Below are positions 1 through 64,000 of a stretch of DNA of 64,000 bases, in pieces. A model generated the notes under the pieces. It was not told the origin of the DNA. It did not search any database and saw nothing but the letters and a program-made list of their open reading frames with translations. Both the position numbers and the translations under genes were made by a program. Numbering within the stretch: the stretch's first letter is position 1; every line of letters starts with the position of its first letter. The DNA comes from a virus. The stretch lies in IMG/VR virus record IMGVR_UViG_3300046328_000506, positions 62,001 through 126,000 of that record; one strand, written 5' to 3'.

Positions 1-35
1 TTCTACTCAGTACAATCTTATATTTATGTGTTAGT

Positions 36-1484
36 TTAGCCTATTACAGCCTCTTGCAAAATTGCTGCTTTGTATGGGTTACGTACAATAGCACCTGTAT
101 ATGTCATCATTTCCAACTGGCTACCTGCAATTGGCGTAGAGATTTGACCTGATGTTTTACCATCTAATCCACCCATACCAATTAATTCACCTGTAAGAAT
201 ATCAATACCATGATACTTCAATGCCATAATGTTTGGTTCGCCATCTTTCTCGTCAATACCAGTATCAATACAGAAACCGAAACCAGTATCAGGATAATGC
301 TCTGACAAAACTCTATCTGGCGCAAATGTAATCAAGTTACCACTAAATTCATACGTGTTGAATGTAGTTCCTACTTGCATGCCATCGGGAGATTCAGTTT
401 CAACGGATTTAACGTTTACTTTCTTTCCAGCAGCCTTAGAGTAATACCAAGCACCAGCGATTGCAGATGTCTTCAATTCACCAATCATAGTTTCGTTGAA
501 GTGTTCCCATAATGTTTTGTTACAAACAAATGTGAAGTGATTACCTGTAATCTTAGGTGTTTTGTTCGTGATTGATTTGAACATATTATTCAATTGTCTA
601 ACCGACAAAGAACCTTGTGCATAATCAAATGTATCTGCAAACTTATTGATTTGTGTATAAACACCATCACCTGCGATGATAGGGTTGTTGTTACCGTAAT
701 CAAATAGTGTTGATTGCAATTGGTCATTTACTGTGCTCTCACCAAAAATCATTACGTTGTTTACAGCATACAACAATTGTTGCATCATGTCTTCACGAAT
801 TGGCTCCATTTTTACAAGCACTTGCTCATTGTTAAGTGTTGTTGCGTAATACTTTTCTTTCAAAGCATACTCACTTGAGAATGATGCAGATGTTCTTAGT
901 GTTGTAACATAGTTTACGTGCTCTTCTACGTTAAAGTAAAATCTTGAAGAACCACTTTCAGACAATTCTGGGAAGATAGAATACATATAACGAGTTCTTC
1001 TACCAGTAGTCATAAACAAAGTGTCAATAAACCTTGCAGAATCACCACCTACTAAAGATACTGTGTACTCATACTCATTGTCGTTGATACGTACAGGTGC
1101 TTTGTTTACATACAACAACTGACCATTCTCCAACTTGAAAACGTCATTTTTATTGTAGTATTTCTTTTTAAGATAAACTGTTACCAATTTACCATTATCA
1201 CCTGTTGCTGTACAAGTCCTTGTAAAAGGGATTTCTACAATCTGGTTGTTTTTGATTCTCCAGCGTACTTGCTTAGATGATACAGACAATGTGCTTGAAG
1301 AGTCTTTCGATACTCCAAAGATGTTGCCTAATGCTTGTGTGATGTAAGGAAGGGTGTATTGTGGATATAGCTGCGTAACTTTTTCAAGCCTGTGAATATC
1401 TTGCCCCCACCATTTGTTCCACTCCAGGACTGTTCGCCTGTCAGAACCTAAGTTGTTTACCTCCGATGTACTAAGTAATCTCAT
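36..1484 (-). CDS. Major capsid protein (probable)
   Basis: Protein of 482 residues, a usual length for a HK97-fold capsid subunit of crAss-like phages. It is the last gene of the leftward virion module, directly downstream of an acidic scaffold-like gene, which is where the capsid gene normally sits after terminase and portal. Codon use is less extreme than in the neighbours (more C- and G-ending codons), as expected for the most abundant protein. No catalytic motif is visible. The call rests on position, length and codon use, not on a recognised signature. A different abundant head protein is possible. Confidence 0.68.
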   Translation of the reverse strand: MRLLSTSEVNNLGSDRRTVLEWNKWWGQDIHRLEKVTQLYPQYTLPYITQALGNIFGVSKDSSSTLSVSSKQVRWRIKNNQIVEIPFTRTCTATGDNGKLVTVYLKKKYYNKNDVFKLENGQLLYVNKAPVRINDNEYEYTVSLVGGDSARFIDTLFMTTGRRTRYMYSIFPELSESGSSRFYFNVEEHVNYVTTLRTSASFSSEYALKEKYYATTLNNEQVLVKMEPIREDMMQQLLYAVNNVMIFGESTVNDQLQSTLFDYGNNNPIIAGDGVYTQINKFADTFDYAQGSLSVRQLNNMFKSITNKTPKITGNHFTFVCNKTLWEHFNETMIGELKTSAIAGAWYYSKAAGKKVNVKSVETESPDGMQVGTTFNTYEFSGNLITFAPDRVLSEHYPDTGFGFCIDTGIDEKDGEPNIMALKYHGIDILTGELIGMGGLDGKTSGQISTPIAGSQLEMMTYTGAIVRNPYKAAILQEAVIG

Positions 1485-1513
1485 TATTTGTTAGAATTGT
1501 GTTTAAATTAACG

Positions 1514-2560
1514 TTATCCCCATATACTTGATATATGGTCTGTTTTTTGTTTATTGGTACTATTATTATTTTTAACTACTGTTTCGTGTTTTTTTGTTGT
1601 TGGGAAACCTTGAAGTATTTCTTGTTTGGCTTGTGATTTTTGTTTCCCCATTTCATTTTTTAGTTCTTTGATTTGGTTTTCATAATAATTCACAACTTCA
1701 GGTAACATTCTCCTTGACCACTCTGCTTCATAAGCTACTTGCGGATTTCTCCAATACTCCTCTATTAAAATTGGCAAACCCTCACTTGATTCTGGATGTG
1801 GCTCAACCATTAATCCTAATATCTCATTCTTTGCGTCATCATCTACTTCAAATCCTGCAATACTTTGTATATCAGATACAGCATTTACAATTTGTATTCT
1901 TGCTTGCTCAATTTCTTGATTTATCTGTTGTTGCTGTATTGCGTTTTGCTCTGATAGATATTGAGTTTGTTCTTTTTGTAATTTACCTCTTAGATTATTT
2001 AGAATTTTATCTTTATTGCCTGAGCTATTAATTCTATCTAATTCTAATTCGTACTCTTTGTCAATCTCTTCCTCTGATACATCTTCACCAAGTTTGTTAA
2101 TTACATCTTGGTAAATAATTTGTTCATTAGATAATTGATTAATATCAATATTTTTGACATCATCATACTGTTTTAAGTTATAATTACCTACAACTTCACT
2201 AACTCGTTCATCTACAATTTGTGCAACTAAATCTGATAGTGATAGATTATTCTCTCGTGCAAAGTTTATTAGTTCTAATTCTGTACTATCTAATAAATTT
2301 TCAACAGAATTATCTCTTCCTGCTTGAATTAAAACGTCTAATTGTTCTTCTGGTGATAATGTATCAATGTGAACTTCTGTATCACCATAAGCAATTAAAC
2401 CACTATCAAAGCCCAACCCTCTAAAGTATTCTTCTATTGGGGAAATTTCACTTAACTGTACTTCTTGCTGATTCTCTTGTACTACATTACCTTCAACTGC
2501 ATTATTAGCAGTTATTGTTTCAAACAAACTCCCTATATCATTTATTCTTTCTTCTTCCAT
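1514..2560 (-). CDS. Scaffold-like head assembly protein
   Basis: Protein of 348 residues, strongly acidic in its first two thirds, with Glu/Gln-rich helical stretches (about residues 160-220 and 285-310) that look like coiled coil and a basic C-terminal tail. Phage scaffolding proteins typically show this make-up, and the gene lies just upstream of the capsid gene in transcription order. No protease motif is seen. It could instead be a minor head protein. Confidence 0.55.
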   Translation of the reverse strand: MEEERINDIGSLFETITANNAVEGNVVQENQQEVQLSEISPIEEYFRGLGFDSGLIAYGDTEVHIDTLSPEEQLDVLIQAGRDNSVENLLDSTELELINFARENNLSLSDLVAQIVDERVSEVVGNYNLKQYDDVKNIDINQLSNEQIIYQDVINKLGEDVSEEEIDKEYELELDRINSSGNKDKILNNLRGKLQKEQTQYLSEQNAIQQQQINQEIEQARIQIVNAVSDIQSIAGFEVDDDAKNEILGLMVEPHPESSEGLPILIEEYWRNPQVAYEAEWSRRMLPEVVNYYENQIKELKNEMGKQKSQAKQEILQGFPTTKKHETVVKNNNSTNKQKTDHISSIWG

Positions 2561-2624
2561 TATCTCTATTGTTTTAACTTTTTCATTATTGTTTACTAAT
2601 ATAAACTATTATTTTTAGATGCAA

Positions 2625-4319
2625 TTATGAGCAACAATTATCGTATCCATATTTATAGTATTTTGTTGCTGTAACTGTGTTTGGTCTTAGCAATAGTGTT
2701 ACTAAATAATTTCCAGGTACGATTGTTAATTGATTCCCTATTGCGTATTGTAACTTCAATTCGTTAATTGTATTAGATACATAAATATAATCACCAACTA
2801 CATTTTTCAAATCTCCAATTGTAGGAATATAAGATGGAATTGAAGTACATATTTGCATTTTATAACCACTTATAGGTTGCCCTGTTTCAGTTTGTATTTG
2901 TGCTAAATCTATATTCCAATCTCCACTGCTTCTAATAAATGTCCAAACAAAATCAGTCCCTACTTGTAATTGTAGTTGGTCTACTTGCATTACCAAAGCA
3001 CTGCTTTCTTGTGCACAATTTTCATTTGCTATTATTTTTACACATTGTATTTGATTTTTAAATAAATACAAATTAGTGTTTACCCACGTATCTCGCTTAC
3101 TATCAGCTTCTTCTTGTGATAATGATGAAGTAAATGCTGGGATTATAATGTTATTGTATGAGCCACCACCACCTTCGGGAATTGTTACTGTTAATTGTTG
3201 TGGGTTAGGCGTATAACCCATATCACAAGTTTTTTCTACAACGACAGGTTTTGTCTTAGAATAATATGTTGTTGGTGTTATACAACAAGGTGAAGCTAAA
3301 TCATATCTCCTATCTAATTCTATTTGTGCTTGTGTTTGAGCATCTTCTTGGGATATAGTAGATGTAAATGTACCTGCTGTAATACTAACTGTTACATCAC
3401 AAGCATACCCAATATTACATTCTTTTTTCCCAACTTTATTAATTAAGGTGTTTTCATATATAGTAGTATCTTGACACAACGGTTGTGCTGCTGCTATTTT
3501 TTGTTTTAATAATTCGTTAGCTAAATAGTTTGCATGAGCCCCAGATATATCTGATAAAACTTCCCCTTTACTTACAGTAATTGTTTGTGGCAATGCAATT
3601 TGTGGTACTGTAAGTGTATTGTTAATTGGTAGTTCTTGTGTTTGTACTTTACTTACAACTTCATAACATTTCCCATCAATTAATGTTGTACCTTGAACAC
3701 AAGTTGGTGTAGTATTTTGATTTGGGGCAATCCAAGTAGTTCCTCCAAATATTACAGAACTTAATTGACTAACTGTCATTCCAATTCCCAAACCACTTGT
3801 TGTATTTGATTTTTTAGTCTCTCCTGCTACAAATGTATTATTTGGGTAAGCTACTGAAAATATATCTTCTTGAAAATAAATAATAGAACCTTGTACCGAA
3901 TCTACCACTTGACTGTATGATACTCCTCCTAAAAAAAATTGAATTGGTTGCCCAGCACTTCCGTAAGCATTTAATAATGTAGGAAATACTGATGTAGCCT
4001 CTATTTGTTGATTATCGCAACTTTCAAAATTAATAAAAGAAAAAAATATGTTTAATGGTGCACTAATATTATTATTTCTCCTCCCGTAAGTACATCCAGC
4101 TACACCAACACAAGGAACTGTAACTGGTGGTATTTCTTTAATGCAATCACTTCCATTATCACTATACCCGTCAGGACAAATTGTGTATACACACATCCCT
4201 CCCACTAAATCTCCTACTTCACAAGATTGTGTCGTAACAAATTTATCTGGGCAAGATAATGTTATTTCTTTTGAAATTTCATCGTTCTCAAATGTTATAT
4301 CACAATTTGAATTTATCAT
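2625..4319 (-). CDS. Cys-rich virion protein with DUF5977-like repeats
   Basis: Protein of 564 residues. The N-terminal third has many paired cysteines. The middle (about residues 280-410) holds two copies of a module reading tyrosine/asparagine, Cys, a Val-rich strand, then S-x-x-SQE-x-A-(D/Q) followed by a helix, which matches my memory of DUF5977, a domain of Bacteroidota secreted and phage proteins. The C-terminal part is beta-rich. It overlaps the next gene upstream by 4 bases. It is probably a surface-exposed head-fibre, tail or adhesion protein; the exact place in the particle is unknown. Confidence 0.55.
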   Translation of the reverse strand: MINSNCDITFENDEISKEITLSCPDKFVTTQSCEVGDLVGGMCVYTICPDGYSDNGSDCIKEIPPVTVPCVGVAGCTYGRRNNNISAPLNIFFSFINFESCDNQQIEATSVFPTLLNAYGSAGQPIQFFLGGVSYSQVVDSVQGSIIYFQEDIFSVAYPNNTFVAGETKKSNTTSGLGIGMTVSQLSSVIFGGTTWIAPNQNTTPTCVQGTTLIDGKCYEVVSKVQTQELPINNTLTVPQIALPQTITVSKGEVLSDISGAHANYLANELLKQKIAAAQPLCQDTTIYENTLINKVGKKECNIGYACDVTVSITAGTFTSTISQEDAQTQAQIELDRRYDLASPCCITPTTYYSKTKPVVVEKTCDMGYTPNPQQLTVTIPEGGGGSYNNIIIPAFTSSLSQEEADSKRDTWVNTNLYLFKNQIQCVKIIANENCAQESSALVMQVDQLQLQVGTDFVWTFIRSSGDWNIDLAQIQTETGQPISGYKMQICTSIPSYIPTIGDLKNVVGDYIYVSNTINELKLQYAIGNQLTIVPGNYLVTLLLRPNTVTATKYYKYGYDNCCS

Positions 4320-5512
4320 TGTATAGTAATTGTGTTTGTTAATGCGTTATATGTTGTTGTTACTAATGAACAAACGTCTGCTGCTGCATAAATTATTTCA
4401 ACATACTTGTCTTCTGTAATTGCTGTTAATTGATATGTACCTGTTTGTGGGAATATGCTTGCAACATAACCAGATATACTTAGTTGATTAAATGGAATAG
4501 CCACATTATTTACTCTGAATGACTGTATCGCATTAACTCCCGTTGATGTAAAGTCTACTGTAAAGTTACTACCATAAGATACTGTATTTGTACCTGAATC
4601 AGGTGATGTTCCGTTTGTTACACTCACTATTACTGTGAATGGTGCTGTTTGAACTGGTAATGTACTATTTATACTTCCAGCACAATTTGTAGCAGTTACT
4701 CTTACGGAATAATCTGAACTTGGGAGTAGTCCTGTAAATGTTCTTGTTAGTAATGTTTGTGTGTAGCTTTGTACTACTACAGCATTTGAGATTAACTCTA
4801 CTAAATATTGAACATCTGTTCCAACACTTACCCAAGTTACTGTTAAACCTGTTTGTGTTACAGCAGAAGGAGTTAGTGTTAACGGTGTTGGGGCAGGTAC
4901 AGCACAGCCTATCAACCTAAATTTAGCTACAACTTTGTGATTACATTCTACATCAGTAAATGCAACTGTGTTTGTTGTAGGAATTATATACTCATCATCT
5001 TTTTGTAATGACATATAATCATACAATAGTACATCTGGATTAACGATGTTTAATGTATAATTACTATCTTTTTCTATTAAGATATTAGATATTGTAGAAG
5101 TTATTAAATCCTCATCCCAAATCTGTATCTCATATTGTAGTAAATACTTATTATCTAAATCTTTTACGAACTCTGTATTAATGTCAAAGTTTTTAAGTAG
5201 TTCTTTATGCGGTAAATTATGGCAAGCAAAACATTTTATTGCACAATCTAAACCATACTTAGTATAAATGTCTTTTATTTGCTCGTAAGTATAACAACAA
5301 TCATTATTAATTATAAAATCTACTTTCTTTTTTATTTGTGTAAGTAGTTCTATTAAATAATAATAATCCATTAAATGATTGTACTTGCAAGATTGGTTTA
5401 CCCCAAAGTATTCTTTATACAACAAGGAACTAACCTGTTTGTAAACAATTGAGTGGATGTAATCGTAAGATTTATTCCTTGATAATTGTATAGTAGAATA
5501 TTGGGTTGTCAT
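4316..5512 (-). CDS. Fibronectin type III virion protein
   Basis: Protein of 398 residues. The first ~170 residues are a mixed alpha/beta region with several cysteines (CCY, CFAC). From about residue 205 a fibronectin type III domain is visible: a P-T-P-L-T-L start, L-T-V-T-W in the second strand, and a TGLLPSSDYSVRV strand followed by AT-N-C-A. A last beta domain follows. FnIII domains are common decorations on phage particles. The start overlaps the preceding gene by 41 bases, so a later internal start is possible. Confidence 0.6.
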   Translation of the reverse strand: MTTQYSTIQLSRNKSYDYIHSIVYKQVSSLLYKEYFGVNQSCKYNHLMDYYYLIELLTQIKKKVDFIINNDCCYTYEQIKDIYTKYGLDCAIKCFACHNLPHKELLKNFDINTEFVKDLDNKYLLQYEIQIWDEDLITSTISNILIEKDSNYTLNIVNPDVLLYDYMSLQKDDEYIIPTTNTVAFTDVECNHKVVAKFRLIGCAVPAPTPLTLTPSAVTQTGLTVTWVSVGTDVQYLVELISNAVVVQSYTQTLLTRTFTGLLPSSDYSVRVTATNCAGSINSTLPVQTAPFTVIVSVTNGTSPDSGTNTVSYGSNFTVDFTSTGVNAIQSFRVNNVAIPFNQLSISGYVASIFPQTGTYQLTAITEDKYVEIIYAAADVCSLVTTTYNALTNTITIQ

Positions 5513-5861
5513 TACTACTTATTGTAGAAGTTGTTTGTTCTGTTGTAAAATCTATTATTTGATACGACATAGTTACAAAATCTATAAAAGAATCTTGTAA
5601 TGGCTGTGTGGTAAAATCTACACAAATAAAATTACTTGTTGTAAAATCAATGTATGTATCTGTAATTGGTCTTGTTGTAAAGTCTACATAGGAATAATTA
5701 CTTGATGTAAAATCTACAAAACTATATCCTACTGTTGTAAAATCTATATAGTTGTCTACAACAGACCTTGATGTAAAATCTGTAATAGCTACTGTGGTTG
5801 TTGTGAAATCTAAAAAACCAGTAGCAAAGTTTGTTGTAAAATCTATATATGAATTTGGCAT
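5472..5861 (-). CDS. DFTT-repeat protein
   Basis: Protein of 129 residues made almost wholly of about ten repeats of an (aromatic)-(I/V/L)-D-F-T-(T/S) core spaced 9-12 residues apart, then a short non-repeat tail. I do not know the family. The alternation of hydrophobic, Asp-Phe and Thr-Thr suggests one short beta turn per repeat, as in a small solenoid or fibre. It lies inside the virion module between two beta-rich surface-protein candidates, so a particle component is likely. Confidence 0.6.
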   Translation of the reverse strand: MPNSYIDFTTNFATGFLDFTTTTVAITDFTSRSVVDNYIDFTTVGYSFVDFTSSNYSYVDFTTRPITDTYIDFTTSNFICVDFTTQPLQDSFIDFVTMSYQIIDFTTEQTTSTISSNDNPIFYYTIIKE

Positions 5862-5893
5862 TTATTTATTGTGTTTATTTTATAAACAGGTTA

Positions 5894-6673
5894 TTAATAA
5901 TCACCATTGTTTACTGTAGCGTAAGGCATATTTGTTGTAATGTTTATATCAGGTAATGTTTCTGTAACAATCAATCTAAATCTTGAAAATACAGAAAGAT
6001 TAGAACCAGTTGCGCCATAAGGATTTAATTTATACCAAATATAGCTTGGAAGGTCTCCACTTGTAGGAAAATAATTACCAGACGGAAGTGTTGCTTGTGT
6101 AAACACATTTAATCTTTCAATTGTAGTATTAATTACAGTAGTGCCTGGAGATGTGCCAGGAAGATTACTTGTAGATACTTGTCCTAATTGCACGTATGCC
6201 GTATCTGTGTTAGATGATACTAATGCTCCATTTGGGTTTCTTAGGTAAGAAACTCTTGGAATAGTACGAGTTACACTATCTACAACTATTACAGGAACTC
6301 TTACTAATATGTCTTGCTCAATCAACACACCATCAGCTAATGTTTTTCTTAAATAAGAAATGCCAGCAGTAGTTGCATAAGCTCCACCAGCTTCTAATAC
6401 AAGATTTAAGTTATCTGTAATACTAAGAACTTTACCCAAATAAACTGGCGGTGAAGCATTGCTATATAAATAACTACCTACAGCTAATTCTACTGTAAAT
6501 AAAGTACCTACACCCACTACGGCTGTATTACCAGAGTTTGTTGTAATTGTTCCTGTTGTAACAGATACTGCTCCAAGAGCTTCTGTGGGAGTGCCTACAC
6601 CAGAATTACTTGTAGCTATTGCTAAATTATTAGCATTTGATTTATAATAAGTTGTATTTGAAAATACTGCCAT
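5894..6673 (-). CDS. Beta-rich virion protein, unknown
   Basis: Protein of 259 residues rich in Thr, Val, Gly and Ser, with a V-T-T-G-T-I-T-T-N-S-G-N strand/turn pattern and a Y-L-G-K-V-L-S-I strand, giving the look of a beta-sandwich. No cysteine and few charged residues. In this position a head-decoration or fibre subunit is likely. Codon use is closer to that of the capsid gene than that of most neighbours, suggesting high expression. Function not recognised. Confidence 0.5.
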   Translation of the reverse strand: MAVFSNTTYYKSNANNLAIATSNSGVGTPTEALGAVSVTTGTITTNSGNTAVVGVGTLFTVELAVGSYLYSNASPPVYLGKVLSITDNLNLVLEAGGAYATTAGISYLRKTLADGVLIEQDILVRVPVIVVDSVTRTIPRVSYLRNPNGALVSSNTDTAYVQLGQVSTSNLPGTSPGTTVINTTIERLNVFTQATLPSGNYFPTSGDLPSYIWYKLNPYGATGSNLSVFSRFRLIVTETLPDINITTNMPYATVNNGDY

Positions 6674-6700
6674 TTTATTTTTTGTTTGTTAGTTTAATCG

Positions 6701-7909
6701 TTATTTGCACCCACAACCACAATCAGAATTTGTTTTTCCTGCTGATACGCAATTATCACAAATCTCTAATATTTTATTGTAGATGTCATCTATTTGGTAT
6801 AGTTCTTTCAGTCTATTTGAATAGTCAAGAAGTTTGTTATCTGGAAATAAATCATAAGACTTACCTTCCATTTCTTCATCAATCCATTTGTAATAAAGCT
6901 GAGATAGTAACATTATCTTGTTTAGCTTCTCTCTATTCTTCTCCCCTTCTTTTCCTGGACATTCTTTACAACTTTCACTACATAATATGCTTTGAATTAA
7001 AGAGTTCATACAATCATCTATCTTACAGAATAAATACCACAATCTTGTTTTTTCAAAGTTATCAATATCTGTATATCTTATCTCAAATACACCATCTTTA
7101 CTATGCGTAACTGTTTGTGATGAATTTGCAGGTAAGATACCTTCTATTGTTGTAAATGTATTTACTTGTGGGTATAGTTGAGTTATTGTGTAAGGTATTG
7201 TTTCTGTTGTAGAGTAATTATACAATGTATACTTACCACATTCACAGCAATCTGCTTTTATTTCTAATGGTGCACATACATTAATTGTGATGTATTTAGA
7301 TACTGTAGTGCAACAGTTTTGTACTGTTACTAATAATAAATACGAACCATTTTTATCAAATGTAGCTGTCCAAGTTTCTGTCGTTAGTGGTGTAGGTATT
7401 GTTGTACCTAATAATAAACTTCCAGAAGGTTTTTCGATAATGTCAATTACCAATTCAGAAGTTAAAGCTCCACAAACATTTGAATTTAAAGCTGTTATAA
7501 AACTTAGTTCATACTCGTTGCCTTGAATTAAACAGTCTTCAAATCCTTGAACATTTAATTCTGGAGTCCACTCTAATATTGTTATTGTTTCAGTTCTATC
7601 TGATTGATATATAATAGGACTTACTCCACCACAATTAGGTATTTCTCTAATGGTTAGTAATTGCCTTACTGTGTAAGTTGCTGCACTACAAAAATCATAA
7701 TAAAAAGAAGAACCTTTTGCTGTTTCCCCAATCTTTTTTTCTGTAGTATCAGGATAGACAATAAAATATTCAACTCTACCCCTATCATATTCTGGAGGAG
7801 TAATTGTTGTTGTATCTACAATTAAAGTATTATAACTACACGTTTGCTGTGTAATTGTAAAATCTTGGTTAATTGTTTCCCCAGTTATATTGTCTATTAT
7901 TATTGCCAT
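6701..7909 (-). CDS. Cys-rich Ig-like virion protein
   Basis: Protein of 402 residues. Residues 1-270 look like two or three immunoglobulin-like beta domains (repeated strand patterns such as SLLLGTTIP, TWTATFDKNGSYLLLVTV, and paired CC motifs). The last ~130 residues are helical, with a clustered Cys tail ending CGCGCK that could bind metal or form disulfides. It touches the downstream gene at one base. I infer a structural role from the location between portal and capsid; the family is not recognised. Confidence 0.5.
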   Translation of the reverse strand: MAIIIDNITGETINQDFTITQQTCSYNTLIVDTTTITPPEYDRGRVEYFIVYPDTTEKKIGETAKGSSFYYDFCSAATYTVRQLLTIREIPNCGGVSPIIYQSDRTETITILEWTPELNVQGFEDCLIQGNEYELSFITALNSNVCGALTSELVIDIIEKPSGSLLLGTTIPTPLTTETWTATFDKNGSYLLLVTVQNCCTTVSKYITINVCAPLEIKADCCECGKYTLYNYSTTETIPYTITQLYPQVNTFTTIEGILPANSSQTVTHSKDGVFEIRYTDIDNFEKTRLWYLFCKIDDCMNSLIQSILCSESCKECPGKEGEKNREKLNKIMLLSQLYYKWIDEEMEGKSYDLFPDNKLLDYSNRLKELYQIDDIYNKILEICDNCVSAGKTNSDCGCGCK

Positions 7910-8358
7910 TAGTTTGTTGTTGTACGTAATAATCCTTTATCAATCATTACAACATAATCATATATTGTAAAATCAAGAAAGAATTTATTATCTTTTTGTG
8001 CTTTATAAAAGTTTATATATGTTGAGATTTTAAATTCATCATTACCAAATAAAATTGAATACTTTGGTAAGGTAAACATATTTTCTTCAATATATACAAT
8101 ATTTTTTCTATCGTATTTTATTGGAATAAGTAAAGATAGTTGTTTTTCTCCTGCTTGTTGAAAACTTAATCGTGATTTATCATCACATTCTAACTTTATT
8201 ATCTTCTTTACTTTTTGTATGTAAACATTTCTTTCTTTTTCTGCTCGTCTTCTATCTTGAAAACGACCTGGTATAATAAAAGTCTTCTCATACTCAGTAC
8301 CTTTAAACACCACTTCTTCTTTCCTGAAGTTCTTCTTTCTCTTATATTCGTTATTCAT
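7909..8358 (-). CDS. Hypothetical basic protein downstream of portal
   Basis: Protein of 149 residues with a very basic N-terminus (KRKKNFRKEE) and a mixed alpha/beta remainder. It lies between the portal and the Ig-like gene. Small genes here are often head-completion or connector proteins, but no motif confirms that. Confidence 0.45.
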   Translation of the reverse strand: MNNEYKRKKNFRKEEVVFKGTEYEKTFIIPGRFQDRRRAEKERNVYIQKVKKIIKLECDDKSRLSFQQAGEKQLSLLIPIKYDRKNIVYIEENMFTLPKYSILFGNDEFKISTYINFYKAQKDNKFFLDFTIYDYVVMIDKGLLRTTTN

Positions 8359-8382
8359 CTTTATTGTTTACTAAGATACCAT

Positions 8383-10725
8383 TTAAGTTAGTTTATTTGC
8401 TACTTTATCATCTTTTGTATTAACCGTATCTAACACTTGTAATTGCTCAAGTTTAGTTCTTTGTTCAATTAATTCATTTTTCTTATCTTCAAATTTTTTC
8501 TTTTGTTCTAATTCTTGTAATTTCAGTTGATAGTCTTTCTCTTTGTACTCTTTATCTTGCTTTAATTTATCTTGGTCAAAGGTAGAAGCTATCTTTTGTA
8601 CTTTTTGTAATTCAGTTTCCATTTGCTTCAACTGTTCTTGCAACTGTTGATTTTGTTGTGATAACTGACTTACCTGTTCGTTCTCTTTACTATTTAATTT
8701 TTCTTCTAACTTTTTCTTAGCTTCAGATAAAGATGTTGTTAAAGATATATCTAATGCTGTATAAATATCTATTAGTTGTGCCTGTAATGCTTGTGAAGTC
8801 ATTTGTTTAATTATTTCTAATTGCTTATGTTCTTCTGTTGCATCACTTATAAATATATTGTAATCAGCTATTGAGAATTTATCACCATCAATACTAAATA
8901 TCTTTTGACCATACTCCCCTAATATATATGAAGCATGTTTACCTTTACTATACGCTATCCTTGAAGTATTTACTAATTGTGTAAATAAATGCTTACACAT
9001 TAATCCAATTTGAAAGTACAAAGGTTTATTTACAATTGCCCCTTGTTTAATAGCTTGCAATGTATTGCCAACTAAATCTTGTTGCTCTACTTCCCCCTCA
9101 GCTTGTCTTGGTACACCTGTAATTTTCCTACTTCTTTCTTCTAATTCATTTATAGCATAATCTAATGCTTGTAATAAATCTCCTTTTAAGTTACTTTCAT
9201 ATCCCCCAAATGTCTGACCCCCAGATAGTTCTGCTCCTTCTTGTGCTGTATTAATCCAAGCAATGCCACCATCTTTCTTCATACCAATCCACTTCTCTAT
9301 TCTTTTATAGAAATCTCCATCTATCTCATTTGGTATTTGTGCTATGTTCAAATACATACCACCTGGCTCTATTTTAGGGTATATACTATTTTTTACATAA
9401 TTAAGCAAATCATAATCATCTTGCATATCTTTTGTAGATAAGATTAATGATAATGGTTTACCATCTAATTCTTCATTGCAAAAACCATCGTAAGATAAAG
9501 TACATTTATAAGGTTCTTGATTTGTTCTTGATACATACTTAGATTTTCCCATAATAGGAAATATATTATTACCAATTCGTACACACTCATATCTATCATT
9601 TCTATATCTTTTTATTTCTTCATATTCTTCTCTATCTGTACCCGTTTCAACTCTTTGTAAATCTTGTATCATCTCACCATCTGAAATTACTACAGGATTA
9701 GAGCTAATCCATTCTACGTGATATACGTTTATCTCTTGCCTAAGTACGTTATTCGGAACCATATTCCCGTTTTGGGTATTTAATGGATACCCTCTTAGGT
9801 TTTGATTGTATGTAGGATTGTAGTAATTACCTAATTGTGAGTAGTTTGTCCAGCTATATAGTTCTTCTATATCTCCATCTTGTAATAAATGACCGTATTC
9901 TTGTAAAACTTGTTGTTTAGTCATACGTTCTACATAAACACATCTATCAGCATTTCTTACCCATTTTTGTCCAGATGCTTTGTTATAATAGAAAAATCTT
10001 GGGTCTATTCTTTTTACAATAGGGTCTACACCAACTTCTGTAATGTAAGTTCTCCAATAGCTACAACCACCTACAAAATAATCTTCAACAAGCCACCTAA
10101 TAATATCTTTTAAATCTTTTGCTTGTTTATAATATTCAATAACATCATAAGCACACATCTCTAAATCTGTTTTATAGTGTGTTTTATAATAAGATTGGAG
10201 TTGCTTAATTTGTTTTTCTAATAGTTCTTGTGATTCTTTCCCACCAGATAACAATGAAGCATTATAATTATTAATAGATTCAAGTACCTTTTTAATAACT
10301 TCATTTTTCTTTGTTTGCTCTATATAATCTAATGCTTCTTTGTTATTACAGGTAGGTTGGTAAGGTATATCATTTTCTAAAAACTTACCAATGAGGTATT
10401 GTATTTGAGTTTTAATAAGCGGGTAAAATGGCACATCTTTTGGATTACCTACACCATAATTTTCAGTAAGCCAAGCAAACTCTCTTTTATCTCTTTTTAA
10501 ATTATACATATTGTAAGCCAATGTGAGTTCTTTTTTCTCATTAGTTACAAGTTGTGTGATAATTGTGTTTGCAGTAGATTTTAGATAGTCCTCTGAAAGT
10601 TTGTCTTCTTCTGACAAATCATATTCATTGAAAAATCTATTAGCATGACTACCCTGTGCTGTTACATTAGGGTAAGCATCATAGCTTAATTGTTTACCTG
10701 TCTTACTTACTTTTTTTAATTGCAT
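8383..10725 (-). CDS. Portal protein
   Basis: Protein of 780 residues, the usual size for a crAss-like portal. A charged N-terminal region leads to a mixed core with motifs typical of portals: a tryptophan/proline-rich clip-like segment, then an L-x-x-A-x-x-x-L-E-E-R-S-R-K-I-T-G-V-P-R-Q segment and a V-G-N-T-L-Q-A stretch resembling the long wing/crown helices. Residues ~660-770 are a Gln/Glu/Lys-rich coiled coil. It follows terminase by two small genes, the standard order. The portal dodecamer forms the DNA entry vertex and binds terminase. Confidence 0.8.
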   Translation of the reverse strand: MQLKKVSKTGKQLSYDAYPNVTAQGSHANRFFNEYDLSEEDKLSEDYLKSTANTIITQLVTNEKKELTLAYNMYNLKRDKREFAWLTENYGVGNPKDVPFYPLIKTQIQYLIGKFLENDIPYQPTCNNKEALDYIEQTKKNEVIKKVLESINNYNASLLSGGKESQELLEKQIKQLQSYYKTHYKTDLEMCAYDVIEYYKQAKDLKDIIRWLVEDYFVGGCSYWRTYITEVGVDPIVKRIDPRFFYYNKASGQKWVRNADRCVYVERMTKQQVLQEYGHLLQDGDIEELYSWTNYSQLGNYYNPTYNQNLRGYPLNTQNGNMVPNNVLRQEINVYHVEWISSNPVVISDGEMIQDLQRVETGTDREEYEEIKRYRNDRYECVRIGNNIFPIMGKSKYVSRTNQEPYKCTLSYDGFCNEELDGKPLSLILSTKDMQDDYDLLNYVKNSIYPKIEPGGMYLNIAQIPNEIDGDFYKRIEKWIGMKKDGGIAWINTAQEGAELSGGQTFGGYESNLKGDLLQALDYAINELEERSRKITGVPRQAEGEVEQQDLVGNTLQAIKQGAIVNKPLYFQIGLMCKHLFTQLVNTSRIAYSKGKHASYILGEYGQKIFSIDGDKFSIADYNIFISDATEEHKQLEIIKQMTSQALQAQLIDIYTALDISLTTSLSEAKKKLEEKLNSKENEQVSQLSQQNQQLQEQLKQMETELQKVQKIASTFDQDKLKQDKEYKEKDYQLKLQELEQKKKFEDKKNELIEQRTKLEQLQVLDTVNTKDDKVANKLT

Positions 10726-10726
10726 C

Positions 10727-11206
10727 TTAACTTAATTCCCTCAATTTATATAGCGTTTGATATATAAAGCCTATAATTTCTTCAATACGATTTTTTAAAT
10801 GTCCTGGAAGTGTTTCTGCATGAGTTTCAGAAATAGTTGCTAAGTGTGTAAAATAATCCAGTACAGTTTGTTTATTGTACGCTAAAAAATCAAATGCTTC
10901 TGTAAGTCTAATTAAACCAAACCTACCCTGATATTCTTCAGCAAATAAATCTAATAGTTCTGGCATCCCTATATAATAATCACTAAACGCACCATGTTGA
11001 GCATAAGAGTTTGTTGCATGATGCCACACATGAGCTTGTGTAATACTCATTCTCAATAAAGATATAATCTCTTCGCAACTCATTTCTCCACCACTTTCTT
11101 CATACATCTCTTCTTGGGCATTCTCTATTTGTGGTTCTTGTGTAGGTAGCATAGCTCCTTCTTGTGCTTTGACTATTTTTGTGTTATTTTTAAATTCTTT
11201 TTTCAT
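10727..11206 (-). CDS. DUF5856-like helical protein
   Basis: Start chosen at the ATG at 11206, just after the stop of the preceding gene; an upstream ATG at 11260 would overlap it. The product is 159 residues with an acidic Gln/Glu-rich N-terminus and then a helical bundle with a T-Q-A-H-V-W-H-H segment and several more His, Glu and Tyr residues, reminiscent of ferritin/Dps-like or DUF5856 proteins that accompany crAss-like portals. Metal binding by the His/Glu residues is possible but not shown. Confidence 0.5.
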   Translation of the reverse strand: MKKEFKNNTKIVKAQEGAMLPTQEPQIENAQEEMYEESGGEMSCEEIISLLRMSITQAHVWHHATNSYAQHGAFSDYYIGMPELLDLFAEEYQGRFGLIRLTEAFDFLAYNKQTVLDYFTHLATISETHAETLPGHLKNRIEEIIGFIYQTLYKLRELS

Positions 11207-11210
11207 TGCA

Positions 11211-11546
11211 TTAGTTTTGATTATTTGATAAATTCTCTGAAAAATATGCTGTATTACCAATTCTATATTGTATTCTTTTCTTTTCTAAATTTGGTAATAA
11301 ATATTTTGTAAATGTATTGTATGAATTTTCTTTTGTAGTATCACCAAAATCAAAACTAAATGTAAAATATGGAGCTAATTGAAAATCAACATAAAGTATG
11401 TACGTATACCAATCTACTTTATCTGTTGGGATTTCATAAAAAAAATATTCAAATTGTGAATAGTAAGTTTCCCCAAAATAATCTTTTAGAAAACAAAGAA
11501 CTGTATCTGGTATTGGTGTAATTAAATTCCTTGTTGTTCTTATCAT
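11211..11546 (-). CDS. Hypothetical protein between terminase and portal
   Basis: Protein of 111 residues rich in Tyr and Phe, with no recognised motif. It overlaps the terminase stop by 4 bases, so it is translated with terminase. Candidates from position alone are a head-tail connector or packaging accessory. Confidence 0.5.
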   Translation of the reverse strand: MIRTTRNLITPIPDTVLCFLKDYFGETYYSQFEYFFYEIPTDKVDWYTYILYVDFQLAPYFTFSFDFGDTTKENSYNTFTKYLLPNLEKKRIQYRIGNTAYFSENLSNNQN

Positions 11547-13747
11547 TTGTATACTATCTTTTGATTGGTGATGTCATAGTAGTCCACCGACTTGTAATTG
11601 TTTTGCAAATTTAATAATTCTTTTTCTCTTTCTAAGTTAGTCCTTACTTTACGCTTAAATCCCGTCATTGGGTCAATCTCCCACTTATATTCTATTGTAA
11701 CTTTTTCTTTTTTGTTTGAATCTCTTGCTAATATATCTCTCCACTCATCATCTAATATTTCTACCATTAACATAGCTGCATGAATATCAAACTTAGATTT
11801 GTTTTCCCTTGTAAATTCTACTAATTGAGATACGTGTTGTTCTATGTGCATATTCTCAACATAGTCATTTATATACTCCTCAATCTTTTTAATACCATAA
11901 TCTAATACTTTTGTAGACATTTGTGTACCTTTCCTACCCCTTAACTGTTTAGCATTTAGATTATCATTTACATTTGTAGGTCTATCCCCTAAATATTTCT
12001 CAAACCCATATCGTTCAAAGTGTTGTATTATACCAATCTTTGTATATTCAAGATTCATCATAGCATGGTAATACAAAGTAAGTTTTAAAGCATTATCCCA
12101 ATTCTCCCTTACATCATTTCTACTCCTTTGATTATACAATGCTACGTATATGTTATTGTGGTCTGTAACACCTTTATTTGGATTAATTCTCTTTTTAACC
12201 AACATAGCTAACTTAGAACCTCCAAGTGTGTTAGAATCACCGTCTGATTGGTCTATACTATCACAACCTGATACATATAACTTATCTATTTTAGGTTGCT
12301 TAAAATATGTAATTCTATTACCTTCTTCTGTCCAATCTGGGTGTAATACTATTTCTACATCACCTTGTGGATGTGCTTCAAATTTTACTCCAACCAAACT
12401 TCTTCTATCAGTTTCATCCTTAACCCAATGTAAATAACCTTTTTCAACTTTCATTCCAATCTTTTTAACTTTTACATCAATTAGTTGTTTTGAAAGTGCT
12501 GGAGATTGGTATTCTCTACCATGCGTTTTTACTAATGCTTCATCTATTGTAAAAGGATTATCTGCAAAAAAAGCTGTAGCATCTCCTACATCTTGTCCTT
12601 TAAGCATTATACTTCTTTCTTTTTCTGTATGTTGTATGCACTCCCTTACTTTAGGATTGCCATCTTTATCAATAAATTTAGCTTGCCCCATATAGCAAGG
12701 TATAAACCAACCTGTTCCTGGTTCATCACTATCTCTTGGCAAAATTAATTTGGTAGGGTCTAATTCGTAGTTTTCTAATTTAAGTATATCTTCTTCTGTC
12801 TGTGGAAATATCCAATTATTTCTAAACTTAACCATATTGTAGGCAGAAGGATGTAATATCATTTTTTTTAACCCTTCTATGTAATTAACTTTTTCGTTAG
12901 CTGTACCACCTATAATTAAGTTACCTATACAAATACCACTTCGTTCTATATTACCTCTTAATATGTTTACTGCTTTTTGAGAGTCTTTAAATGCACCACC
13001 CTCGTCTAATATAGCCCAATTTAATGTACCGCCACGAACATCATCTGGTGAAGTTACAATGTTAGCTGCTATATGACCACCTGTTTGTATATTGTCGTTA
13101 GCTTTTGTTTTCTTACCAGCAATCCTTTCATCTTCTGTATTCTTTACTTGATGAAGATGTTTCATTGCTCCTTGTGTATTAGCATTAACAAAATCTATTT
13201 TCTTTTTAACTAAATCGAATACACCTTTACCAAATAGATAATCTCTATCCCCAGCATAATAAAATATAGTCTTAAAGATTTTATTATTGTTACTATCTCT
13301 TTCTACAAGTGCATAATCCCTTGTACCAAGTGCTGATATAATCTCTGAGAAACCACAACCCCTTACTTTTATTACACCTAAATGCTGACCATTTTTTTGA
13401 CAATAATCTATAATTTGAAATAACTGCCAATGTGGTAGCCAAAACTTAGGAAAAGCTGTAATGTTCTTAGCTCCATTCTCATTAGAATCAGCTATCTTCA
13501 TTGGGGTATAGTTTAACATAAAGTAATAGTAGCCTGTTATAGTTACTTCCCCAATAGTTACTCCTTCAAAACATTTACGTCTTTCTTCTACCCAAAAATC
13601 TACCCAGTCTTTTGATTTAATAGGAAAATCACAATACTTACCATCTTTGAGAAACTTGTTTGCAGCCTCTGAAAAATGATAAGTATTGCGAAATTTATTA
13701 CCATCAATATATGGTAAACCTTTTTTTATAATTTGTTCCCTATTCAA
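11543..13747 (-). CDS. terL: Terminase large subunit
   Basis: Protein of 734 residues. The ATPase part has a deviant Walker A (about residues 125-136, K-V-R-G-C-G-F-S) of the kind seen in large terminases, where an Arg/Lys precedes G-F-S in place of the classical GKS/T, and a Walker B W-A-I-L-D-E at D248/E249, followed by a G-G-T-A coupling motif. The C-terminal nuclease (RNase H fold) shows S-G-C-D-S-I-D-Q-S-D-G near residue 495 and a later K-F-D-I-H-A-A Asp. It pumps DNA into the prohead and cuts concatemers. Start ATG overlaps the upstream gene by 4 bases. Confidence 0.9.
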   Translation of the reverse strand: MNREQIIKKGLPYIDGNKFRNTYHFSEAANKFLKDGKYCDFPIKSKDWVDFWVEERRKCFEGVTIGEVTITGYYYFMLNYTPMKIADSNENGAKNITAFPKFWLPHWQLFQIIDYCQKNGQHLGVIKVRGCGFSEIISALGTRDYALVERDSNNNKIFKTIFYYAGDRDYLFGKGVFDLVKKKIDFVNANTQGAMKHLHQVKNTEDERIAGKKTKANDNIQTGGHIAANIVTSPDDVRGGTLNWAILDEGGAFKDSQKAVNILRGNIERSGICIGNLIIGGTANEKVNYIEGLKKMILHPSAYNMVKFRNNWIFPQTEEDILKLENYELDPTKLILPRDSDEPGTGWFIPCYMGQAKFIDKDGNPKVRECIQHTEKERSIMLKGQDVGDATAFFADNPFTIDEALVKTHGREYQSPALSKQLIDVKVKKIGMKVEKGYLHWVKDETDRRSLVGVKFEAHPQGDVEIVLHPDWTEEGNRITYFKQPKIDKLYVSGCDSIDQSDGDSNTLGGSKLAMLVKKRINPNKGVTDHNNIYVALYNQRSRNDVRENWDNALKLTLYYHAMMNLEYTKIGIIQHFERYGFEKYLGDRPTNVNDNLNAKQLRGRKGTQMSTKVLDYGIKKIEEYINDYVENMHIEQHVSQLVEFTRENKSKFDIHAAMLMVEILDDEWRDILARDSNKKEKVTIEYKWEIDPMTGFKRKVRTNLEREKELLNLQNNYKSVDYYDITNQKIVYK

Positions 13748-13959
13748 TTTAATTTAAACTTACTCTCTATAACACTAATTATTCTGTAAAATAAAAAAGC
13801 ATTTGTAAATGTTAGTATTGCCCAAACTGTTCCTAATATTGTATTACTATTAACCACAGGATTATACCTAAACCAAAATAATAAATAAGAACATTCAACT
13901 ATTGCAAATAAAAAACCAACCACTAACACAAAAAATACTTTAAACCAATCTATTCTCAT
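13744..13959 (-). CDS. Small two-helix membrane protein
   Basis: Protein of 71 residues with two hydrophobic segments (about 7-28 and 40-60) separated by a short polar loop, and a charged C-terminus. The topology fits a holin or other inner-membrane protein, but the gene sits next to terminase and not next to the endolysin on the other arm. It overlaps terL by 4 bases. Confidence 0.5.
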   Translation of the reverse strand: MRIDWFKVFFVLVVGFLFAIVECSYLLFWFRYNPVVNSNTILGTVWAILTFTNAFLFYRIISVIESKFKLN

Positions 13960-13973
13960 TTAAGTATGGGTTT

Positions 13974-14534
13974 TTAATTATTAAAATATCCGTCTTCTTG
14001 GTCTCCCCGAATGTCTCCTTCTGATTTCATTTCTTCTTTAAATATCTTTCTCAAATTTTGTGCTTTAATAATAAGTTCTTCCATTTGTTTTACTGTATCC
14101 CTACCTTCCTTTACAGAATTAACTAATCTTCCAGCATTTGCTCCTCTTTCTATAATTGTTGTAAAGTTTACAGTTTCACAATATTCAGATAAAGAATCTA
14201 ACAATTTCCAAGTAGATTTTATATAGCGAATAATCCTATTTGAATTTACTATTTTTTCATATTCTGCTTTTGCTAATTTTAACAAATTATTTTCTAAATC
14301 TTTATTTGTTAATTCAGCACTCTTTAAAGCAGATTCTTCTTTATCTTTATCTGAGAAGTCAGCATAAGGACTTTGTAAATCTAACAATAAATAAAGATAT
14401 AAATAATACTTAAACGCTTTCTCTTTATTCTTTGTCTTATCATCTTCCCAAATATCTCTAAATTCTTTGACTGAAAGAAATTTTACTGGGTCATCAAAAG
14501 TTATTTTGAAATTTTCGTATGCTAATAGTTTCAT
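13974..14534 (-). CDS. Hypothetical helical protein upstream of terminase
   Basis: Protein of 186 residues, largely alpha-helical and charged, with a leucine-rich middle (Y-L-Y-L-Y-L-L-L-D-L). A small terminase subunit would be expected near here and this protein has a plausible size and helical content, but no DNA-binding motif is clear, so that is only a suggestion. Confidence 0.45.
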   Translation of the reverse strand: MKLLAYENFKITFDDPVKFLSVKEFRDIWEDDKTKNKEKAFKYYLYLYLLLDLQSPYADFSDKDKEESALKSAELTNKDLENNLLKLAKAEYEKIVNSNRIIRYIKSTWKLLDSLSEYCETVNFTTIIERGANAGRLVNSVKEGRDTVKQMEELIIKAQNLRKIFKEEMKSEGDIRGDQEDGYFNN

Positions 14535-14541
14535 TCTATAC

Positions 14542-14886
14542 TTATAAGTTTTTTATTTTTTCTTTAAAACTTTCTAAGGTTTCATTTATTACAGCCCTTG
14601 TTCCCCCAACTTCTACAATCAATTTATCTATCTCATCTCCTTGACAAACACTCAATGGAGGAACATCAAAAAACAACAAACCATCTTTAAACTCTTGTGC
14701 TTTCTCTAAACAACCTTCTGCTATCTCTATGTCTTCTTGTAGTTGCTTATTCTTTTTGTATGTGTACCCCATGTTTTTAGCTGATTCCATATCAAGTTCT
14801 TCTTCTTGGTACAGCTTATCTAAATTTTTAGCATATTCAGCATACGCTTTTGTATAGCAAAGGATTTTAGTTTCTATATATTTCAT
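14542..14886 (-). CDS. Hypothetical helical protein
   Basis: Protein of 114 residues, helical with heptad-like Leu/Lys/Glu spacing over residues 18-65. It lies two bases from the metallophosphoesterase gene, in one transcription unit. Function not recognised. Confidence 0.45.
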   Translation of the reverse strand: MKYIETKILCYTKAYAEYAKNLDKLYQEEELDMESAKNMGYTYKKNKQLQEDIEIAEGCLEKAQEFKDGLLFFDVPPLSVCQGDEIDKLIVEVGGTRAVINETLESFKEKIKNL

Positions 14887-14888
14887 TG

Positions 14889-15851
14889 TTATTTTGTTAT
14901 TAAAATTGGAAGTTTATCTATCACAACACCTACTGAATGTATAACTGGTTTAGGATTATCTTTGGCATAAGCAAATGCTTTTGATTTTGTATCTATTAAA
15001 CAGCCTACACTCATTGTAAATAATCTTTGTGTAAACCATTGTATTCTACTTAGTGTGTGTAAGTGTCCATGAACTACTGACCTGCCAGAATACATTACTT
15101 TCTTTTCTACTGTCTGTGCTGATAATCCTGTACCATGTGTGTATAATGTTCCATTGTACTCATATTCATCTGTATAGTTCCATTTGTGAGTTCCAAATAT
15201 TTCGTTATAGCTTTTAGCTACAAATGAAGGAAGTCCAACAGAACGAAGTTTACGCATAATTAAAGAGCTATGATTACCGTAAGTTACTGTTACATCTGGA
15301 AACTCTTTATACCACTCTTGCAATTTCTTTTTGGCTAATTTTAATTCATCGCCAGCACTTGCTAAATCTGGGTCTGATTCGTGGTAAGATATTGCCTGCC
15401 CATCTATTTCATCACCAATTAAAATCACTTTACCACAATTAAATTCAGATTTAATATACTTACAAAACGATAAAGCATCAGCAGTTTCGTAGGGTAAATG
15501 TAAATCTGGTATTACAAGTACGTTTTTAGGATTATTTTTATTTACAATGTTTGGAGCATAAACTGTATCTGTATAAGCAACCGTTGGTTTTATTACTGTA
15601 TCTTCAACAAATTGTTCTGCTAACTTAGTTGTTGTAGTTGTTTCTAATTCATCAAATTCATATTTATAAGCATTTAATTCAAGCCTTACTAAATATTTAC
15701 TTACAAATTTTCTCCAACTATCTGATTGTACTTCTGGGTAATTTTCGTCTAATTTAAACTTTACTATTAACTCTCTTGCAATCTCTGTTTTTGTTAATCC
15801 CTTTTCATTTAATTCTCTAATGTCTCCAAATAAAAACTTGTACTTACTCAT
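14889..15851 (-). CDS. Calcineurin-like metallophosphoesterase
   Basis: Protein of 320 residues with the full motif series: D116-L-H118, G-D147-E-I-D150, G-N193-H194, and H261-G-H263-L-H265. These ligate two metal ions in phosphoesterases that cut phosphomonoesters or phosphodiesters of nucleotides or nucleic acids. A helix-turn-helix-like N-terminal segment (residues ~12-30, L-T-K-T-E-I-A-R-E-L) may bind DNA. The substrate is unknown; similar phage enzymes act in DNA processing or on nucleotide signals. Confidence 0.85.
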   Translation of the reverse strand: MSKYKFLFGDIRELNEKGLTKTEIARELIVKFKLDENYPEVQSDSWRKFVSKYLVRLELNAYKYEFDELETTTTTKLAEQFVEDTVIKPTVAYTDTVYAPNIVNKNNPKNVLVIPDLHLPYETADALSFCKYIKSEFNCGKVILIGDEIDGQAISYHESDPDLASAGDELKLAKKKLQEWYKEFPDVTVTYGNHSSLIMRKLRSVGLPSFVAKSYNEIFGTHKWNYTDEYEYNGTLYTHGTGLSAQTVEKKVMYSGRSVVHGHLHTLSRIQWFTQRLFTMSVGCLIDTKSKAFAYAKDNPKPVIHSVGVVIDKLPILITK

Positions 15852-15877
15852 AATCTTTTTACTTTTAAATTAAACTT

Positions 15878-16405
15878 TTAATCTTTCATTATTAAAGCTA
15901 AGTTATACTTCTTAGCAAATCTTACTATTCCAATCTCTTTTACTTCTCTATCTATTTCCTCTTGCGCAATCTCTAAATTAGTTGTATCAATTTTTAACTT
16001 AACTGAATCAATTTCTTTCCATTTTCTAAGAGGACATTCCATATAAGCACCTCTACGTTTTGCAGCTAATCTACAACCACAACCACTTCGGTATTGTTTT
16101 TCTGTAACTTTATGTGTGGAAATAAAGTTCCCATCTTCTTCATTTGATACAACATTATATTCATTTGAATTTATAGGTTGCTCTAATGTATCTTCTGAAA
16201 TCACTTCACCATTATTATCTGTATGTTGAAATACTTGTGTGGTACATATCTCACCCATTCCAGACTGTGTGTGTAATTTGCATTTTAAGCACACTGTACG
16301 CCTTGTTTCTTCAAGACTACTATTTATATTCAACAACTCCAAAGTGTGTCCTAATGCAATGTCTGGAAGTTTATTGACTATCTTTTTAATATTATCTAAT
16401 TTCAT
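15878..16405 (-). CDS. Zinc-ribbon-like hypothetical protein
   Basis: Protein of 175 residues with C-L-K-C and G-C-G-C motifs and further Cys (E-I-C-T, M-E-C-P), enough for one or two structural zinc sites. The central part is acidic. It overlaps the next upstream gene by 14 bases. I have no functional assignment. Confidence 0.5.
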   Translation of the reverse strand: MKLDNIKKIVNKLPDIALGHTLELLNINSSLEETRRTVCLKCKLHTQSGMGEICTTQVFQHTDNNGEVISEDTLEQPINSNEYNVVSNEEDGNFISTHKVTEKQYRSGCGCRLAAKRRGAYMECPLRKWKEIDSVKLKIDTTNLEIAQEEIDREVKEIGIVRFAKKYNLALIMKD

Positions 16406-16928
16406 TTGCTTTTATTGCTGATTGTACACTTTTATCAAAATCGTCTTTTAAATATTTTAAATTCGCTAAATCTACAGTCTTTCCAATACTTAATGGCGTT
16501 TTTCGTATTACATTTGCTATTTTTTCAGATAATGAAGATTTTGGAGTCATTCTAAAACACAGTTCTTTATCTGTTATTTTTATTAATTCTATAATTGAAA
16601 CATACTCTGTATCTACAAAAATAGTCAATCCAACTTTAACTTCACCGATTTTATTACTTACTTTACCATAAGCATTTGCTAATAAGTGTGAATTTCTGTA
16701 AGGGTCTCCTTGTGCTATTGGATTTACTGGTATTTTTGTTTTGCCTCCATTTTTATATTTATCTTTATCCATTAGTTGATATACAGAACTAAGCATTTCT
16801 CCAAAAGAATCTGTGGGAATACTTGCTGTATTATCTAACTCTTCAATCTCTTTTTCTAATGCCTGTATTTGTAAATTTAATTCCTCATCAGACAATTCTT
16901 TTTTCTTTTTCTTAAATAATCCAAACAT
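16392..16928 (-). CDS. Hypothetical protein
   Basis: Protein of 178 residues. A very basic start (F-G-L-F-K-K-K-K-K) precedes a short coiled coil (residues 13-37) and a globular domain. The basic N-terminus with two Phe could be a membrane- or DNA-contacting tail. Family unknown. Confidence 0.45.
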   Translation of the reverse strand: MFGLFKKKKKELSDEELNLQIQALEKEIEELDNTASIPTDSFGEMLSSVYQLMDKDKYKNGGKTKIPVNPIAQGDPYRNSHLLANAYGKVSNKIGEVKVGLTIFVDTEYVSIIELIKITDKELCFRMTPKSSLSEKIANVIRKTPLSIGKTVDLANLKYLKDDFDKSVQSAIKANEIR

Positions 16929-16933
16929 AAGAT

Positions 16934-17035
16934 TTACTTGATTTCATTTTTTATTATCTCTTTTACAAATCCAATTATTAATATTGTAATAACAAATACT
17001 GCAATAGTAGTCATTGTAATTTTAAGTGTAAGCAT
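16934..17035 (-). CDS. Small single-pass membrane peptide
   Basis: A 33-residue ORF (starting MLTLKITMTT) with one hydrophobic helix of ~18 residues and a Lys/Glu-rich end. It fills the gap between a promoter-like element and the next gene on the same strand. Short hydrophobic ORFs arise by chance in AT-rich DNA, so this is tentative. Confidence 0.35.
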   Translation of the reverse strand: MLTLKITMTTIAVFVITILIIGFVKEIIKNEIK

Positions 17036-17077
17036 AGTATAAAAATAAAAATGCCCCTAATCTTTTATAATTAGAGG

Positions 17078-17109
17078 CAAAGGTAAAACTAATTTTTTGT
17101 ATTTCCAAA
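17078..17109 (-). promoter_or_regulatory. Bacteroidota-type promoter with adjacent hairpin
   Basis: On the minus strand, TTTG (17106-17109), a 20-base spacer and TACCTTTG (17078-17085). Immediately downstream lies an inverted repeat (17052-17079, GCCTCTAAT against ATTAGGGGC with one mismatch) followed by a T-run. Any transcript from this promoter starts inside or at the hairpin, which could be the terminator of the gene before it or an attenuator. Confidence 0.6.
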
Positions 17110-17128
17110 CTATTGTTTTTAAGTTTAC

Positions 17129-17377
17129 TTAAAACCCTATAAGTTCAGATGTTTCTCTGTAAATTAATTCTAAATCTTTGAACGACAGCACAGCTTGTTT
17201 GATTGTATTTTCTTTATTAAAATATAAACACACAGCTTTAATCTTTGGGAATTTAGGGTTATCACTTTCTTTTTTAAATCCTATGATTCTTAAATGTGGT
17301 GTTTCATCTAATCCTTTTATCCTTACTATGTCTCCTGCTGAGAATAAAAACTTACCTTCTTCTTTTTCCTTTTCCAT
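17129..17377 (-). CDS. Hypothetical small protein
   Basis: Protein of 82 residues whose core (S-A-G-D-I-V-R-I-K-G then R-I-I-G-F) looks like a small SH3/KOW-type beta barrel, a fold often used for RNA or protein contact. It lies downstream of the nuclease/ThyX genes. No specific function. Confidence 0.4.
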   Translation of the reverse strand: MEKEKEEGKFLFSAGDIVRIKGLDETPHLRIIGFKKESDNPKFPKIKAVCLYFNKENTIKQAVLSFKDLELIYRETSELIGF

Positions 17378-17430
17378 TTGTCTTTTTAATTTTTGTAAAT
17401 TGTAAAATTGATTTATTGTTTACAATAATA

Positions 17431-18219
17431 CTACTTATTTAGCAATGGTGTTAAATCTAATATATCACATGGAATTATCTTATACCCTTCTGGATAAAGT
17501 ATATCTGAAATTTGTACTAATAGTATACCCTCAATTTTAATGTTTGTATTTCTTTCTATCAGTAATTTATACCCAGATTGCTGCATACAATACTCATAGT
17601 ATTTGTTTTTTTGTAAATGTTCAAATGGTGCAAAAAATTTAAAGTTAGAAACTCTTTCTTTACCTGTATGCTTACAAGTATAAGTTTCAACTTTTTTAAG
17701 TGCTTTGTGTCTATTTGTTTTCCAATCTACAAGCCAATAACCACCAGTATTAACATTATAACAAAGCCTATCACCAGCACCACATAACCCAAGTTCTTCA
17801 TCATACATTATAAGTTCTGAAACTATAACTCGTAAACCAAGTTTTATTAATTCCCTCTCAACTTTTATAATTGTAGAAACTGGTACTAATTCTCCATCTA
17901 CTTTTCTGTATTTATCTTTTGATTCATCTTCAAAGACTTTGTGAATTGCTGAACCACGTATTACACTCTTATCTCTTTTCTCATCCCATTGCTTTTCTAA
18001 ATCTTCCTCTGTAACTCCTAATTCTTTTGATTTTTTTTCTAACCAATAAGGTTTATTAAAAGGTTCTTTACAAAGTTCAGCTATTTTACTACAAGATAAT
18101 TTAAAACGATAATCGGGTTTAGATTTTAATGTATATCTATGTAGTTCTTCGTTAAACTCTAAATCTTTAAATACATCAAGTAAGTAATCTCTTACTTTAT
18201 TTCTTTCTTTTTTAGTCAT
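17431..18219 (-). CDS. PD-(D/E)XK exonuclease (RecB/Cas4-like)
   Basis: Protein of 262 residues. The motif order fits a RecB-family nuclease: G-S-A-I-H93 near the start of the core, E135 (V-S-E-L), D150 in G-A-G-D-R, and the D165-W-K167-T core lysine motif, followed by a late Q-x-x-x-Y-Y-E-Y-C-M-Q helix like motif QxxxY. It would digest or resect DNA in recombination or host-DNA breakdown. It overlaps thyX by 8 bases, so the two genes are co-translated. No Fe-S cysteine cluster is obvious. Confidence 0.75.
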   Translation of the reverse strand: MTKKERNKVRDYLLDVFKDLEFNEELHRYTLKSKPDYRFKLSCSKIAELCKEPFNKPYWLEKKSKELGVTEEDLEKQWDEKRDKSVIRGSAIHKVFEDESKDKYRKVDGELVPVSTIIKVERELIKLGLRVIVSELIMYDEELGLCGAGDRLCYNVNTGGYWLVDWKTNRHKALKKVETYTCKHTGKERVSNFKFFAPFEHLQKNKYYEYCMQQSGYKLLIERNTNIKIEGILLVQISDILYPEGYKIIPCDILDLTPLLNK

Positions 18220-18856
18220 TTGGAAAAAATGCTTTTAACGTATGCTTAAAGGGATTACCTTCTATGTTTTTAATTTGCTGTAACATTTCTTTTGCTACTT
18301 CTTGAGTTTCAGCTTGAGCATCTGGTTTTAAACGAAGATTAAATAAATGTAAAAATGAAAGTAACGAGCCTGTCCAAATAAATGTTGTATTAAGATTTAA
18401 AGGGAGTATTGTTCGACTTTGTTCTTTACTAACGCCTAAATCAATTAAACTATTATAAGCTAGTTTGCAAACTTCTAATACCTGCGATTCTACAATAGAA
18501 CATAATTCTTGATTTTCAACTAATCCTTCGCTCCCTTGTTTAGATGATTTAGATTGTTTTCTCCACTCTTTAATTGTAGTATAAGTATCACTAAAATCTA
18601 CATATCTACCACTAATGCTGTTAGCTGACATTCCTACTTGATGTTTAAATAATTGCCTTTCTACATAAATAGGGCAAGTAATTCTAAATTGTAATTGTGG
18701 ATGTCTAAAAACAGATGTATGCTTGTGTTCTACTAAATACTTAATCAATTTTGCATTTTGTTCTTCGGTATAATTTGATGATTCTTTATTATACGAGACA
18801 CGAGCCGCATTAACCACCATAATATCATCCCCAAAGACTTCTAATAATTCTACCAT
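18212..18856 (-). CDS. thyX: Flavin-dependent thymidylate synthase ThyX
   Basis: Protein of 214 residues, normal for ThyX, which makes dTMP from dUMP with FAD and methylene-tetrahydrofolate. The signature region is P-x-Y-V-E-R-Q-L-F-K-H-Q-V-G-M-S-A-N-S-I-S-G-R-Y split across residues 62-85, preceded by H46-T-S-V-F-R-H and followed by a conserved L-P-L-N-L-N-T-T-F-I-W-T segment and A-Q-A-E-T. The classical R-H-R triplet reads K71-H72-Q73 here, a variant I recall from other phages. It sits with RNR genes, completing the dNTP supply. Confidence 0.9.
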   Translation of the reverse strand: MVELLEVFGDDIMVVNAARVSYNKESSNYTEEQNAKLIKYLVEHKHTSVFRHPQLQFRITCPIYVERQLFKHQVGMSANSISGRYVDFSDTYTTIKEWRKQSKSSKQGSEGLVENQELCSIVESQVLEVCKLAYNSLIDLGVSKEQSRTILPLNLNTTFIWTGSLLSFLHLFNLRLKPDAQAETQEVAKEMLQQIKNIEGNPFKHTLKAFFPND

Positions 18857-18882
18857 AATTCTTTACTGTTTAATTTAAAATA

Positions 18883-18914
18883 CAAATATAGTCTCTACAC
18901 ACAACAAATGCAAA
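18883..18914 (-). promoter_or_regulatory. Promoter of the thyX-nuclease operon
   Basis: Minus-strand TTTG (18911-18914), 20-base spacer, TATATTTG (18883-18890), ending 27 bases before the thyX ATG. It matches the Bacteroidota -33/-7 consensus fully. Confidence 0.7.
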
Positions 18915-18957
18915 GACTAGATAGTTTATTTTTGTTTTGTAATGTGTAACATTAATT

Positions 18958-21693
18958 TTATTCACAACTAATACAATGCGCAAATTTACGACTAAACTCA
19001 GAAGCAGATGAAATGTTATGCTGATAATACAAAGTCTTAACTCCCATATCGTGTGCAAGTAACATTAATCTATTTACTTCTTTTGCTGTAGTATCTGCTG
19101 TAATAAATAAGTTTAATGATTGTGATTGGTCAATATACTTTTGCCTATGTGCTGCTTGTATAATTATTTCTTCTTGACTAATCTCTCGTGATGTTTTAAA
19201 TACTAACTTCTCATCATCTGTAAGGAAATCTAAATGTAACACACTTCCCTTTTCTTTCATTATACTATTCCATACTTCATCGGTATTTTTACCTTTTTTA
19301 ATTAATAAGTTTTGTAAGTAGGGATTTTTAATTACAAACTTTCCTTTTGCTAAATCTTTAATATAATAGTTACTATCGTAAGGTTCTATACTTTGACTTA
19401 CTTGTCCTAAAATAAACGCACTACTTGTTGTGGGGGCAATTGCTTGTAGTGTAGTATTTCTTCTACCTGTTCCTTTTGTCCATTCACATTCACCAAACAT
19501 TACAGCTAACTTTTTAGACGCTTTTAAGGCTTGTGATTGAATTGTTTTTTGTATTGATACATTATGTAGTCTTGCTTCCAACGATTCAAATGGTATCATC
19601 TTAGATTGTAAATAAGAGTGATAACCTAACCTGCCAATACCTAATGCTCTATGATTCTTAGCAAAGTTTACTGTCTTTTCCATGAACTTTATCTTAGATG
19701 CCTTATTTATAAACTCTGTCATTACAGCATCCAATAAAAACGTAACTACTTCTACACAATCTGTATCTTTCCACTCTTCATAATACAAATCATTTAAGGA
19801 AGCTAAATCACACACAAAAGATTCTTCAGTATTTACTGGCAAACAAACTTCAGAACAATTAGATGTGATAACACTATTACAAATCCAAAGATGCTCATTT
19901 GAATTCACTGTCGTACAATACACATCTTCATTACCAACATATTCTATAGATTTTATTTTATACGATTTTTTACAGTTACTCCTATATTCTCTATCTTCAA
20001 TAATAATATTTTTTCGTGATAAAAATCCTGTGTATTTTTCTAATTCTAATGCTGCATTTTTATCTCCAAAATATAATCTCCAACAATCCTTTGTTTCATA
20101 ATATTTATGACCACCATTTCCGTCTGGTAACAATGTTTCGCCAGCTTTTCTCATTATTGCTATCTTTGCATTTAAACCGAGATTGTTAAATAGTATTTGT
20201 AATTCTTCTAAAAACTCTCGATTAATGTTTGATAGTGATACTTGAAGTGCTTGATTACTTTCTTGTAATCCGACTGTGCCATCAGCATATAATAATCCCC
20301 TTATATATTGCCATTGAGTTAATTCGTCAGATTCCCAAATCCATTGTGGCACATATCCTTTTTCAAAATTTAATGCTTTTTTTAAACTTTTACTTGTTAA
20401 TCTTTTCTTTTTAACAGTAGAATGATAAACTGCACAATCTGCAAATTTTGCAATTTCATAAACTCTATTGTTTACTCCAATATTTGATTTATATTTGTTA
20501 GTAATATTAGTAAAACATGTTTCAATTTCTGGTATTAAATCAAAATCGTTTTCCCACACATCTAACATAACAGAGTCTTTATGCTGAGTTCCATCTGCTT
20601 GATATAGTCCTAATAAAAACGCCTCTTCTTGCATTGAATTTTTGCCAAAAATACCTTTGTTTGTTTGAGTGCAAACTTTATCATCAACTTTTAAATCTTT
20701 ACATTCAACCATGCCATACTTATTGTCTCCATAATAAACTTTTACTTTGTGATAAGAAGTAACTGTGTGAGTAATTCCATTCTCCAAAGTTAATTTATAC
20801 ACAGGAGCATCTTTCTCAATTAATCTCATTGGGGAAGCAGTTACAATTTTTGTATTATCAAAAAGTGTTAATTCTTCACCTCTGTCATATAATTCTTTAA
20901 CAGTTAATAAGCCGTCTGAGGTTGGAACTCGTTCACTCCCTATTACACAAAGATTTGACGCTTTAATCAAGGATTTGTTCTTATAAACTTCTGGTGTAGA
21001 TTCTCCGTTATTTACATTATCTTTAAAAAATATGTAAGGTAAACCTGTTTCAAATCTTTTCTGAATTACTTTAGCCCAAAGATTTCTTTTTTCAGCATCA
21101 CCCTCTTTCATTTTTTTAATCCAATCAGAAGAAATACATACTCCCCAAGTTAATTGTTGTATTGGATTACCTTCTTTTCTTATGCCCAACCACTCCTCTA
21201 TATCTGGATGTGTAATGTCTTGGTAAACAGCAAGATAACCCCTTCTTGATGAGCCTTGAGAAATCGTATTACTTACACTTTGGAATAGTTCTAAGAAACT
21301 AAATGTACCATTACTCTTACCATTGTTTGTAATAGCACTGCCTCTTGGTCTTACATCTCCAAAATAAGCTGATGTACCACCGCCAAGTTTACTCATCATA
21401 CCTATTTCTGCTGATGTTGATAAAATATCTTCTACTGTATCGTTTACATAACTTGAAAAGCAAGAGATTGGTAAACCTCTGTCTGTGCCAAAGTTAGTCC
21501 AAATAGGTGTAGATAAACTTATCCAACCATTAGCTATGTATTGTTGTAGTTTTATAGAGAAACCTTCTATCCCTAATATCTTTTCAGCATTATCCCCAAC
21601 TATTTTTATTCTTTCTTCTACTGTTTGATTTGGTAGTAAATAATCTTTTGATAGAAACTCCTTAGAGTAGTCTGTAAGCCATCTTATAGTCAT
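18958..21693 (-). CDS. nrdA: Ribonucleotide reductase large subunit with intein
   Basis: Precursor of 911 residues; removal of the intein (residues 249-612) leaves 547, short but complete for phage class I NrdA. Visible reductase features: P-I-S-C78-F (substrate-face redox Cys), G-G-G-T-S-A-Y loop, the N247-L-(intein)-C613-S-E615 catalytic motif that carries the thiyl Cys, a P-T-T-S-S-A-F / E-P-Y phosphate-site region, and a C-terminal C-I-S-C-E pair that passes electrons. It reduces ribonucleotides to deoxyribonucleotides with NrdB. It lies 22 bases after nrdB in the same operon. Confidence 0.93.
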   Translation of the reverse strand: MTIRWLTDYSKEFLSKDYLLPNQTVEERIKIVGDNAEKILGIEGFSIKLQQYIANGWISLSTPIWTNFGTDRGLPISCFSSYVNDTVEDILSTSAEIGMMSKLGGGTSAYFGDVRPRGSAITNNGKSNGTFSFLELFQSVSNTISQGSSRRGYLAVYQDITHPDIEEWLGIRKEGNPIQQLTWGVCISSDWIKKMKEGDAEKRNLWAKVIQKRFETGLPYIFFKDNVNNGESTPEVYKNKSLIKASNLCVIGSERVPTSDGLLTVKELYDRGEELTLFDNTKIVTASPMRLIEKDAPVYKLTLENGITHTVTSYHKVKVYYGDNKYGMVECKDLKVDDKVCTQTNKGIFGKNSMQEEAFLLGLYQADGTQHKDSVMLDVWENDFDLIPEIETCFTNITNKYKSNIGVNNRVYEIAKFADCAVYHSTVKKKRLTSKSLKKALNFEKGYVPQWIWESDELTQWQYIRGLLYADGTVGLQESNQALQVSLSNINREFLEELQILFNNLGLNAKIAIMRKAGETLLPDGNGGHKYYETKDCWRLYFGDKNAALELEKYTGFLSRKNIIIEDREYRSNCKKSYKIKSIEYVGNEDVYCTTVNSNEHLWICNSVITSNCSEVCLPVNTEESFVCDLASLNDLYYEEWKDTDCVEVVTFLLDAVMTEFINKASKIKFMEKTVNFAKNHRALGIGRLGYHSYLQSKMIPFESLEARLHNVSIQKTIQSQALKASKKLAVMFGECEWTKGTGRRNTTLQAIAPTTSSAFILGQVSQSIEPYDSNYYIKDLAKGKFVIKNPYLQNLLIKKGKNTDEVWNSIMKEKGSVLHLDFLTDDEKLVFKTSREISQEEIIIQAAHRQKYIDQSQSLNLFITADTTAKEVNRLMLLAHDMGVKTLYYQHNISSASEFSRKFAHCISCE
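19858..20949 (-). other. Intein in NrdA (LAGLIDADG type)
   Basis: Protein-splicing element of 364 residues. It starts with Cys (C-V-I-G-S-E-R-V-P-T), has a block-B-like T-S-Y-H-K region, two LAGLIDADG-like helices (residues 359-368 F-L-L-G-L-Y-Q-A-D-G and 463-472 Y-I-R-G-L-L-Y-A-D-G) and ends N-S-V-I-T-S-N followed by Cys +1. The C-terminal penultimate residue is Ser where His is usual, a known tolerated variant in some inteins. The splice site falls directly before the catalytic radical Cys of NrdA, the classic conserved-site choice for homing elements. Confidence 0.88.
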
Positions 21694-21715
21694 TGGTTTT
21701 ATCTATTATAGGTTG

Positions 21716-23665
21716 TTAAAATAAATCGTCTGAAGTAATGCTTTGTGCTTTCTTAGTGTAATTTGTAGGTACTTTATTGAAAAAGTCTGTATGTGTATTA
21801 GATAAGGTTTCTACATCAAACCATGCTACTTGTTTTAATAGTTCTGTATTAACATAGTATATCTTATTAGCGCCTATCATTTCTAATGACTTGTTAAATC
21901 TATCTTTTAAAAATTCTATAACTACATTTTTAGGTAAGAAATCTATTTCTCCATTTTGGAATATCCAATCTACTATTTTTTCTTCTGCTGAAAATGCTTT
22001 TTTACAAGCTCTTGTAATTGTGTCGTAAAACTCTTGTGTAAATATTTCTGGGCATTGCTTTTTAACTAAACTAATGATATAAGCCCCAGCTTTGGCATGG
22101 AGGTCTTCCTCTGACCTTGTAGCTTGTATTACATTATCAATACCTTTAAATAAATTCTTTTCTTTGTTGAATGATTTAATAATGAGGAACTGAGAAAACA
22201 AAGATACATTCTCTATAAATAAACTAAATAGAGTAAGGGTTAGTATGTATTGTTCTTTGTTATTTGAGCTTGCGTTTTTTAAATATTTTTCTAAATAATC
22301 TATTCTCCCTTGTATAACAGGTTCTTCTATTAGTTTTTCAAACGCTTCATTTAAACCTAATAATTCTAAAAGATTAGCATAAGCTCTTAGATGACGAATT
22401 TCCGAGTTACCCCCAATAAACGTACAATTATTATATCTTGTTACAATTGCACCAGATGGTACAGTTACACAATATATATTTCCTGTGTAATTTTCTATTG
22501 TTTCTTTAAGTGCGCTAAATGCTACTTTTTCTCTGTTAGCAATAAATGAAACAATATAAACATCGTTAAATGTTTCTTTTCTGGAATCTTTATGTATTCC
22601 CATATTAGCTTTATATCCAGCCAATGTTCCTATCATTTGTACAATATCAGCGTTTGTTTTGTCTGTGGTAGAATATTTTATCTTACAATCTTTTTTGTGT
22701 GGTAATCTTGTGCCATCCCAGTAAGACAATTCTTCAACAAAATCTTTACACCATAAATGAGATTGTTTATCAATTACAACCCAATTAAATTGCTTGTAAT
22801 TAAATTCTGTATCCATATCAATTTCAACTTTAATGTAACCTGTTTTTGTCACATTAAACGTTCTATATGTTACATCGCAATCTTTTAATATTTCAAAAAG
22901 CCTTTCTTTTTTACGTTCTTTCTTAACACTTATTTCATAAGTATGACAATTAGAACTTGTGCCCCTATGCCTTTTTTCTCCACTTTTTAATCTTCTCCAA
23001 CGAATTGAACCATCTGCTTGTATCGCAATTTTTAATCTTTCTAATGATGTTAGTTTATGAATTTCACCATTAATAATACCTGCTTCTGGTAAAAAATTAT
23101 TACTATTTTTTACACCAAGTTCTTTAATACTTTTTGATGTGTAGTTTCCTTTTGAATCAAAATACACGATTCTATGATTTGGTGTGATTTGTACATCAAT
23201 ACCTTTTTTGTGAAGTTTGTGAATTTCTCCAGAGTAATGTTCTTTAATAGTCCTAAGTGCTGGTGTAAAATTAATCTTACAATCTTCAGTATACTGTGCT
23301 ACTAAATCACCAACATTTATTTTTTCAAAATTTACCCATCCATTTGGTGTTAGTATTTCAGTGCCTTCAATATGACACTCACCGAAGCTAACACCCAGCA
23401 TATCAAATTCTGGTTTGGGGAATTGATTATACAAGTTACTCCAAAACCTTTTTACATTTACTTCTATTTGTGATATTGCAAGCATTGCATTTGTTACAGC
23501 ACTTCGTTCTACGACACTCAAATTTGCTTTGAAGTCTTGTATATCACTGTTATAATTGAACTCGCTATGAAGCCAATAGCTATGGTTTATAGCATCTACA
23601 AAATCTATTAACTCTGGGTACTCGTAAGGTTTTAACGTAGTTCTTTTTTCAAATATATTTGGCAT
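21716..23665 (-). CDS. nrdB: Ribonucleotide reductase small subunit with intein
   Basis: Precursor of 649 residues; without the intein (97-420) it is 325, typical of class I NrdB. Ferritin-like helices carry the metal ligands: first helix near residues 60-70 (Q-I-E-V-N), the S421-E422-I-R-H425 motif after the intein, and later E-N-V-S-L-F and E-E-D-L-H-A-K-A. It forms the radical cofactor that NrdA uses. It is the first gene of the operon after a consensus promoter. Confidence 0.92.
   Translation of the reverse strand: MPNIFEKRTTLKPYEYPELIDFVDAINHSYWLHSEFNYNSDIQDFKANLSVVERSAVTNAMLAISQIEVNVKRFWSNLYNQFPKPEFDMLGVSFGECHIEGTEILTPNGWVNFEKINVGDLVAQYTEDCKINFTPALRTIKEHYSGEIHKLHKKGIDVQITPNHRIVYFDSKGNYTSKSIKELGVKNSNNFLPEAGIINGEIHKLTSLERLKIAIQADGSIRWRRLKSGEKRHRGTSSNCHTYEISVKKERKKERLFEILKDCDVTYRTFNVTKTGYIKVEIDMDTEFNYKQFNWVVIDKQSHLWCKDFVEELSYWDGTRLPHKKDCKIKYSTTDKTNADIVQMIGTLAGYKANMGIHKDSRKETFNDVYIVSFIANREKVAFSALKETIENYTGNIYCVTVPSGAIVTRYNNCTFIGGNSEIRHLRAYANLLELLGLNEAFEKLIEEPVIQGRIDYLEKYLKNASSNNKEQYILTLTLFSLFIENVSLFSQFLIIKSFNKEKNLFKGIDNVIQATRSEEDLHAKAGAYIISLVKKQCPEIFTQEFYDTITRACKKAFSAEEKIVDWIFQNGEIDFLPKNVVIEFLKDRFNKSLEMIGANKIYYVNTELLKQVAWFDVETLSNTHTDFFNKVPTNYTKKAQSITSDDLF
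22406..23377 (-). other. Intein in NrdB
   Basis: Protein-splicing element of 324 residues beginning C97-H-I-E-G-T-E-I-L-T-P and ending F-I-G-G-N420 with Ser421 as the +1 nucleophile. Block B is seen as I-T-P-N-H-R-I-V. A degenerate LAGLIDADG pair is at about 211-220 (L-K-I-A-I-Q-A-D-G-S) and 310-319 (V-E-E-L-S-Y-W-D-G-T), so the homing nuclease may still be active. The penultimate residue is Gly, not His. The splice point is one residue before the first metal ligand of the E-x-x-H motif. Confidence 0.85.
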
Positions 23666-23697
23666 TGTATAATTGTTTATAATTTTAAAAAGGATTG

Positions 23698-23729
23698 CAA
23701 AGATAGTCTATAAAAACAAAAAACCCAAA
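23698..23729 (-). promoter_or_regulatory. Promoter of the nrdB-nrdA operon
   Basis: Minus-strand TTTG (23726-23729), 20-base spacer, TATCTTTG (23698-23705). The -33 box lies inside the first arm of the terminator hairpin just upstream, so termination and initiation signals share bases. Confidence 0.7.
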
Positions 23730-23756
23730 TACTATGATACTTAGGTATTTGGGTTT
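23721..23756. terminator. Intrinsic terminator between a membrane gene and nrdB
   Basis: Perfect 12-bp stem (AAACCCAAATAC, 23721-23732, with GTATTTGGGTTT, 23745-23756) and a 12-base loop. On the minus strand it is followed by a T-rich run, so it ends transcription of the upstream membrane-protein gene. Confidence 0.75.
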
Positions 23757-23784
23757 AACTGTTTGAAATACATTATTTTATTTA

Positions 23785-24039
23785 CTAAAAAATTAATGTA
23801 AATATTAATATAATTATTTCAGCAATCCAATAATTTAATATTACTGATAAAGTAGTCATTAGCCACAAGTTATCATCTACTAAATCTTTAAAATATTTGT
23901 TTACTTTGTCTTGTTGTTCTTCTGGATTGTATTCATCTAATTCTACTGTTCTCGCTAAATACCAATTGTATAACAATAAAGATATGTAAATAGCTGATGC
24001 TGAAAACGCATATAGAATGTCTTTTGTTTTTTGATTCAT
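23785..24039 (-). CDS. Two-helix membrane protein (holin candidate)
   Basis: Start taken at the ATG at 24039 (an alternative is at 24045). About 84 residues with one hydrophobic helix near residues 8-27, an acidic central loop (D-E-Y-N-P-E-E-Q-Q-D) and a second helix at the C-terminus. It is a single-gene unit with its own promoter and terminator. Holins often look like this, but nothing proves it. Confidence 0.5.
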   Translation of the reverse strand: MNQKTKDILYAFSASAIYISLLLYNWYLARTVELDEYNPEEQQDKVNKYFKDLVDDNLWLMTTLSVILNYWIAEIIILIFTLIF

Positions 24040-24058
24040 AAACATTAGTTTTATAATG

Positions 24059-24090
24059 CAAATTTAAGTACAAATAATTTAATATCACAA
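24059..24090 (-). promoter_or_regulatory. Leftward promoter of a divergent pair
   Basis: Minus-strand TAAATTTG (24059-24066) with a weaker ATTG-like -33 box about 21 bases upstream. It faces away from the rightward promoter at 24094-24125, so this intergenic space is a divergent control region. Confidence 0.45.
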
Positions 24091-24093
24091 TAA

Positions 24094-24125
24094 TTTGATA
24101 AAGATTTTTATTATTTATATCTTTG
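24094..24125 (+). promoter_or_regulatory. Rightward promoter at 24.1 kb
   Basis: TTTG (24094-24097), 20-base spacer, TATCTTTG (24118-24125), 29 bases before the next ATG. Full match to the Bacteroidota consensus. Confidence 0.7.
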
Positions 24126-24154
24126 TGCAAAATTAAAACTGATAAAAATAATAA

Positions 24155-24901
24155 ATGGAAACTTTAAAGACATTCAATATAAGTGAATATCCTTGTTTTG
24201 TAAAACGAGATGTGTTGAGAAAAGAAATAGAAGCATTAGGTATTAATGTAAATTGTGTATATGATATGTATGTATCAGAAGTACAAACTTATAAACATGG
24301 AAAGTATGTTTTTGTTTGGAGAACTTCTGGAGTACAAGATTTAATGGGAGATAACATAAAAGATTTAACGGAAAAACAAAAAGAGGATTTAGTGTACTTA
24401 GCTGCAAATGATAATTCTTTTATTTATAATGTGTTTGTTATCCCAATATCTATATTTGACAAAACTCCGTATATTGGCTTTCCTGCTGATACATATTCTG
24501 GTGATGTTATATCTAAATTAAAATGGATTATTGGGGAATTAAAAAAAGATGCCGAACAATACATTGATAGGTTTTTATCTTATAATGAGTACATTATTCG
24601 TCTGAGTATTGACTGGTATGATGGAAATGATGCTGAATATGAGTTTTTATTCAAACAAAATTTGCAAAATGAGTTATTTTACATTACCAATATCACAGGT
24701 AGAGGAGATACTTATAGATTTGGTATTGATAATAAGATTAGTAAATTAATAAGCGAAAATTTTAAAAGTATTATAGACAACTTTAAACTTACCTCTTATA
24801 CAAGAAATGAAAGTAGGGATAGAGAAAAAGAAGTTAATGGCGAGAAAATTCTCCATAAATGTTACGAAACTGATTATATAATTAAATTACCAATAAACTA
24901 A
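24155..24901 (+). CDS. Hypothetical protein
   Basis: Protein of 248 residues, mixed alpha/beta and acidic, first gene of the short rightward operon 24.15-26.6 kb. No recognisable active-site motif. One Cys near each end and a long charged C-terminal segment (R-N-E-S-R-D-R-E-K-E). Confidence 0.55.
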   Translation: METLKTFNISEYPCFVKRDVLRKEIEALGINVNCVYDMYVSEVQTYKHGKYVFVWRTSGVQDLMGDNIKDLTEKQKEDLVYLAANDNSFIYNVFVIPISIFDKTPYIGFPADTYSGDVISKLKWIIGELKKDAEQYIDRFLSYNEYIIRLSIDWYDGNDAEYEFLFKQNLQNELFYITNITGRGDTYRFGIDNKISKLISENFKSIIDNFKLTSYTRNESRDREKEVNGEKILHKCYETDYIIKLPIN

Positions 24902-24922
24902 ATTTAACCTCCCTATAAAAAC

Positions 24923-25015
24923 ATGAGTACAATTATTATTATTTTTGCTCTTTTAGTTGTAATTAATTATGGTGTAAATATTTACATGAATAAAAAATCA
25001 AATGAGACTAATTAA
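24923..25015 (+). CDS. Single-pass membrane peptide
   Basis: A 30-residue ORF with an Ile/Leu/Val-rich helix at residues 3-21 and a polar Lys/Asn-rich tail. Its stop overlaps the start of the next gene by 14 bases. Short, so tentative, but the spacing and A-rich leader fit the neighbours. Confidence 0.4.
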   Translation: MSTIIIIFALLVVINYGVNIYMNKKSNETN

Positions 25016-25268
25016 TCTTTCATCAATACCTAAGTTTGGAGAATTATCTACTGAGGAAGCTATTGATTATTGCTTAGATAATGATATAGATACAATACGT
25101 GATAACTTCTCAGATTATAAAATAGAATATACTTTATCTGATTTAATTGTAATACCTGAATATAAAACTAAAACTATTTGGGAGAACATTAGGGATAGGG
25201 GAATTGAATATTTAGAAAGACAAGAGTTAAAAATTAAGATAAACTATTACCCAAAAGAATTTGAATAA
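25002..25268 (+). CDS. Hypothetical protein
   Basis: Protein of 88 residues, acidic first half and a Lys-rich end. Function not recognised. Confidence 0.45.
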   Translation: MRLINLSSIPKFGELSTEEAIDYCLDNDIDTIRDNFSDYKIEYTLSDLIVIPEYKTKTIWENIRDRGIEYLERQELKIKINYYPKEFE

Positions 25269-25272
25269 AAAT

Positions 25273-25512
25273 ATGAAAACATATAAGTTGAGAAAATACA
25301 ATCCAAGTGGTCTTTTTGAAATCACAGAAAAAGATTACACTAAATTGAAAGGGGTTATTTTTTCAGAAGAAACAGATTCTATTGATATATTAAAATGCAC
25401 AGATACAAAAAGTGGTAACGAAGTGTATTTAAAAAATCTTTCTGTAAAAAATAATATTGCACAATTAGGGGCAAAAGGATATTTACCAAAAGTTATAGAT
25501 TTTAATAAATAA
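25273..25512 (+). CDS. Hypothetical protein
   Basis: Start placed at the ATG at 25273; the TTG at 25261 would overlap the preceding gene. 79 residues with a mixed beta pattern and no motif. Its TAA overlaps the next ATG. Confidence 0.45.
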   Translation: MKTYKLRKYNPSGLFEITEKDYTKLKGVIFSEETDSIDILKCTDTKSGNEVYLKNLSVKNNIAQLGAKGYLPKVIDFNK

Positions 25513-25649
25513 TGAAACTTAAAATAGAAATACCACCTAATCAAGCTAACGCCTCATGCCCTAATAAAAATGAATGTAAAATAATTAGGATACCAAATGG
25601 TGATAGTGAAAGTTTAATGTGTAAGAACTGTAATAAAAAAGTAAATTAA
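25512..25649 (+). CDS. Small zinc-finger-like protein
   Basis: A 45-residue ORF with four Cys arranged C-x5-C and C-x2-C (S-C-P-N-K-N-E-C ... C-K-N-C), suggesting one zinc ribbon. It fits tightly between neighbours, sharing a base with the previous stop. Confidence 0.5.
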   Translation: MKLKIEIPPNQANASCPNKNECKIIRIPNGDSESLMCKNCNKKVN

Positions 25650-25650
25650 A

Positions 25651-25956
25651 ATGAAGAAACTTGTATATGGAACACCTATGATAGATATATCTGACTTAGA
25701 ACAAGTAAAAGAAGAATCTACTAATAAAGTATTTAATGAAATAAAAATTAATCACTCAGAATTTATACAACAAACTTATAGTGAATCAATGACAGATTCT
25801 TCAAAAGTTAAAGTAATGACCTCTGTTTGTCTACTAACATCAAGAGAATTTGTTACACTAAATAAAATAATAGAAAAGTTAGAATCTGAGGATTATAGTA
25901 AAGGTGAAATAATTGAACAATTAAGAAAATTAACAACAGAAACTATTTATTTATGA
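25651..25956 (+). CDS. Hypothetical protein
   Basis: Protein of 101 residues, mostly helical and charged; ends by overlapping the next gene by 4 bases. No family recognised. Confidence 0.45.
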   Translation: MKKLVYGTPMIDISDLEQVKEESTNKVFNEIKINHSEFIQQTYSESMTDSSKVKVMTSVCLLTSREFVTLNKIIEKLESEDYSKGEIIEQLRKLTTETIYL

Positions 25957-26267
25957 AACTAACAATTGATACAAAACTAAAACAAATAATGATAGAAGAT
26001 TCTGTTAGTATTAACGAACTAAATTCTTTTATAGTAAAGAATGGTTATAATGATTATACAATAGTTTCAAAAGAAAAAATAGAAGCAGATAAATTAAGGG
26101 AATGGTTTAATCAACCAAGAGATTATATTACAACAAACAATCTCCCAACTTTTAATCCTACATATTATGGCGGTAATGATGCACTTGATAATAGTAAATC
26201 AATGATAGGTAAGGTTACAACAAATGGTAGTATGTCTTTTGGTAACTTCTCTAAAAACGCTTTGTAA
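25953..26267 (+). CDS. Hypothetical protein
   Basis: Protein of 104 residues. The C-terminal half is Asn/Ser/Gly-rich and low in secondary structure. Translationally coupled to the gene before it through an ATGA overlap. Confidence 0.45.
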   Translation: MKLTIDTKLKQIMIEDSVSINELNSFIVKNGYNDYTIVSKEKIEADKLREWFNQPRDYITTNNLPTFNPTYYGGNDALDNSKSMIGKVTTNGSMSFGNFSKNAL

Positions 26268-26268
26268 T

Positions 26269-26610
26269 ATGATAATAAATAAAATGTTAATGTATAATGC
26301 AGTAATTTGTAATAAATTACCGTTTGATTTTTTTAAGGATGTTGAGTGTGATTTTTCTACTGTTGATGGTAATAGAAAAATATTTTATGTAAAGAGGGCA
26401 TTGGGGGAAATTTTAAAAATAGATGTTACAGACTATAGTGTTAGCATTTATTATTCAAAAGTTTTAGAACGTGATGGAAATAGTAGTATTGCAAAAACAA
26501 TAGAGGAGAGTTTTACTTATGGCTCTAAAAATACCAATGAGCATTTTGATATATGGTGTAATCGTATTATTAATTCTGTAAGCACAATTCAAGAGAAAAT
26601 GTTTGTATAA
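26269..26610 (+). CDS. Hypothetical protein, last of the 24-26.6 kb operon
   Basis: Start set at 26269, just after the previous stop; an earlier ATG at 26224 lies inside that gene. 113 residues, alternating beta strands and a C-terminal helix, no motif. Confidence 0.45.
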   Translation: MIINKMLMYNAVICNKLPFDFFKDVECDFSTVDGNRKIFYVKRALGEILKIDVTDYSVSIYYSKVLERDGNSSIAKTIEESFTYGSKNTNEHFDIWCNRIINSVSTIQEKMFV

Positions 26611-26675
26611 AAACTTTTATATTTCAATTATAAGCTAAGATAATTTTAAACCTATATTGTATCAACTTAAAAAAG

Positions 26676-26717
26676 AAAGTGCCTTAAAACTCAATTGTGA
26701 AAGTTTTAAGGCACTTT
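26676..26717. terminator. Bidirectional terminator between converging genes
   Basis: A 16-bp perfect stem (AAAGTGCCTTAAAACT with AGTTTTAAGGCACTTT), 10-base loop, A-run before and T-run after. It separates the rightward operon from the leftward small genes and can act on both strands. Confidence 0.85.
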
Positions 26718-26732
26718 TTATTTGCTTGGTAT

Positions 26733-26897
26733 TTACTTTTTAATTTTATTAATATCATTTGTATCAACTTCTCTGTAACTAACATTCTCAAACTTTTTTG
26801 GAGAAGCTAATATGTTATCAAGTTCTTGTTTTGTAAGGATTTCCATTACAGTATTAGAACTGTACACATCTAAATAATTAACTAAGTATTTTTTCAT
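26733..26897 (-). CDS. Small hypothetical protein
   Basis: A 54-residue ORF (starts MKKYLVNYLD) on the minus strand, ending 16 bases from the terminator stem. Charged and probably helical. The spacing to the next gene upstream (13 bases) fits an operon. Confidence 0.5.
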   Translation of the reverse strand: MKKYLVNYLDVYSSNTVMEILTKQELDNILASPKKFENVSYREVDTNDINKIKK

Positions 26898-26910
26898 GTT
26901 CTCTAATTGT

Positions 26911-27141
26911 TTAAATTAAACTTGGTTTATAATCTACTCTTTTTCTATTATCTATTGGTATCACTTTGTAAAAGCCTTCAATTAATATATTGTGGGTTTC
27001 AAAATTCTTAATCATGTTTTCTAATCTTTCTCCAACATTTTCTCCAAAACAAGTGTAGTTCATATCTTCTGATATTAACTCTGCTCAATTAGAAGGTAAG
27101 TGAAAATAGATTATACAATCTTTATGTATTTTTGGTTTCAT
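26911..27141 (-). pseudogene. ORF of 76 codons broken by one in-frame TGA
   Basis: The reading frame from the ATG at 27141 to the TAA at 26911 is open apart from a TGA at codon 19 (27085-27087), in the context L-P-S-N-stop-A-E-L-I-S-E-D. Everything after the TGA has normal coding character and ends with a stop 13 bases before the next gene. TGG (Trp) would be a one-base change. This is a nonsense mutation, a sequencing error, or read-through; the other genes use TGA as a normal stop, so general recoding is unlikely. Confidence 0.55.
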
Positions 27142-27142
27142 T

Positions 27143-27343
27143 TTATTCTTCAATTAAATCTTCATAATTAACTATTAACTCTTTCAACTGCTCTTCTGTT
27201 AAACCTCTTTCTCTAAAACCTTCTAACATAGCTTTATTACAAAGTATTTTTGGGGAAGGAAGTTCTGGCGAAGTCTCTATCTTTTTATATAGACTTGCAA
27301 ATGCTTCCTTTAATGCTTTTTCTGATAATTCAAAGTTACTCAT
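27143..27343 (-). CDS. Small helical hypothetical protein
   Basis: Protein of 66 residues, helical, Glu/Leu/Lys-rich (E-L-S-E-K-A-L-K-E-A-F). Ends one base before the broken ORF downstream. No family recognised. Confidence 0.5.
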   Translation of the reverse strand: MSNFELSEKALKEAFASLYKKIETSPELPSPKILCNKAMLEGFRERGLTEEQLKELIVNYEDLIEE

Positions 27344-27453
27344 TTTATTTTTGTTATACTAACTTTTTGTACTGTGCAAATAATTATGCTATTTTCTTGT
27401 GTGGCTACGTTAAGGTATTTTTGGTACAGTGTGCGGTGGAGGAAACCATCTTG

Positions 27454-27966
27454 TTAATTTTCATACCCCTGCCTATACACTACATTGTTTGGAAATTTAG
27501 TTACCCTATTCCCTTGAAAAAAGAAATCTGGGTTTGTCCAGTATATCCCTTTAACTACTGATTGTTGTATTATACAATACCTTGTTAATTCTTTTATCGC
27601 ATTATGATATGTAGAGAGAGATTTAATTAAATTCTCATCCATATATCTTTTTGTATTTATCCACACAAAATCTTTATTTGAGTCTGCTTCATATATTAAC
27701 CACAAATATAACCTTTGTGATTTGTCAGATAGCCCATTTATAATTTGTCTGTGAATAGCTTTTGTATAAACTTTTGTAAATGGAGTATATTCCATCTCCA
27801 ATTGCTTGTTTATCAAATCCCCATCCTTGTCTTTATGATAAGTATCTTTCTGGGTAAACGTAGATACTGGTATTTGTAACCCACATACAAAAGGATTAAT
27901 ACCTAAATCCTTTTCTTCAAATAATGGTTTGTATACTCTTGATGATTCTTTCTTTCTCGCAGCCAT
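27454..27966 (-). CDS. RepL-like winged-helix replication initiator
   Basis: Protein of 170 residues. After a basic N-terminus (A-A-R-K-K-E-S-S-R-V-Y-K-P-L-F) it has the RepL-like series: a helical segment ending G-L-S-D-K-S-Q-R-L-Y-L-W-L-I-Y, a Y-H-N-A-I-K-E-L recognition helix, and a wing running into Y-W-T-N-P-D-F-F-F-Q-G-N-R. RepL proteins start replication of small plasmids and are found in Bacteroidota phages. The gene points away from a ~0.95 kb non-coding region, a likely origin, and has a consensus promoter. Confidence 0.65.
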   Translation of the reverse strand: MAARKKESSRVYKPLFEEKDLGINPFVCGLQIPVSTFTQKDTYHKDKDGDLINKQLEMEYTPFTKVYTKAIHRQIINGLSDKSQRLYLWLIYEADSNKDFVWINTKRYMDENLIKSLSTYHNAIKELTRYCIIQQSVVKGIYWTNPDFFFQGNRVTKFPNNVVYRQGYEN

Positions 27967-27985
27967 TGATTGTTCTAATTATTTA

Positions 27986-28017
27986 CAAAGATACGAAGAA
28001 TTTATTATAAATACAAA
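27986..28017 (-). promoter_or_regulatory. Promoter of the RepL-like gene
   Basis: Minus-strand TTTG (28014-28017), 20-base spacer, TATCTTTG (27986-27993), 19 bases before the ATG. Confidence 0.7.
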
Positions 28018-28713
28018 TAATTGTACTAATTATGTTTATTTGTATAATGTTTTTATTCTTGTAATATACAGTACAAAAAATTACTATGATAAAAATGATA
28101 TAACTTATTGATTGTTAGAGCTTTACAAGGATATTATGACAAACTCGTTTTAGCAGTAATATTAATTACTTTGTACCAAATCCAAGTATAGTTAAATAGT
28201 GGTATAACTACTGTGATACTCAATGAGTTACAGTGATTTTCTCTATGTAAAAAATTGTACTACTATTTTTATACCCCTCCCCCTTTTGAATTTAATATCT
28301 TTAACCGTTATAAATTTTTACACAGTACCTATATTAGTAATGATACCCCCTCACTTTTTAATGGGATTATAGTTTCTGATAATAAAATTGTATGTGTGTG
28401 TTCTAAGGGTGATACCATCTCATAATTGACCCTCCATCAAGAGCGTATTAGAAAATAGAATTGATATACTGTTTCCTATTGGGAACAGTCTATTGATTTT
28501 ATAAAAAAGAATAGCTTTACAGTAATGTAAAGTAACAGAATCAATTAAGCGGTGTTAGTTGCTTAATCTATTCTTATTCTAATGTGCATAGTAAGGCGTT
28601 ATCTTGCAAGGCTTAACACACTTGTAAGATATTAGGATAAGAATAAAAGGGTATCCCTTTTTTCTCTTTGCAGTGTTAAATAGTTTCCTTACAACTATTG
28701 CAAAGTTTTTTAA

Positions 28714-28786
28714 CTTGTATATGACAGATGCCTTTACGTGGCATACAAGATAAGTAATTACGAAAGTAATGAAACTAAATCTGTCA
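28714..28786 (+). ncRNA. H-type pseudoknot RNA element A
   Basis: Helix 1 pairs CTTGTAT (28714-28720) with ATACAAG (28743-28749). Helix 2 pairs TGACAGAT (28722-28729) with ATCTGTCA (28779-28786). The order 1-2-1'-2' is a pseudoknot. A GCC/GGC hairpin sits between, and ATTAC-GAAA-GTAAT (28757-28770) forms a GNRA-type tetraloop hairpin. It precedes the first rightward gene by ~165 bases; a leader regulator or free RNA is possible. Confidence 0.55.
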
Positions 28787-28835
28787 AAATTGGATTATTC
28801 CAATAGAGTTTAAGTCTTAACACGTTGTTTTGTCT

Positions 28836-28843
28836 TAACTTTG
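28836..28843 (+). promoter_or_regulatory. Possible -7 box of the first early gene
   Basis: TAACTTTG matches the TAnnTTTG box, 110 bases before the ATG at 28954. A matching TTTG is not at the right spacing, so the support is partial. Confidence 0.35.
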
Positions 28844-28953
28844 TTGTACTATTCTAATAACAGTTGTGTATGTTTTCTTTAATAGCATACAAAGGTTAAA
28901 TTGTGATATACCTATTAATCTACTCACACAAAAATACCATACCATTTATTTAT

Positions 28954-29433
28954 ATGAAATCATTAACAGAATTATTAGCAGAATTAGCAGCAGCACCAGC
29001 AAACAAAAAAGCAGCAATTCAGTTACAAATTGATGCCAAAAAAGCAAGTAGAACTAATAGCTTAACTGCCTATGCAGAAAAATATGTAACAAGTTCCTTG
29101 TTTTATGGTTCAAAAGAAGAGCAGGCAATTAATATGCAGGTTGTTTTCAATGATGATGATACTGTAAAAACAAAAGAAGTGCAGGCATCAGGCAACAAAA
29201 AAACACAACGTATCATTGCAATTAACATTGATACGGAAAAGGAAATCACTTTGCCGTCGTTATCTGAATTGAAAAAATTTAGCGGTGAATCTGAAAACTT
29301 TTGGAATCATTGCAATTATGGGCAACCGTTTGCTTTAAAGTTTACTACTATCAAAAGTGGTGAAGAGAATCCGTTGACTTCAGAAACCTATACAAGACCC
29401 ACTTTTGCTGTTAGTGAAATTACGTCTATGTAG
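28954..29433 (+). CDS. First rightward gene, unknown
   Basis: Start chosen at 28954 (M-K-S-L-T-E-L-L), since the earlier in-frame ATG at 28903 adds a poorly coding leader. 159 residues: an Ala/Lys-rich helical N-terminus (~40 residues) then a beta-rich part with K-T-Q-R-I-I-A-I-N-I-D strands. Higher GC and A-rich codon choice suggest strong expression. A single-strand DNA-binding-type role fits the position and fold hints but is not supported by a motif. Confidence 0.55.
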   Translation: MKSLTELLAELAAAPANKKAAIQLQIDAKKASRTNSLTAYAEKYVTSSLFYGSKEEQAINMQVVFNDDDTVKTKEVQASGNKKTQRIIAINIDTEKEITLPSLSELKKFSGESENFWNHCNYGQPFALKFTTIKSGEENPLTSETYTRPTFAVSEITSM

Positions 29434-29441
29434 TAAGTCTT

Positions 29442-29486
29442 ATACATACCTTGTATATTTCTATATATAAGGTATGTATTTTTTTT
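29442..29486 (+). terminator. Intrinsic terminator
   Basis: 11-bp perfect stem (ATACATACCTT 29442-29452 with AAGGTATGTAT 29469-29479) followed by eight T, directly after the stop of the preceding gene. Confidence 0.85.
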
Positions 29487-29519
29487 AATTGATTTTTTCA
29501 CACTTTAATTTTTACTTTT

Positions 29520-29705
29520 ATGAAGTGTACTATTTTATTTTTTGCAGGTATTGACAAAGAAACAAGGGAATATACCAAAGAATCTTATGTTTGTGATTTT
29601 CCTTTAAAATTTGGATTTGGTTCTTTTAACGAGGATAGCATTATTAAAAATATACCTAAAAAGATATTTGTCAAAGATATTATATCTATTGACTTAATAG
29701 ATTAA
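29520..29705 (+). CDS. Small hypothetical protein
   Basis: Protein of 61 residues with beta-strand character and acidic patches. Stands alone between two terminators. Unknown. Confidence 0.5.
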   Translation: MKCTILFFAGIDKETREYTKESYVCDFPLKFGFGSFNEDSIIKNIPKKIFVKDIISIDLID

Positions 29706-29706
29706 T

Positions 29707-29743
29707 AAAGAATATTGAGAATGTTAGAGTTCTCTATTCTTTT
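29707..29743 (+). terminator. Intrinsic terminator
   Basis: GAATA-tt-GAGAA pairs with TTCTC-TATTC (29710-29739), followed by TTTTAAAA. It ends the single-gene unit before it. Confidence 0.6.
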
Positions 29744-29964
29744 AAAATATAAAATACCTTGACTCAGTCATTTCAAACATTTTTACTATTCAACAGTAAA
29801 ACGTGTAAGAAAATATAACGGTGTCGTCATAGGTGTTTGTGTCTATTTTTAGTCTACTCTAACAAATAATTTAGGCTTGTCTAAACTTTTGTTTTGGTTT
29901 ATCTAATCTTTTTCTTATTAAATACCTTGACACAGGGAAATCTCACATTTAATCATTTAAAAAC

Positions 29965-30171
29965 ATGTTAGTTATATATAGAGGAATACTTTCTTTTGCT
30001 GATTTAAGAGAATTAAGCAAAGAGTCTGACATCTCCAACAGACAATACTTGATAAAAGTAATTGGGGAAACTATGGAAACATTTTTTGTTACCAAAGAAG
30101 ATTACGAATCATTTCGTAGTGGACTCTCTACATCTGATAGAGGTACATATTGGTTTGAGATGGGATATTAG
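29965..30171 (+). CDS. Small hypothetical protein
   Basis: Protein of 68 residues. Upstream (29744-29964) I see no gene. That space holds two related phrases, ATACCTTGACTCAG (near 29755) and ATACCTTGACACAG (near 29922), the second 30 bases before this ATG, and a TTTTACT/AGTAAAA hairpin. The repeated phrase could be a phage regulator site. Confidence 0.45.
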   Translation: MLVIYRGILSFADLRELSKESDISNRQYLIKVIGETMETFFVTKEDYESFRSGLSTSDRGTYWFEMGY

Positions 30172-30174
30172 TTT

Positions 30175-30273
30175 AGGTGTTCTTAAAACACCTCTGTCGT
30201 TTATATGCACTATGGAGTATCTTACTAACGTAAGATACGTGTATAAACCTGATGAAATAAGTATCTAACGACA
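30175..30273 (+). ncRNA. Structured RNA after 30171
   Basis: Helices: AGGTGTT/AACACCT (30175-30193), TGTCGTT/AACGACA (30195-30201 with 30267-30273) enclosing a perfect 9-bp stem with a TAAC loop (GTATCTTAC, 30217-30225, with GTAAGATAC, 30230-30238). This is too elaborate for a terminator and lacks a T-run; a leader RNA for the gene at 30350 or an independent RNA. Confidence 0.5.
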
Positions 30274-30349
30274 CTTAGGGGATAACCCGAAACAGTAACC
30301 ATAAATTTTCTTAATTTTACATTTTCAAATACTAAATAATATAAATATC

Positions 30350-30562
30350 ATGGAAGAAACATTAGTAATAAATGGTATAACTTATGGAGAAGTTGTATCG
30401 GAGTTTACAGCGTTAAGCAAATATACTGGCGAATCAATTTCTGTTGAAGGTGTTGAATTTAATCAGTACGAAAATGGGAAAATTGAAACTCCTATTGGCT
30501 ACGACACTATTGATGGTGAAGATTGCACTATTTGGGGTAGTCGTTATCCTGTATCATTGTAA
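30350..30562 (+). CDS. Small acidic hypothetical protein
   Basis: Protein of 70 residues, acidic, with Gly-rich turns and probable beta structure. No family. Confidence 0.45.
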   Translation: MEETLVINGITYGEVVSEFTALSKYTGESISVEGVEFNQYENGKIETPIGYDTIDGEDCTIWGSRYPVSL

Positions 30563-30586
30563 AGGCAAATTTTAACTTAGAAAAAT

Positions 30587-30799
30587 ATGACACAAGAAGT
30601 ATTTATTGACGAACAAGGGAATGTGATTCTTAATAGAGAAACATTTGAACCAAAGCCAAACGAGAAATTTGGCAATCCATATCGTGAAAATGGGGAATTG
30701 CACGTATCTTTTACTTTTGAAGGAGGGCATGATTATCCTATGTTTTATTCTTCAATAGAAGAGCTTAGTGCCATCAAACAATGGTATTGGGAAAGCTAA
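30587..30799 (+). CDS. Small acidic hypothetical protein
   Basis: Protein of 70 residues, acidic, with a F-T-F-E-G-G-H-D-Y segment. Unknown function. Confidence 0.45.
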   Translation: MTQEVFIDEQGNVILNRETFEPKPNEKFGNPYRENGELHVSFTFEGGHDYPMFYSSIEELSAIKQWYWES

Positions 30800-30809
30800 A
30801 TAAAACTTA

Positions 30810-30871
30810 AACTTGCAAATTTATATTAGATTATTCTTCTTTTAGAACTATCTATTGTATATTTGCAAGTT
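30810..30871 (+). repeat. 11-bp inverted repeat with 40-base loop
   Basis: AACTTGCAAAT (30810-30820) and ATTTGCAAGTT (30861-30871), perfect. The second arm contains a TATATTTG -7-like box (30858-30865). It lies upstream of the ATG at 30923. Similar long-loop perfect stems of unrelated sequence occur at 39647 and 43756. Confidence 0.55.
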
Positions 30872-30922
30872 GATTTTAACTTAAAAGACGAACTCGTTAC
30901 GTCATTAAAGAAGCGAGATAAA

Positions 30923-31162
30923 ATGCCATTATTTTCAAGCCAAGTAATTGGCTATTTTAACAATGAGTACGGGAGTGCTTATTGTGATATTTACTGCTCA
31001 GATAATTTGTCAGAGCAACAAATGGAAGAGATTCATCAGAATCATCTTCAAAACGGTGATGTGTATCGCCAATGTACTTTTATGAGTCTTGTAGAGGCTC
31101 GTAAAATGTGGAAAGAAAATCCACAGTACATAGAACTATTTGAATCCTTTTGGGAAAAATAG
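30923..31162 (+). CDS. Hypothetical protein
   Basis: Start at the ATG at 30923 preferred over TTG at 30863, which lies inside the inverted repeat. 79 residues with two Cys-containing strands and a C-terminal helical part with several Trp/Met. Unknown. Confidence 0.45.
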   Translation: MPLFSSQVIGYFNNEYGSAYCDIYCSDNLSEQQMEEIHQNHLQNGDVYRQCTFMSLVEARKMWKENPQYIELFESFWEK

Positions 31163-31590
31163 TGTACACTGATAGGGGAAATAAACTCCTTAATCAATAG
31201 TAGAGTTGGGTAATCGCATGATTATTTAAACTATTGAGGATTGAACAACAATTCTATTTTTTGTATGTTTTTAAAAACATAATCCTGTTTGAGCAGGGAT
31301 ACCATAGAGTATCAAAGGTGATTAGGCTCAAATTTCGTCACAGTGCCAGTTGAGAAGGTTCTTAATCAACCTTCTCAAGAAATCGTGTGTCATCACACGG
31401 AAGATTGGGGAAACCCATTAGGAGGAGTGGAACCTTGTGATGAGCAAGGAAACTCTATAACAACTCCATTGATAGATGAAAATCTTCTGTGGATAGTTGT
31501 AGAAGACTAATAATCTTCTAACGTAAGACGACCACGAAACGGTTGAAAGAGTAGTAACTCTCCTGAATAAAAGCAGGGTATAGTAAAAAA

Positions 31591-31790
31591 GATTTCATAG
31601 CTCAATTGGTCAGAGCATTTTAAAATAAACAACAGCTTTTTTTATAAGTGAAGATAGTAACTTATAATTTAAACGTAGTTGTTGAAGTGATTAAAAGATA
31701 ATAAAAGCCCAGCAGAATGGGAAGAAACGAAAACTTTTAATCAGTTGTTTATTTTTAAAAAGGTTTCAGGTTCAAGTCCTGATGATTTCA
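31591..31790 (+). ncRNA. tRNA-like domain with a giant anticodon arm
   Basis: D-arm GCTC-AATTGGTCA-GAGC, one base, stem TTTTA/TAAAA (31618-31622 with 31756-31760), a 5-base variable loop, T-arm TCAGG-TTCAAGT-CCTGA (31766-31782) and a 7-base acceptor strand (31783-31789) plus A. The acceptor pairs GATTTCA with TGATTTC with two U-U mismatches. Instead of an anticodon loop, the anticodon stem continues as an 11-bp helix (31623-31633 with 31744-31754) and a junction with TTATAAGT/ACTTATAA and GATTAAAAG/CTTTTAATC (the last enclosing CCC/GGG). Too short for a standard group I intron; not a tmRNA because the D-arm is intact. Confidence 0.6.
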
Positions 31791-32385
31791 CGAACTCGAA
31801 TATATTGTTAATGGCATCTGGACTCCGAAGTAGGCTATGTTGTGAGACATAGAAAAAAAGGGCTAACAGAAATAATGTTCTAACAATACAACGAAGCATC
31901 TGTGTAGAAGTACAATACATAGGTAATCATAGCTTCCATATAACCGTTTTAAAGTGTGTTGGGTTATAGAATACTAATAGACTATACAATGTCTATTGAA
32001 TATCGGCTCGAAAGAGACCATATAAAGTTTGAAGTAAAAGTTTCGTTGGCTCAAATGAATACTGCTAAGAGTTGAAAACGCAGAGACGAAACAATATTTT
32101 ATTTCAAATGGTGGCAGCAGTCAGAAATGATTGCCTCAATTATATTATTACAACAACCTTATGTTAAGTTAAAAGGTAAAAGACGGTTCAGGTTTAAACC
32201 GATACCTTGTTGTAATAAGATAAAAGAGTAGTAACTGTTAGTAATAACAGACTTCATCAGACGTGATGACTTGGAGAGCAAACTAAGGTTCGTGTATCTC
32301 TTTACGTTGTGCAGACCCGAAAGGGTAATAAACAAATGGTCAATAATAAGGGAAATTTCTCTTTAAAGTAAAATTATGTAAAGTA

Positions 32386-32452
32386 ATATATGTGTTGTTA
32401 TAGCAACAGTGAGTAATCACAAACATATATGAAATCATAAGCTGCTATAACA
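32386..32452 (+). ncRNA. H-type pseudoknot RNA element B
   Basis: ATATATGT (32386-32393) pairs with ACATATAT (32423-32430); TGTTATAGCA (32396-32405) pairs with TGCTATAACA (32443-32452); GTGA-gtaa-TCAC lies between. Order 1-2-hairpin-1'-2', the same plan as element A at 28714 with different bases. It forms the 3' end of the giant RNA region, about 75 bases before the Csx20-like gene. Confidence 0.6.
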
Positions 32453-32526
32453 GAACTTTAAATAGAAAAGGAGTATCGAATACTTCATTGACCGCATTTT
32501 TTTAAATTAATTAAAACTCATATACG

Positions 32527-33114
32527 ATGAAAACTACTCTTTTCGTGGCATTTAGCCACACTCTTACTCAAAGCCAAATTGACGGCTTTCAAAGTCAATT
32601 TTCTACTCAAACTGTTATCAGAGAATTTTCTGATAATGGTGGTATTCCCACTGGTGACGGTGGAGAAGCGTTTACTGAATTTGTTGATTTCAGTATTGTA
32701 AGTCTTGGTGAAGTTGCACCAGAATTACAAGCTCAAATGAGCCAAATTCCTGCAAGAGCTACTTTACAAGAAGTTCAAGAGCTTGCGAAAAGCATTGTAG
32801 CTGAAGCAATCAAAGCTGGTGCAACACATTTTTTCTGTGTTGGTGAACCTACTCTTACAATGTGGGCTAACTTATTGATAGAAAGAAAGATGGTGTCAGC
32901 AAGACTCACTTACTATGTGTCAGAAGATGGTACAGAAGTAGGGTGGGGTAAAACTTCATCTGTTTTTGTAGAGGATAGATACAAAGTCGAACATCCTCAA
33001 ATTACTTGTATTCAATCAACCACTGAACGTCAATCAGTTGAGGAAACTCAACCTGACGGAAGTGTTTTAAAAAAGGCTATCTTCAACCACGTAATGTGGC
33101 GAGAAATGTTTTAG
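32527..33114 (+). CDS. Csx20-like CARF/ring-nuclease candidate
   Basis: Protein of 195 residues. The N-terminus (T-L-F-V-A-F-S-H11-T-L-T-x-x-Q), a middle P-E-L-Q-x-x-x-x-x-I-P helix region, the strand-loop A-T-H-F-F-C-V-G106-E-P-T-L-T-M-W-A, and the end T-x-R168-x-x-x-E-x-x-x-D-G-S-V-x-K-x-x-x-F-x-H188-V-x-W-R192 follow the pattern I remember for Csx20, a type III CRISPR-associated Rossmann-fold protein tied to cyclic oligoadenylate turnover. An insert of ~35 residues (130-165) is extra. If right, a lone phage copy would act against host type III CRISPR signalling. Codon use is richer in GC than in the neighbours, suggesting high expression or recent arrival. Confidence 0.5.
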   Translation: MKTTLFVAFSHTLTQSQIDGFQSQFSTQTVIREFSDNGGIPTGDGGEAFTEFVDFSIVSLGEVAPELQAQMSQIPARATLQEVQELAKSIVAEAIKAGATHFFCVGEPTLTMWANLLIERKMVSARLTYYVSEDGTEVGWGKTSSVFVEDRYKVEHPQITCIQSTTERQSVEETQPDGSVLKKAIFNHVMWREMF

Positions 33115-33196
33115 TTCTTTAAGTTTGTAGGTGTATATCTTTAAAACCTTCACATAATGTTCCAAAGACTATTAGGAAAGACTAATAACAATACCT

Positions 33197-33286
33197 GCTA
33201 TAAAGCCATGTAGGCTCTCAATCTTCAAAAGAGAAGGGAAAGTGGTGAGTAACATCATTAGTAGGGTACGAGTCCCTTATATAGCA
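33197..33286 (+). ncRNA. Degenerate tRNA-like element
   Basis: GCTATA pairs with TATAGC as an acceptor (33197-33202 with 33280-33285), with AGCC-ATGTA-GGCT in D-arm position, a CTTC/GAAG hairpin in anticodon position, and AGGG-TACGAGT-CCCT as T-arm. The anticodon loop is not standard and the D-loop lacks GG, so it is unlikely to be a working elongator tRNA. The rest of 33115-33362 shows no gene. Confidence 0.45.
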
Positions 33287-33362
33287 CAATTAAACTTATT
33301 TTTAAATATTTACCACAATAGTTTTAATACTGTTGTTTGGTATTTTTTACAACTTATTCCAA

Positions 33363-33461
33363 ATGCAAGGGGTAAGTATGTTTAGTAATTGGGGCTTGTG
33401 GTTACTAATAGCTATGGTAGCTGTTAGGTATATTCGTGCAATTTTACTCATTAAACTATAA
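33363..33461 (+). CDS. Single-pass membrane peptide
   Basis: A 32-residue ORF (M-Q-G-V-S-M-F) with one Trp/Leu/Ile-rich helix and Arg/Lys near its end; its stop precedes the next ATG by 4 bases. Tentative because of size. Confidence 0.35.
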   Translation: MQGVSMFSNWGLWLLIAMVAVRYIRAILLIKL

Positions 33462-33465
33462 TACT

Positions 33466-33627
33466 ATGGAAAACTCTTTTGAAGTAGAAATGGATTTCTC
33501 CGATTTAGAATTAGATTGGGAAATAGATGAAGACTTTGATGATTCAGATTTTATGGATTATGAAGAGTCTGATGACGAGTACCAAGAACGCTTAGAAAGG
33601 TCTTGGGCTAAATACGAAAACGATTAA
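33466..33627 (+). CDS. Very acidic small protein
   Basis: Start at 33466 rather than the upstream 33436. 53 residues of which about 24 are Asp or Glu and only a few are basic. Such charge density is typical of DNA-mimic inhibitors of restriction or other nucleic-acid enzymes, and of some anti-CRISPRs, but also of RNAP-binding phage peptides. It follows the Csx20-like gene, which makes a defence-blocking role worth testing. Confidence 0.55.
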   Translation: MENSFEVEMDFSDLELDWEIDEDFDDSDFMDYEESDDEYQERLERSWAKYEND

Positions 33628-33639
33628 AAATAAACTTCC

Positions 33640-33677
33640 CGTTATCACCAGAAATCAAGTAGGGTGAATAACGGGTT
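33640..33677 (+). terminator. Hairpin after the acidic gene
   Basis: CCCGTTATCACC pairs with GGTGA-ATAACGGG (one bulged base). It lacks a long T-run, so termination is likely but not certain. Confidence 0.5.
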
Positions 33678-33694
33678 TCCAAAATATTTATGTT

Positions 33695-33856
33695 ATGAAA
33701 TTATCACACATTGAAAATACAATCTTTGGATTAGGTGTGGCTACTTGTTTATTAAGTTGCTACACTATCCCTTTGTTACTACCACAAATATTCTTTTGCT
33801 TGGCTTCATTAACTTTGAGTATTGGAATATTTGAAAACACAACACAAAAAAATTAA
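33695..33856 (+). CDS. Small two-helix membrane protein
   Basis: A 53-residue ORF (M-K-L-S-H-I-E) with two hydrophobic segments (about 10-24 and 26-45), Cys-rich in the first. Followed 35 bases later by a secreted-protein gene. Unknown role. Confidence 0.45.
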   Translation: MKLSHIENTIFGLGVATCLLSCYTIPLLLPQIFFCLASLTLSIGIFENTTQKN

Positions 33857-33891
33857 ATCATTTTACATAACCATTTAACTTTACAAAAATT

Positions 33892-34275
33892 ATGAGAAAA
33901 TTAATTTTGCCTATTCTATTAGGTTTCGTTCTTATTGCAATCTTAGGGATTGTGGGTTCAGTATCGGCTCAGTCAGCATTTGAAGTGGCTGTCTACACTA
34001 ATTATGGAGATTCTGCCATAGTTAAAACAAAAGCTACAAATGATACTAAGGGTGTATCTTTGCTGAAAGATGGTAAGCCTGTAAACGTTGTGGCTCGTTG
34101 GAGTATTTTTATTGCTCCAAAAGTACCATTGTCTGTTGGTATGGTGAAGCAATTTAATTGTTATTTATTAGAAGATGGTAGTATTATCTCTATTCCTCGT
34201 GATGTGCGTCATGTAGAAAAAGAAAAGATAGTACAACTTGATTCAATTATGAGGGCAAGACGTGCTATAAAATAA
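33892..34275 (+). CDS. Exported small protein
   Basis: Protein of 127 residues with a clear signal peptide: M-R-K-L start, hydrophobic core through residue ~24, and a V-S-A-Q-S cleavage site. The mature part is ~100 residues, basic at the end. The gene at 36151 has a similar signal, an opening (E-V-K/A-V) and a K-x-T-x-x-D-T-x-K-G phrase, so the two may be distant paralogs. A periplasmic or envelope-acting phage factor is inferred. Confidence 0.6.
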   Translation: MRKLILPILLGFVLIAILGIVGSVSAQSAFEVAVYTNYGDSAIVKTKATNDTKGVSLLKDGKPVNVVARWSIFIAPKVPLSVGMVKQFNCYLLEDGSIISIPRDVRHVEKEKIVQLDSIMRARRAIK

Positions 34276-34276
34276 A

Positions 34277-34325
34277 AAAAATAATCATCAATCTATTATT
34301 ACAATAGGTTGGTGGTTATTTTTCT
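34277..34325 (+). terminator. Strong intrinsic terminator
   Basis: A 20-bp stem with three G-U pairs (AAAATAATCATCAATCTATT against AATAGGTTGGTGGTTATTTT), 6-base loop and T-run, right after the exported-protein gene. Confidence 0.8.
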
Positions 34326-34332
34326 TAAAATA

Positions 34333-34402
34333 AAACAATATCGGTTCACAGTCCGAATAAATACAGATGAGACGATGTAATCATTTAATGTAACTATTGT
34401 TT
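34333..34402 (+). ncRNA. Stem-enclosed T-arm-like RNA element
   Basis: AAACAATA (34333-34340) pairs with TATTGTTT (34395-34402) and encloses TCGG-TTCACAGT-CCGA (34341-34356), which looks like a tRNA T-arm. It precedes the ATG at 34423 by 21 bases. Confidence 0.4.
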
Positions 34403-34422
34403 GATTTTAAAATAAAAATATT

Positions 34423-34722
34423 ATGCAAACTGCAATATTATTTGTACATGACGGTACAGAAGGTTCTTTGGCTTTTAAAGTCAATAATACTAAAACTTAT
34501 GAAGATGCTTATCTTGAAATAAAAGATAAGTTGGAAAGTCCTGAAATAATTGCCCACATTATAGAATCACAATCTTTACTTTGGGATTTATTTGAAGGAG
34601 ATAAAACATACAAGTTCAAAAAATCATTTTGGGCAAATTACCAACTTAACATTTTATTTGTAAATGATTTTGGTGATGCAAAACATTTTAGAGCTTATCC
34701 AGACTTTATTAAAACACTCTAA
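34423..34722 (+). CDS. Hypothetical protein
   Basis: Protein of 99 residues, mixed alpha/beta, mildly basic. No motif. Confidence 0.45.
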   Translation: MQTAILFVHDGTEGSLAFKVNNTKTYEDAYLEIKDKLESPEIIAHIIESQSLLWDLFEGDKTYKFKKSFWANYQLNILFVNDFGDAKHFRAYPDFIKTL

Positions 34723-34741
34723 AACTCTTACATTTGACTTA

Positions 34742-34773
34742 TAGACTATTATCTTTTATTAGATGATAGTTTA
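34742..34773 (+). terminator. Probable terminator
   Basis: TAGACTATTATCT and AGATGATAGTTTA pair with G-U and one mismatch around a 6-base loop; T-rich sequence follows. Confidence 0.45.
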
Positions 34774-34839
34774 TATGTCTAAAATTTTAATCTATTAAAA
34801 TGAACGCAGTGAAGTTTAATAATTTTTTAAAATCAATTT

Positions 34840-35163
34840 ATGACACGCAAATTTGTTTATACTAACGACAGGATTACAACGATTTCGGTTGATGATTATC
34901 ATAGTTCTGTTGCTAATGCGATTGGTGGAGGGTACGTTTCTATTGTAGATAATAACTTATATTTTTATGGTGAATCAAAACATTTTGGTTTACCTGATTT
35001 AGGAAAGTTAAAAGAATTATTGCAAGTAGAAGTTGAATATCCTTTGTATCTTAGGTCTTTGTTTAAAAGTATCTCTAATATTTATGTAGTACGTGGAGAT
35101 AATTTAGATGAAGTAATAAATGATATTGAAATATCAGAACACAAACCAACATTTACAATATGA
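34840..35163 (+). CDS. Hypothetical protein
   Basis: Protein of 107 residues, beta-rich first half; overlaps the next gene by 4 bases (ATGA). Confidence 0.45.
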   Translation: MTRKFVYTNDRITTISVDDYHSSVANAIGGGYVSIVDNNLYFYGESKHFGLPDLGKLKELLQVEVEYPLYLRSLFKSISNIYVVRGDNLDEVINDIEISEHKPTFTI

Positions 35164-35459
35164 ATCAAACAATAACATTTAATGAACATATCTTTGCAGA
35201 TGATTTTGCAGAGATGTATGAAACTCTTGGTTATTTTTTAGGACAATTGAGTTTAACTTCTACAATATTAGGTTTAGATTTTAAGCCTGAATTTGTTGAA
35301 GGTTTACCTATTGCTGATAATGTAGGTAGTAAAAGGTATCTATTTGTAATTGATATTAAAATCAATGCAAATTGGATAAACGAAGAAGGTGTAGAACCTT
35401 ATATTTTCATTAGTGAGGACAGTAAACTTACAATTCAAGGCAAAATTAAATCAATCTAA
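35160..35459 (+). CDS. Hypothetical protein
   Basis: Protein of 99 residues, acidic, coupled to the gene before it. Unknown. Confidence 0.45.
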   Translation: MNQTITFNEHIFADDFAEMYETLGYFLGQLSLTSTILGLDFKPEFVEGLPIADNVGSKRYLFVIDIKINANWINEEGVEPYIFISEDSKLTIQGKIKSI

Positions 35460-35461
35460 AT

Positions 35462-35767
35462 ATGAACAAATACGATTTTTTGTTTAAAAACTTTAACTTT
35501 GACGATAATATTCTACAAAGAATTTCGTTAATGGTTGAAAAAAGAATTTCTATTGAAAAAGAATGGAGTAGAAATCCATTTCGTTTTAATAAGGAATATG
35601 ATTTTTGGGAAATTGAAAAAGAGGAGTATCCAAATTTTCCTAATGGTGGTTTTGATAGTGAACAGCAGCTTAATATAGCATTAGCTATTTGGAAAGCAAA
35701 TACTGATACAACCTATACAAAACTATACGATATGAGTAAATTTATCCTCAAAGGTTTAACTGTATAA
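35462..35767 (+). CDS. Hypothetical protein
   Basis: Protein of 101 residues, Phe/Trp/Glu-rich, starting two bases after the previous stop. Unknown. Confidence 0.45.
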   Translation: MNKYDFLFKNFNFDDNILQRISLMVEKRISIEKEWSRNPFRFNKEYDFWEIEKEEYPNFPNGGFDSEQQLNIALAIWKANTDTTYTKLYDMSKFILKGLTV

Positions 35768-35769
35768 GT

Positions 35770-35898
35770 ATGAATACAACAGGTAGTATAAAGCATGATA
35801 TTAGTATTGTGCAAAGAAAACTCACACAAAAAACAGTTCCAGATAAAAAACGTAAAGTTAAATCTGGTTATGTAAAACACAAACAAAAATACATTTAG
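35770..35898 (+). CDS. Small basic protein
   Basis: A 42-residue ORF ending with a Lys/Arg-rich tail (D-K-K-R-K-V-K-S-G-Y-V-K-H-K-Q-K). Likely binds nucleic acid. Tight spacing on both sides supports it. Confidence 0.5.
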   Translation: MNTTGSIKHDISIVQRKLTQKTVPDKKRKVKSGYVKHKQKYI

Positions 35899-35900
35899 CC

Positions 35901-36110
35901 ATGAAGATTTATTTAATATCAACAAATGATGATTGGGGATACGATGATTATGATTCAATTGTAGTTATTGCTGAAAACAAAGAAAAAGCAATTGCGTATG
36001 CAAAAGAAGAATGTTACAATTTCTCAGATAACTTAACTGTTAGAGAGATTGGTATTGCCCACAATAATCAAGGTGAAGGTCGTGTATTAGCATCATTTAA
36101 TGCTGGATAA
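35901..36110 (+). CDS. Hypothetical protein
   Basis: Protein of 69 residues with an alternating strand/helix pattern (Y-L-I-S-T-N-D-D-W then V-V-I-A-E-N-K-E-K-A-I-A-Y-A). Looks like a small alpha/beta domain; unknown function. Confidence 0.5.
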   Translation: MKIYLISTNDDWGYDDYDSIVVIAENKEKAIAYAKEECYNFSDNLTVREIGIAHNNQGEGRVLASFNAG

Positions 36111-36150
36111 TGACTTTATTAACTTTTCAAACCATTTAAAATTAAAAAAA

Positions 36151-36702
36151 ATGAAACCATCAATCACACTTAAATTAGTTGTAGTAACCACTTTGTTACT
36201 CCTAATTGTCGTATCATTCACTTTTGCTCAAAGCAAATATGAAGTAAAAGCAGGTACATTCTCTAATGGAGAGTTTACTTCAATCACTGTATCAGATACA
36301 GCTAACTCAACAAAAGGTTCTTTTAAAAGAGCTTTGAGAGATGCTGTAAAAGCTGGTAAAGCAGGGTTTTCATACAAGAACCAGTGGTATATCTCAGGTA
36401 TTCTTGTGGAGAAATCAACTGTAAGGGCTACGAAATCTGAATTGTTAGACATTAAGTCTGATAGTACAGGATTAGTGTATTACTTTAAGACTGTAAAAGG
36501 TGGTCTTATTGTAAAATATGATATGCCAGCAAATAAGGTAAGTTTCTTTATTAGTAAAAAAATATTACCTTCACACAAACCTACGGAAGCTACACTTGTA
36601 CAAAATGTTTATACGACAAATCTTTCAGGTCAAAGAGTGGTTGTGAAAACTAAAAGAACAAGTGTAAGTTCTGATGAAGTGAGGTCTTTGATAAAGAATT
36701 AG
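36151..36702 (+). CDS. Exported protein
   Basis: Start at 36151, giving 183 residues beginning M-K-P-S-I-T-L-K and a signal peptide ending at about T-F-A-Q-S. The mature protein is basic and beta-rich. It resembles the exported product of 33892 in its signal and first mature residues. Periplasmic or surface location inferred. Confidence 0.6.
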   Translation: MKPSITLKLVVVTTLLLLIVVSFTFAQSKYEVKAGTFSNGEFTSITVSDTANSTKGSFKRALRDAVKAGKAGFSYKNQWYISGILVEKSTVRATKSELLDIKSDSTGLVYYFKTVKGGLIVKYDMPANKVSFFISKKILPSHKPTEATLVQNVYTTNLSGQRVVVKTKRTSVSSDEVRSLIKN

Positions 36703-36753
36703 TTTATGTTTTTTAAGTTTATTAATTTTATTTTGAAATAACAGTACGAATAT

Positions 36754-36784
36754 TTTGTATTGCTATTTGTTTTTCTTAATTTTG
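36754..36784 (+). promoter_or_regulatory. Promoter of the tRNA cluster
   Basis: TTTG (36754-36757), 19-base spacer, TAATTTTG (36777-36784), 12 bases before the first tRNA. A full consensus match. Confidence 0.7.
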
Positions 36785-36795
36785 TATTTATATAA

Positions 36796-36868
36796 TGAGG
36801 TGTGGTATAACGGTTCATTACATCTGCCTTTGACGCAGATAATCTAAGTTCGATTCTTGGCACTTCAT
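36796..36868 (+). tRNA. tRNA-Gln (anticodon TTG)
   Basis: 73 bases. Acceptor TGAGGTG/CACTTCA (one G-U), anticodon arm TCTGC-CTTTGAC-GCAGA, T-arm CTAAG-TTCGATT-CTTGG, D-loop with GG. The 3' CCA is not encoded. Confidence 0.85.
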
Positions 36869-36870
36869 CT

Positions 36871-36969
36871 AAACTACTACAATAAGGTGACTGAAACGCC
36901 TATGGAAATTATTGGTTGTAGCGGATGGGTTCAAATCCCCCGATTTCTATTTCAGTATTGTTGTAGTTT
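36871..36969 (+). ncRNA. tRNA-like hairpin with long outer helix
   Basis: AAACTAC-T-ACAATA pairs with TATTGT-T-GTAGTTT (13 bp around a T-T), then ACTGAAA/TTTCAGT, GAAAT/ATTTC, and a T-arm-like GGG-TTCAAAT-CCC tip with CGG/CCG below it. The D and anticodon arms of a normal tRNA are missing. It lies between tRNA genes in the same transcript; a relic, a processing signal or a tRNA mimic. Confidence 0.5.
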
Positions 36970-36983
36970 AATTAATAAAATAA

Positions 36984-37068
36984 AATGACAGTTCACATCG
37001 GCAAGGTGAATCCCCCGTAAAAAATGGGAGGAACGAAGTTCTGCAAGATTCGACTCCTTGTGTCGTTT
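36984..37068 (+). tRNA. Class II tRNA-like gene (tRNA-Leu candidate)
   Basis: 85 bases. Acceptor AATGACA/TGTCGTT, D-arm TCAC-ATCGGCAAG-GTGA, variable arm GAAC-GAA-GTTC, T-arm CAAGA-TTCGACT-CCTTG with one mismatch. The anticodon arm is TCCC/GGGA with an enlarged loop CCGTAAAAAAT. If TAA is read as the anticodon this is tRNA-Leu, but the base before it is G and not the universal T, so function is doubtful. Flanking bases extend the acceptor into a ~20-bp helix (36970-36990 with 37061-37082). Confidence 0.55.
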
Positions 37069-37103
37069 TATTTTTATTAATTTTGTATTTTGTTAGTAAC
37101 TAC

Positions 37104-37174
37104 GGGGTTGTAGTTTAATGGTAAAACGTCTGACTCATAACCAGTTGTCAAAGGTTCAATTCCTTTCTTCCCCA
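37104..37174 (+). tRNA. tRNA-Met (anticodon CAT)
   Basis: 71 bases. D-arm GTTT-AATGGTA-AAAC, anticodon loop CTCATAA with stem CTG/CAG and an A-C next to the loop, T-arm AAAGG-TTCAATT-CCTTT. Acceptor GGGG/CCCC with two inner T-T mismatches then G-C. CAT could also be a tRNA-Ile2 after lysidine modification. CCA is not encoded. Confidence 0.78.
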
Positions 37175-37189
37175 CAAATCATTTACCAC

Positions 37190-37227
37190 AACACTATCTA
37201 ATTAAATTGGGTAGTGTTTGTTTTTTT
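37190..37227 (+). terminator. Terminator of the tRNA cluster
   Basis: AACACTATC (37190-37198) pairs with GGTAGTGTT (37210-37218) with one G-U; seven T follow. Confidence 0.8.
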
Positions 37228-37280
37228 AGAACAAGTTTTTAGCTTTAAAACCATTTTTATAACCATTAAATACTACTACT

Positions 37281-37592
37281 ATGAAATTTTCATGGCTAAC
37301 TCCGAACAAAAACAAAAAAAACGTTGCAAGTCAATCTACGTTTAATAAGCAAAACTTACAAGTGAATACTGTTGTTGTGGTTAATTATGACCCATTTGGT
37401 GCACATTCAACTCGTGATGCTATTATTACAGGGATTATTGCTGGCGGCTACCAAGTTAGATTTACTTCTACAAAAGGTAGTTCTTTACATGGTGATGTTG
37501 TACAAAGTTATCAAAGAGCAGATGGTACTTGGGTAAGTGCAACGCAAGCGACTGCTACAATAACTTATAATCAAATATTAAAAGTCAGATAA
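37281..37592 (+). CDS. Hypothetical beta-rich protein
   Basis: Protein of 103 residues. A Lys/Asn-rich start, then V-V-V-V-N-Y-D and G-Y-Q-V-R-F strands like a small beta barrel. Higher GC codons suggest good expression. Unknown. Confidence 0.5.
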   Translation: MKFSWLTPNKNKKNVASQSTFNKQNLQVNTVVVVNYDPFGAHSTRDAIITGIIAGGYQVRFTSTKGSSLHGDVVQSYQRADGTWVSATQATATITYNQILKVR

Positions 37593-37771
37593 TGTTTGAA
37601 CTATTTAATAATCTCCCTTCTGATAAAAGTATCATAGGGAGATTTAATTCAGAAGAAAGTTGTCATAGAAAAGCTGAAACTTTAAAGTTATCAGCATATT
37701 GTATTAATCTTTACATTCGTGAAGGTTGGAATGAGGTCTTATACGATACATGGTGTTTTTCAATAAAATAA
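37592..37771 (+). CDS. Small hypothetical protein
   Basis: A 59-residue ORF (M-F-E-L-F-N-N) whose ATG overlaps the preceding stop by one base. Alpha/beta, two Cys, Trp-rich end. Unknown. Confidence 0.5.
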   Translation: MFELFNNLPSDKSIIGRFNSEESCHRKAETLKLSAYCINLYIREGWNEVLYDTWCFSIK

Positions 37772-37775
37772 TAAT

Positions 37776-37979
37776 ATGGAAGAATTTAAAAAAGGAGAGC
37801 TTGTTTTAGTAAATAATGGAGCGCATGATGGCTGGCAAGTAGCTGTATATTCAAGTTATAATCCAAAAGTTCCATGTCATAAAGTTAAACCTATTTTGTA
37901 TAATGGGGAGCTTTTCTCTATTGATTTAGCTTACTTACATTGTAAATCATTTAAAAAATCTAATTTTATAACAAAATGA
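37776..37979 (+). CDS. Hypothetical protein
   Basis: Protein of 67 residues with an SH3-like opening (F-K-K-G-E-L-V-L-V-N). ATGA overlap with the next gene. Confidence 0.5.
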   Translation: MEEFKKGELVLVNNGAHDGWQVAVYSSYNPKVPCHKVKPILYNGELFSIDLAYLHCKSFKKSNFITK

Positions 37980-38179
37980 AAAATTTAACTTATTTACCAA
38001 TCAATGAGGTTGATAGTCCTGTTGATAAGCTAAATCAACCTACTGTGATAATGGTTGGGCACAAAGAAGAAGGTCATTTGTGGAACTTACATAAATGTTT
38101 AATTGCATTAGGTAAACTTACAAATTACATCAACAAATATTCAGACACTAAAATTAGAATTGAACATGATAATCTGTAA
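37976..38179 (+). CDS. Hypothetical protein
   Basis: Protein of 67 residues; overlaps the next small Cys-rich gene by 14 bases. Unknown. Confidence 0.45.
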   Translation: MKNLTYLPINEVDSPVDKLNQPTVIMVGHKEEGHLWNLHKCLIALGKLTNYINKYSDTKIRIEHDNL

Positions 38180-38324
38180 AAAATGTGGAGGAGAGTGTAA
38201 GCCATCAAAAACAATGCACACTAAGACTTTGCTTAGTGAATTTGGTAGTAAAATAACTACTACAACTTTTATTAGCTGTCAAAAATGTATTAAGTGTGGC
38301 AATTCTTTTATACCTGAAAAGTAA
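38166..38324 (+). CDS. Small zinc-ribbon protein
   Basis: A 52-residue ORF with C-K-K-C-G-G-E-C near the start and C-Q-K-C-I-K-C-G near the end, a treble-clef/zinc-ribbon spacing. Probably nucleic-acid or protein binding. Confidence 0.55.
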   Translation: MIICKKCGGECKPSKTMHTKTLLSEFGSKITTTTFISCQKCIKCGNSFIPEK

Positions 38325-38329
38325 ACTTT

Positions 38330-38536
38330 ATGATGACTACAGAAGAATGGCTTAAAGACAAACTTTTTTTGTATAAAAGAAATCCAAAAGAAACATTGGA
38401 AGATATGCTTTCAACTACAACTGACGTGATTGAACAATACATTAAATCTCCAAATGTAGCAACAAAAGGAGTTCTTGAAGTTTGTATGGAACACAATAAA
38501 TTATTTTTAGATAAAATAGCTACAAAACATGACTAA
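38330..38536 (+). CDS. Hypothetical helical protein
   Basis: Protein of 68 residues, helical, overlapping the next gene by 8 bases. Unknown. Confidence 0.45.
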   Translation: MMTTEEWLKDKLFLYKRNPKETLEDMLSTTTDVIEQYIKSPNVATKGVLEVCMEHNKLFLDKIATKHD

Positions 38537-38930
38537 CGAAGAAAAACTAAAAACATTGTTACAAGTAGCTTGTGATAATGGTTATACAGATAACATGGGT
38601 TTATTGTACGCTTTTGATTTTAAAAGAAGTCGTACATTTAATTTAGGTGTAGATACAGAAACTTGTTCAATGTATTGGGATTCATCTGGCGGTTATGATA
38701 ACGTATCTGAAAATAAATCTCTTAACGACCTTGTATCTAATTGGGAAGAAGGAGAAGTTTCATTTATTGAGGCTTTGTGTAAAGCAGGTTATACTGATGA
38801 AATGATTGATTTACCTATATTTTATGGTGGGCAGCAAAGTGTAGAACTTTGTTTATTATATTCTTGGATTAAAAAACCAACTTCACAAAGGCTGACATTT
38901 TTATTTGGCACATTAAAACACCTTTTGTAA
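38529..38930 (+). CDS. Hypothetical protein, paralog of 41224
   Basis: Protein of 133 residues. Shares with the product of 41224 the opening E-x-K-x-K-x-L-L-x-x-A, an N-G-(Y/F) phrase, a middle S-L-x-D-L-V and a C-terminal L-x-x-x-W-(I/V)-x-x-x-(K/T) pattern, so the two are probably duplicated early genes. Unknown function. Confidence 0.5.
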   Translation: MTNEEKLKTLLQVACDNGYTDNMGLLYAFDFKRSRTFNLGVDTETCSMYWDSSGGYDNVSENKSLNDLVSNWEEGEVSFIEALCKAGYTDEMIDLPIFYGGQQSVELCLLYSWIKKPTSQRLTFLFGTLKHLL

Positions 38931-38931
38931 T

Positions 38932-39306
38932 ATGGAAAAGACAATATTTATATCCGTAGATAACGACACCCCTTTAACATTTCTAAGCTTGTGTATACAA
39001 GAAGAAAGTGTGATAAGACTAAAAGCACCTGCGTATCTTTGTGTGTTAGGTTTGGTTAATCAGCATTTAAGTAATATGGCTAATGCTAAGGAAATTGTAA
39101 AAGTTGAGTATGAGAATAGTACATACTTACACGAGCCTTATGCTGGTTATGTTGTTACTTACTTAGAATCAGAAATGATTGCTACAAAAAGCGATTTACA
39201 AGAATCATTTGAGGCAGGAACACATTTAAAACATACAAAAACTGATTATCCGACTTGGTTTCCTACAGCTATGTCGTTTGAAAGTTGGTTTAGTCAAAAC
39301 TTTTAA
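38932..39306 (+). CDS. Hypothetical protein
   Basis: Protein of 124 residues, one base after the previous stop; C-terminus rich in Trp/Phe/Ser. No motif. Confidence 0.45.
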   Translation: MEKTIFISVDNDTPLTFLSLCIQEESVIRLKAPAYLCVLGLVNQHLSNMANAKEIVKVEYENSTYLHEPYAGYVVTYLESEMIATKSDLQESFEAGTHLKHTKTDYPTWFPTAMSFESWFSQNF

Positions 39307-39319
39307 ATAAAAAAACAAA

Positions 39320-39619
39320 ATGACAAAGTACACACTAATACTAAAAGATTTTTATGAGATGGAAGGGTGTTTAAATTACATACTTCCTGGTGAAATATTT
39401 GATACAGAAAAAGAAGCTGTTAGTCAGCATTATTACTGTAGCGATTGGTTACTTGTAAAAGGTGATTTTATCTCTTTCCAAGAGAAAAATTATAAAGGAA
39501 ACCGCATGATTACATTTTATAAACTTGAAACATTACATTGGATAAAAACTAATGATAAAAGACGTGAAAAGTTAAACACATGGGTAAATTCTTTACTTAC
39601 GTTTGTTGGTATTAAGTAA
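39320..39619 (+). CDS. Hypothetical protein
   Basis: Protein of 99 residues, Lys/Tyr-rich, mixed secondary structure. Unknown. Confidence 0.45.
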   Translation: MTKYTLILKDFYEMEGCLNYILPGEIFDTEKEAVSQHYYCSDWLLVKGDFISFQEKNYKGNRMITFYKLETLHWIKTNDKRREKLNTWVNSLLTFVGIK

Positions 39620-39646
39620 TAATAAAACAATATAGAACTTAAATTT

Positions 39647-39700
39647 GTTTGTGAGTGTTTAATCATTTATATTTACGAAATTTTTTTAACACTCACAAAC
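39647..39700 (+). repeat. 13-bp inverted repeat with 28-base loop
   Basis: GTTTGTGAGTGTT (39647-39659) and AACACTCACAAAC (39688-39700), perfect. Ends 24 bases before the endolysin ATG and follows another gene, so it may terminate one and control the other. No T-run after the stem. Confidence 0.6.
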
Positions 39701-39724
39701 ATATTGCGTAAACGCAAACAATTT

Positions 39725-40783
39725 ATGTTTTATACTATCAGGAAGATATTGAAAATACTATTGACTGCCACTTATTATTTCTTTTTGTTTTTATATAAGA
39801 AGATTGATAAGGAATTAGACGCTATTGCTGAATACTTAGATGGTATTAAATTAGCATTTGCATATCAGAAAAATGACCGTCAAATAATTTGGAGATTTAT
39901 GTATCAACGTGAAAAAATTAAAGTTGCACTTTGGATATGTTTATTTCTACTTACATATTGGTTAGGTGCACAAGGTTTTAATAAACTTACTGAATTTGAG
40001 CTTACACCAGAAAACAAACAAGTCATTGACTCTTTAAATTCAGTAATTCCTGTTGATAGCAAATATAGTTTAATTGAGAAAAAAGCCAACGTTGATTTTG
40101 CTGAAAAAATTTTAATTCCACATATTGTTAAGTGGGAAGGTGGTTACTCTAATCAGAAACATGATGCTGGTGGAGAAACTATGGGGGGCATTACGTTTGG
40201 AACTTATAACTCTTTGTGTGAAGCTATTTATGGTATTAAACCATCTAAGGAACATTTTATGACTTTAACTTCAAAAGATACTGAGGTATTTATTAAGAAG
40301 TTTGAAAGTTTATATCATACTGATAGAATTAATCATTTTAAGATTAAAACTGTACTTACTGAGCTATATTGGGGTGGTAATAGAGCTATGCTTAGACTTA
40401 ATGATGAGATATTCAAACAATACGGGAAGAAATTTAAGTTTAATTCTAACAATCTTAATAGGTTGGAGAATGATTTTATTGTTTGGGTAAACACTTTAAG
40501 TGTTGAAGAACAAAATAAGTTTGCTCACTTTATCTTATCATCTTTTATTGTAGTAAGGTCTAACATAGCTGCTAAAAGGAAGACTCAAAATAAATTTCTT
40601 AGTGGCTGGAATAATCGTTACCATGATTTGCGTTCTCAACTTGATAATTACGTTTTGTATGAAGTTAAAGTTGATGATGAAAAAGTAGAAAACAAGTTTA
40701 CAGGATTATCATATTATGAAATCTTGGAGTTGAACAACATAAACAAAATTAAAAAAGGACAAAAGATAATAGTTAAATTGTAA
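39725..40783 (+). CDS. Membrane-anchored GH108-type endolysin
   Basis: Start at the ATG at 39725 (a TTG start at 39704 would run into the inverted repeat); 352 residues. Two hydrophobic segments near residues 2-24 and 67-82 come before the enzyme domain, which opens with I-V-K-W-E-G-G-Y and D-A-G-G-E-T-x-G-G-I-T, the GH108 N-acetylmuramidase pattern; the Glu in W-E-G-G (about residue 138) is the expected catalytic acid. It cuts peptidoglycan glycan strands. The membrane segments suggest a signal-anchor mode of export in place of a holin-dependent one. Confidence 0.8.
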   Translation: MFYTIRKILKILLTATYYFFLFLYKKIDKELDAIAEYLDGIKLAFAYQKNDRQIIWRFMYQREKIKVALWICLFLLTYWLGAQGFNKLTEFELTPENKQVIDSLNSVIPVDSKYSLIEKKANVDFAEKILIPHIVKWEGGYSNQKHDAGGETMGGITFGTYNSLCEAIYGIKPSKEHFMTLTSKDTEVFIKKFESLYHTDRINHFKIKTVLTELYWGGNRAMLRLNDEIFKQYGKKFKFNSNNLNRLENDFIVWVNTLSVEEQNKFAHFILSSFIVVRSNIAAKRKTQNKFLSGWNNRYHDLRSQLDNYVLYEVKVDDEKVENKFTGLSYYEILELNNINKIKKGQKIIVKL

Positions 40784-40787
40784 CTGT

Positions 40788-41219
40788 ATGAAATATAAAA
40801 TTTTAACCCTACTACTGATGATTGTTTCTTTGAGTTCTTATGCTCAGGAAGCTACAAATAAAAAGAAACTACCAAAAAAGGTAGAAGAGTTGAACGTACC
40901 ATTTAGTATTGAACGACTTTGTGAGTTTTCTAAAATGGATTATTCAAAGTACAGTGCTTTGGGTGTGAAAGATGTATATCTCAAATATGAGTTTGAGAAG
41001 GAAGAAAATGACCCTTATTTGTTTCGTATTTACTTCTACGACTACAATCTTTTTCAGAAATACCTAACTATATTAGGTCTTACCGATAACAAGATTTGGG
41101 TAGAGAAAAGTATTGGGAAAAACAGATACATAATATTCCATAAGTCTTATGATGATAATGGAAGTAGATTGTATGACGATAACAATAGAATGTACTTTAT
41201 ACTTTCAATAACATATTAA
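40788..41219 (+). CDS. Exported protein after the endolysin
   Basis: Protein of 143 residues with a signal peptide (M-K-Y-K-I-L-T-L-L-L-M-I-V-S-L-S-S-Y-A-Q) and a basic mature start. Placed 4 bases after the endolysin, so a spanin-like or other envelope-lysis helper is possible, though no lipobox Cys is present. Confidence 0.55.
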   Translation: MKYKILTLLLMIVSLSSYAQEATNKKKLPKKVEELNVPFSIERLCEFSKMDYSKYSALGVKDVYLKYEFEKEENDPYLFRIYFYDYNLFQKYLTILGLTDNKIWVEKSIGKNRYIIFHKSYDDNGSRLYDDNNRMYFILSITY

Positions 41220-41223
41220 TATT

Positions 41224-41634
41224 ATGAGTACTGAACAAAAGTTTAAACAGTTATTAGATATAGCTGTAAAAAATGGTTTTGATTACGATAAAGAAAACAT
41301 ACCTTACAATTTTAAATATTTGTTATTAAACGATTTTGAAATTGTTGATAATGGTATTGTTTTAATGGTAGAAGGGTGGTCTGAAAATCGTGAGTTTAAA
41401 AGTAGTTTCTCTTTGCATGATTTAGTTCTAAACACTAATTTCTTTGAATGTTTGTTTAGAGTTACGGCAGGTTATGTTTTTACAAACTTTAATTATGCTA
41501 TATACAAAGGAAATACTAAAACGTTTGAAGTTGATAAAAGAATATATCTTAATCAAGCGTTAAAATTTCAATGGGTTTTAGAAGTAGAAAAAGGAACAGC
41601 TTTAGAATGGTTATTTAAACAATTTGATATATGA
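41224..41634 (+). CDS. Hypothetical protein, paralog of 38529
   Basis: Protein of 136 residues; see the shared pattern with the 38529 product. Overlaps the next gene by 4 bases. Unknown. Confidence 0.5.
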   Translation: MSTEQKFKQLLDIAVKNGFDYDKENIPYNFKYLLLNDFEIVDNGIVLMVEGWSENREFKSSFSLHDLVLNTNFFECLFRVTAGYVFTNFNYAIYKGNTKTFEVDKRIYLNQALKFQWVLEVEKGTALEWLFKQFDI

Positions 41635-41822
41635 AAAAGTACACATTACCAGAATATCACGTATATAAAGGTAGGATTACAAGTTCTTCTTTATCTACTT
41701 TTAAAACTTTGTATTTAGGTTTTGATAAAGATGTTGCTGAAAGAATTTATAATCAATACAAAACCGATAACTTAGTTCATATTGAAACTCAACAATTTAC
41801 AATAAATGCGATAGAACTATGA
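41631..41822 (+). CDS. Hypothetical protein
   Basis: Protein of 63 residues, Tyr/Thr-rich, ATGA-coupled on both sides. Unknown. Confidence 0.45.
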   Translation: MKKYTLPEYHVYKGRITSSSLSTFKTLYLGFDKDVAERIYNQYKTDNLVHIETQQFTINAIEL

Positions 41823-42001
41823 AACAAGAACCAAAATTTAAAATTGGCGATAAGGTCAATTTACTGCCAGAAAATGTAATTGGTACAATTGACTACATTG
41901 AGTTTTTTGATGGGTATAAAGCTAAAACTTATGCCTATTATTTTGAAGAATACAATGGGCTTAAATTTGAAAACAAAATTGAATTACTACAAATAAATTA
42001 A
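41819..42001 (+). CDS. Small SH3-like protein
   Basis: Protein of 60 residues whose F-K-I-G-D-K-V-N-L ... G-T-I-D-Y pattern resembles a small beta-barrel (SH3/KOW) domain. Function unknown. Confidence 0.45.
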   Translation: MKQEPKFKIGDKVNLLPENVIGTIDYIEFFDGYKAKTYAYYFEEYNGLKFENKIELLQIN

Positions 42002-42024
42002 TTAACAATAACCATTTTAAAATT

Positions 42025-42498
42025 ATGACAACTACACAAAAAAAGAACTCACATTTTTATGAATTGTTGAGAAACAGAGTTATAACTTTACTCCAATTCA
42101 GACACATTGCCAAAGTATTATCTGGCAATGGAAAGTTCCAACGAAGTCTATTCAACGATGAACAGTTTAAGGCTTGTATTGAAGCTCTTAAAGCTCATGC
42201 AAAACAAGATAGTTTAGCTCAGGATAAGTACCTTGTATATTCATTTGGTAAAAACGAAAAATTTCCAAATTACATTGGTATTGTACCTGAATTAGCTGGG
42301 CTTATGGAAGATGAAGAAATTCGTTTATACAATCGTAAGATTAGACGCAATGAAGATACTATTACAACAAGGGCTATTAAAAACGCATACAGATTTGGTG
42401 CTTTGCAAATAGATAGCTCTATGGTTGATTTAAGTGGCTTACCAACACTTGAAGTAAATGGTGTTATGGTAAGAGTAGCTCTTATTCCTCAAAATTAA
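42025..42498 (+). CDS. Hypothetical protein
   Basis: Protein of 157 residues, helical N-terminus with several basic residues and a beta-rich C-terminus. GC-richer codons than neighbours. Not recognised; a DNA-binding role is possible from its charge. Confidence 0.5.
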   Translation: MTTTQKKNSHFYELLRNRVITLLQFRHIAKVLSGNGKFQRSLFNDEQFKACIEALKAHAKQDSLAQDKYLVYSFGKNEKFPNYIGIVPELAGLMEDEEIRLYNRKIRRNEDTITTRAIKNAYRFGALQIDSSMVDLSGLPTLEVNGVMVRVALIPQN

Positions 42499-42510
42499 TT
42501 CTCATTTTAA

Positions 42511-42541
42511 TTGGAAAATAGCGAAAACATCTTTAACTTTG
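42511..42541 (+). promoter_or_regulatory. Promoter of the ParB-like gene
   Basis: TTGG (one change from TTTG) at 42511-42514, 19-base spacer, TAACTTTG at 42534-42541. Confidence 0.6.
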
Positions 42542-42598
42542 CAAAGGTTAGAGATGTTTTTATTTTAATAAAGTTTAACATTTAATTTAATATACAAA

Positions 42599-43324
42599 AT
42601 GGATTTACAAGCAGGAGCAATTTACAAGACAAAAGATTATAGCAAGTTTATCATAGATTCAGATTACAATAGAGTTGTAAATGATAAACACGTTAAGAAG
42701 GTAAAAGAAAGCATTAAGACATTTGGTGATTATGGTCATTGTTATCCTATTGTAGTTGATGATAAGTTTAAAATCATTGATGGGCAACATAGATTTCAAG
42801 CAAGAACAGCATTAGGATTAGTTATTTATTACATCCAAGATATTGAACTTGATTCTACTAAACTTGGAGGTATTAATGACGCTATTGCTAAATGGAAAAG
42901 TGATGATTTTGTAAAAGTTGCAAAAGGTAGTGATATTTACAGAGAAATTCAAACATTAATTAGTGGTTTGCCAGATTATATGACAGTATCTGCTGCAATG
43001 GCTTCACTTGGTATTAATAAAAAACATCTTATTACAAATGATGATAAGAAACTTGTTGATTTACAAAGAAAATTACCTGTAGTTAAACCAACTTTAGCGT
43101 TTCTTTGCAAAAACATTACAAATCATATTTTCTCAGCAAATATGGGAAAAGATAAATCTGGTGTTTTGGGTACAAGAGATATGATTTATTTAGCATTGAG
43201 AATGGCTAAGTTTGGAGTTAATCTTAACTCTGATTTGATGGAACAATTTATCAATACACATTTAAACGGTTTTACTTACAACGAACTTGTTTCGTATTTA
43301 TTCACACACAAACTGATTAAGTAA
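42599..43324 (+). CDS. ParB-like nuclease-domain protein
   Basis: Protein of 241 residues. The N-terminal ParB/sulfiredoxin-like domain is shown by V-N-D-K-H-V-K-K-V-K-E-S-I-K, the P-I-V-V-D strand and I-I-D61-G-Q-H-R65-F-x-A, the nucleotide-binding motif of this fold. The C-terminal ~150 residues are helical and may bind DNA. Roles in this family include CTP-dependent DNA clamps, nicking and gene regulation; the sequence alone does not choose. Own promoter, so a main early unit starts here. Confidence 0.75.
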   Translation: MDLQAGAIYKTKDYSKFIIDSDYNRVVNDKHVKKVKESIKTFGDYGHCYPIVVDDKFKIIDGQHRFQARTALGLVIYYIQDIELDSTKLGGINDAIAKWKSDDFVKVAKGSDIYREIQTLISGLPDYMTVSAAMASLGINKKHLITNDDKKLVDLQRKLPVVKPTLAFLCKNITNHIFSANMGKDKSGVLGTRDMIYLALRMAKFGVNLNSDLMEQFINTHLNGFTYNELVSYLFTHKLIK

Positions 43325-43524
43325 TGCAAGAATATTTAACAAAAGCTCAAGACGCTTTAAATGACGCTAACTATTCCCGATGTTTTGAATGGTTGGAAAA
43401 AGCTACAATGATTGATGAACAAAAAACACAATTCAATAGATTTAAACAAGAGTTTATTTCTGGCGGACAGTGGGATTTTTACATACGTTTAGGTGAGTTT
43501 ATTAGACAACTAAAAAATAACTAA
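43324..43524 (+). CDS. Small protein, tandem paralog 1
   Basis: Protein of 66 residues. Shares with the next gene a Y/N-x-x-(C/F)-F-x-x-L start and an (Q)-F-N-R-(F/H)-K-(Q/R)-E-(F/Y) ... D-F-x-x-R-(L/V)-G phrase, so the two are a tandem duplication. Overlaps the ParB-like stop by one base. Confidence 0.55.
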   Translation: MQEYLTKAQDALNDANYSRCFEWLEKATMIDEQKTQFNRFKQEFISGGQWDFYIRLGEFIRQLKNN

Positions 43525-43525
43525 A

Positions 43526-43720
43526 ATGAAACAAGAATTAAAAACATTACTTGAACAAGATAATTACATAGAATTTTTCAAAATCTTAACTGAAAACTAT
43601 GAAAAAATCAATGATAAAGGACAGTTTAATCGCCATAAAAGAGAATATGGTTTCGGTAAATACGATTTTGATTTTAAAATGAGAGTTGGCGTTTGGCTTA
43701 ACTCCGAAAAAGGATTATAA
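43526..43720 (+). CDS. Small protein, tandem paralog 2
   Basis: Protein of 64 residues, paralog of the gene before it. The short helical pattern vaguely recalls effector-associated adaptor domains, but that is a weak impression. Confidence 0.55.
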   Translation: MKQELKTLLEQDNYIEFFKILTENYEKINDKGQFNRHKREYGFGKYDFDFKMRVGVWLNSEKGL

Positions 43721-43755
43721 CACAGTTTTACGTTAGTGAAACACCTTCACATTTG

Positions 43756-43821
43756 CCCTACAATCAATTATCTTTTCTTGAATGATATAATAGTCGTTTA
43801 GAATTTTGATTGATTGTAGGG
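43756..43821 (+). repeat. 13-bp inverted repeat with 40-base loop
   Basis: CCCTACAATCAAT (43756-43768) and ATTGATTGTAGGG (43809-43821), perfect; preceded by GTGAA/TTCAC. Ends 20 bases before the HAD gene. Confidence 0.6.
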
Positions 43822-43841
43822 TATTTAAAACAAGAAATAAC

Positions 43842-44351
43842 ATGGATAAATATATATTCTTAGATATAGATGGAGTTCTTGCTACACCAGATTTTGTTAA
43901 AAATGGTTTGTGGGCAATTAATCCTGCAAAACAAGAGTTACTAAAAATTATCTTAGATAAAACTGACGCTAAAATAGTATTATCAAGTAGTTGGAGAAAG
44001 AAAACCGTAGAACATACAAAACAATATATGACTGAGAACAATTTTTTGTTTTCAGATAAAATTGTTGGAGTTACAATTAGAGCATATCATTATCTTGATA
44101 AATCTAAATCAATTCATCTATCAATTCCAAGAGGTGTAGAAATAGACCAGTGGATTGATACTAATGTACATAGTGAGAATGGAAAAAACTTTGAAAGAAA
44201 AATTCATGGTAAAGACTTTACTTATGTTATATTAGATGATGATTATGATATGCTATTAGAACAAAAAGATAACTACTTAAAATGTGGTTGGGATACAGGA
44301 TTAACAATGGAAATTGTAGAAAAAGCTATACAGATATTAAACAATGATTAA
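43842..44351 (+). CDS. HAD-family phosphatase
   Basis: Start at 43842 so that the protein opens M-D-K-Y-I-F-L-D8-I-D10-G-V, HAD motif I with the nucleophile Asp. Motif II is L-S-S-S-W-R-K-K and motif IV is V-I-L-D-D-D. This arrangement matches the HAD domain seen in RNA-repair type proteins and in many phage phosphatases, so a 5' or 3' phosphatase on nucleic acid or nucleotides is likely. 169 residues; overlaps the next gene by 8 bases. Confidence 0.75.
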   Translation: MDKYIFLDIDGVLATPDFVKNGLWAINPAKQELLKIILDKTDAKIVLSSSWRKKTVEHTKQYMTENNFLFSDKIVGVTIRAYHYLDKSKSIHLSIPRGVEIDQWIDTNVHSENGKNFERKIHGKDFTYVILDDDYDMLLEQKDNYLKCGWDTGLTMEIVEKAIQILNND

Positions 44352-45108
44352 ACTTACAAATAGGTATAGATTTAGTCCTACAAGACTTACATCTAATGCA
44401 GTAGATAGTATAGTAGATAAAAGTCCTGTAACATACAGTGATTATGGAAGGAAGAATGAGCATAGTAGATTAGTTTTATTTGAGCAAGTTTACAACAAAC
44501 AACAAATCTATGCAGCAGAAAATGCAGTAAAAAATGAGTTTAATGAAGTTCAATTCTCAAATGGTAACGACAGGAACTTTGGTTCAGAGGAAATTCGTAA
44601 ATGCTGGATGTGGGTTCATAATAGCATTACTGAAGATGTAATTGATAGAAAAATTGCAAAGAAGAATATATTACGTATCATGTCAAGGTATCCTATTTTT
44701 ACCAAAAGTGCATACCAAAAGAAATTCATTGCAGGGGAAAATATTGAGAAGTGGATTGACGATTTAGCAGCTTTTCAATTGTGTAAAAATGCCGAAGGCA
44801 CACCAATTAGAACTAAAACTGATTATATGTTTTTCATGCACTCTGTACTGATAGATGGCGAAGTTACACCAGATAAAGCAATAGATTATATTGGTAAGTT
44901 ATATAATGTTAGTTTGTTACCAGATAATTATACAGTAGAAGGAACGTTAATTGAGGGTAATGCTCAACTTTGTAGTGTAGAGAAACCTGCCTGTACGATA
45001 GATATTCGTAAAATAACTAAATACTATGATAAATCTTCTACTCACGAATTAGCAGAAGCAGAGTTTGATTTAGAAGGTTGCGTCAATGAACACATAAATA
45101 CATTTTAA
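44344..45108 (+). CDS. Hypothetical protein
   Basis: Protein of 254 residues with a His/Trp/Cys-containing middle (R-K-C-W-M-W-V-H) and an N-terminus with several Thr/Ser. Not recognised. Confidence 0.5.
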   Translation: MIKLTNRYRFSPTRLTSNAVDSIVDKSPVTYSDYGRKNEHSRLVLFEQVYNKQQIYAAENAVKNEFNEVQFSNGNDRNFGSEEIRKCWMWVHNSITEDVIDRKIAKKNILRIMSRYPIFTKSAYQKKFIAGENIEKWIDDLAAFQLCKNAEGTPIRTKTDYMFFMHSVLIDGEVTPDKAIDYIGKLYNVSLLPDNYTVEGTLIEGNAQLCSVEKPACTIDIRKITKYYDKSSTHELAEAEFDLEGCVNEHINTF

Positions 45109-45130
45109 TAATTAAACACAATTAAAAACT

Positions 45131-45409
45131 ATGGAAAAATTTGAAATTGAAGCAACATTACCTAATGGTTATGAGCTTTACGAATTTAGAAGGAATAACA
45201 CAAATAGAAAAGAAGAAAATAGAAATTCTATTTATGGTTATTCAATTTTTATCACACAAGATGATTGCATTGTTACTAAAGATGGTAATGTTGTATTTTC
45301 ATGCAATGTTGTTTGGGGAAGTAAAGTTAAAATTAATCTTCAAAGTTTAACCTTACAAAAATTTCAAGAAGCATTTTTTGGTGAGGAAATAATTGACTTT
45401 AAAAAATAA
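45131..45409 (+). CDS. Hypothetical protein
   Basis: Protein of 92 residues, beta-rich. Unknown. Confidence 0.45.
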   Translation: MEKFEIEATLPNGYELYEFRRNNTNRKEENRNSIYGYSIFITQDDCIVTKDGNVVFSCNVVWGSKVKINLQSLTLQKFQEAFFGEEIIDFKK

Positions 45410-45413
45410 ACTT

Positions 45414-45713
45414 ATGAAAATTATAGATTTTAAAAAAATAAAGTTGCAACATCATTGTATTGCCACATTTAATAAGCTGGGTATTTTTGTAAATGATTTA
45501 CATACAGGCTTTAATGAATTAGATAAGCTTGGGTTGTATGTAACAGTACACCCAATGTTAGATTTTTCTAATTTATATAGCAACTGGTCTTTTGAGATAA
45601 GCAAAAATACTGGTTTTGTTATTTCAGAGGGATTTGGGTACTTAACTCGTGATGAGGCTTCTTTAGAAGCTATAAAACAAGCATTAAAAATTTATGAAAG
45701 CAAATCAATATAA
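45414..45713 (+). CDS. Hypothetical protein
   Basis: Start at 45414, after the previous stop. 99 residues, alpha/beta, ends with a helix rich in Ala/Lys. Overlaps the next gene by 20 bases. Confidence 0.45.
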   Translation: MKIIDFKKIKLQHHCIATFNKLGIFVNDLHTGFNELDKLGLYVTVHPMLDFSNLYSNWSFEISKNTGFVISEGFGYLTRDEASLEAIKQALKIYESKSI

Positions 45714-45909
45714 AGTATCTAAAATAAAATATGATACTGATGGTGTAAAAGTAAAGTTACCAAAAACTTTATTAATTGATGTTCCTGCTGATATTACTGA
45801 TGAAGATGAAATTGAAGAATATATTAGTGATGAGATTAGTAATCAAACTGGATATTGTCATAAAGAATTTGAAATAAAACCTGAAATAAATGAAAGCAAT
45901 CACATTTAA
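45694..45909 (+). CDS. Acidic hypothetical protein
   Basis: Protein of 71 residues with an Asp/Glu-rich centre (D-E-D-E-I-E-E-Y) and two-strand start. Overlaps both neighbours by 20 bases. Unknown. Confidence 0.45.
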   Translation: MKANQYKVSKIKYDTDGVKVKLPKTLLIDVPADITDEDEIEEYISDEISNQTGYCHKEFEIKPEINESNHI

Positions 45910-46084
45910 ACACCAACACAAACTTTATACAGTTTATTATTATCAAACTGATGATAACTGCACCATTGACCAAATTTATAGTAGTGCAGAACTGTTGTAT
46001 GATGAAACTTCAAACTTTAAATCTAAAAACTTAAAAGTTTCATTAGAATTTTTTACAAACATTATAAACAAAAACTTTCAATGA
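45890..46084 (+). CDS. Hypothetical protein
   Basis: Protein of 64 residues, coupled to the next gene by ATGA. Unknown. Confidence 0.45.
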   Translation: MKAITFKHQHKLYTVYYYQTDDNCTIDQIYSSAELLYDETSNFKSKNLKVSLEFFTNIINKNFQ

Positions 46085-46620
46085 AACGAAATATAGCAAT
46101 AGACCCAAGATTGTTAATTAATGATGAAACTTTTACTTTTGTAAATGTTCCTTCTATGTATGATGGGTTTACAGATGTAATGTATAAAGGTCATAGAATA
46201 GCTATTATTAATGGTGGTTCATCACCTTTACATTGGACTGTAAGTGGTTCTAATATTACAGTAGAAGTAATTGATAAATTAGAAAATTTAGTCAAAAAAT
46301 TAATTATTCAAACAGCAAGTATTACGGAATATTCTTTTGTGCGTGATGGTAAAATTGTAAATATTACAGTAATGGATACTGATTTACCAAATAACGATAA
46401 TCGTTCAGTAGCAAATATTTTTTATGATGAGTTTGGAGTAAATTTTTTACCTTTTCATGTTGATAAATTGCTTGAAGAGTTTTACACAGAATTTGATAAA
46501 GATAACATTCAAATTTGTAAAGAGTTATTTGAACAAATGAAATCTTTAAACTTTTCAGAAAATACAATACACCAAGTAGAATCTTCTCTAATTGCTTGGG
46601 AAATGATTAACCTAAATTGA
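46081..46620 (+). CDS. Hypothetical protein
   Basis: Protein of 179 residues, beta-rich N-terminal half and helical C-terminal half; last gene before the interrupted membrane gene. Unknown. Confidence 0.45.
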   Translation: MKRNIAIDPRLLINDETFTFVNVPSMYDGFTDVMYKGHRIAIINGGSSPLHWTVSGSNITVEVIDKLENLVKKLIIQTASITEYSFVRDGKIVNITVMDTDLPNNDNRSVANIFYDEFGVNFLPFHVDKLLEEFYTEFDKDNIQICKELFEQMKSLNFSENTIHQVESSLIAWEMINLN

Positions 46621-46654
46621 TAAATCAATTACAGAAACTAAATATTAAATACAA

Positions 46655-46744
46655 ATGAATTTAAAAAAACTTGTTAATGACTTTTTAGAATTTCTTAAAG
46701 GTCTTCCTCCTGTATTGCTTGGAGTGGTGTTCACAGTAATTTAA
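46655..46744 (+). pseudogene. Orphan N-terminal fragment of a membrane gene
   Basis: A 29-codon ORF (M-N-L-K-K-L-V-N-D-F-L-E ... P-V-L-L-G-V-V-F-T-V-I). Its pattern matches the start of the membrane protein at 47530 (M-N-N-L-K-Q ... S-P-L-M-I-G-L-I-F-S-T-I). A GIY-YIG nuclease gene lies between. This looks like the original 5' end cut off by homing-gene insertion. Confidence 0.55.
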
Positions 46745-46748
46745 TTAT

Positions 46749-47537
46749 ATGAAACAGGCATTTAAAAACACAAAAGATAGTTCAAATATCACAGATTCTG
46801 AATTATTACAAATTGGAATTTATAAACTTTATTTTGATAATTATGATAAAGTTTATATAGGTTCTACAAAAAAATCTTTTAGAAAAAGATTGTTTCAACA
46901 CATTCATTCTTTAAATATAAAACGACACAAAAATAAAATATTACAATCTTATTGTGATGATAATTTAAGTGCCGTTTTAAAATTTGAAATACTTGAAATA
47001 GTTATTGACGAAGCTTTGCTAAAAGACAGAGAACAACATTATCTTGATTTATTTAAAGAACGCTTGTTTAACCAACAATTATTTGCTTATAGTGGGAAAG
47101 GTTTTGTAATGCCAAAAGGTAGACGTAATGGTCTCGAAACAAAATGTTTGCAATATTCAATGGATGGTGATTTTATTCAACAATTTAACAGTCTTTCTGA
47201 AGCAGGAAAGATTTTAAATATTGGAAGCACTCACATAACAACTGTTTGTAGAGGTAGATTACATTCAACAGGTGGTTTTAGATTTACGTATTATAAAGAA
47301 AATTTTCCATTGAAACTTCCTCCAATAAAACACAAAGAAAGAGGTAAATCGTTTTATATTGGAGTTAAAGCGATTGATGAGTTTGGTAATTATTTTAATT
47401 GTGAATCAATACATGAGTTTTGTAAAATTTCGGGAATTGACCAAAGAAGAATAAGCAGAATGATTAGTTCTAAACATAATGATTGGTTTAAGCCAAGATT
47501 TAAAAAAATTAAATATAAACTTTTATTTGATGAATAA
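46749..47537 (+). CDS. GIY-YIG homing endonuclease
   Basis: Protein of 262 residues. GIY-YIG domain at about residues 24-115: G-I-Y-K-L-Y ... K-V-Y-I-G-S-T, then R-K-R-L-F-Q-H with the expected Arg and His, and E94-type Glu in D-R-E-Q-H-Y. The C-terminal half has NUMOD-like helix-turn-helix repeats (S-L-S-E-A-G-K-I-L-N-I and S-I-H-E-F-C-K-I-S-G-I) that bind the homing site. It overlaps the membrane gene by 8 bases and appears to have been inserted at its 5' end. Confidence 0.85.
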   Translation: MKQAFKNTKDSSNITDSELLQIGIYKLYFDNYDKVYIGSTKKSFRKRLFQHIHSLNIKRHKNKILQSYCDDNLSAVLKFEILEIVIDEALLKDREQHYLDLFKERLFNQQLFAYSGKGFVMPKGRRNGLETKCLQYSMDGDFIQQFNSLSEAGKILNIGSTHITTVCRGRLHSTGGFRFTYYKENFPLKLPPIKHKERGKSFYIGVKAIDEFGNYFNCESIHEFCKISGIDQRRISRMISSKHNDWFKPRFKKIKYKLLFDE

Positions 47538-48195
47538 TTTAAAACAATTTTTTGAAAACTTACTAAAATGGTTTGATGAAATATCACCATTGATGATTGG
47601 ATTGATATTTTCTACAATTCCAATGCTTATACATTCTTTTTACGCATTATATATTAATGAGAAAGAATCAATTCCAGATTTCCTAAGAATGTCAAGTTCT
47701 GCAATGGCAGCAATAGGAATAGAGTTTCTTGTATTCTTATATGCTTTAAAAGGTAGGGGTAATAATGTATGGGTTGCTTGGGGATTTTTTGTCTGTCAAA
47801 TTGTTCTTAACTTGTTATATTATTTGGCTGGTGAAACTAACTTACTTAGTGCAGCTAATGGTATTCGAGTATTTTTAGCAATTACAGTACCTTCTTCTAT
47901 TATGGCTTATTCTCATCTTATTACTAAAATAAAAGAAGAAAGATTGAGATTGGAGAAAGAGTTAAAGCAACAAGAAGCTATTAATACAGTTGTAGAAACT
48001 ACACAAGCAATAACAGAGCAAGTTCAAGAAATTAAAAAGAAAATGAATAAGTTTCCTAAAAGAACTAAGGAGGAAATTGCTATGAATATTCCTAAAAATA
48101 AAGTACGTTCTTATCGTAATGGCAAATATACTCCTGTATTAGGAAGTGACGGTAAAGTAGTTGATAATTCAAACAAAACTAAAATAATTGTATAA
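47530..48195 (+). CDS. Four-helix membrane protein
   Basis: Start at 47530. 221 residues with about four transmembrane helices (residues ~20-42, 52-70, 77-99, 112-133), then a cytoplasmic coiled coil (140-185) and a basic tail. Resembles membrane proteins of Bacteroidota phages that carry a C-terminal coiled coil; superinfection exclusion is a possible role. Its N-terminus is nearly duplicated in the fragment at 46655. Confidence 0.6.
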   Translation: MNNLKQFFENLLKWFDEISPLMIGLIFSTIPMLIHSFYALYINEKESIPDFLRMSSSAMAAIGIEFLVFLYALKGRGNNVWVAWGFFVCQIVLNLLYYLAGETNLLSAANGIRVFLAITVPSSIMAYSHLITKIKEERLRLEKELKQQEAINTVVETTQAITEQVQEIKKKMNKFPKRTKEEIAMNIPKNKVRSYRNGKYTPVLGSDGKVVDNSNKTKIIV

Positions 48196-48275
48196 TGGGA
48201 ATATTTATTTCAATCGTGATATTTTTTGGAATCGTAATTTATTTTGATAATTTAAACAACACAAAAACAAGATGA
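48195..48275 (+). CDS. Single-pass membrane peptide
   Basis: A 26-residue ORF with an Ile/Phe-rich helix, overlapping the stops and starts of both neighbours. Tentative. Confidence 0.35.
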   Translation: MGIFISIVIFFGIVIYFDNLNNTKTR

Positions 48276-48496
48276 TGACAAGTAATCTTAAAACATTAAA
48301 TCAATTTATTCTTGAATTACAAGAATTAGTTGAGTTAGCACCACATTTAGGAGAATTACCTTGCATTTATTTTAGTGACAATGAGGGTAATGATTGGGAA
48401 TATTTACGAAATAGTCCTTGTACTGCACTAATAGAAGATGGTGGAGTAACTACTGATGTTAATGATAACTATGCAACAGCAATCTGTATAAACTAA
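48272..48496 (+). CDS. Acidic hypothetical protein
   Basis: Protein of 74 residues with Leu-rich helix then acidic beta part. Resembles short phage proteins with an L-P-C-I-Y-F-S-D-N-E-G pattern of unknown function. Confidence 0.45.
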   Translation: MMTSNLKTLNQFILELQELVELAPHLGELPCIYFSDNEGNDWEYLRNSPCTALIEDGGVTTDVNDNYATAICIN

Positions 48497-48500
48497 CATT

Positions 48501-48647
48501 ATGTTTACAATCACTCAATGTCCAAAATGTAAGCAAGATTTCATGTATCATAATTCAGATACACACTTGCGTACAAAACGTGGTAAAGTAATCTGCCAAG
48601 ATTGTTATGAAAAACAAAAGAAAAATTTAACAACTTTAAAAGATTAA
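48501..48647 (+). CDS. Small zinc-ribbon protein
   Basis: A 48-residue ORF with C-P-K-C and C-Q-D-C pairs 27 residues apart, a classic zinc ribbon, and a Lys-rich tail. Confidence 0.55.
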   Translation: MFTITQCPKCKQDFMYHNSDTHLRTKRGKVICQDCYEKQKKNLTTLKD

Positions 48648-48651
48648 TAAT

Positions 48652-49350
48652 ATGAATACTTTAGAAGAAATATATTCAACACCATTACCAATTGAAACAT
48701 CGAGTTATAAACCAGTTTCACATCAAAGATTAATAGAGACAACCAAAGAGGTTTGTGATAAGATGAATTTAGCTATCTCAAATGAAAGGTATATGACTAA
48801 AAGTGATGGAGAAATCTTAACTGGTTATTTTAACATATCTTCTATGCAAGACAGTGAAATGTGTCTAAGGGTTGCTTTTCAAAATTCTTATAACAAAAAA
48901 GTTACACTAAAATTTTCTGTGGGTTGCAACGTGTTCGTGTGTGAGAATGGTGTAGTAAGGGGTGATGTAGGTACTTATAAAAGGAAACATACTGGGGATA
49001 TAAGTGAAGTAACTCCTGCGAGAATTGAAGAAATTTTGTGTTGTGTAGAGAATAATTTTCAAACACTCGCTAATCACCGCAATCAAATGAAAAACATTGA
49101 GGTTGATAAGAAAATTGTTAATGAATTAATTGGAGATTTGTATTTACATGAAGGAATTATCAAAGAAACTCAAATTAGTATCATTAAGAATGAAGTTAGG
49201 AAACCTTCTTTCAACTACAATGCTCCAAATAGTCTTTGGGAAACTTATAATCATATTACACATGGTTTGAAGAATGTTCATGCAGCTAATTTTATAGACG
49301 TGCATGGTCAGTTGCACGAATACATGGTAGATAAATTTCAATTAGTTTAA
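48652..49350 (+). CDS. DUF932-like phage protein
   Basis: Protein of 232 residues. The segment L-R-V-A-F-x-N-S-Y-N-K ... G-C-N-V-F-V-C-E-N-G-V-V-R-G followed by a T-Y-N-H-I-T-H helix matches the DUF932/phage-plasmid-like family, common in Bacteroidota phages. Function in the family is not settled; a DNA-linked role is usually proposed. Confidence 0.65.
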   Translation: MNTLEEIYSTPLPIETSSYKPVSHQRLIETTKEVCDKMNLAISNERYMTKSDGEILTGYFNISSMQDSEMCLRVAFQNSYNKKVTLKFSVGCNVFVCENGVVRGDVGTYKRKHTGDISEVTPARIEEILCCVENNFQTLANHRNQMKNIEVDKKIVNELIGDLYLHEGIIKETQISIIKNEVRKPSFNYNAPNSLWETYNHITHGLKNVHAANFIDVHGQLHEYMVDKFQLV

Positions 49351-49369
49351 CCTTAACTCAAAAAATTAT

Positions 49370-49795
49370 ATGGGAAGTGTTTCAAGTAATATAGAATGTG
49401 TAAGATGTGGTTCAGAAGAGGCTTTTGAAGACTACAACTATAAAAGTGGTGAATGTTTCACAAGCTGTCCTGATTGTGGGCGTACTGAAAACCACTATTA
49501 CAAACGTGATGATGAAGGTAAATATCTAAGGGTAGATGAAACAAAGGATTTTACTTATGATAATCTTATTCCTGTAAATGATATTGTAGATAATCCTTAT
49601 GCTGCTTTTAGAATTGACCACGAAAGACATGGAGAATGTGGTCATCTTTTAACAAAAGAAGATTACGAAGATTTTGTTGCTCACGTTATTTCATTTATCA
49701 ATCAACCAAATGATGTAGTATTTGCATCTACAAGTAGATTTGAAGATGGGAAAATTATAAAAGAATGTCTTTACGCAAAGAAAAATGAAGAATAA
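49370..49795 (+). CDS. Zinc-ribbon hypothetical protein
   Basis: Protein of 141 residues. Cys pairs C-V-R-C-G and C-P-D-C-G form a zinc ribbon in the first 40 residues; the rest is acidic. Unknown. Confidence 0.55.
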   Translation: MGSVSSNIECVRCGSEEAFEDYNYKSGECFTSCPDCGRTENHYYKRDDEGKYLRVDETKDFTYDNLIPVNDIVDNPYAAFRIDHERHGECGHLLTKEDYEDFVAHVISFINQPNDVVFASTSRFEDGKIIKECLYAKKNEE

Positions 49796-49827
49796 TTTGG
49801 TAATGTCGTTTTTAATCTTTACTTTTG
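49796..49827 (+). promoter_or_regulatory. Promoter of the histone-like gene
   Basis: TTTG (49796-49799), 20-base spacer, TACTTTTG (49820-49827), 34 bases before the ATG. Confidence 0.7.
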
Positions 49828-49861
49828 TAGTATAATTTATTAACTTAATTTTATAAGACAA

Positions 49862-50041
49862 ATGGAAGATTTAAAAAGAATTTTAAGCGAGATTGAAGTA
49901 GATTACAAAAAATTCATGGAAAAAGGCAATAAGGCTGCAGGTACACGAGTTAGAACTAAGTCTATGGAGTACATTAAAGCAATTAGAGCTTTTCGTTTAA
50001 GTGTATTGGAACAAGCACAAGCTATGACAACTAACGCTTAA
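49862..50041 (+). CDS. Histone H1/Hc1-like DNA-binding peptide
   Basis: A 59-residue ORF with its own promoter and terminator. The centre D-Y-K-K-F-M-E-K-G-N-K-A-A-G-T-R-V-R is the hallmark of the Hc1/histone H1-like family of Bacteroidota and Chlamydiae, with the following helix (M-E-Y-I-K-A-I-R-A-F-R). It should bind and bend or compact DNA. In a phage it may organise viral DNA or act on host chromatin. Length and motif fit well. Confidence 0.75.
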   Translation: MEDLKRILSEIEVDYKKFMEKGNKAAGTRVRTKSMEYIKAIRAFRLSVLEQAQAMTTNA

Positions 50042-50065
50042 TTTCAACAATTTATTTTAATGCAA

Positions 50066-50101
50066 AAATAAACCTATTCATTCGTTTGGATAGGTTTATT
50101 T
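50066..50101 (+). terminator. Terminator of the histone-like gene
   Basis: Perfect 12-bp stem AAATAAACCTAT/ATAGGTTTATTT with a 12-base loop and T-rich tail. Confidence 0.8.
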
Positions 50102-50137
50102 ATTTGTTTAATTTTGTGATAAATAACTAAAAAATAT

Positions 50138-50716
50138 ATGTACAGACAAAAAAGTAATCTACAAGAAATACATGAGTGGTTAAGTGTTGCTAAAACACTT
50201 CCAGAAACTCCACAAATGCCATCACCAGACGTTCAGAAACTCGTTCTAAGCATAGTTCTTGAAGAATTGAGTGAATTAGCCGAAGCTGGTGGGATAGATG
50301 TTTTAGAGCAATTTACAGAGCTTTTAGAAAGAAAGATTTATTCACTACTACTACAAATTAGTTCTGCAAAAAAACAAAAAACAATTATAGGCAGTAGTGA
50401 ATTAAAAGAAGGTTTATCTCATTATTTAGACGCTTTGGTAGACTTAGAGTGGACAGCACACAATGGAACTTGCTTTTCAGGTCTTACAAAAGAATACTCT
50501 GAACATTTTGAAAAAGTAACAAAGGCTAATTGGAGTAAGTTTGATGTAAATGCAAAAGATGCTTTTATTACTAAACAAAATTATTTGGATAAGGGTATAG
50601 ATACTCACTTTGAAGAAAAGGTCTTGAATGATACAACTTATTATGTAACATATAGAAATGATAAAAAGATTATGAAGTCTTATCGTTTCAAAGAACCACA
50701 ATTAACTTTATTTTAA
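50138..50716 (+). CDS. MazG/PRA-PH-like nucleotide pyrophosphohydrolase
   Basis: Protein of 192 residues. The first helix pair has the metal-binding E42-E43-L-S-E46-L-A-E-A motif and a later S-H-Y-L-D-A-L-V-D-L-E-W helix supplies the D-x-x-x-D partner, the all-alpha NTP pyrophosphatase signature. Phage MazG-type enzymes lower (p)ppGpp or hydrolyse non-canonical dNTPs. The C-terminal 60 residues are extra. Confidence 0.7.
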   Translation: MYRQKSNLQEIHEWLSVAKTLPETPQMPSPDVQKLVLSIVLEELSELAEAGGIDVLEQFTELLERKIYSLLLQISSAKKQKTIIGSSELKEGLSHYLDALVDLEWTAHNGTCFSGLTKEYSEHFEKVTKANWSKFDVNAKDAFITKQNYLDKGIDTHFEEKVLNDTTYYVTYRNDKKIMKSYRFKEPQLTLF

Positions 50717-50719
50717 CTA

Positions 50720-50992
50720 ATGATACAAGAACACGAAACAAGAATACCTAATTTTTCATTGTACGAAGGACACGATAAAAAATGGTTGTTTGATAATAAC
50801 TATGATGTTGTGTGGTATGCAAAGAGTATAGACCTTTCAAAACCTATAAGTGAAGGAGTTGTATATAGCTTTCACGATGAAGAATATTTTACTTTTTGTG
50901 CTCCTGCTAACTTAGATTTAGAAGAAACTATGGTGTATGAGACAAAAGATTACATATTCGAAGAATTTATTATTGACCTTAATTTGTATTAA
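50720..50992 (+). CDS. Hypothetical protein
   Basis: Protein of 90 residues, acidic with several aromatic residues; three bases after the MazG-like gene. Unknown. Confidence 0.45.
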   Translation: MIQEHETRIPNFSLYEGHDKKWLFDNNYDVVWYAKSIDLSKPISEGVVYSFHDEEYFTFCAPANLDLEETMVYETKDYIFEEFIIDLNLY

Positions 50993-50993
50993 T

Positions 50994-51239
50994 ATGATGT
51001 ATTTAAAATCAATACATGATGAAACTTATTACTATTTTAGTGCAGAAGAAGTAATGGTAAAAATGTTTACAAGTAATGCTGTAGAAAGAGGTTGGACAAC
51101 TAATCAAAATCCTTATTATTTGGGAAGCACATCTAAATATGCTGTACAAATGGAACAAACACAAGAGATTACAAAAGAAGCATATATGATTGCATATAAT
51201 AAGTTTGTAAATGGATTTTTAACTTTTAAATACGTTTAG
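50994..51239 (+). CDS. Hypothetical protein
   Basis: Start at 50994, one base after the previous stop. 81 residues with a Tyr-rich start and a helical end. Unknown. Confidence 0.45.
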   Translation: MMYLKSIHDETYYYFSAEEVMVKMFTSNAVERGWTTNQNPYYLGSTSKYAVQMEQTQEITKEAYMIAYNKFVNGFLTFKYV

Positions 51240-51258
51240 TTTACTAAACACTTTTAAT

Positions 51259-51495
51259 ATGCAAGAAACTACATATAAAGTATTAATGTATAATGGTGGT
51301 TATGTGGATTTTGAAAAAATATCATCAGGAATTTACACAAAACAAACTCCTTCGTTATATGACGCAGAAACTACAATAGAAAATCTAATTGTTAGAATAA
51401 AAGATATTCAGATAAGTGATGATTGGACAGCAAATATTGTTGAAAATTTAAGACAATGTGAATTAGTTGAAGTTAAATTAACTTTTGTAAAATAA
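51259..51495 (+). CDS. Hypothetical protein
   Basis: Protein of 78 residues, alpha/beta. Unknown. Confidence 0.45.
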   Translation: MQETTYKVLMYNGGYVDFEKISSGIYTKQTPSLYDAETTIENLIVRIKDIQISDDWTANIVENLRQCELVEVKLTFVK

Positions 51496-51496
51496 T

Positions 51497-51718
51497 ATGA
51501 CAAAACGAGAAGTTGTATTAAATCAAATTCATTTACAAGAAAAACTTCAACAAGCAGGATTTAATATTGTAGAATGTGGTAATTGTGGTACAGTATTAAT
51601 TCACAAAACTGGTGATGAAACTACACATTGTTTTTGTGGGGAAGAAATGGATTTATGTGATTGTTCAGACTTGTATTATTCAGGAATGGAAAATAATAAA
51701 GAATTTGAAGAAAAATAA
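51497..51718 (+). CDS. Small Cys-rich zinc protein
   Basis: Protein of 73 residues: helix, then C-G-N-C-G and H-C-F-C-G plus C-D-C. Enough ligands for one or two zinc ions. Unknown partner. Confidence 0.55.
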   Translation: MTKREVVLNQIHLQEKLQQAGFNIVECGNCGTVLIHKTGDETTHCFCGEEMDLCDCSDLYYSGMENNKEFEEK

Positions 51719-51719
51719 T

Positions 51720-51926
51720 ATGAAAGACGTAATAGTTAAGTTTGTTCCCAATCTTGAAGTTGGTGAGCTACATGCTCTTATACTTATTGAGCAGGACGAT
51801 TGTAGTAAAGTAGTATTACTATGTCAAGATAGAATTTGTGTAGCAATAAAAGATGGTGAAGTGTACAGACCATATCCTAATACGCACGCATTAGATTTAT
51901 TTGATTATATAAATGGTACAATGTAA
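51720..51926 (+). CDS. Hypothetical protein
   Basis: Start at 51720. 68 residues, beta-rich with C-x8-C. Unknown. Confidence 0.45.
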   Translation: MKDVIVKFVPNLEVGELHALILIEQDDCSKVVLLCQDRICVAIKDGEVYRPYPNTHALDLFDYINGTM

Positions 51927-51976
51927 ACAAAACATACCAAGAATTACGTGATAATAATAAATTGTAAAAAAATAAC

Positions 51977-52222
51977 ATGAAAACATTTAATGAAGTACAA
52001 GAGATTTTTAATAGCTTATCTGTATATGAATTAATTGAATATCATACAGAATTAGTTGAATATAGTTTATATCCATCAGAGCAAGATATGCCGTTAGTTT
52101 ATAAAGTTGTTAGATTAGTGTATGGTGAAGTTGATATGATTCATTTACAAGTTAATGCTTTACATTGGCATTTTGCTTCTGCTTGTGTTAAAACTTTGAA
52201 AAAATTACCTAAATTAGTTTAA
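51977..52222 (+). CDS. Hypothetical helical protein
   Basis: Protein of 81 residues, helical, His/Glu-rich in the middle. Unknown. Confidence 0.45.
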   Translation: MKTFNEVQEIFNSLSVYELIEYHTELVEYSLYPSEQDMPLVYKVVRLVYGEVDMIHLQVNALHWHFASACVKTLKKLPKLV

Positions 52223-52228
52223 AATAAT

Positions 52229-52489
52229 ATGAAAGACAGAAAAGAAATTATAGACCATTTATTTCAGTCAGCTTGTGGTTATGGTATGGCTGAGGGAAAT
52301 GGAATACAATCTAAGTTTGATGTAGATGGTGATTATATGCCAAATAAATCAGGTGGTACTGTGGAAGGTGGTAAAAAAGCATTTGCTAAATGTATAAATG
52401 CTATACCAGAAAAATACTTTGAAGATTTTTTATACACTTTGTATAGAATTGCTGATAAAAGTGGTTCTGATGGATTTTCAATAGATTAA
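52229..52489 (+). CDS. Hypothetical protein
   Basis: Protein of 86 residues with a Gly/Lys-rich centre (G-G-T-V-E-G-G-K-K-A-F) and helical end. Unknown. Confidence 0.45.
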   Translation: MKDRKEIIDHLFQSACGYGMAEGNGIQSKFDVDGDYMPNKSGGTVEGGKKAFAKCINAIPEKYFEDFLYTLYRIADKSGSDGFSID

Positions 52490-52511
52490 TTTAAAAATAA
52501 TTTGTTTGAGA

Positions 52512-52543
52512 TTTGGATAATATAAATATTTGTTGTACCTTTG
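52512..52543 (+). promoter_or_regulatory. Promoter of the 52.5 kb RNA
   Basis: TTTG (52512-52515), 20-base spacer, TACCTTTG (52536-52543). The predicted transcript start, about 7 bases on, falls at the first base of the outer helix of the RNA that follows. Confidence 0.75.
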
Positions 52544-52550
52544 CATCAAT

Positions 52551-52715
52551 GACGAGAACAACACCAAATATACGTATTATTACAAAGAAATTTGTGGGAT
52601 TTATTACAGAAGAAGTCTGTTAATAGGTTTCATTTTTTTGTTAAACTATTCCCTCTGGGTGCGTATATTTGTAGAAGTTCTCGTCAAACTTACTAATGAA
52701 TATTTCCCAGAGGGA
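52551..52715 (+). ncRNA. Pseudoknotted small RNA
   Basis: Outer helix GACGAGAAC (52551-52559) with GTTCTCGTC (52677-52685); inner helix AAATATACG (52566-52574) with CGTATATTT (52662-52670); inside it ACAAA-GAAA-TTTGT and CAGA/TCTG hairpins. TCCCTCTGGG (52650-52659), within the inner loop, pairs perfectly with CCCAGAGGGA (52706-52715) outside, making a 10-bp pseudoknot. A T-run follows. All helices are perfect. No family recognised. Confidence 0.75.
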
Positions 52716-52721
52716 TTTTTG

Positions 52722-53075
52722 TTTACTTGCCCTATAACTAAGTTTGCCTCAAACAATGTATGAGGACTATTAATGAACATCAGATGACACCTAATCAATA
52801 TGGAAGTCGTTACAACAGTCGTACTATTACGGCTTTGGATAAGGTAATGTTCACCCTTATCAAAATTCCCAGATTGACCGCATTATAACCTTTTAGGGCT
52901 TAGTTTTGACAAATAATGTGCTGGTTCTTATACTCAAACTTCCGATGTACGCAGTTAAACTAAGTGGGGAGTTGAGTGATATGACGAAACGTATTTTTAC
53001 TTAATTCACCCCTACACTATTGTTCAATTTAAAGCAATTTTTATTTTATTGGGGCGTAGGGGATATTAGTTCCAT
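52722..53075 (+). ncRNA. Second structured RNA segment
   Basis: Helices include GCCCTA/TAGGGC (52729-52734 with 52894-52899), CCTCA/TGAGG (52747-52765), AAGTCGT/ACGGCTT, GATAAGG/CCTTATC (52838-52861), CTTAGTTT/AAACTAAG (52899-52906 with 52957-52964), and CCCCTAC/GTAGGGG (53009-53015 with 53058-53064). It contains ATTGACCGCATT, also found at 32487 near the end of the giant RNA region. No ORF is credible here. Confidence 0.55.
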
Positions 53076-53130
53076 TCTGAAATGTATGTGTATTATTTAC
53101 ACTAAGCTAAAATTTTAATTAAATAAAACT

Positions 53131-53619
53131 ATGGAAGATTTATACAATTTTATACACAATATAATATTTAAAGCAGTAAACAATATTCCTATGAATGGTA
53201 AATACAAACCATATAAGGAATTAGATTTTGAATTGGCTTATACATTAAAACCTTTATTGAAATTTTTTACACAAGAACAATTGCAAGATTATTGTAAATG
53301 GAGTAAAACTCAAAAAACTTGTTGGGTAAGAAAATCCTTCTATAAAACAATGGAGTATAGAGGATATACTGTACAATGGTGTATATTTGAACCTAAGTAT
53401 AATAAACATGGTATGAGTGCTTTAATTTATACCAAATATGTGTGTTATCATACTAACAATAAGTATAAAGAAGTGGTAATGGGTAAGACTATTAAATCTG
53501 AATTTGTTATGCCAGCTAATTATACAATTCACGAATTTATAAATGGGCATTTATCAAATAAAGAATTTAAAAAAGAATTAGATAAAATAATCAAACGAGA
53601 AAATGAACATACAATTTGA
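53131..53619 (+). CDS. Basic hypothetical protein
   Basis: Protein of 162 residues, Lys- and Tyr-rich with several Cys/Trp in the middle; overlaps the next gene by 17 bases. May bind nucleic acid. Unknown. Confidence 0.5.
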   Translation: MEDLYNFIHNIIFKAVNNIPMNGKYKPYKELDFELAYTLKPLLKFFTQEQLQDYCKWSKTQKTCWVRKSFYKTMEYRGYTVQWCIFEPKYNKHGMSALIYTKYVCYHTNNKYKEVVMGKTIKSEFVMPANYTIHEFINGHLSNKEFKKELDKIIKRENEHTI

Positions 53620-53956
53620 AACAGGACAAGGGAAGTTTACTTTGATAAAAATAGCTGAAACTTGGAATAAAAAAGATAGATTAGCTGTATCAATGGGAAT
53701 TGAGCAGGAACTGTTATCTGTAAATCAATTTTATCATCCTATACAAATAGTTGAGTTAGGATTTGTAAACGAATTAACAGAAGAACAATGGAGTGTTGTT
53801 GTAGGTAAGGTTAATTGGTCAGATAAAGCTAAATATTTGTGTTATGATGATTCAGATACTGTATTGTTTAAATCAGCAATTAAATCTGGTAAATCATTAA
53901 TGGAAAGTTTAGGAGTAGATATTACAGATAATTATTTTTTGGTAAAGCATTTATAA
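53603..53956 (+). CDS. Hypothetical protein
   Basis: Protein of 117 residues, alpha/beta. Unknown. Confidence 0.45.
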   Translation: MNIQFETGQGKFTLIKIAETWNKKDRLAVSMGIEQELLSVNQFYHPIQIVELGFVNELTEEQWSVVVGKVNWSDKAKYLCYDDSDTVLFKSAIKSGKSLMESLGVDITDNYFLVKHL

Positions 53957-53960
53957 GATT

Positions 53961-54236
53961 ATGAAATATTTACATGAGAAAATACCAATATTAATAAGAT
54001 ATTTAGAAAGAGGTCTGTGGAGTGTTGAAATTGCAGATAATTACAAAGAGTATATACCAGCTTATCAGCAAGATATTAATTTTGAAGATGTACTATTTCA
54101 TTTTCACATTCCTATTTGGAATGGCTTTGATGAAAGAAGTGTAACAAATTACTTCAGTAATAAAAAAATAGCTATAAGTGTAGCTAAATACGTTAATGAA
54201 ACATATTTGAACAATAAAGGTGAAATAATACAATGA
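53961..54236 (+). CDS. Hypothetical protein
   Basis: Protein of 91 residues, ATGA-coupled to the next gene. Unknown. Confidence 0.45.
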   Translation: MKYLHEKIPILIRYLERGLWSVEIADNYKEYIPAYQQDINFEDVLFHFHIPIWNGFDERSVTNYFSNKKIAISVAKYVNETYLNNKGEIIQ

Positions 54237-54502
54237 AATATTATCTATACAACGAACACAGTAAATTAGTACAGACTTTTAATAAATTTGATACAAATAC
54301 CATAAGAGAAGCTATTATAGAGCAATTGAAAGTACATAAATTGATTACTTATGAGAAAGACAATGAGAACACAGATGAAGTAGGTAATACAGTATTAGAT
54401 TTATATCAGATTAATCCTGCCAACGGAGAGCCCTCAAAGATTTTTGAGAAATACGGAAAAATGTTTTATTTTTCATTAGTAAGTGATGATGACGAACAGT
54501 AG
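54233..54502 (+). CDS. Hypothetical protein
   Basis: Protein of 89 residues, acidic C-terminus (S-D-D-D-E-Q). Unknown. Confidence 0.45.
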   Translation: MKYYLYNEHSKLVQTFNKFDTNTIREAIIEQLKVHKLITYEKDNENTDEVGNTVLDLYQINPANGEPSKIFEKYGKMFYFSLVSDDDEQ

Positions 54503-54617
54503 AAAAAAGATATTCAAAAGATTACGTAATGCAGGGTATAACCTAAGACTGTATATAGAAATGTTAAGATTAAGGATTACAGATAAACAATATAATTATG
54601 AGGAACATGGAGATTAG
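54486..54617 (+). CDS. Small basic protein
   Basis: A 43-residue ORF, Arg/Lys-rich first half (R-K-K-I-F-K-R-L-R), overlapping the previous gene by 17 bases. Possible nucleic-acid binder. Confidence 0.45.
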   Translation: MMTNSRKKIFKRLRNAGYNLRLYIEMLRLRITDKQYNYEEHGD

Positions 54618-54629
54618 TTTAATAGAACA

Positions 54630-54794
54630 ATGAAAGCAGAAAGACCTATTTACAATGAGCAAACTAATCAATGGGAAATATGGGATTTTGTGTATGAAGA
54701 AAATAACGAAAAGTATTATGAGCTTCATACATTTTGGTCATACAAAGAAGCTATTGATTACTGGAAAATATTAAACCCAAAAAATAATAAATAA
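54630..54794 (+). CDS. Small Trp-rich protein
   Basis: A 54-residue ORF with four Trp and many Glu (E-I-W-D-F-V-Y-E-E). It is followed directly by a terminator. Unknown. Confidence 0.5.
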   Translation: MKAERPIYNEQTNQWEIWDFVYEENNEKYYELHTFWSYKEAIDYWKILNPKNNK

Positions 54795-54829
54795 AAACCT
54801 TGTCATTTACTTGATTAGGTTTCTTTTTT
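54795..54829 (+). terminator. Intrinsic terminator
   Basis: AAACC-T..TCA pairs with TGA..A-GGTTT, followed by seven T. The loop overlaps the -33 box of the next promoter. Confidence 0.6.
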
Positions 54830-54841
54830 TAAGTATATTTG
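54810..54841 (+). promoter_or_regulatory. Promoter of the replication operon
   Basis: CTTG (one change from TTTG) at 54810-54813, 20-base spacer, TATATTTG at 54834-54841. It heads a long run of closely spaced genes that includes helicase and polymerase. Confidence 0.55.
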
Positions 54842-54861
54842 TAAAATAAACATTTAATCTT

Positions 54862-55239
54862 ATGGAATTTAGTGAGAAATTAAAAGTAAAGATATTACAA
54901 GTTTTGATTAGTCAAGATATTTCTTATAAAGCAAATGTCGGGGAAGTAATAACTATGGATTTACTATCATATTTAGATAGATTAGAATATACCTTGCAAG
55001 AACTTGTAGATATACAGAATGAATTAGATTATAAATTATCTGATAATCAGTTGTTGTTTGTATTTATAGCATTAGAAAATAACCTTGAATTATCTTATGA
55101 TTATTCGGGTAGAGGAATGTATGGTGAGCAATGTCCAAGTGTAGTTGGTAATGATACAGATACTAAGTATTTTAGTGGTGTATCTATTAGAACAGATAGT
55201 GCTGGTAAATACGATACTGTAATTTATGCACAAAACTAA
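54862..55239 (+). CDS. Hypothetical protein with YSGRGMYG motif
   Basis: Protein of 125 residues. The Y-S-G-R-G-M-Y-G-E-Q-C-P phrase is one I associate with conserved phage proteins of unknown function. First gene of the operon; overlaps the next by one base. Confidence 0.5.
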   Translation: MEFSEKLKVKILQVLISQDISYKANVGEVITMDLLSYLDRLEYTLQELVDIQNELDYKLSDNQLLFVFIALENNLELSYDYSGRGMYGEQCPSVVGNDTDTKYFSGVSIRTDSAGKYDTVIYAQN

Positions 55240-55451
55240 TGGGAATGTTAGAATTTGCTAACCCTATCCCAGTTGTGATAAAAGAAACTAAACAATTGGG
55301 ATATGCTTTGTATGTAACAAGTTCGGGCACTCTGGAAAATGATGTGTTCTGTGTAGTTTTATGTGATGGCGGAACAATACTTCATGTTTTAACTAATCAA
55401 ATTGTAATTCATTCAAATAAAACATTTAACATTACAAAACAAGAATTATGA
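55239..55451 (+). CDS. Hypothetical protein
   Basis: Protein of 70 residues, beta-rich with two Val/Ile strands and a C-D-G-G-T turn. Unknown. Confidence 0.45.
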   Translation: MGMLEFANPIPVVIKETKQLGYALYVTSSGTLENDVFCVVLCDGGTILHVLTNQIVIHSNKTFNITKQEL

Positions 55452-56131
55452 CTACTATATTAAGTAATAGCAAAGAAGTTAAGTCTAAGTGTTTAGATTA
55501 TATTGGTGTAGAGTGGTTAAATGTAAAAGAAAGCTGGGTAAGCGAAGTGCAAGAATCTGTAATTAATGAGTTTGATGTATCAAAGTATCACAGTAAAGAA
55601 GATTTTATATTAGATTATGGTATATTAGGATTTAATTGCAGGTCTATAACTGTTTTTGATGATTTGAAACATGGTGTTTGTGGTAGAATAGCTAATACAT
55701 TTCCTTTATTTGTAAATATGACTTATAGTGTAGATATACATTCATTCTTACATTTTTATATCAAAGCTATTAAAAATGAAGATTTGTTATATACACTCTT
55801 GAATATTTACAAATCACCAACAAGTAATAGCTTTACAGTTTATACAAGATTACAAACTGTAAAAGATAAGGTTCGTAATTTACATCCTCACCAAGACATC
55901 TATTGTATTGATTGCAATAATAACAAAACAATGCAACTATTGATAAATTTGTTAAACTTTTTGATTAGTTTTGATACTTCTGATTATTATAAAGATAAAA
56001 CTATAATTGAAAACGATTATAGTAGAGTGAATGTTATATTTTTGTCAAATGTAAATAGTCAAGAACATTTGTTATTACAAGAAATTAATAAACTATTCGT
56101 AAATACAACATTTATTATTAATGAAATATAG
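55448..56131 (+). CDS. Hypothetical protein
   Basis: Protein of 227 residues, alpha/beta, with a H-P-H-Q-D segment and C-I-D-C pair. Not recognised. Both ends overlap neighbouring genes. Confidence 0.5.
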   Translation: MTTILSNSKEVKSKCLDYIGVEWLNVKESWVSEVQESVINEFDVSKYHSKEDFILDYGILGFNCRSITVFDDLKHGVCGRIANTFPLFVNMTYSVDIHSFLHFYIKAIKNEDLLYTLLNIYKSPTSNSFTVYTRLQTVKDKVRNLHPHQDIYCIDCNNNKTMQLLINLLNFLISFDTSDYYKDKTIIENDYSRVNVIFLSNVNSQEHLLLQEINKLFVNTTFIINEI

Positions 56132-56330
56132 TGATGAGTTATTTTTAAATTATCAAGATGTACAGCAATTATTATGGAAAGAAACTTTTGATGATTATAT
56201 TGAATTATATCTTGATTTACAATTAGTTGGTGAAGTAGAAGTTTGGACAGATACAGGTAATGGAAGCAAAGAGTATATCATTATCAATTCTGAAATAGTC
56301 TATTTAGATAGCATAAAAGAAGTTTATTAA
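56121..56330 (+). CDS. Hypothetical protein
   Basis: Protein of 69 residues, acidic. Unknown. Confidence 0.45.
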   Translation: MKYSDELFLNYQDVQQLLWKETFDDYIELYLDLQLVGEVEVWTDTGNGSKEYIIINSEIVYLDSIKEVY

Positions 56331-56346
56331 CTAAACACATGTTACA

Positions 56347-56637
56347 ATGAAAAAATATAAGTTATTGGTAGACTCTCCATTATTAGGTGTAAGTGCTGGA
56401 GCTATATTTATAAAATCATCTGATAAAAGTGATTTTTATGGTTTTACACGTAAAGATGGTTATAGTGATTTTACAACAGTAGATTTTGTAGAAAATACCC
56501 CCAATATATTTGAAGAAATTAAACTTACAAATTCTTTTACAGAAGAAGATATGATTAATTTTGCAGAATGGCTTATAGGAGATAAACTTTACAAAGAACA
56601 ATTAGAGTATTGGGTAAACAAACATAAACATGACTAA
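56347..56637 (+). CDS. Hypothetical protein
   Basis: Protein of 96 residues: beta-rich start (L-L-V-D-S-P-L-L-G-V-S-A-G-A-I-F) and helical end. A similar opening is common in small phage proteins of unknown role. Confidence 0.45.
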   Translation: MKKYKLLVDSPLLGVSAGAIFIKSSDKSDFYGFTRKDGYSDFTTVDFVENTPNIFEEIKLTNSFTEEDMINFAEWLIGDKLYKEQLEYWVNKHKHD

Positions 56638-56926
56638 GAAAATAGAATTACAAATAATTGAAGATTTTACTTATCCTTTGTATTATGAAGATGAGTTTAT
56701 TCAAGATATTAACTATAATACTTTCTTACAGTTAAGAGTTGATATTAGAAAATTGAATGATAGATTAGATCAAAAACCTTCTGGTTATTATCTTTTAATT
56801 AAAGAAAGGAAAGTTCATATTTTGAAGAATGGAAGGGTTAGTTGTATAGATGAATTAGGTTTCTTTTCTGAAGTACCTAAAAACAATTTTGAATTTCAAG
56901 TAAATTGTATGTTTGAATTATTTTAA
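56630..56926 (+). CDS. Hypothetical protein
   Basis: Protein of 98 residues, alpha/beta, overlapping the previous gene by 8 bases. Unknown. Confidence 0.45.
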   Translation: MTKKIELQIIEDFTYPLYYEDEFIQDINYNTFLQLRVDIRKLNDRLDQKPSGYYLLIKERKVHILKNGRVSCIDELGFFSEVPKNNFEFQVNCMFELF

Positions 56927-56931
56927 AAACT

Positions 56932-57345
56932 ATGAACAAATTATATAAATACTTACCATTTGGTATTCAAGGAATGTTAAATGAAGTTAATAAAGCAGAG
57001 TTGATTGGTATAAACTATTATCAAGAAAAATTAATACTTAAAAGTGGTTGGTCTTTTGAAGAAGTAGAGTATGATGAGTTTAAACCTATTCTAAGACCAT
57101 TTGAAGATTTAATAAAAGAGCTACCCTTAACAAAAGCTGCTGCTGAAATGATTGGATTGAAAGAAAGTGAGTTAGTTATACCTATTGATTTACTTAGCCA
57201 AGAAAGTAATTTTAATTGGCAACATAAATCAAATTCAGAAAATGAGTTTTTAGTTTTTACAAACGAAAAAGATTTAGATTTTCTTAGAGCTATGAAATTT
57301 GCGATTGACTTTAAAGAATGTGACTATATTAAACTAACTGATTAA
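56932..57345 (+). CDS. Hypothetical protein
   Basis: Protein of 137 residues, opens L-P-F-G-I-Q-G-M-L-N-E. The neighbour at 57577 opens with a related L-P-F-E-I-T-K-M-L-P-K, and both have an N-x-(Y/S)-x-(K/Q)-K phrase soon after, suggesting local duplication. Unknown. Confidence 0.45.
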   Translation: MNKLYKYLPFGIQGMLNEVNKAELIGINYYQEKLILKSGWSFEEVEYDEFKPILRPFEDLIKELPLTKAAAEMIGLKESELVIPIDLLSQESNFNWQHKSNSENEFLVFTNEKDLDFLRAMKFAIDFKECDYIKLTD

Positions 57346-57350
57346 ACATT

Positions 57351-57587
57351 ATGTATATAGGATTTATAAGTTATTCATTTGGAGACCATTATTCTTGGGT
57401 ATGTAAAGATTGGAAAGAAATGGTTGCATTTTGTTTAGATATGGAAGTAGAAATTGATAGAACAGAACCTTCTTATTTAGACGATAGAAATTATTATCAA
57501 GAAAATAATGATGGTACTTGGATTAGTATAGGTTTAGCAAGTGAATATAGTTTGAACCAAATAAAACAGTTTAAAGATGAATCATAA
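57351..57587 (+). CDS. Hypothetical protein
   Basis: Protein of 78 residues, Trp/Tyr-rich and acidic. Overlaps the next gene by 11 bases. Unknown. Confidence 0.45.
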   Translation: MYIGFISYSFGDHYSWVCKDWKEMVAFCLDMEVEIDRTEPSYLDDRNYYQENNDGTWISIGLASEYSLNQIKQFKDES

Positions 57588-57987
57588 TTTTTTACCTTTT
57601 GAGATAACTAAGATGTTACCAAAAGTAAATTCTTATCAAAAAGGATTAATTGAATGTGAATTATATAGATTTTACGAAATGATAGAAGACGGTGTTGAGC
57701 CATTCGTTAATATTGGGGAAGGTTTGGAATCTGACAGTTATGATTATTTATTTGATGCTTGGACTGTATTAGATGCTTTGTCTTGGCTTGAAACGCAAGA
57801 TTATTATATTACTTGTAAACAGCAATGGGATAATAAAAATGTATGGTATTTTGATTTACATAAATATAATCCATTAACAATAATGTCTAAAAAAGATATA
57901 AAATTAATGAGTTATACTTCAAGAATAGAAGCATATACAAAGGGAATTGAGTATTGTTTAAAATTAATGCAAAAGAATGGAGAATAA
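57577..57987 (+). CDS. Hypothetical protein
   Basis: Protein of 136 residues, mostly helical, with a similar opening to the 56932 product. Unknown. Confidence 0.45.
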   Translation: MNHNFLPFEITKMLPKVNSYQKGLIECELYRFYEMIEDGVEPFVNIGEGLESDSYDYLFDAWTVLDALSWLETQDYYITCKQQWDNKNVWYFDLHKYNPLTIMSKKDIKLMSYTSRIEAYTKGIEYCLKLMQKNGE

Positions 57988-58546
57988 AAGCATATTATAT
58001 TTTGTTGAAGAGCCTTTGATTCAAAAAGCATTACTTGAAGTAGGTTTATTAGTGTGGGATGAGTTTGATGAGCAATATTATTCTTCACAAGAGCTTCAAG
58101 AATTGATTTTAAAGCACTCTGATAGTAAGACAAGTAAAACATCATTTAGTGAAAAATCTCTTGTTGTAGAGCAGTTGTGTGAGCAATTTAGGGAAGTTTT
58201 TCCCGATAGTAAACACAAACTTGGTATTATAGCTGGTTCTCCAGTCAGAGAGTCTGTAACTACTCTCTCTACTAAAATGGAGAAATGGATAAAAACGTAT
58301 TACGTTAAGTATTACAAAAAAGATTACGGTGTAGATAAGTTTAATGATTTAATTTTAAAATCTACAAAATCTTATGTAGATAGATGTATTAAGAATAATT
58401 CATTTATAATGAAATCTGGGAATTTCATTTACAAAGGTTCTCCTGAAAAAGAATCAGCTTTACTTAACGCAATTGAGATGTATTTAGAAAATAATCCAAC
58501 AAATGAAAATAGAGAAAGTGGAAAGTCTGAAGTCCCAATTTGGTGA
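57977..58546 (+). CDS. Hypothetical protein upstream of helicase
   Basis: Protein of 189 residues, helical, with a Lys/Tyr-rich middle (W-I-K-T-Y-Y-V-K-Y-Y-K-K-D-Y). It overlaps the helicase gene by 44 bases. A helicase loader or primase accessory would fit the place; no motif confirms it. Confidence 0.5.
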   Translation: MENKSILYFVEEPLIQKALLEVGLLVWDEFDEQYYSSQELQELILKHSDSKTSKTSFSEKSLVVEQLCEQFREVFPDSKHKLGIIAGSPVRESVTTLSTKMEKWIKTYYVKYYKKDYGVDKFNDLILKSTKSYVDRCIKNNSFIMKSGNFIYKGSPEKESALLNAIEMYLENNPTNENRESGKSEVPIW

Positions 58547-59591
58547 TAGAAAGACAATACCTTTAATAACACAAAGAGAAGCTATTGATAGAGCATTAGA
58601 GTATATTAAAGGGAGAAAAGATGGAACTATTACAAGTATTAAAACAGGTTTGAAAAAACTTGATGAATATACAATGGATGGTCTTGAATACAATAAAATA
58701 TTCAGTATTGCGGCTTTGTCTTCTCATGGTAAATCAGCTTTATCTAAAAAGTTAAGAAATGGTATAGCTTATCTAAATGATAATGTTAAACAATTATGCT
58801 TTGGCTTTGAGATGGAAGCAAGAGAGCAAATTGATAGAACGATTGCTTCTGATTTAACTATTGATTTGAAGAAGTTATACTCTGTAAGTGAAAACTTATC
58901 TGATAATGACTTCAAACTTGTTCAAACTCACGTAAATACAGCACTTAAAAATAAGGACATCGTTTATGTTGAGGAAACTAACAACGTAGATACTATTATA
59001 AACACTATTTATAGTTATTGGTTACAAGAATGTGCTGAAAAAGACTTAACTTTGGTTGTAGAGATTGACCATATTCTTCTTACAAAAGGTAAAGATGGAC
59101 AAACAGAGAAGTCAAAGATAGATGAGCTAATGGAAAAGTGTAATACTTTAAAGCAGTATATTGCAACACAAGGCGGTAGGATTCTTATTATATGCTTATC
59201 TCAAATGAATAGAAATATTAGAGGTTCAAGTGAGTTAGAACTAAGAGAACCTGATACAGAAGATTTGTTTGGTAGTTCGTATATAGAGCAATTTAGCCAT
59301 TATATAATGTTTCAGTATATCCCATTTAAGTTAAGGTGTAAGCATTATACTGAGAATAAGTATCCTACATACATTAAATATGTAAGTCAGAGTAAAAAAT
59401 GGGATAGTTTTAAAGTACCTTTTATTTTCCATCATTTGAGAAAAAATAGAAGTGGTGCAACACCAGAATATCCAGCAATATACCTTTCAAACTTGAAACA
59501 TTTTGATATAACAGAAATACCAAAAGATGAGATGGCTGAATATTGGACAGAGTTTAGAGATAAAGGAGAACTTATACGTTATAAAGATTAA
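58503..59591 (+). CDS. DnaB-type replicative helicase
   Basis: Protein of 362 residues covering mainly the RecA-like C-terminal domain of DnaB. Walker A is A-A-L-S-S-H-G76-K77-S78, followed by C-F-G-F-E-M, Walker B L-T-L-V-V-E-I-D-H, the Q motif L-S-Q-M-N-R, and an L-F-G-S-S-Y-I-E-Q segment. The N-terminal primase-binding domain is absent or minimal. It unwinds DNA 5' to 3' at the fork and works with the polymerase 1.5 kb downstream. Confidence 0.88.
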   Translation: MKIEKVESLKSQFGDRKTIPLITQREAIDRALEYIKGRKDGTITSIKTGLKKLDEYTMDGLEYNKIFSIAALSSHGKSALSKKLRNGIAYLNDNVKQLCFGFEMEAREQIDRTIASDLTIDLKKLYSVSENLSDNDFKLVQTHVNTALKNKDIVYVEETNNVDTIINTIYSYWLQECAEKDLTLVVEIDHILLTKGKDGQTEKSKIDELMEKCNTLKQYIATQGGRILIICLSQMNRNIRGSSELELREPDTEDLFGSSYIEQFSHYIMFQYIPFKLRCKHYTENKYPTYIKYVSQSKKWDSFKVPFIFHHLRKNRSGATPEYPAIYLSNLKHFDITEIPKDEMAEYWTEFRDKGELIRYKD

Positions 59592-59595
59592 TTTT

Positions 59596-59823
59596 ATGTG
59601 GAAATATTTACCAGAAGTACCAAATGATAACAGAGATGTATTGGTTGCTTACAAATATGACAAACTACCAATTCAAGCATGTTGGGATGGTTATCAGTGG
59701 CATGGTTCACGAATTGTACAAGATTATATGAAACAAGGTTGTGCAAACGATTCAGTATTAATTGTACAAAATAAAATTTACGCTTGGTGTGAATTACCAA
59801 AAGTTCCAGAAGTATTAAACTAA
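59596..59823 (+). CDS. DUF551-like small protein
   Basis: Start at 59596. 75 residues with W-K-Y-L-P-E-V-P-N-D-N-R-D-V-L-V-A and a later W-x-x-x-P-x-V-P, the pattern of DUF551, a small Trp/Pro domain frequent in phages, function unknown. Confidence 0.55.
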   Translation: MWKYLPEVPNDNRDVLVAYKYDKLPIQACWDGYQWHGSRIVQDYMKQGCANDSVLIVQNKIYAWCELPKVPEVLN

Positions 59824-59830
59824 TAAAATT

Positions 59831-60118
59831 ATGAATAAAGCATTAATTTACTTAAAAGAAGAATATAAATTTCCAGATGAAGATTTAGAAGATTTTTTAG
59901 CAATATCTATTGAAGAAGGTTATGTTGAAGAACAGTACGAGTTAGATAATTCAAGTGGGCTTGGCTCACTACCTAATGAAATAGTAACTTACATTTTTAA
60001 AATAGGCGATAGATTATGTAGAGTAGTTTACATCAATGACAACTTAGATGAAGATTCTATTTGTTTTGTAGAAGAAAAAGAAAGAATGGTAAAATATTAT
60101 GTACCAATAAAAGACTAA
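59831..60118 (+). CDS. Acidic hypothetical protein
   Basis: Protein of 95 residues, acidic throughout. Unknown. Confidence 0.45.
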   Translation: MNKALIYLKEEYKFPDEDLEDFLAISIEEGYVEEQYELDNSSGLGSLPNEIVTYIFKIGDRLCRVVYINDNLDEDSICFVEEKERMVKYYVPIKD

Positions 60119-60122
60119 ATTT

Positions 60123-60377
60123 ATGACAACGCAAACAATAAATAGAGTTGAGTATAGTGAGCTTTTTAAATTTGCAGAAGTTTATTATAATCTTTCTTGG
60201 AATGAATCTAATGATTTATTTTTTAATTATGTTGTTTCTTATGAATCGTTTGCAGAATATACAATTGATGAAGTAGCAAATCATACCTGGAAATCAGAAA
60301 GAGCAATTTTTGCATTTAAAATATTGTTAGATTTTATGCAGCAAAATAACATTAATTCAATATTTATAATAGGTTAA
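60123..60377 (+). CDS. Hypothetical protein
   Basis: Protein of 84 residues, Phe/Tyr-rich helices. Unknown. Confidence 0.45.
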   Translation: MTTQTINRVEYSELFKFAEVYYNLSWNESNDLFFNYVVSYESFAEYTIDEVANHTWKSERAIFAFKILLDFMQQNNINSIFIIG

Positions 60378-60383
60378 ATTTTT

Positions 60384-60623
60384 ATGAAAAAAAAAGTAAT
60401 AATAGTTTATCAGGTTTCTTATGAAACTGAGATAGAAGTAGACACTAATTTACCAAGTGGGCAATATGACCAGTATATGTCACAAGAAAATGTAGAATTA
60501 TACCTTGACCAAATAAATGACATTACTGATTCTGTAGAAGTTGATAATATTGCAATACCTGAAAATGAAACAAGTTTTTATCGTAAACAATCGTTTGAAA
60601 TAACTTCATTTGAAATAGTATAA
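60384..60623 (+). CDS. Acidic hypothetical protein
   Basis: Protein of 79 residues, with V-I-I-V-Y-Q-V-S-Y strand start and an acidic centre. Unknown. Confidence 0.45.
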   Translation: MKKKVIIVYQVSYETEIEVDTNLPSGQYDQYMSQENVELYLDQINDITDSVEVDNIAIPENETSFYRKQSFEITSFEIV

Positions 60624-60625
60624 CT

Positions 60626-60823
60626 ATGAAACTAATTAAAGAGAAAACTTGGAAATTTTCTGATAAATTTGAAATAAAATATGAAAATTTATTAGTTGGG
60701 GAATTTGCTGGTAAAATGATTAGATTTCTTCCTTGTATTGATATTTGGTGGGATAGAACTTTTGTTATTGGTGTAAGTTGGCTAAACATTAGTGTTGAAT
60801 TTTGGTTTAATAAAAACTTATAA
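60626..60823 (+). CDS. Hypothetical protein
   Basis: Protein of 65 residues, Trp/Phe-rich strands. Unknown. Confidence 0.45.
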   Translation: MKLIKEKTWKFSDKFEIKYENLLVGEFAGKMIRFLPCIDIWWDRTFVIGVSWLNISVEFWFNKNL

Positions 60824-60825
60824 TT

Positions 60826-61089
60826 ATGAAAAGTAAAGAGGAGAATTATTATTTACGGTTATTAGAACTACAAGATGTTAGTAGTGAAAGCGAAGATTTG
60901 TATGGCAATTTACAAGAAAACTATACAAAATTAATAATAACACGAGAAATATTGCACAATCTTATTGAGAGTAATTTATTATTACCACAATATAGGAAAC
61001 AATATAATGAGCATTGGGAAATAATTAACGCTGAAAAAGAACGTCAATTTGAATTGATAATGAAGTATCACAAAGATAGTCGTAAATAA
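60826..61089 (+). CDS. Hypothetical helical protein
   Basis: Protein of 87 residues, helical, Glu/Lys/Leu-rich, one base before the polymerase gene. Might be a coiled-coil accessory of the polymerase; no evidence beyond place. Confidence 0.5.
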   Translation: MKSKEENYYLRLLELQDVSSESEDLYGNLQENYTKLIITREILHNLIESNLLLPQYRKQYNEHWEIINAEKERQFELIMKYHKDSRK

Positions 61090-61090
61090 T

Positions 61091-63286
61091 ATGCAAGTAG
61101 TCTTACATGATATTGAGATAAACTACAATGAGGAGGAACACTCAGGAGTGTTCATAGACTGTGTTTATGATTATGCAAGGGAGGATTTTGTAGGTGTATT
61201 TGAAATATCTCACAGGAGAAATCAACTAAAAGAATTGGTTGAATATTTTAAAAAAGAAATGTTAGTTGTTGGGTATAATAGTTTATATTTTGATGACATT
61301 ATTATTCATTTCTTGATTAAAAACTACGATAGACTTTCTAAAACACCTACAATAGACATTGTAAAGGAAATAGCTACATTATCTGATACTATTATTGAAT
61401 CTCAAAAGAAGGATAATAATGATGGTAGTTTAATTGGTATATGGAATAAGTATAAATATAATAAACCATTCCATACAGTAGATTTGTTAGCTATGCACTT
61501 TTCTAAGAAGTTAAGGATAGGTTTGAAGTATGCTGGTATTTGTTTAAATTATCCTAAAATACAAGAAATGCCTATACATCATAAAGACCATTTATCTGAT
61601 GAGCAAATAGATATGCTTATAGATTATTGTAAAAATGATGTAATGATTACCAAATCTATATTTGATTATTCTAAAAAGGCTCTTACTTTGCGAAAGAATA
61701 TCAAAACTGAATTAGGTGTAGGTTGGGAAGTTTTATCGTTTGATGGTATTAAGTTGGGCAATACTGTTACTGCAAGAATGATATGCGAAGAACTTGGGAT
61801 TACTGAAAAAGAATTTAATAAATTAAGGAGTGAAGTAACACAAGTCTCTGGGCAGGAAATACTTTTACCATTTATTAAGTTTAATAATCAGAATCTCAAA
61901 GAACTACATAAGACTTTACTTGAAAGAACTTATTATACTAATGAGATAGAACATCAATTAAAAAAAGCTAAGGAAGAACAAGATGAACTTGAACCAGATG
62001 ATGAAAACGAGCAAAAGAAAAAGAAGGGCAAGAAAGACAAAATCTTTGAATTATTCATCACTATTGACGATTTGGAATATTCTATTGGCTATGGTGGTTT
62101 ACATTCAATTAATAAGCCTGAGATAATTGTACCTCCAGAAGATTGTTATTTAATACAGTCAGATGTAGGAGGTTATTATCCAAGTCAAATTAAAATGCAC
62201 AACTATTATCCAAAACATATTGGGGAAGCATTTAGTAAATCTATTGGTAAATCAGTTGATAAACGTAATATAGCTAAGGCAAGCGGAGATACTCTTTCTA
62301 ATGAACTTTACAAATTAGCTAATAATGGTGTGTTTGGTCAGTTAAACAATAAATATTCTCCCTTTGCTTCAATAGACGTATTTCTTAAAGTTACAATGAA
62401 TGGACAGCTAATGTTACTTATGTTAGTTGAACTTATTGTAAATGCTGGGTTTAAAGTGATTAGTGCTAATACTGATGCTGTGAATGTTATTGTACCAAAA
62501 GACAGGTATGAAGAATATATTAGCATTTGTGAGTATTGGGAATACATTACAAAGATGAAATTAGACCATGAGAAGTTTGTTAAAATAATCCAAGAACATA
62601 TTAATAGTTATGTAGCAATCTATGAGAAACCAGGAAAAGTCAAGGTCAAAGGTTATTTTGAACAGATTAGATTTGGTAAAGGTTATAAACATCCTGTAGT
62701 AAAGAAAGCTGTATTAGATTACTTCATTAAAGGAGTTACAGTTGAAAAAACTATATTTGATTGTAAAGAAATTTATGATTTTTGTATGGGTACTACAGTC
62801 GGTAAAACTTCTACAAAAGGTGCTTACAGAGTAATGTGGGGAGATAAGCAAACACAAAATATAGTAAGGTACTATGCTTGTAACTCTGGGGAATATCTTT
62901 TAAAAGTTAGGGATGCTCAAATTAATCCTGGCAATATATTAAAAGATAGTAAAGTAATGTTGTTTAATGATTATTTTTCAGTAGATAATTTTGAAGATTA
63001 TGATGTAAACTATACATTTTATATAAATGAGGCTTACAAAATGATTGATAAAATTGAAAATAATGAAAAGTTAAAGTTGAAAGATTTTAGTTTTTATGCT
63101 GAAAAAACACAGATTAAAATTAAAAAACAACATTTAGATTGTACCAATGAAACAAATGTTTGTAGTGAGTATCACAGTATTAATTATTTAGATAAAGATA
63201 CAGTAATTAAAAAGTGTGGTATTTGTAATAAAACATTTATAACAAACTTAGAACTAAAAAACGTTTATGTGGAAGAAAGCAAGTGA
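61091..63286 (+). CDS. Family B DNA polymerase with 3'-5' exonuclease
   Basis: Protein of 731 residues. Exonuclease: D7-x-E9, G-Y-N63-S-L-Y-F-D, and Y179-C-K-N-D183. Polymerase: motif A Q-S-D358-V-G-G-Y-Y-P-S, motif B K408-L-A-N-N-G-V-F-G416, motif C A-N-T-D462 (the usual D-T-D is changed to N-T-D), and a K-V-K-G-Y-F thumb motif. A charged stretch at 293-318 (E/K/D-rich) links the two halves. This is the phage/organellar type of PolB, known in part of Crassvirales. It would replicate the genome with the DnaB-type helicase. Confidence 0.88.
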   Translation: MQVVLHDIEINYNEEEHSGVFIDCVYDYAREDFVGVFEISHRRNQLKELVEYFKKEMLVVGYNSLYFDDIIIHFLIKNYDRLSKTPTIDIVKEIATLSDTIIESQKKDNNDGSLIGIWNKYKYNKPFHTVDLLAMHFSKKLRIGLKYAGICLNYPKIQEMPIHHKDHLSDEQIDMLIDYCKNDVMITKSIFDYSKKALTLRKNIKTELGVGWEVLSFDGIKLGNTVTARMICEELGITEKEFNKLRSEVTQVSGQEILLPFIKFNNQNLKELHKTLLERTYYTNEIEHQLKKAKEEQDELEPDDENEQKKKKGKKDKIFELFITIDDLEYSIGYGGLHSINKPEIIVPPEDCYLIQSDVGGYYPSQIKMHNYYPKHIGEAFSKSIGKSVDKRNIAKASGDTLSNELYKLANNGVFGQLNNKYSPFASIDVFLKVTMNGQLMLLMLVELIVNAGFKVISANTDAVNVIVPKDRYEEYISICEYWEYITKMKLDHEKFVKIIQEHINSYVAIYEKPGKVKVKGYFEQIRFGKGYKHPVVKKAVLDYFIKGVTVEKTIFDCKEIYDFCMGTTVGKTSTKGAYRVMWGDKQTQNIVRYYACNSGEYLLKVRDAQINPGNILKDSKVMLFNDYFSVDNFEDYDVNYTFYINEAYKMIDKIENNEKLKLKDFSFYAEKTQIKIKKQHLDCTNETNVCSEYHSINYLDKDTVIKKCGICNKTFITNLELKNVYVEESK

Positions 63287-63287
63287 A

Positions 63288-63626
63288 ATGGATAAATTAC
63301 TCACAAAAAAATGGGTAAAAATGGAGTATTGGTATGGAAATCCTGAATTAAATCTTGATTGTTGGGGTAGAAAAATAACTTCAAATAGGCAAGGTTATAA
63401 TGTTTATGTATTTGGTAAAAAAGACCAACACAAAGAACTTTATCAAATTACCGATTTTAGTTTTGTAGTACGTAACAATTTTACAGGGATGTTTAAACCA
63501 GATAGTACAGCAGAAGAATTGATGGCATATATTGATTTTCGTGCTGAGTTGGGAATATTATCACATGGCAGAAGTCTTACTGAAAAAGAATTACAACAAT
63601 TTTATTCTAAAACAAATGGAATTTAA
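63288..63626 (+). CDS. Hypothetical protein after polymerase
   Basis: Start at 63288, just after the polymerase stop; an earlier ATG at 63267 overlaps it by 20 bases. 112 residues, basic start, beta-rich middle. Unknown. Confidence 0.5.
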   Translation: MDKLLTKKWVKMEYWYGNPELNLDCWGRKITSNRQGYNVYVFGKKDQHKELYQITDFSFVVRNNFTGMFKPDSTAEELMAYIDFRAELGILSHGRSLTEKELQQFYSKTNGI

Positions 63627-63864
63627 TAACTATGATGAATATGTCAATCCAATTTATGATGGGCTTGATAAAACAAACAATGGTGATAGTTATGCCTTAA
63701 TAACTAATGGCAAAAATGGTTTGACTAAACGAGAACATGCTGTATTAACAATACTTAATGGTTTGTTATCTAATTCTATTTATGTTGAAAGATTTACACC
63801 TGAATATATGGTAGATAAAGCTGTCCAACTTTCAGACTTACTATTTGATAAACTACAACGATGA
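63616..63864 (+). CDS. Hypothetical protein
   Basis: Start at 63616, overlapping the previous gene by 11 bases. 82 residues, helical C-terminus. Unknown. Confidence 0.5.
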   Translation: MEFNNYDEYVNPIYDGLDKTNNGDSYALITNGKNGLTKREHAVLTILNGLLSNSIYVERFTPEYMVDKAVQLSDLLFDKLQR

Positions 63865-64000
63865 CCGATAAAGAGTTTGAAAAATCAGTAATGGGAATTG
63901 CTGAACAGTATAAAGACTTGTACGATTCTATTGTAATAGATAGAGTTAAACAAATTTTATCTGTCGAGGAAGTATTCTTTGCACAAGGTGAAGATGCTGA
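63861..64000 (+). CDS. Partial CDS at window end
   Basis: Begins with an ATGA overlap and stays open to the window edge; 46 residues seen, helical and acidic (M-T-D-K-E-F-E-K-S). Unknown. Confidence 0.5.
   Translation, partial: MTDKEFEKSVMGIAEQYKDLYDSIVIDRVKQILSVEEVFFAQGEDA

Follow-up and report, generated by a model that had tools for sequence, protein, structure and literature searches.

To our knowledge, the giant RNAs known from phages are few, and for none of them is the function settled. For two of them, GOLLD and ROOL, a role as a self-assembling scaffold or compartment has been proposed. Both RNAs form nanocages, and the linkers of GOLLD can hold tRNAs (PMC12286853). Here, we describe a region of a phage genome that resembles GOLLD (RF02032) in encoding an apparent giant ornate RNA, in matching the distance from terL and the strand of the GOLLDs of six relatives, and in holding a tRNA, but that has no match to the GOLLD covariance model and lacks the UCAAAAG and AGCAAAAG motifs; moreover, a tRNA in GOLLD is an intact linker gene, whereas here it is degenerate and built into the fold. 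ROOL (RF03087) is likewise a large phage RNA that often lies near tRNAs, but its model spans about 574 positions and does not match the region. A further likeness is to tmRNA, since this RNA also has tRNA-like halves with a long insert; in contrast to tmRNA, the tRNA part is internal and its D stem is a true one, a tag frame was not identified, and Rfam gives no match.

A structured non-coding region in a crAss-like phage

The window analysed here, a stretch of 64,000 nucleotides, comprises bases 62001–126000 of a 130,171-base IMG/VR virus record. Its major capsid protein (MCP) matches the Pfam family Crass_capsid (E 4e-12) and its terminase (TerL) matches phrog_6681, the PHROG of crAss-like terminases (E 1e-59), so that the phage carries both proteins by which Crassvirales are recognised, a crAss-type major capsid protein and terminase. 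One fragment has an identical terminase; otherwise the nearest one found, in G096, is only 38% identical. Because MCP and TerL match crAss families while the nearest other terminase is this distant, we place the phage, on its protein sequences, as a deep branch of the crAss-like viruses. Searches with TerL, MCP and the downstream ORF returned a single fragment as close relative, in which TerL and MCP are 100% identical and which ends short of the RNA region. The host is likely a member of the Bacteroidota, judging from the crAss affinity and the promoter type. TAnnTTTG is the Bacteroidota-type −7 promoter box; such boxes are enriched here (55 versus 37±6 in shuffles) and stand directly 5′ of both tRNA genes, tRNA-Gln and tRNA-Met, which ARAGORN placed about 4.3 kb downstream of the RNA region. 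Elsewhere in the window, both ribonucleotide reductase subunit genes (18958–21693 and 21716–23665) apparently contain inteins, as read from their translations only.

The region at 31163–32526 (1,364 nt) is the longest ORF-free gap in the window, and the claim of about 1.35 kb without a credible ORF was borne out. It holds no ORF of at least 60 aa on either strand (table 11), its three plus frames contain 33, 38 and 46 stops, and TAG or TGA readthrough yields longest open runs of no more than 107–110 codons. The second longest ORF-free stretch (28112–28902) lies between divergent genes and has hairpins near 28440–28870 and a promoter-like TAACTTTG at 28836.

The full-length fold of the region gave z-scores of −8.8 on the plus strand and −7.2 on the minus strand; since two of eight controls came near these values (about −8; 8 shuffles per control), fold energy alone is not decisive. 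In local windows of 120 nt, the mean z-score was −1.75 inside the region versus −0.41 outside (p 4e-5). The discriminating evidence for a structured RNA is the loops, not the energy. The minimum-energy fold of the plus strand has 35 hairpins, 8 GNRA tetraloops, 17 tetraloops and 16 stems of at least 6 bp, compared with means of 25.1±3.2, 0.43±0.74, 5.9±2.4 and 6.2±2.5 and maxima of 32, 3, 12 and 12, respectively, among 60 dinucleotide shuffles; the corresponding maxima among 90 same-length windows of the same sequence were 31, 4, 12 and 16. No GNRA loop was found on the minus strand of the region. The dense structure with many helices and GNRA loops put forward in the original prediction thus holds against the shuffles, and the region is non-coding and strongly structured, with the plus strand as the structured one.

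Clusters of GNRA hairpins were also used as a signature and scanned across the fetched phage sequences. Applied blind, the scan flagged two loci (L172 and L183), which a subsequent Rfam search assigned to GOLLD with 302 and 285 bits, and a later candidate (L472) turned out to hold group I introns. Since its blind use led to GOLLD RNAs and to group I introns in other phages, the signature recognises real structured RNA; the introns in L472 mean that it marks structured RNA generally and does not name the family. L472 was rejected as another giant RNA on account of these introns, three of which fall in a span of about 6 kb on a single crAss-like contig (1743–2013, 4092–4352 and 7124–7325 (−)), and two GNRA-rich windows (L316 and L244) were rejected as coding.

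Known RNA families and the slot shared with GOLLD

The original prediction had named a new family and a divergent member of a known one as the two options, with an Infernal/Rfam scan as a check. Run at gathering cut-offs and, for the region alone, at E-values up to 5, the Rfam scan returned no GOLLD, ROOL, OLE, HEARO or group I or II intron in the region, which speaks against a divergent member of the Rfam giant RNA families; the same library does find the group I introns in L472. The covariance model of the GOLLD 3′ core had no match in the region either, its best score in the record (5.1 bits) lying elsewhere, and the UCAAAAG hairpin loop and the AGCAAAAG junction, which are present in most GOLLDs read, are absent from 31163–32526. 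The ROOL covariance model gave no match in the region in a dedicated search, which was a weak one as its control genomes yielded no positive.

No homologue was found by blastn in phages and plasmids, by searching the DNA of some 100 phage records, by nhmmer, by a covariance model of 32117–32270 (R1) over 2.7 Mb, or by two DNA patterns over IMG/VR. The pattern matches of the repeated phrase in IMG/VR were rejected as unrelated and mostly coding, and short blastn matches in two relatives (L092 and L094) as chance matches in ordinary sequence of other genes. As far as these sequence comparisons reach, the RNA is an orphan within the databases searched. What stands of the predicted GOLLD/ROOL-like giant RNA near tRNAs is a structured non-coding plus-strand RNA with two tRNA genes within about 4.3 kb; a second member, which would make it a family, was not found in these searches.

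GOLLD itself was found in six crAss-like relatives, with scores of 54 (G006), 95 (G007), 74 (G103), 87 (G106), 57 (G112) and 85 bits (G121). Although their E-values are 1e-15 to 1e-27, these GOLLDs score well below the Rfam cut-off of 150, which therefore misses this clade. Divergent GOLLDs of this kind in crAss-like phages seem not to have been reported before, no earlier record having been found in the literature searched. They are located at L331 (G007:165903–166328), L332 (G006:73136–73653) and L435–L438, and the linker of the one in G006 holds an intact tRNA. All six lie on the strand opposite to terL, 13–20 kb upstream of it; the distances are 16.9, about 14.0, 20.5, 13.2, 16.2 and 15.5 kb, where the second figure assumes a circular record and the last assumes that contig C4 carries terL. 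The RNA described here starts 17.4 kb upstream of terL, again on the opposite strand, and its setting is of the GOLLD type in being phage-borne, near tRNAs and in the slot used by crAss-like relatives. By our estimate, a random position would share the strand and distance range of the GOLLDs in about 2–3% of cases, which makes the argument from the slot no more than suggestive. Given a shared slot and the lack of the GOLLD core and motifs, the RNA is, as judged by sequence, either distinct from GOLLD or a GOLLD so diverged that it is no longer recognised.

The second of these readings, a GOLLD RNA in the same slot and with the same tRNA habit that has become too distant for the Rfam model, seems unlikely to us, although it has points in its favour: slot and strand are shared with GOLLD in six relatives, GOLLD already scores weakly in this clade, and GOLLD linkers hold tRNAs. 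Against it, relatives whose TerL is only about 25–29% identical still reach the E-values given above, whereas this region has no match at E 5; the two motifs are missing; and the tRNA part is enclosed by helices instead of lying in an open linker.

The relative with the nearest terminase, G096, has a strongly folded stretch (L443:2141–4715) with a tRNA-Arg and a short ORF between its parts and a hatchet ribozyme. Like the RNA region, this stretch is long, strongly folded, holds a tRNA and lies past the same last minus-strand gene (46% identity), but it differs in the hatchet ribozyme, the ORF between its parts and the few GNRA loops. There was no significant sequence similarity between the two; the best local alignment (p about 0.02) was set aside as only suggestive, 7 of 300 shuffles being as good. 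Covariation in the structured region between G096 and its sister record G095 amounted to 1–2 compensatory pairs, no more than in a coding control. The hatchet ribozyme (L443:3482–3683) opens a 1.3-kb structured stretch, and its segment is missing in G095, whose shared sequence is otherwise mostly 97–98% identical. A folded stretch of 0.77 kb in G096 (L443:2141–2912) has GC-rich hairpins, ends at the tRNA-Arg and is 81–83% identical to G095, versus 97–98% in the flanks.

Architecture and gene setting of the RNA

We map the giant structured non-coding RNA to 31163–32503 on the plus strand, as are all features given below; the 3′ end is set at a T run (32497–32503), and the 5′ end is uncertain, with the first confident helix beginning at 31195. 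There a 5′ hairpin array (31195–31522; pair probabilities 0.73–0.99) begins, which includes an 11-bp hairpin (31350–31378) and GAAA-capped hairpins at 31406–31417 and 31474–31485. It is followed by a central domain (31536–31950) enclosed by a 10-bp long-range helix (31536–31545/31941–31950, P 0.82). Further 3′, the compound helix expected at 32028–32108 was recovered at 32027–32109 with 13+8 bp (32027–32047/32085–32109, P 0.97–0.98). The segment at 32117–32270 (model R1) contains a GAAA hairpin, an 11-bp helix, one copy of a repeated phrase and a GUAA hairpin, and the 3′ domain (32338–32503) is closed by GGUCAAU/AUUGACC (32338–32344/32487–32493, P 0.96), after which comes GCATTTTTTT, by its sequence likely a terminator. 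The 14-base phrase, AAAGAGTAGTAACT, does occur twice as first noted (31546–31559 and 32223–32236), and its core GAGTAGTAA is confined to these two copies in the whole 130-kb record, both strands searched.

The RNA is flanked directly by a 79-aa ORF upstream (30923–31162) and a 195-aa orphan ORF downstream (32527–33114); the latter starts 24 nt past the T run, has no family above cut-off and no close relative, and its predicted fold is of low confidence (pLDDT 44). A candidate Bacteroidota-type −7 box, TATATTTG (30858–30865), without TTG at −20 to −23, stands 5′ of the 79-aa ORF. It is the sole promoter-like box, with none of the TAnnTTTG type inside the RNA region or at the RNA 5′ end, and the 79-aa ORF is probably co-transcribed with the RNA. 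A type-P3 twister ribozyme (window 34334–34401, 49 bits) lies between small ORFs 1.8 kb 3′ of the RNA. The position of the box, the close start of the downstream ORF and the ribozyme beyond it would also suit a structured leader or spacer inside an operon, regulating or processing the mRNA of the two flanking ORFs with no separate RNA being made. We consider this improbable: a 1.3-kb stretch holding over 30 hairpins plus a tRNA core goes far beyond known leaders, no riboswitch or leader family in Rfam matches the region, and a terminator-like end precedes the downstream ORF.

At 31591–31790 lies a tRNA-derived domain whose isolated fold is a cloverleaf. Its acceptor (31591–31597/31783–31789) has five of seven pairs, the other two being U-U; the D arm (31600–31616) reads GCUC-AAUUGGUCA-GAGC and the T arm (31766–31782) UCAGG-UUCAAGU-CCUGA. 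Where the anticodon arm would be, there is a branched domain about 140 nt long (31618–31760), made of a 16-bp helix (31618–31633/31744–31760) and inner hairpins. Over 23–24 nt, the two tRNA-like halves are 92–96% identical to genuine tRNA genes from other phages. With two acceptor mismatches and the anticodon arm replaced, there is no complete cloverleaf with an anticodon loop; ARAGORN called no tRNA at 31591–31790, and the Rfam tRNA model scored 18.5 bits at the domain, below its cut-off. Because the acceptor and D arm have competing partners in the whole-RNA fold (P 0.3–0.6), the cloverleaf holds for the isolated domain only. The original prediction had spoken of tRNA-like parts in general terms; the degenerate tRNA gives this substance, and the replacement of the anticodon arm goes beyond that description. 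From these sequences, we infer that the core is a captured phage tRNA that was later reshaped. In two other phage contigs (L145:42 and L194, minus strand, 1043), we also noted tRNA-Ile-like genes in which the anticodon arm is intact and an insert of 130–150 nt precedes the T arm.

A degenerate tRNA part, together with the frequency of tRNA fragments in phages, could also speak for a functionless, decaying remnant of a tRNA cluster or of a tRNA invaded by an intron. This is very improbable, since decay would erase the 8 GNRA hairpins, the 16 long stems and the 13+8 bp helix; group I and II introns are unmatched, and phage genomes seldom retain 1.3 kb of idle DNA. Hardly credible are a DNA-level element, such as an origin or packaging region, for which the divergent gene boundary 3.2 kb away could be cited but against which the strand asymmetry of GNRA loops and energy points to RNA, and a gene in a non-standard code, since no open run exceeds 110 codons with TAG or TGA reassigned.

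Proposed role and significance

We therefore favour, as the probable explanation, an orphan RNA of the giant ornate kind, about 1.3 kb long, located in the GOLLD slot yet distinct from GOLLD in all tests applied, transcribed as the plus strand, with an absorbed tRNA core and probably acting as a self-assembling or scaffold RNA. That it is a giant ornate RNA belonging to none of the known families is very likely. We tentatively propose, as a plausible further reading, that it represents a new class among the giant viral RNAs, with no relation to GOLLD or ROOL, which replaced GOLLD in the slot and uses as its structural core a tRNA whose anticodon arm has become a branched domain.

According to the favoured explanation, the RNA would be transcribed as a unit starting upstream, at the box at 30858, and ending at the T run, and would be made in quantity during infection. 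A phage tRNA may have been absorbed into the RNA centre, where the D and T arms were kept, the acceptor decayed and the anticodon arm gave way to the branched domain; with its arms changed in this way, the core would no longer be an adaptor and may instead serve as an architectural element or as a handle for tRNA-binding enzymes or factors. The GNRA loops and long-range helices would fold the RNA into a compact particle, a possible self-assembling scaffold or compartment that may hold or sequester translation components or its own linker. Oligomerisation, cargo and function are suggested here by analogy.

If a different RNA does occupy the GOLLD slot, this would point to a slot, and with it a task, that persists through a change of RNA, and may give a comparative handle on the role of giant phage RNAs. 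A tRNA built into the fold would, in addition, show one way in which giant RNAs grow.
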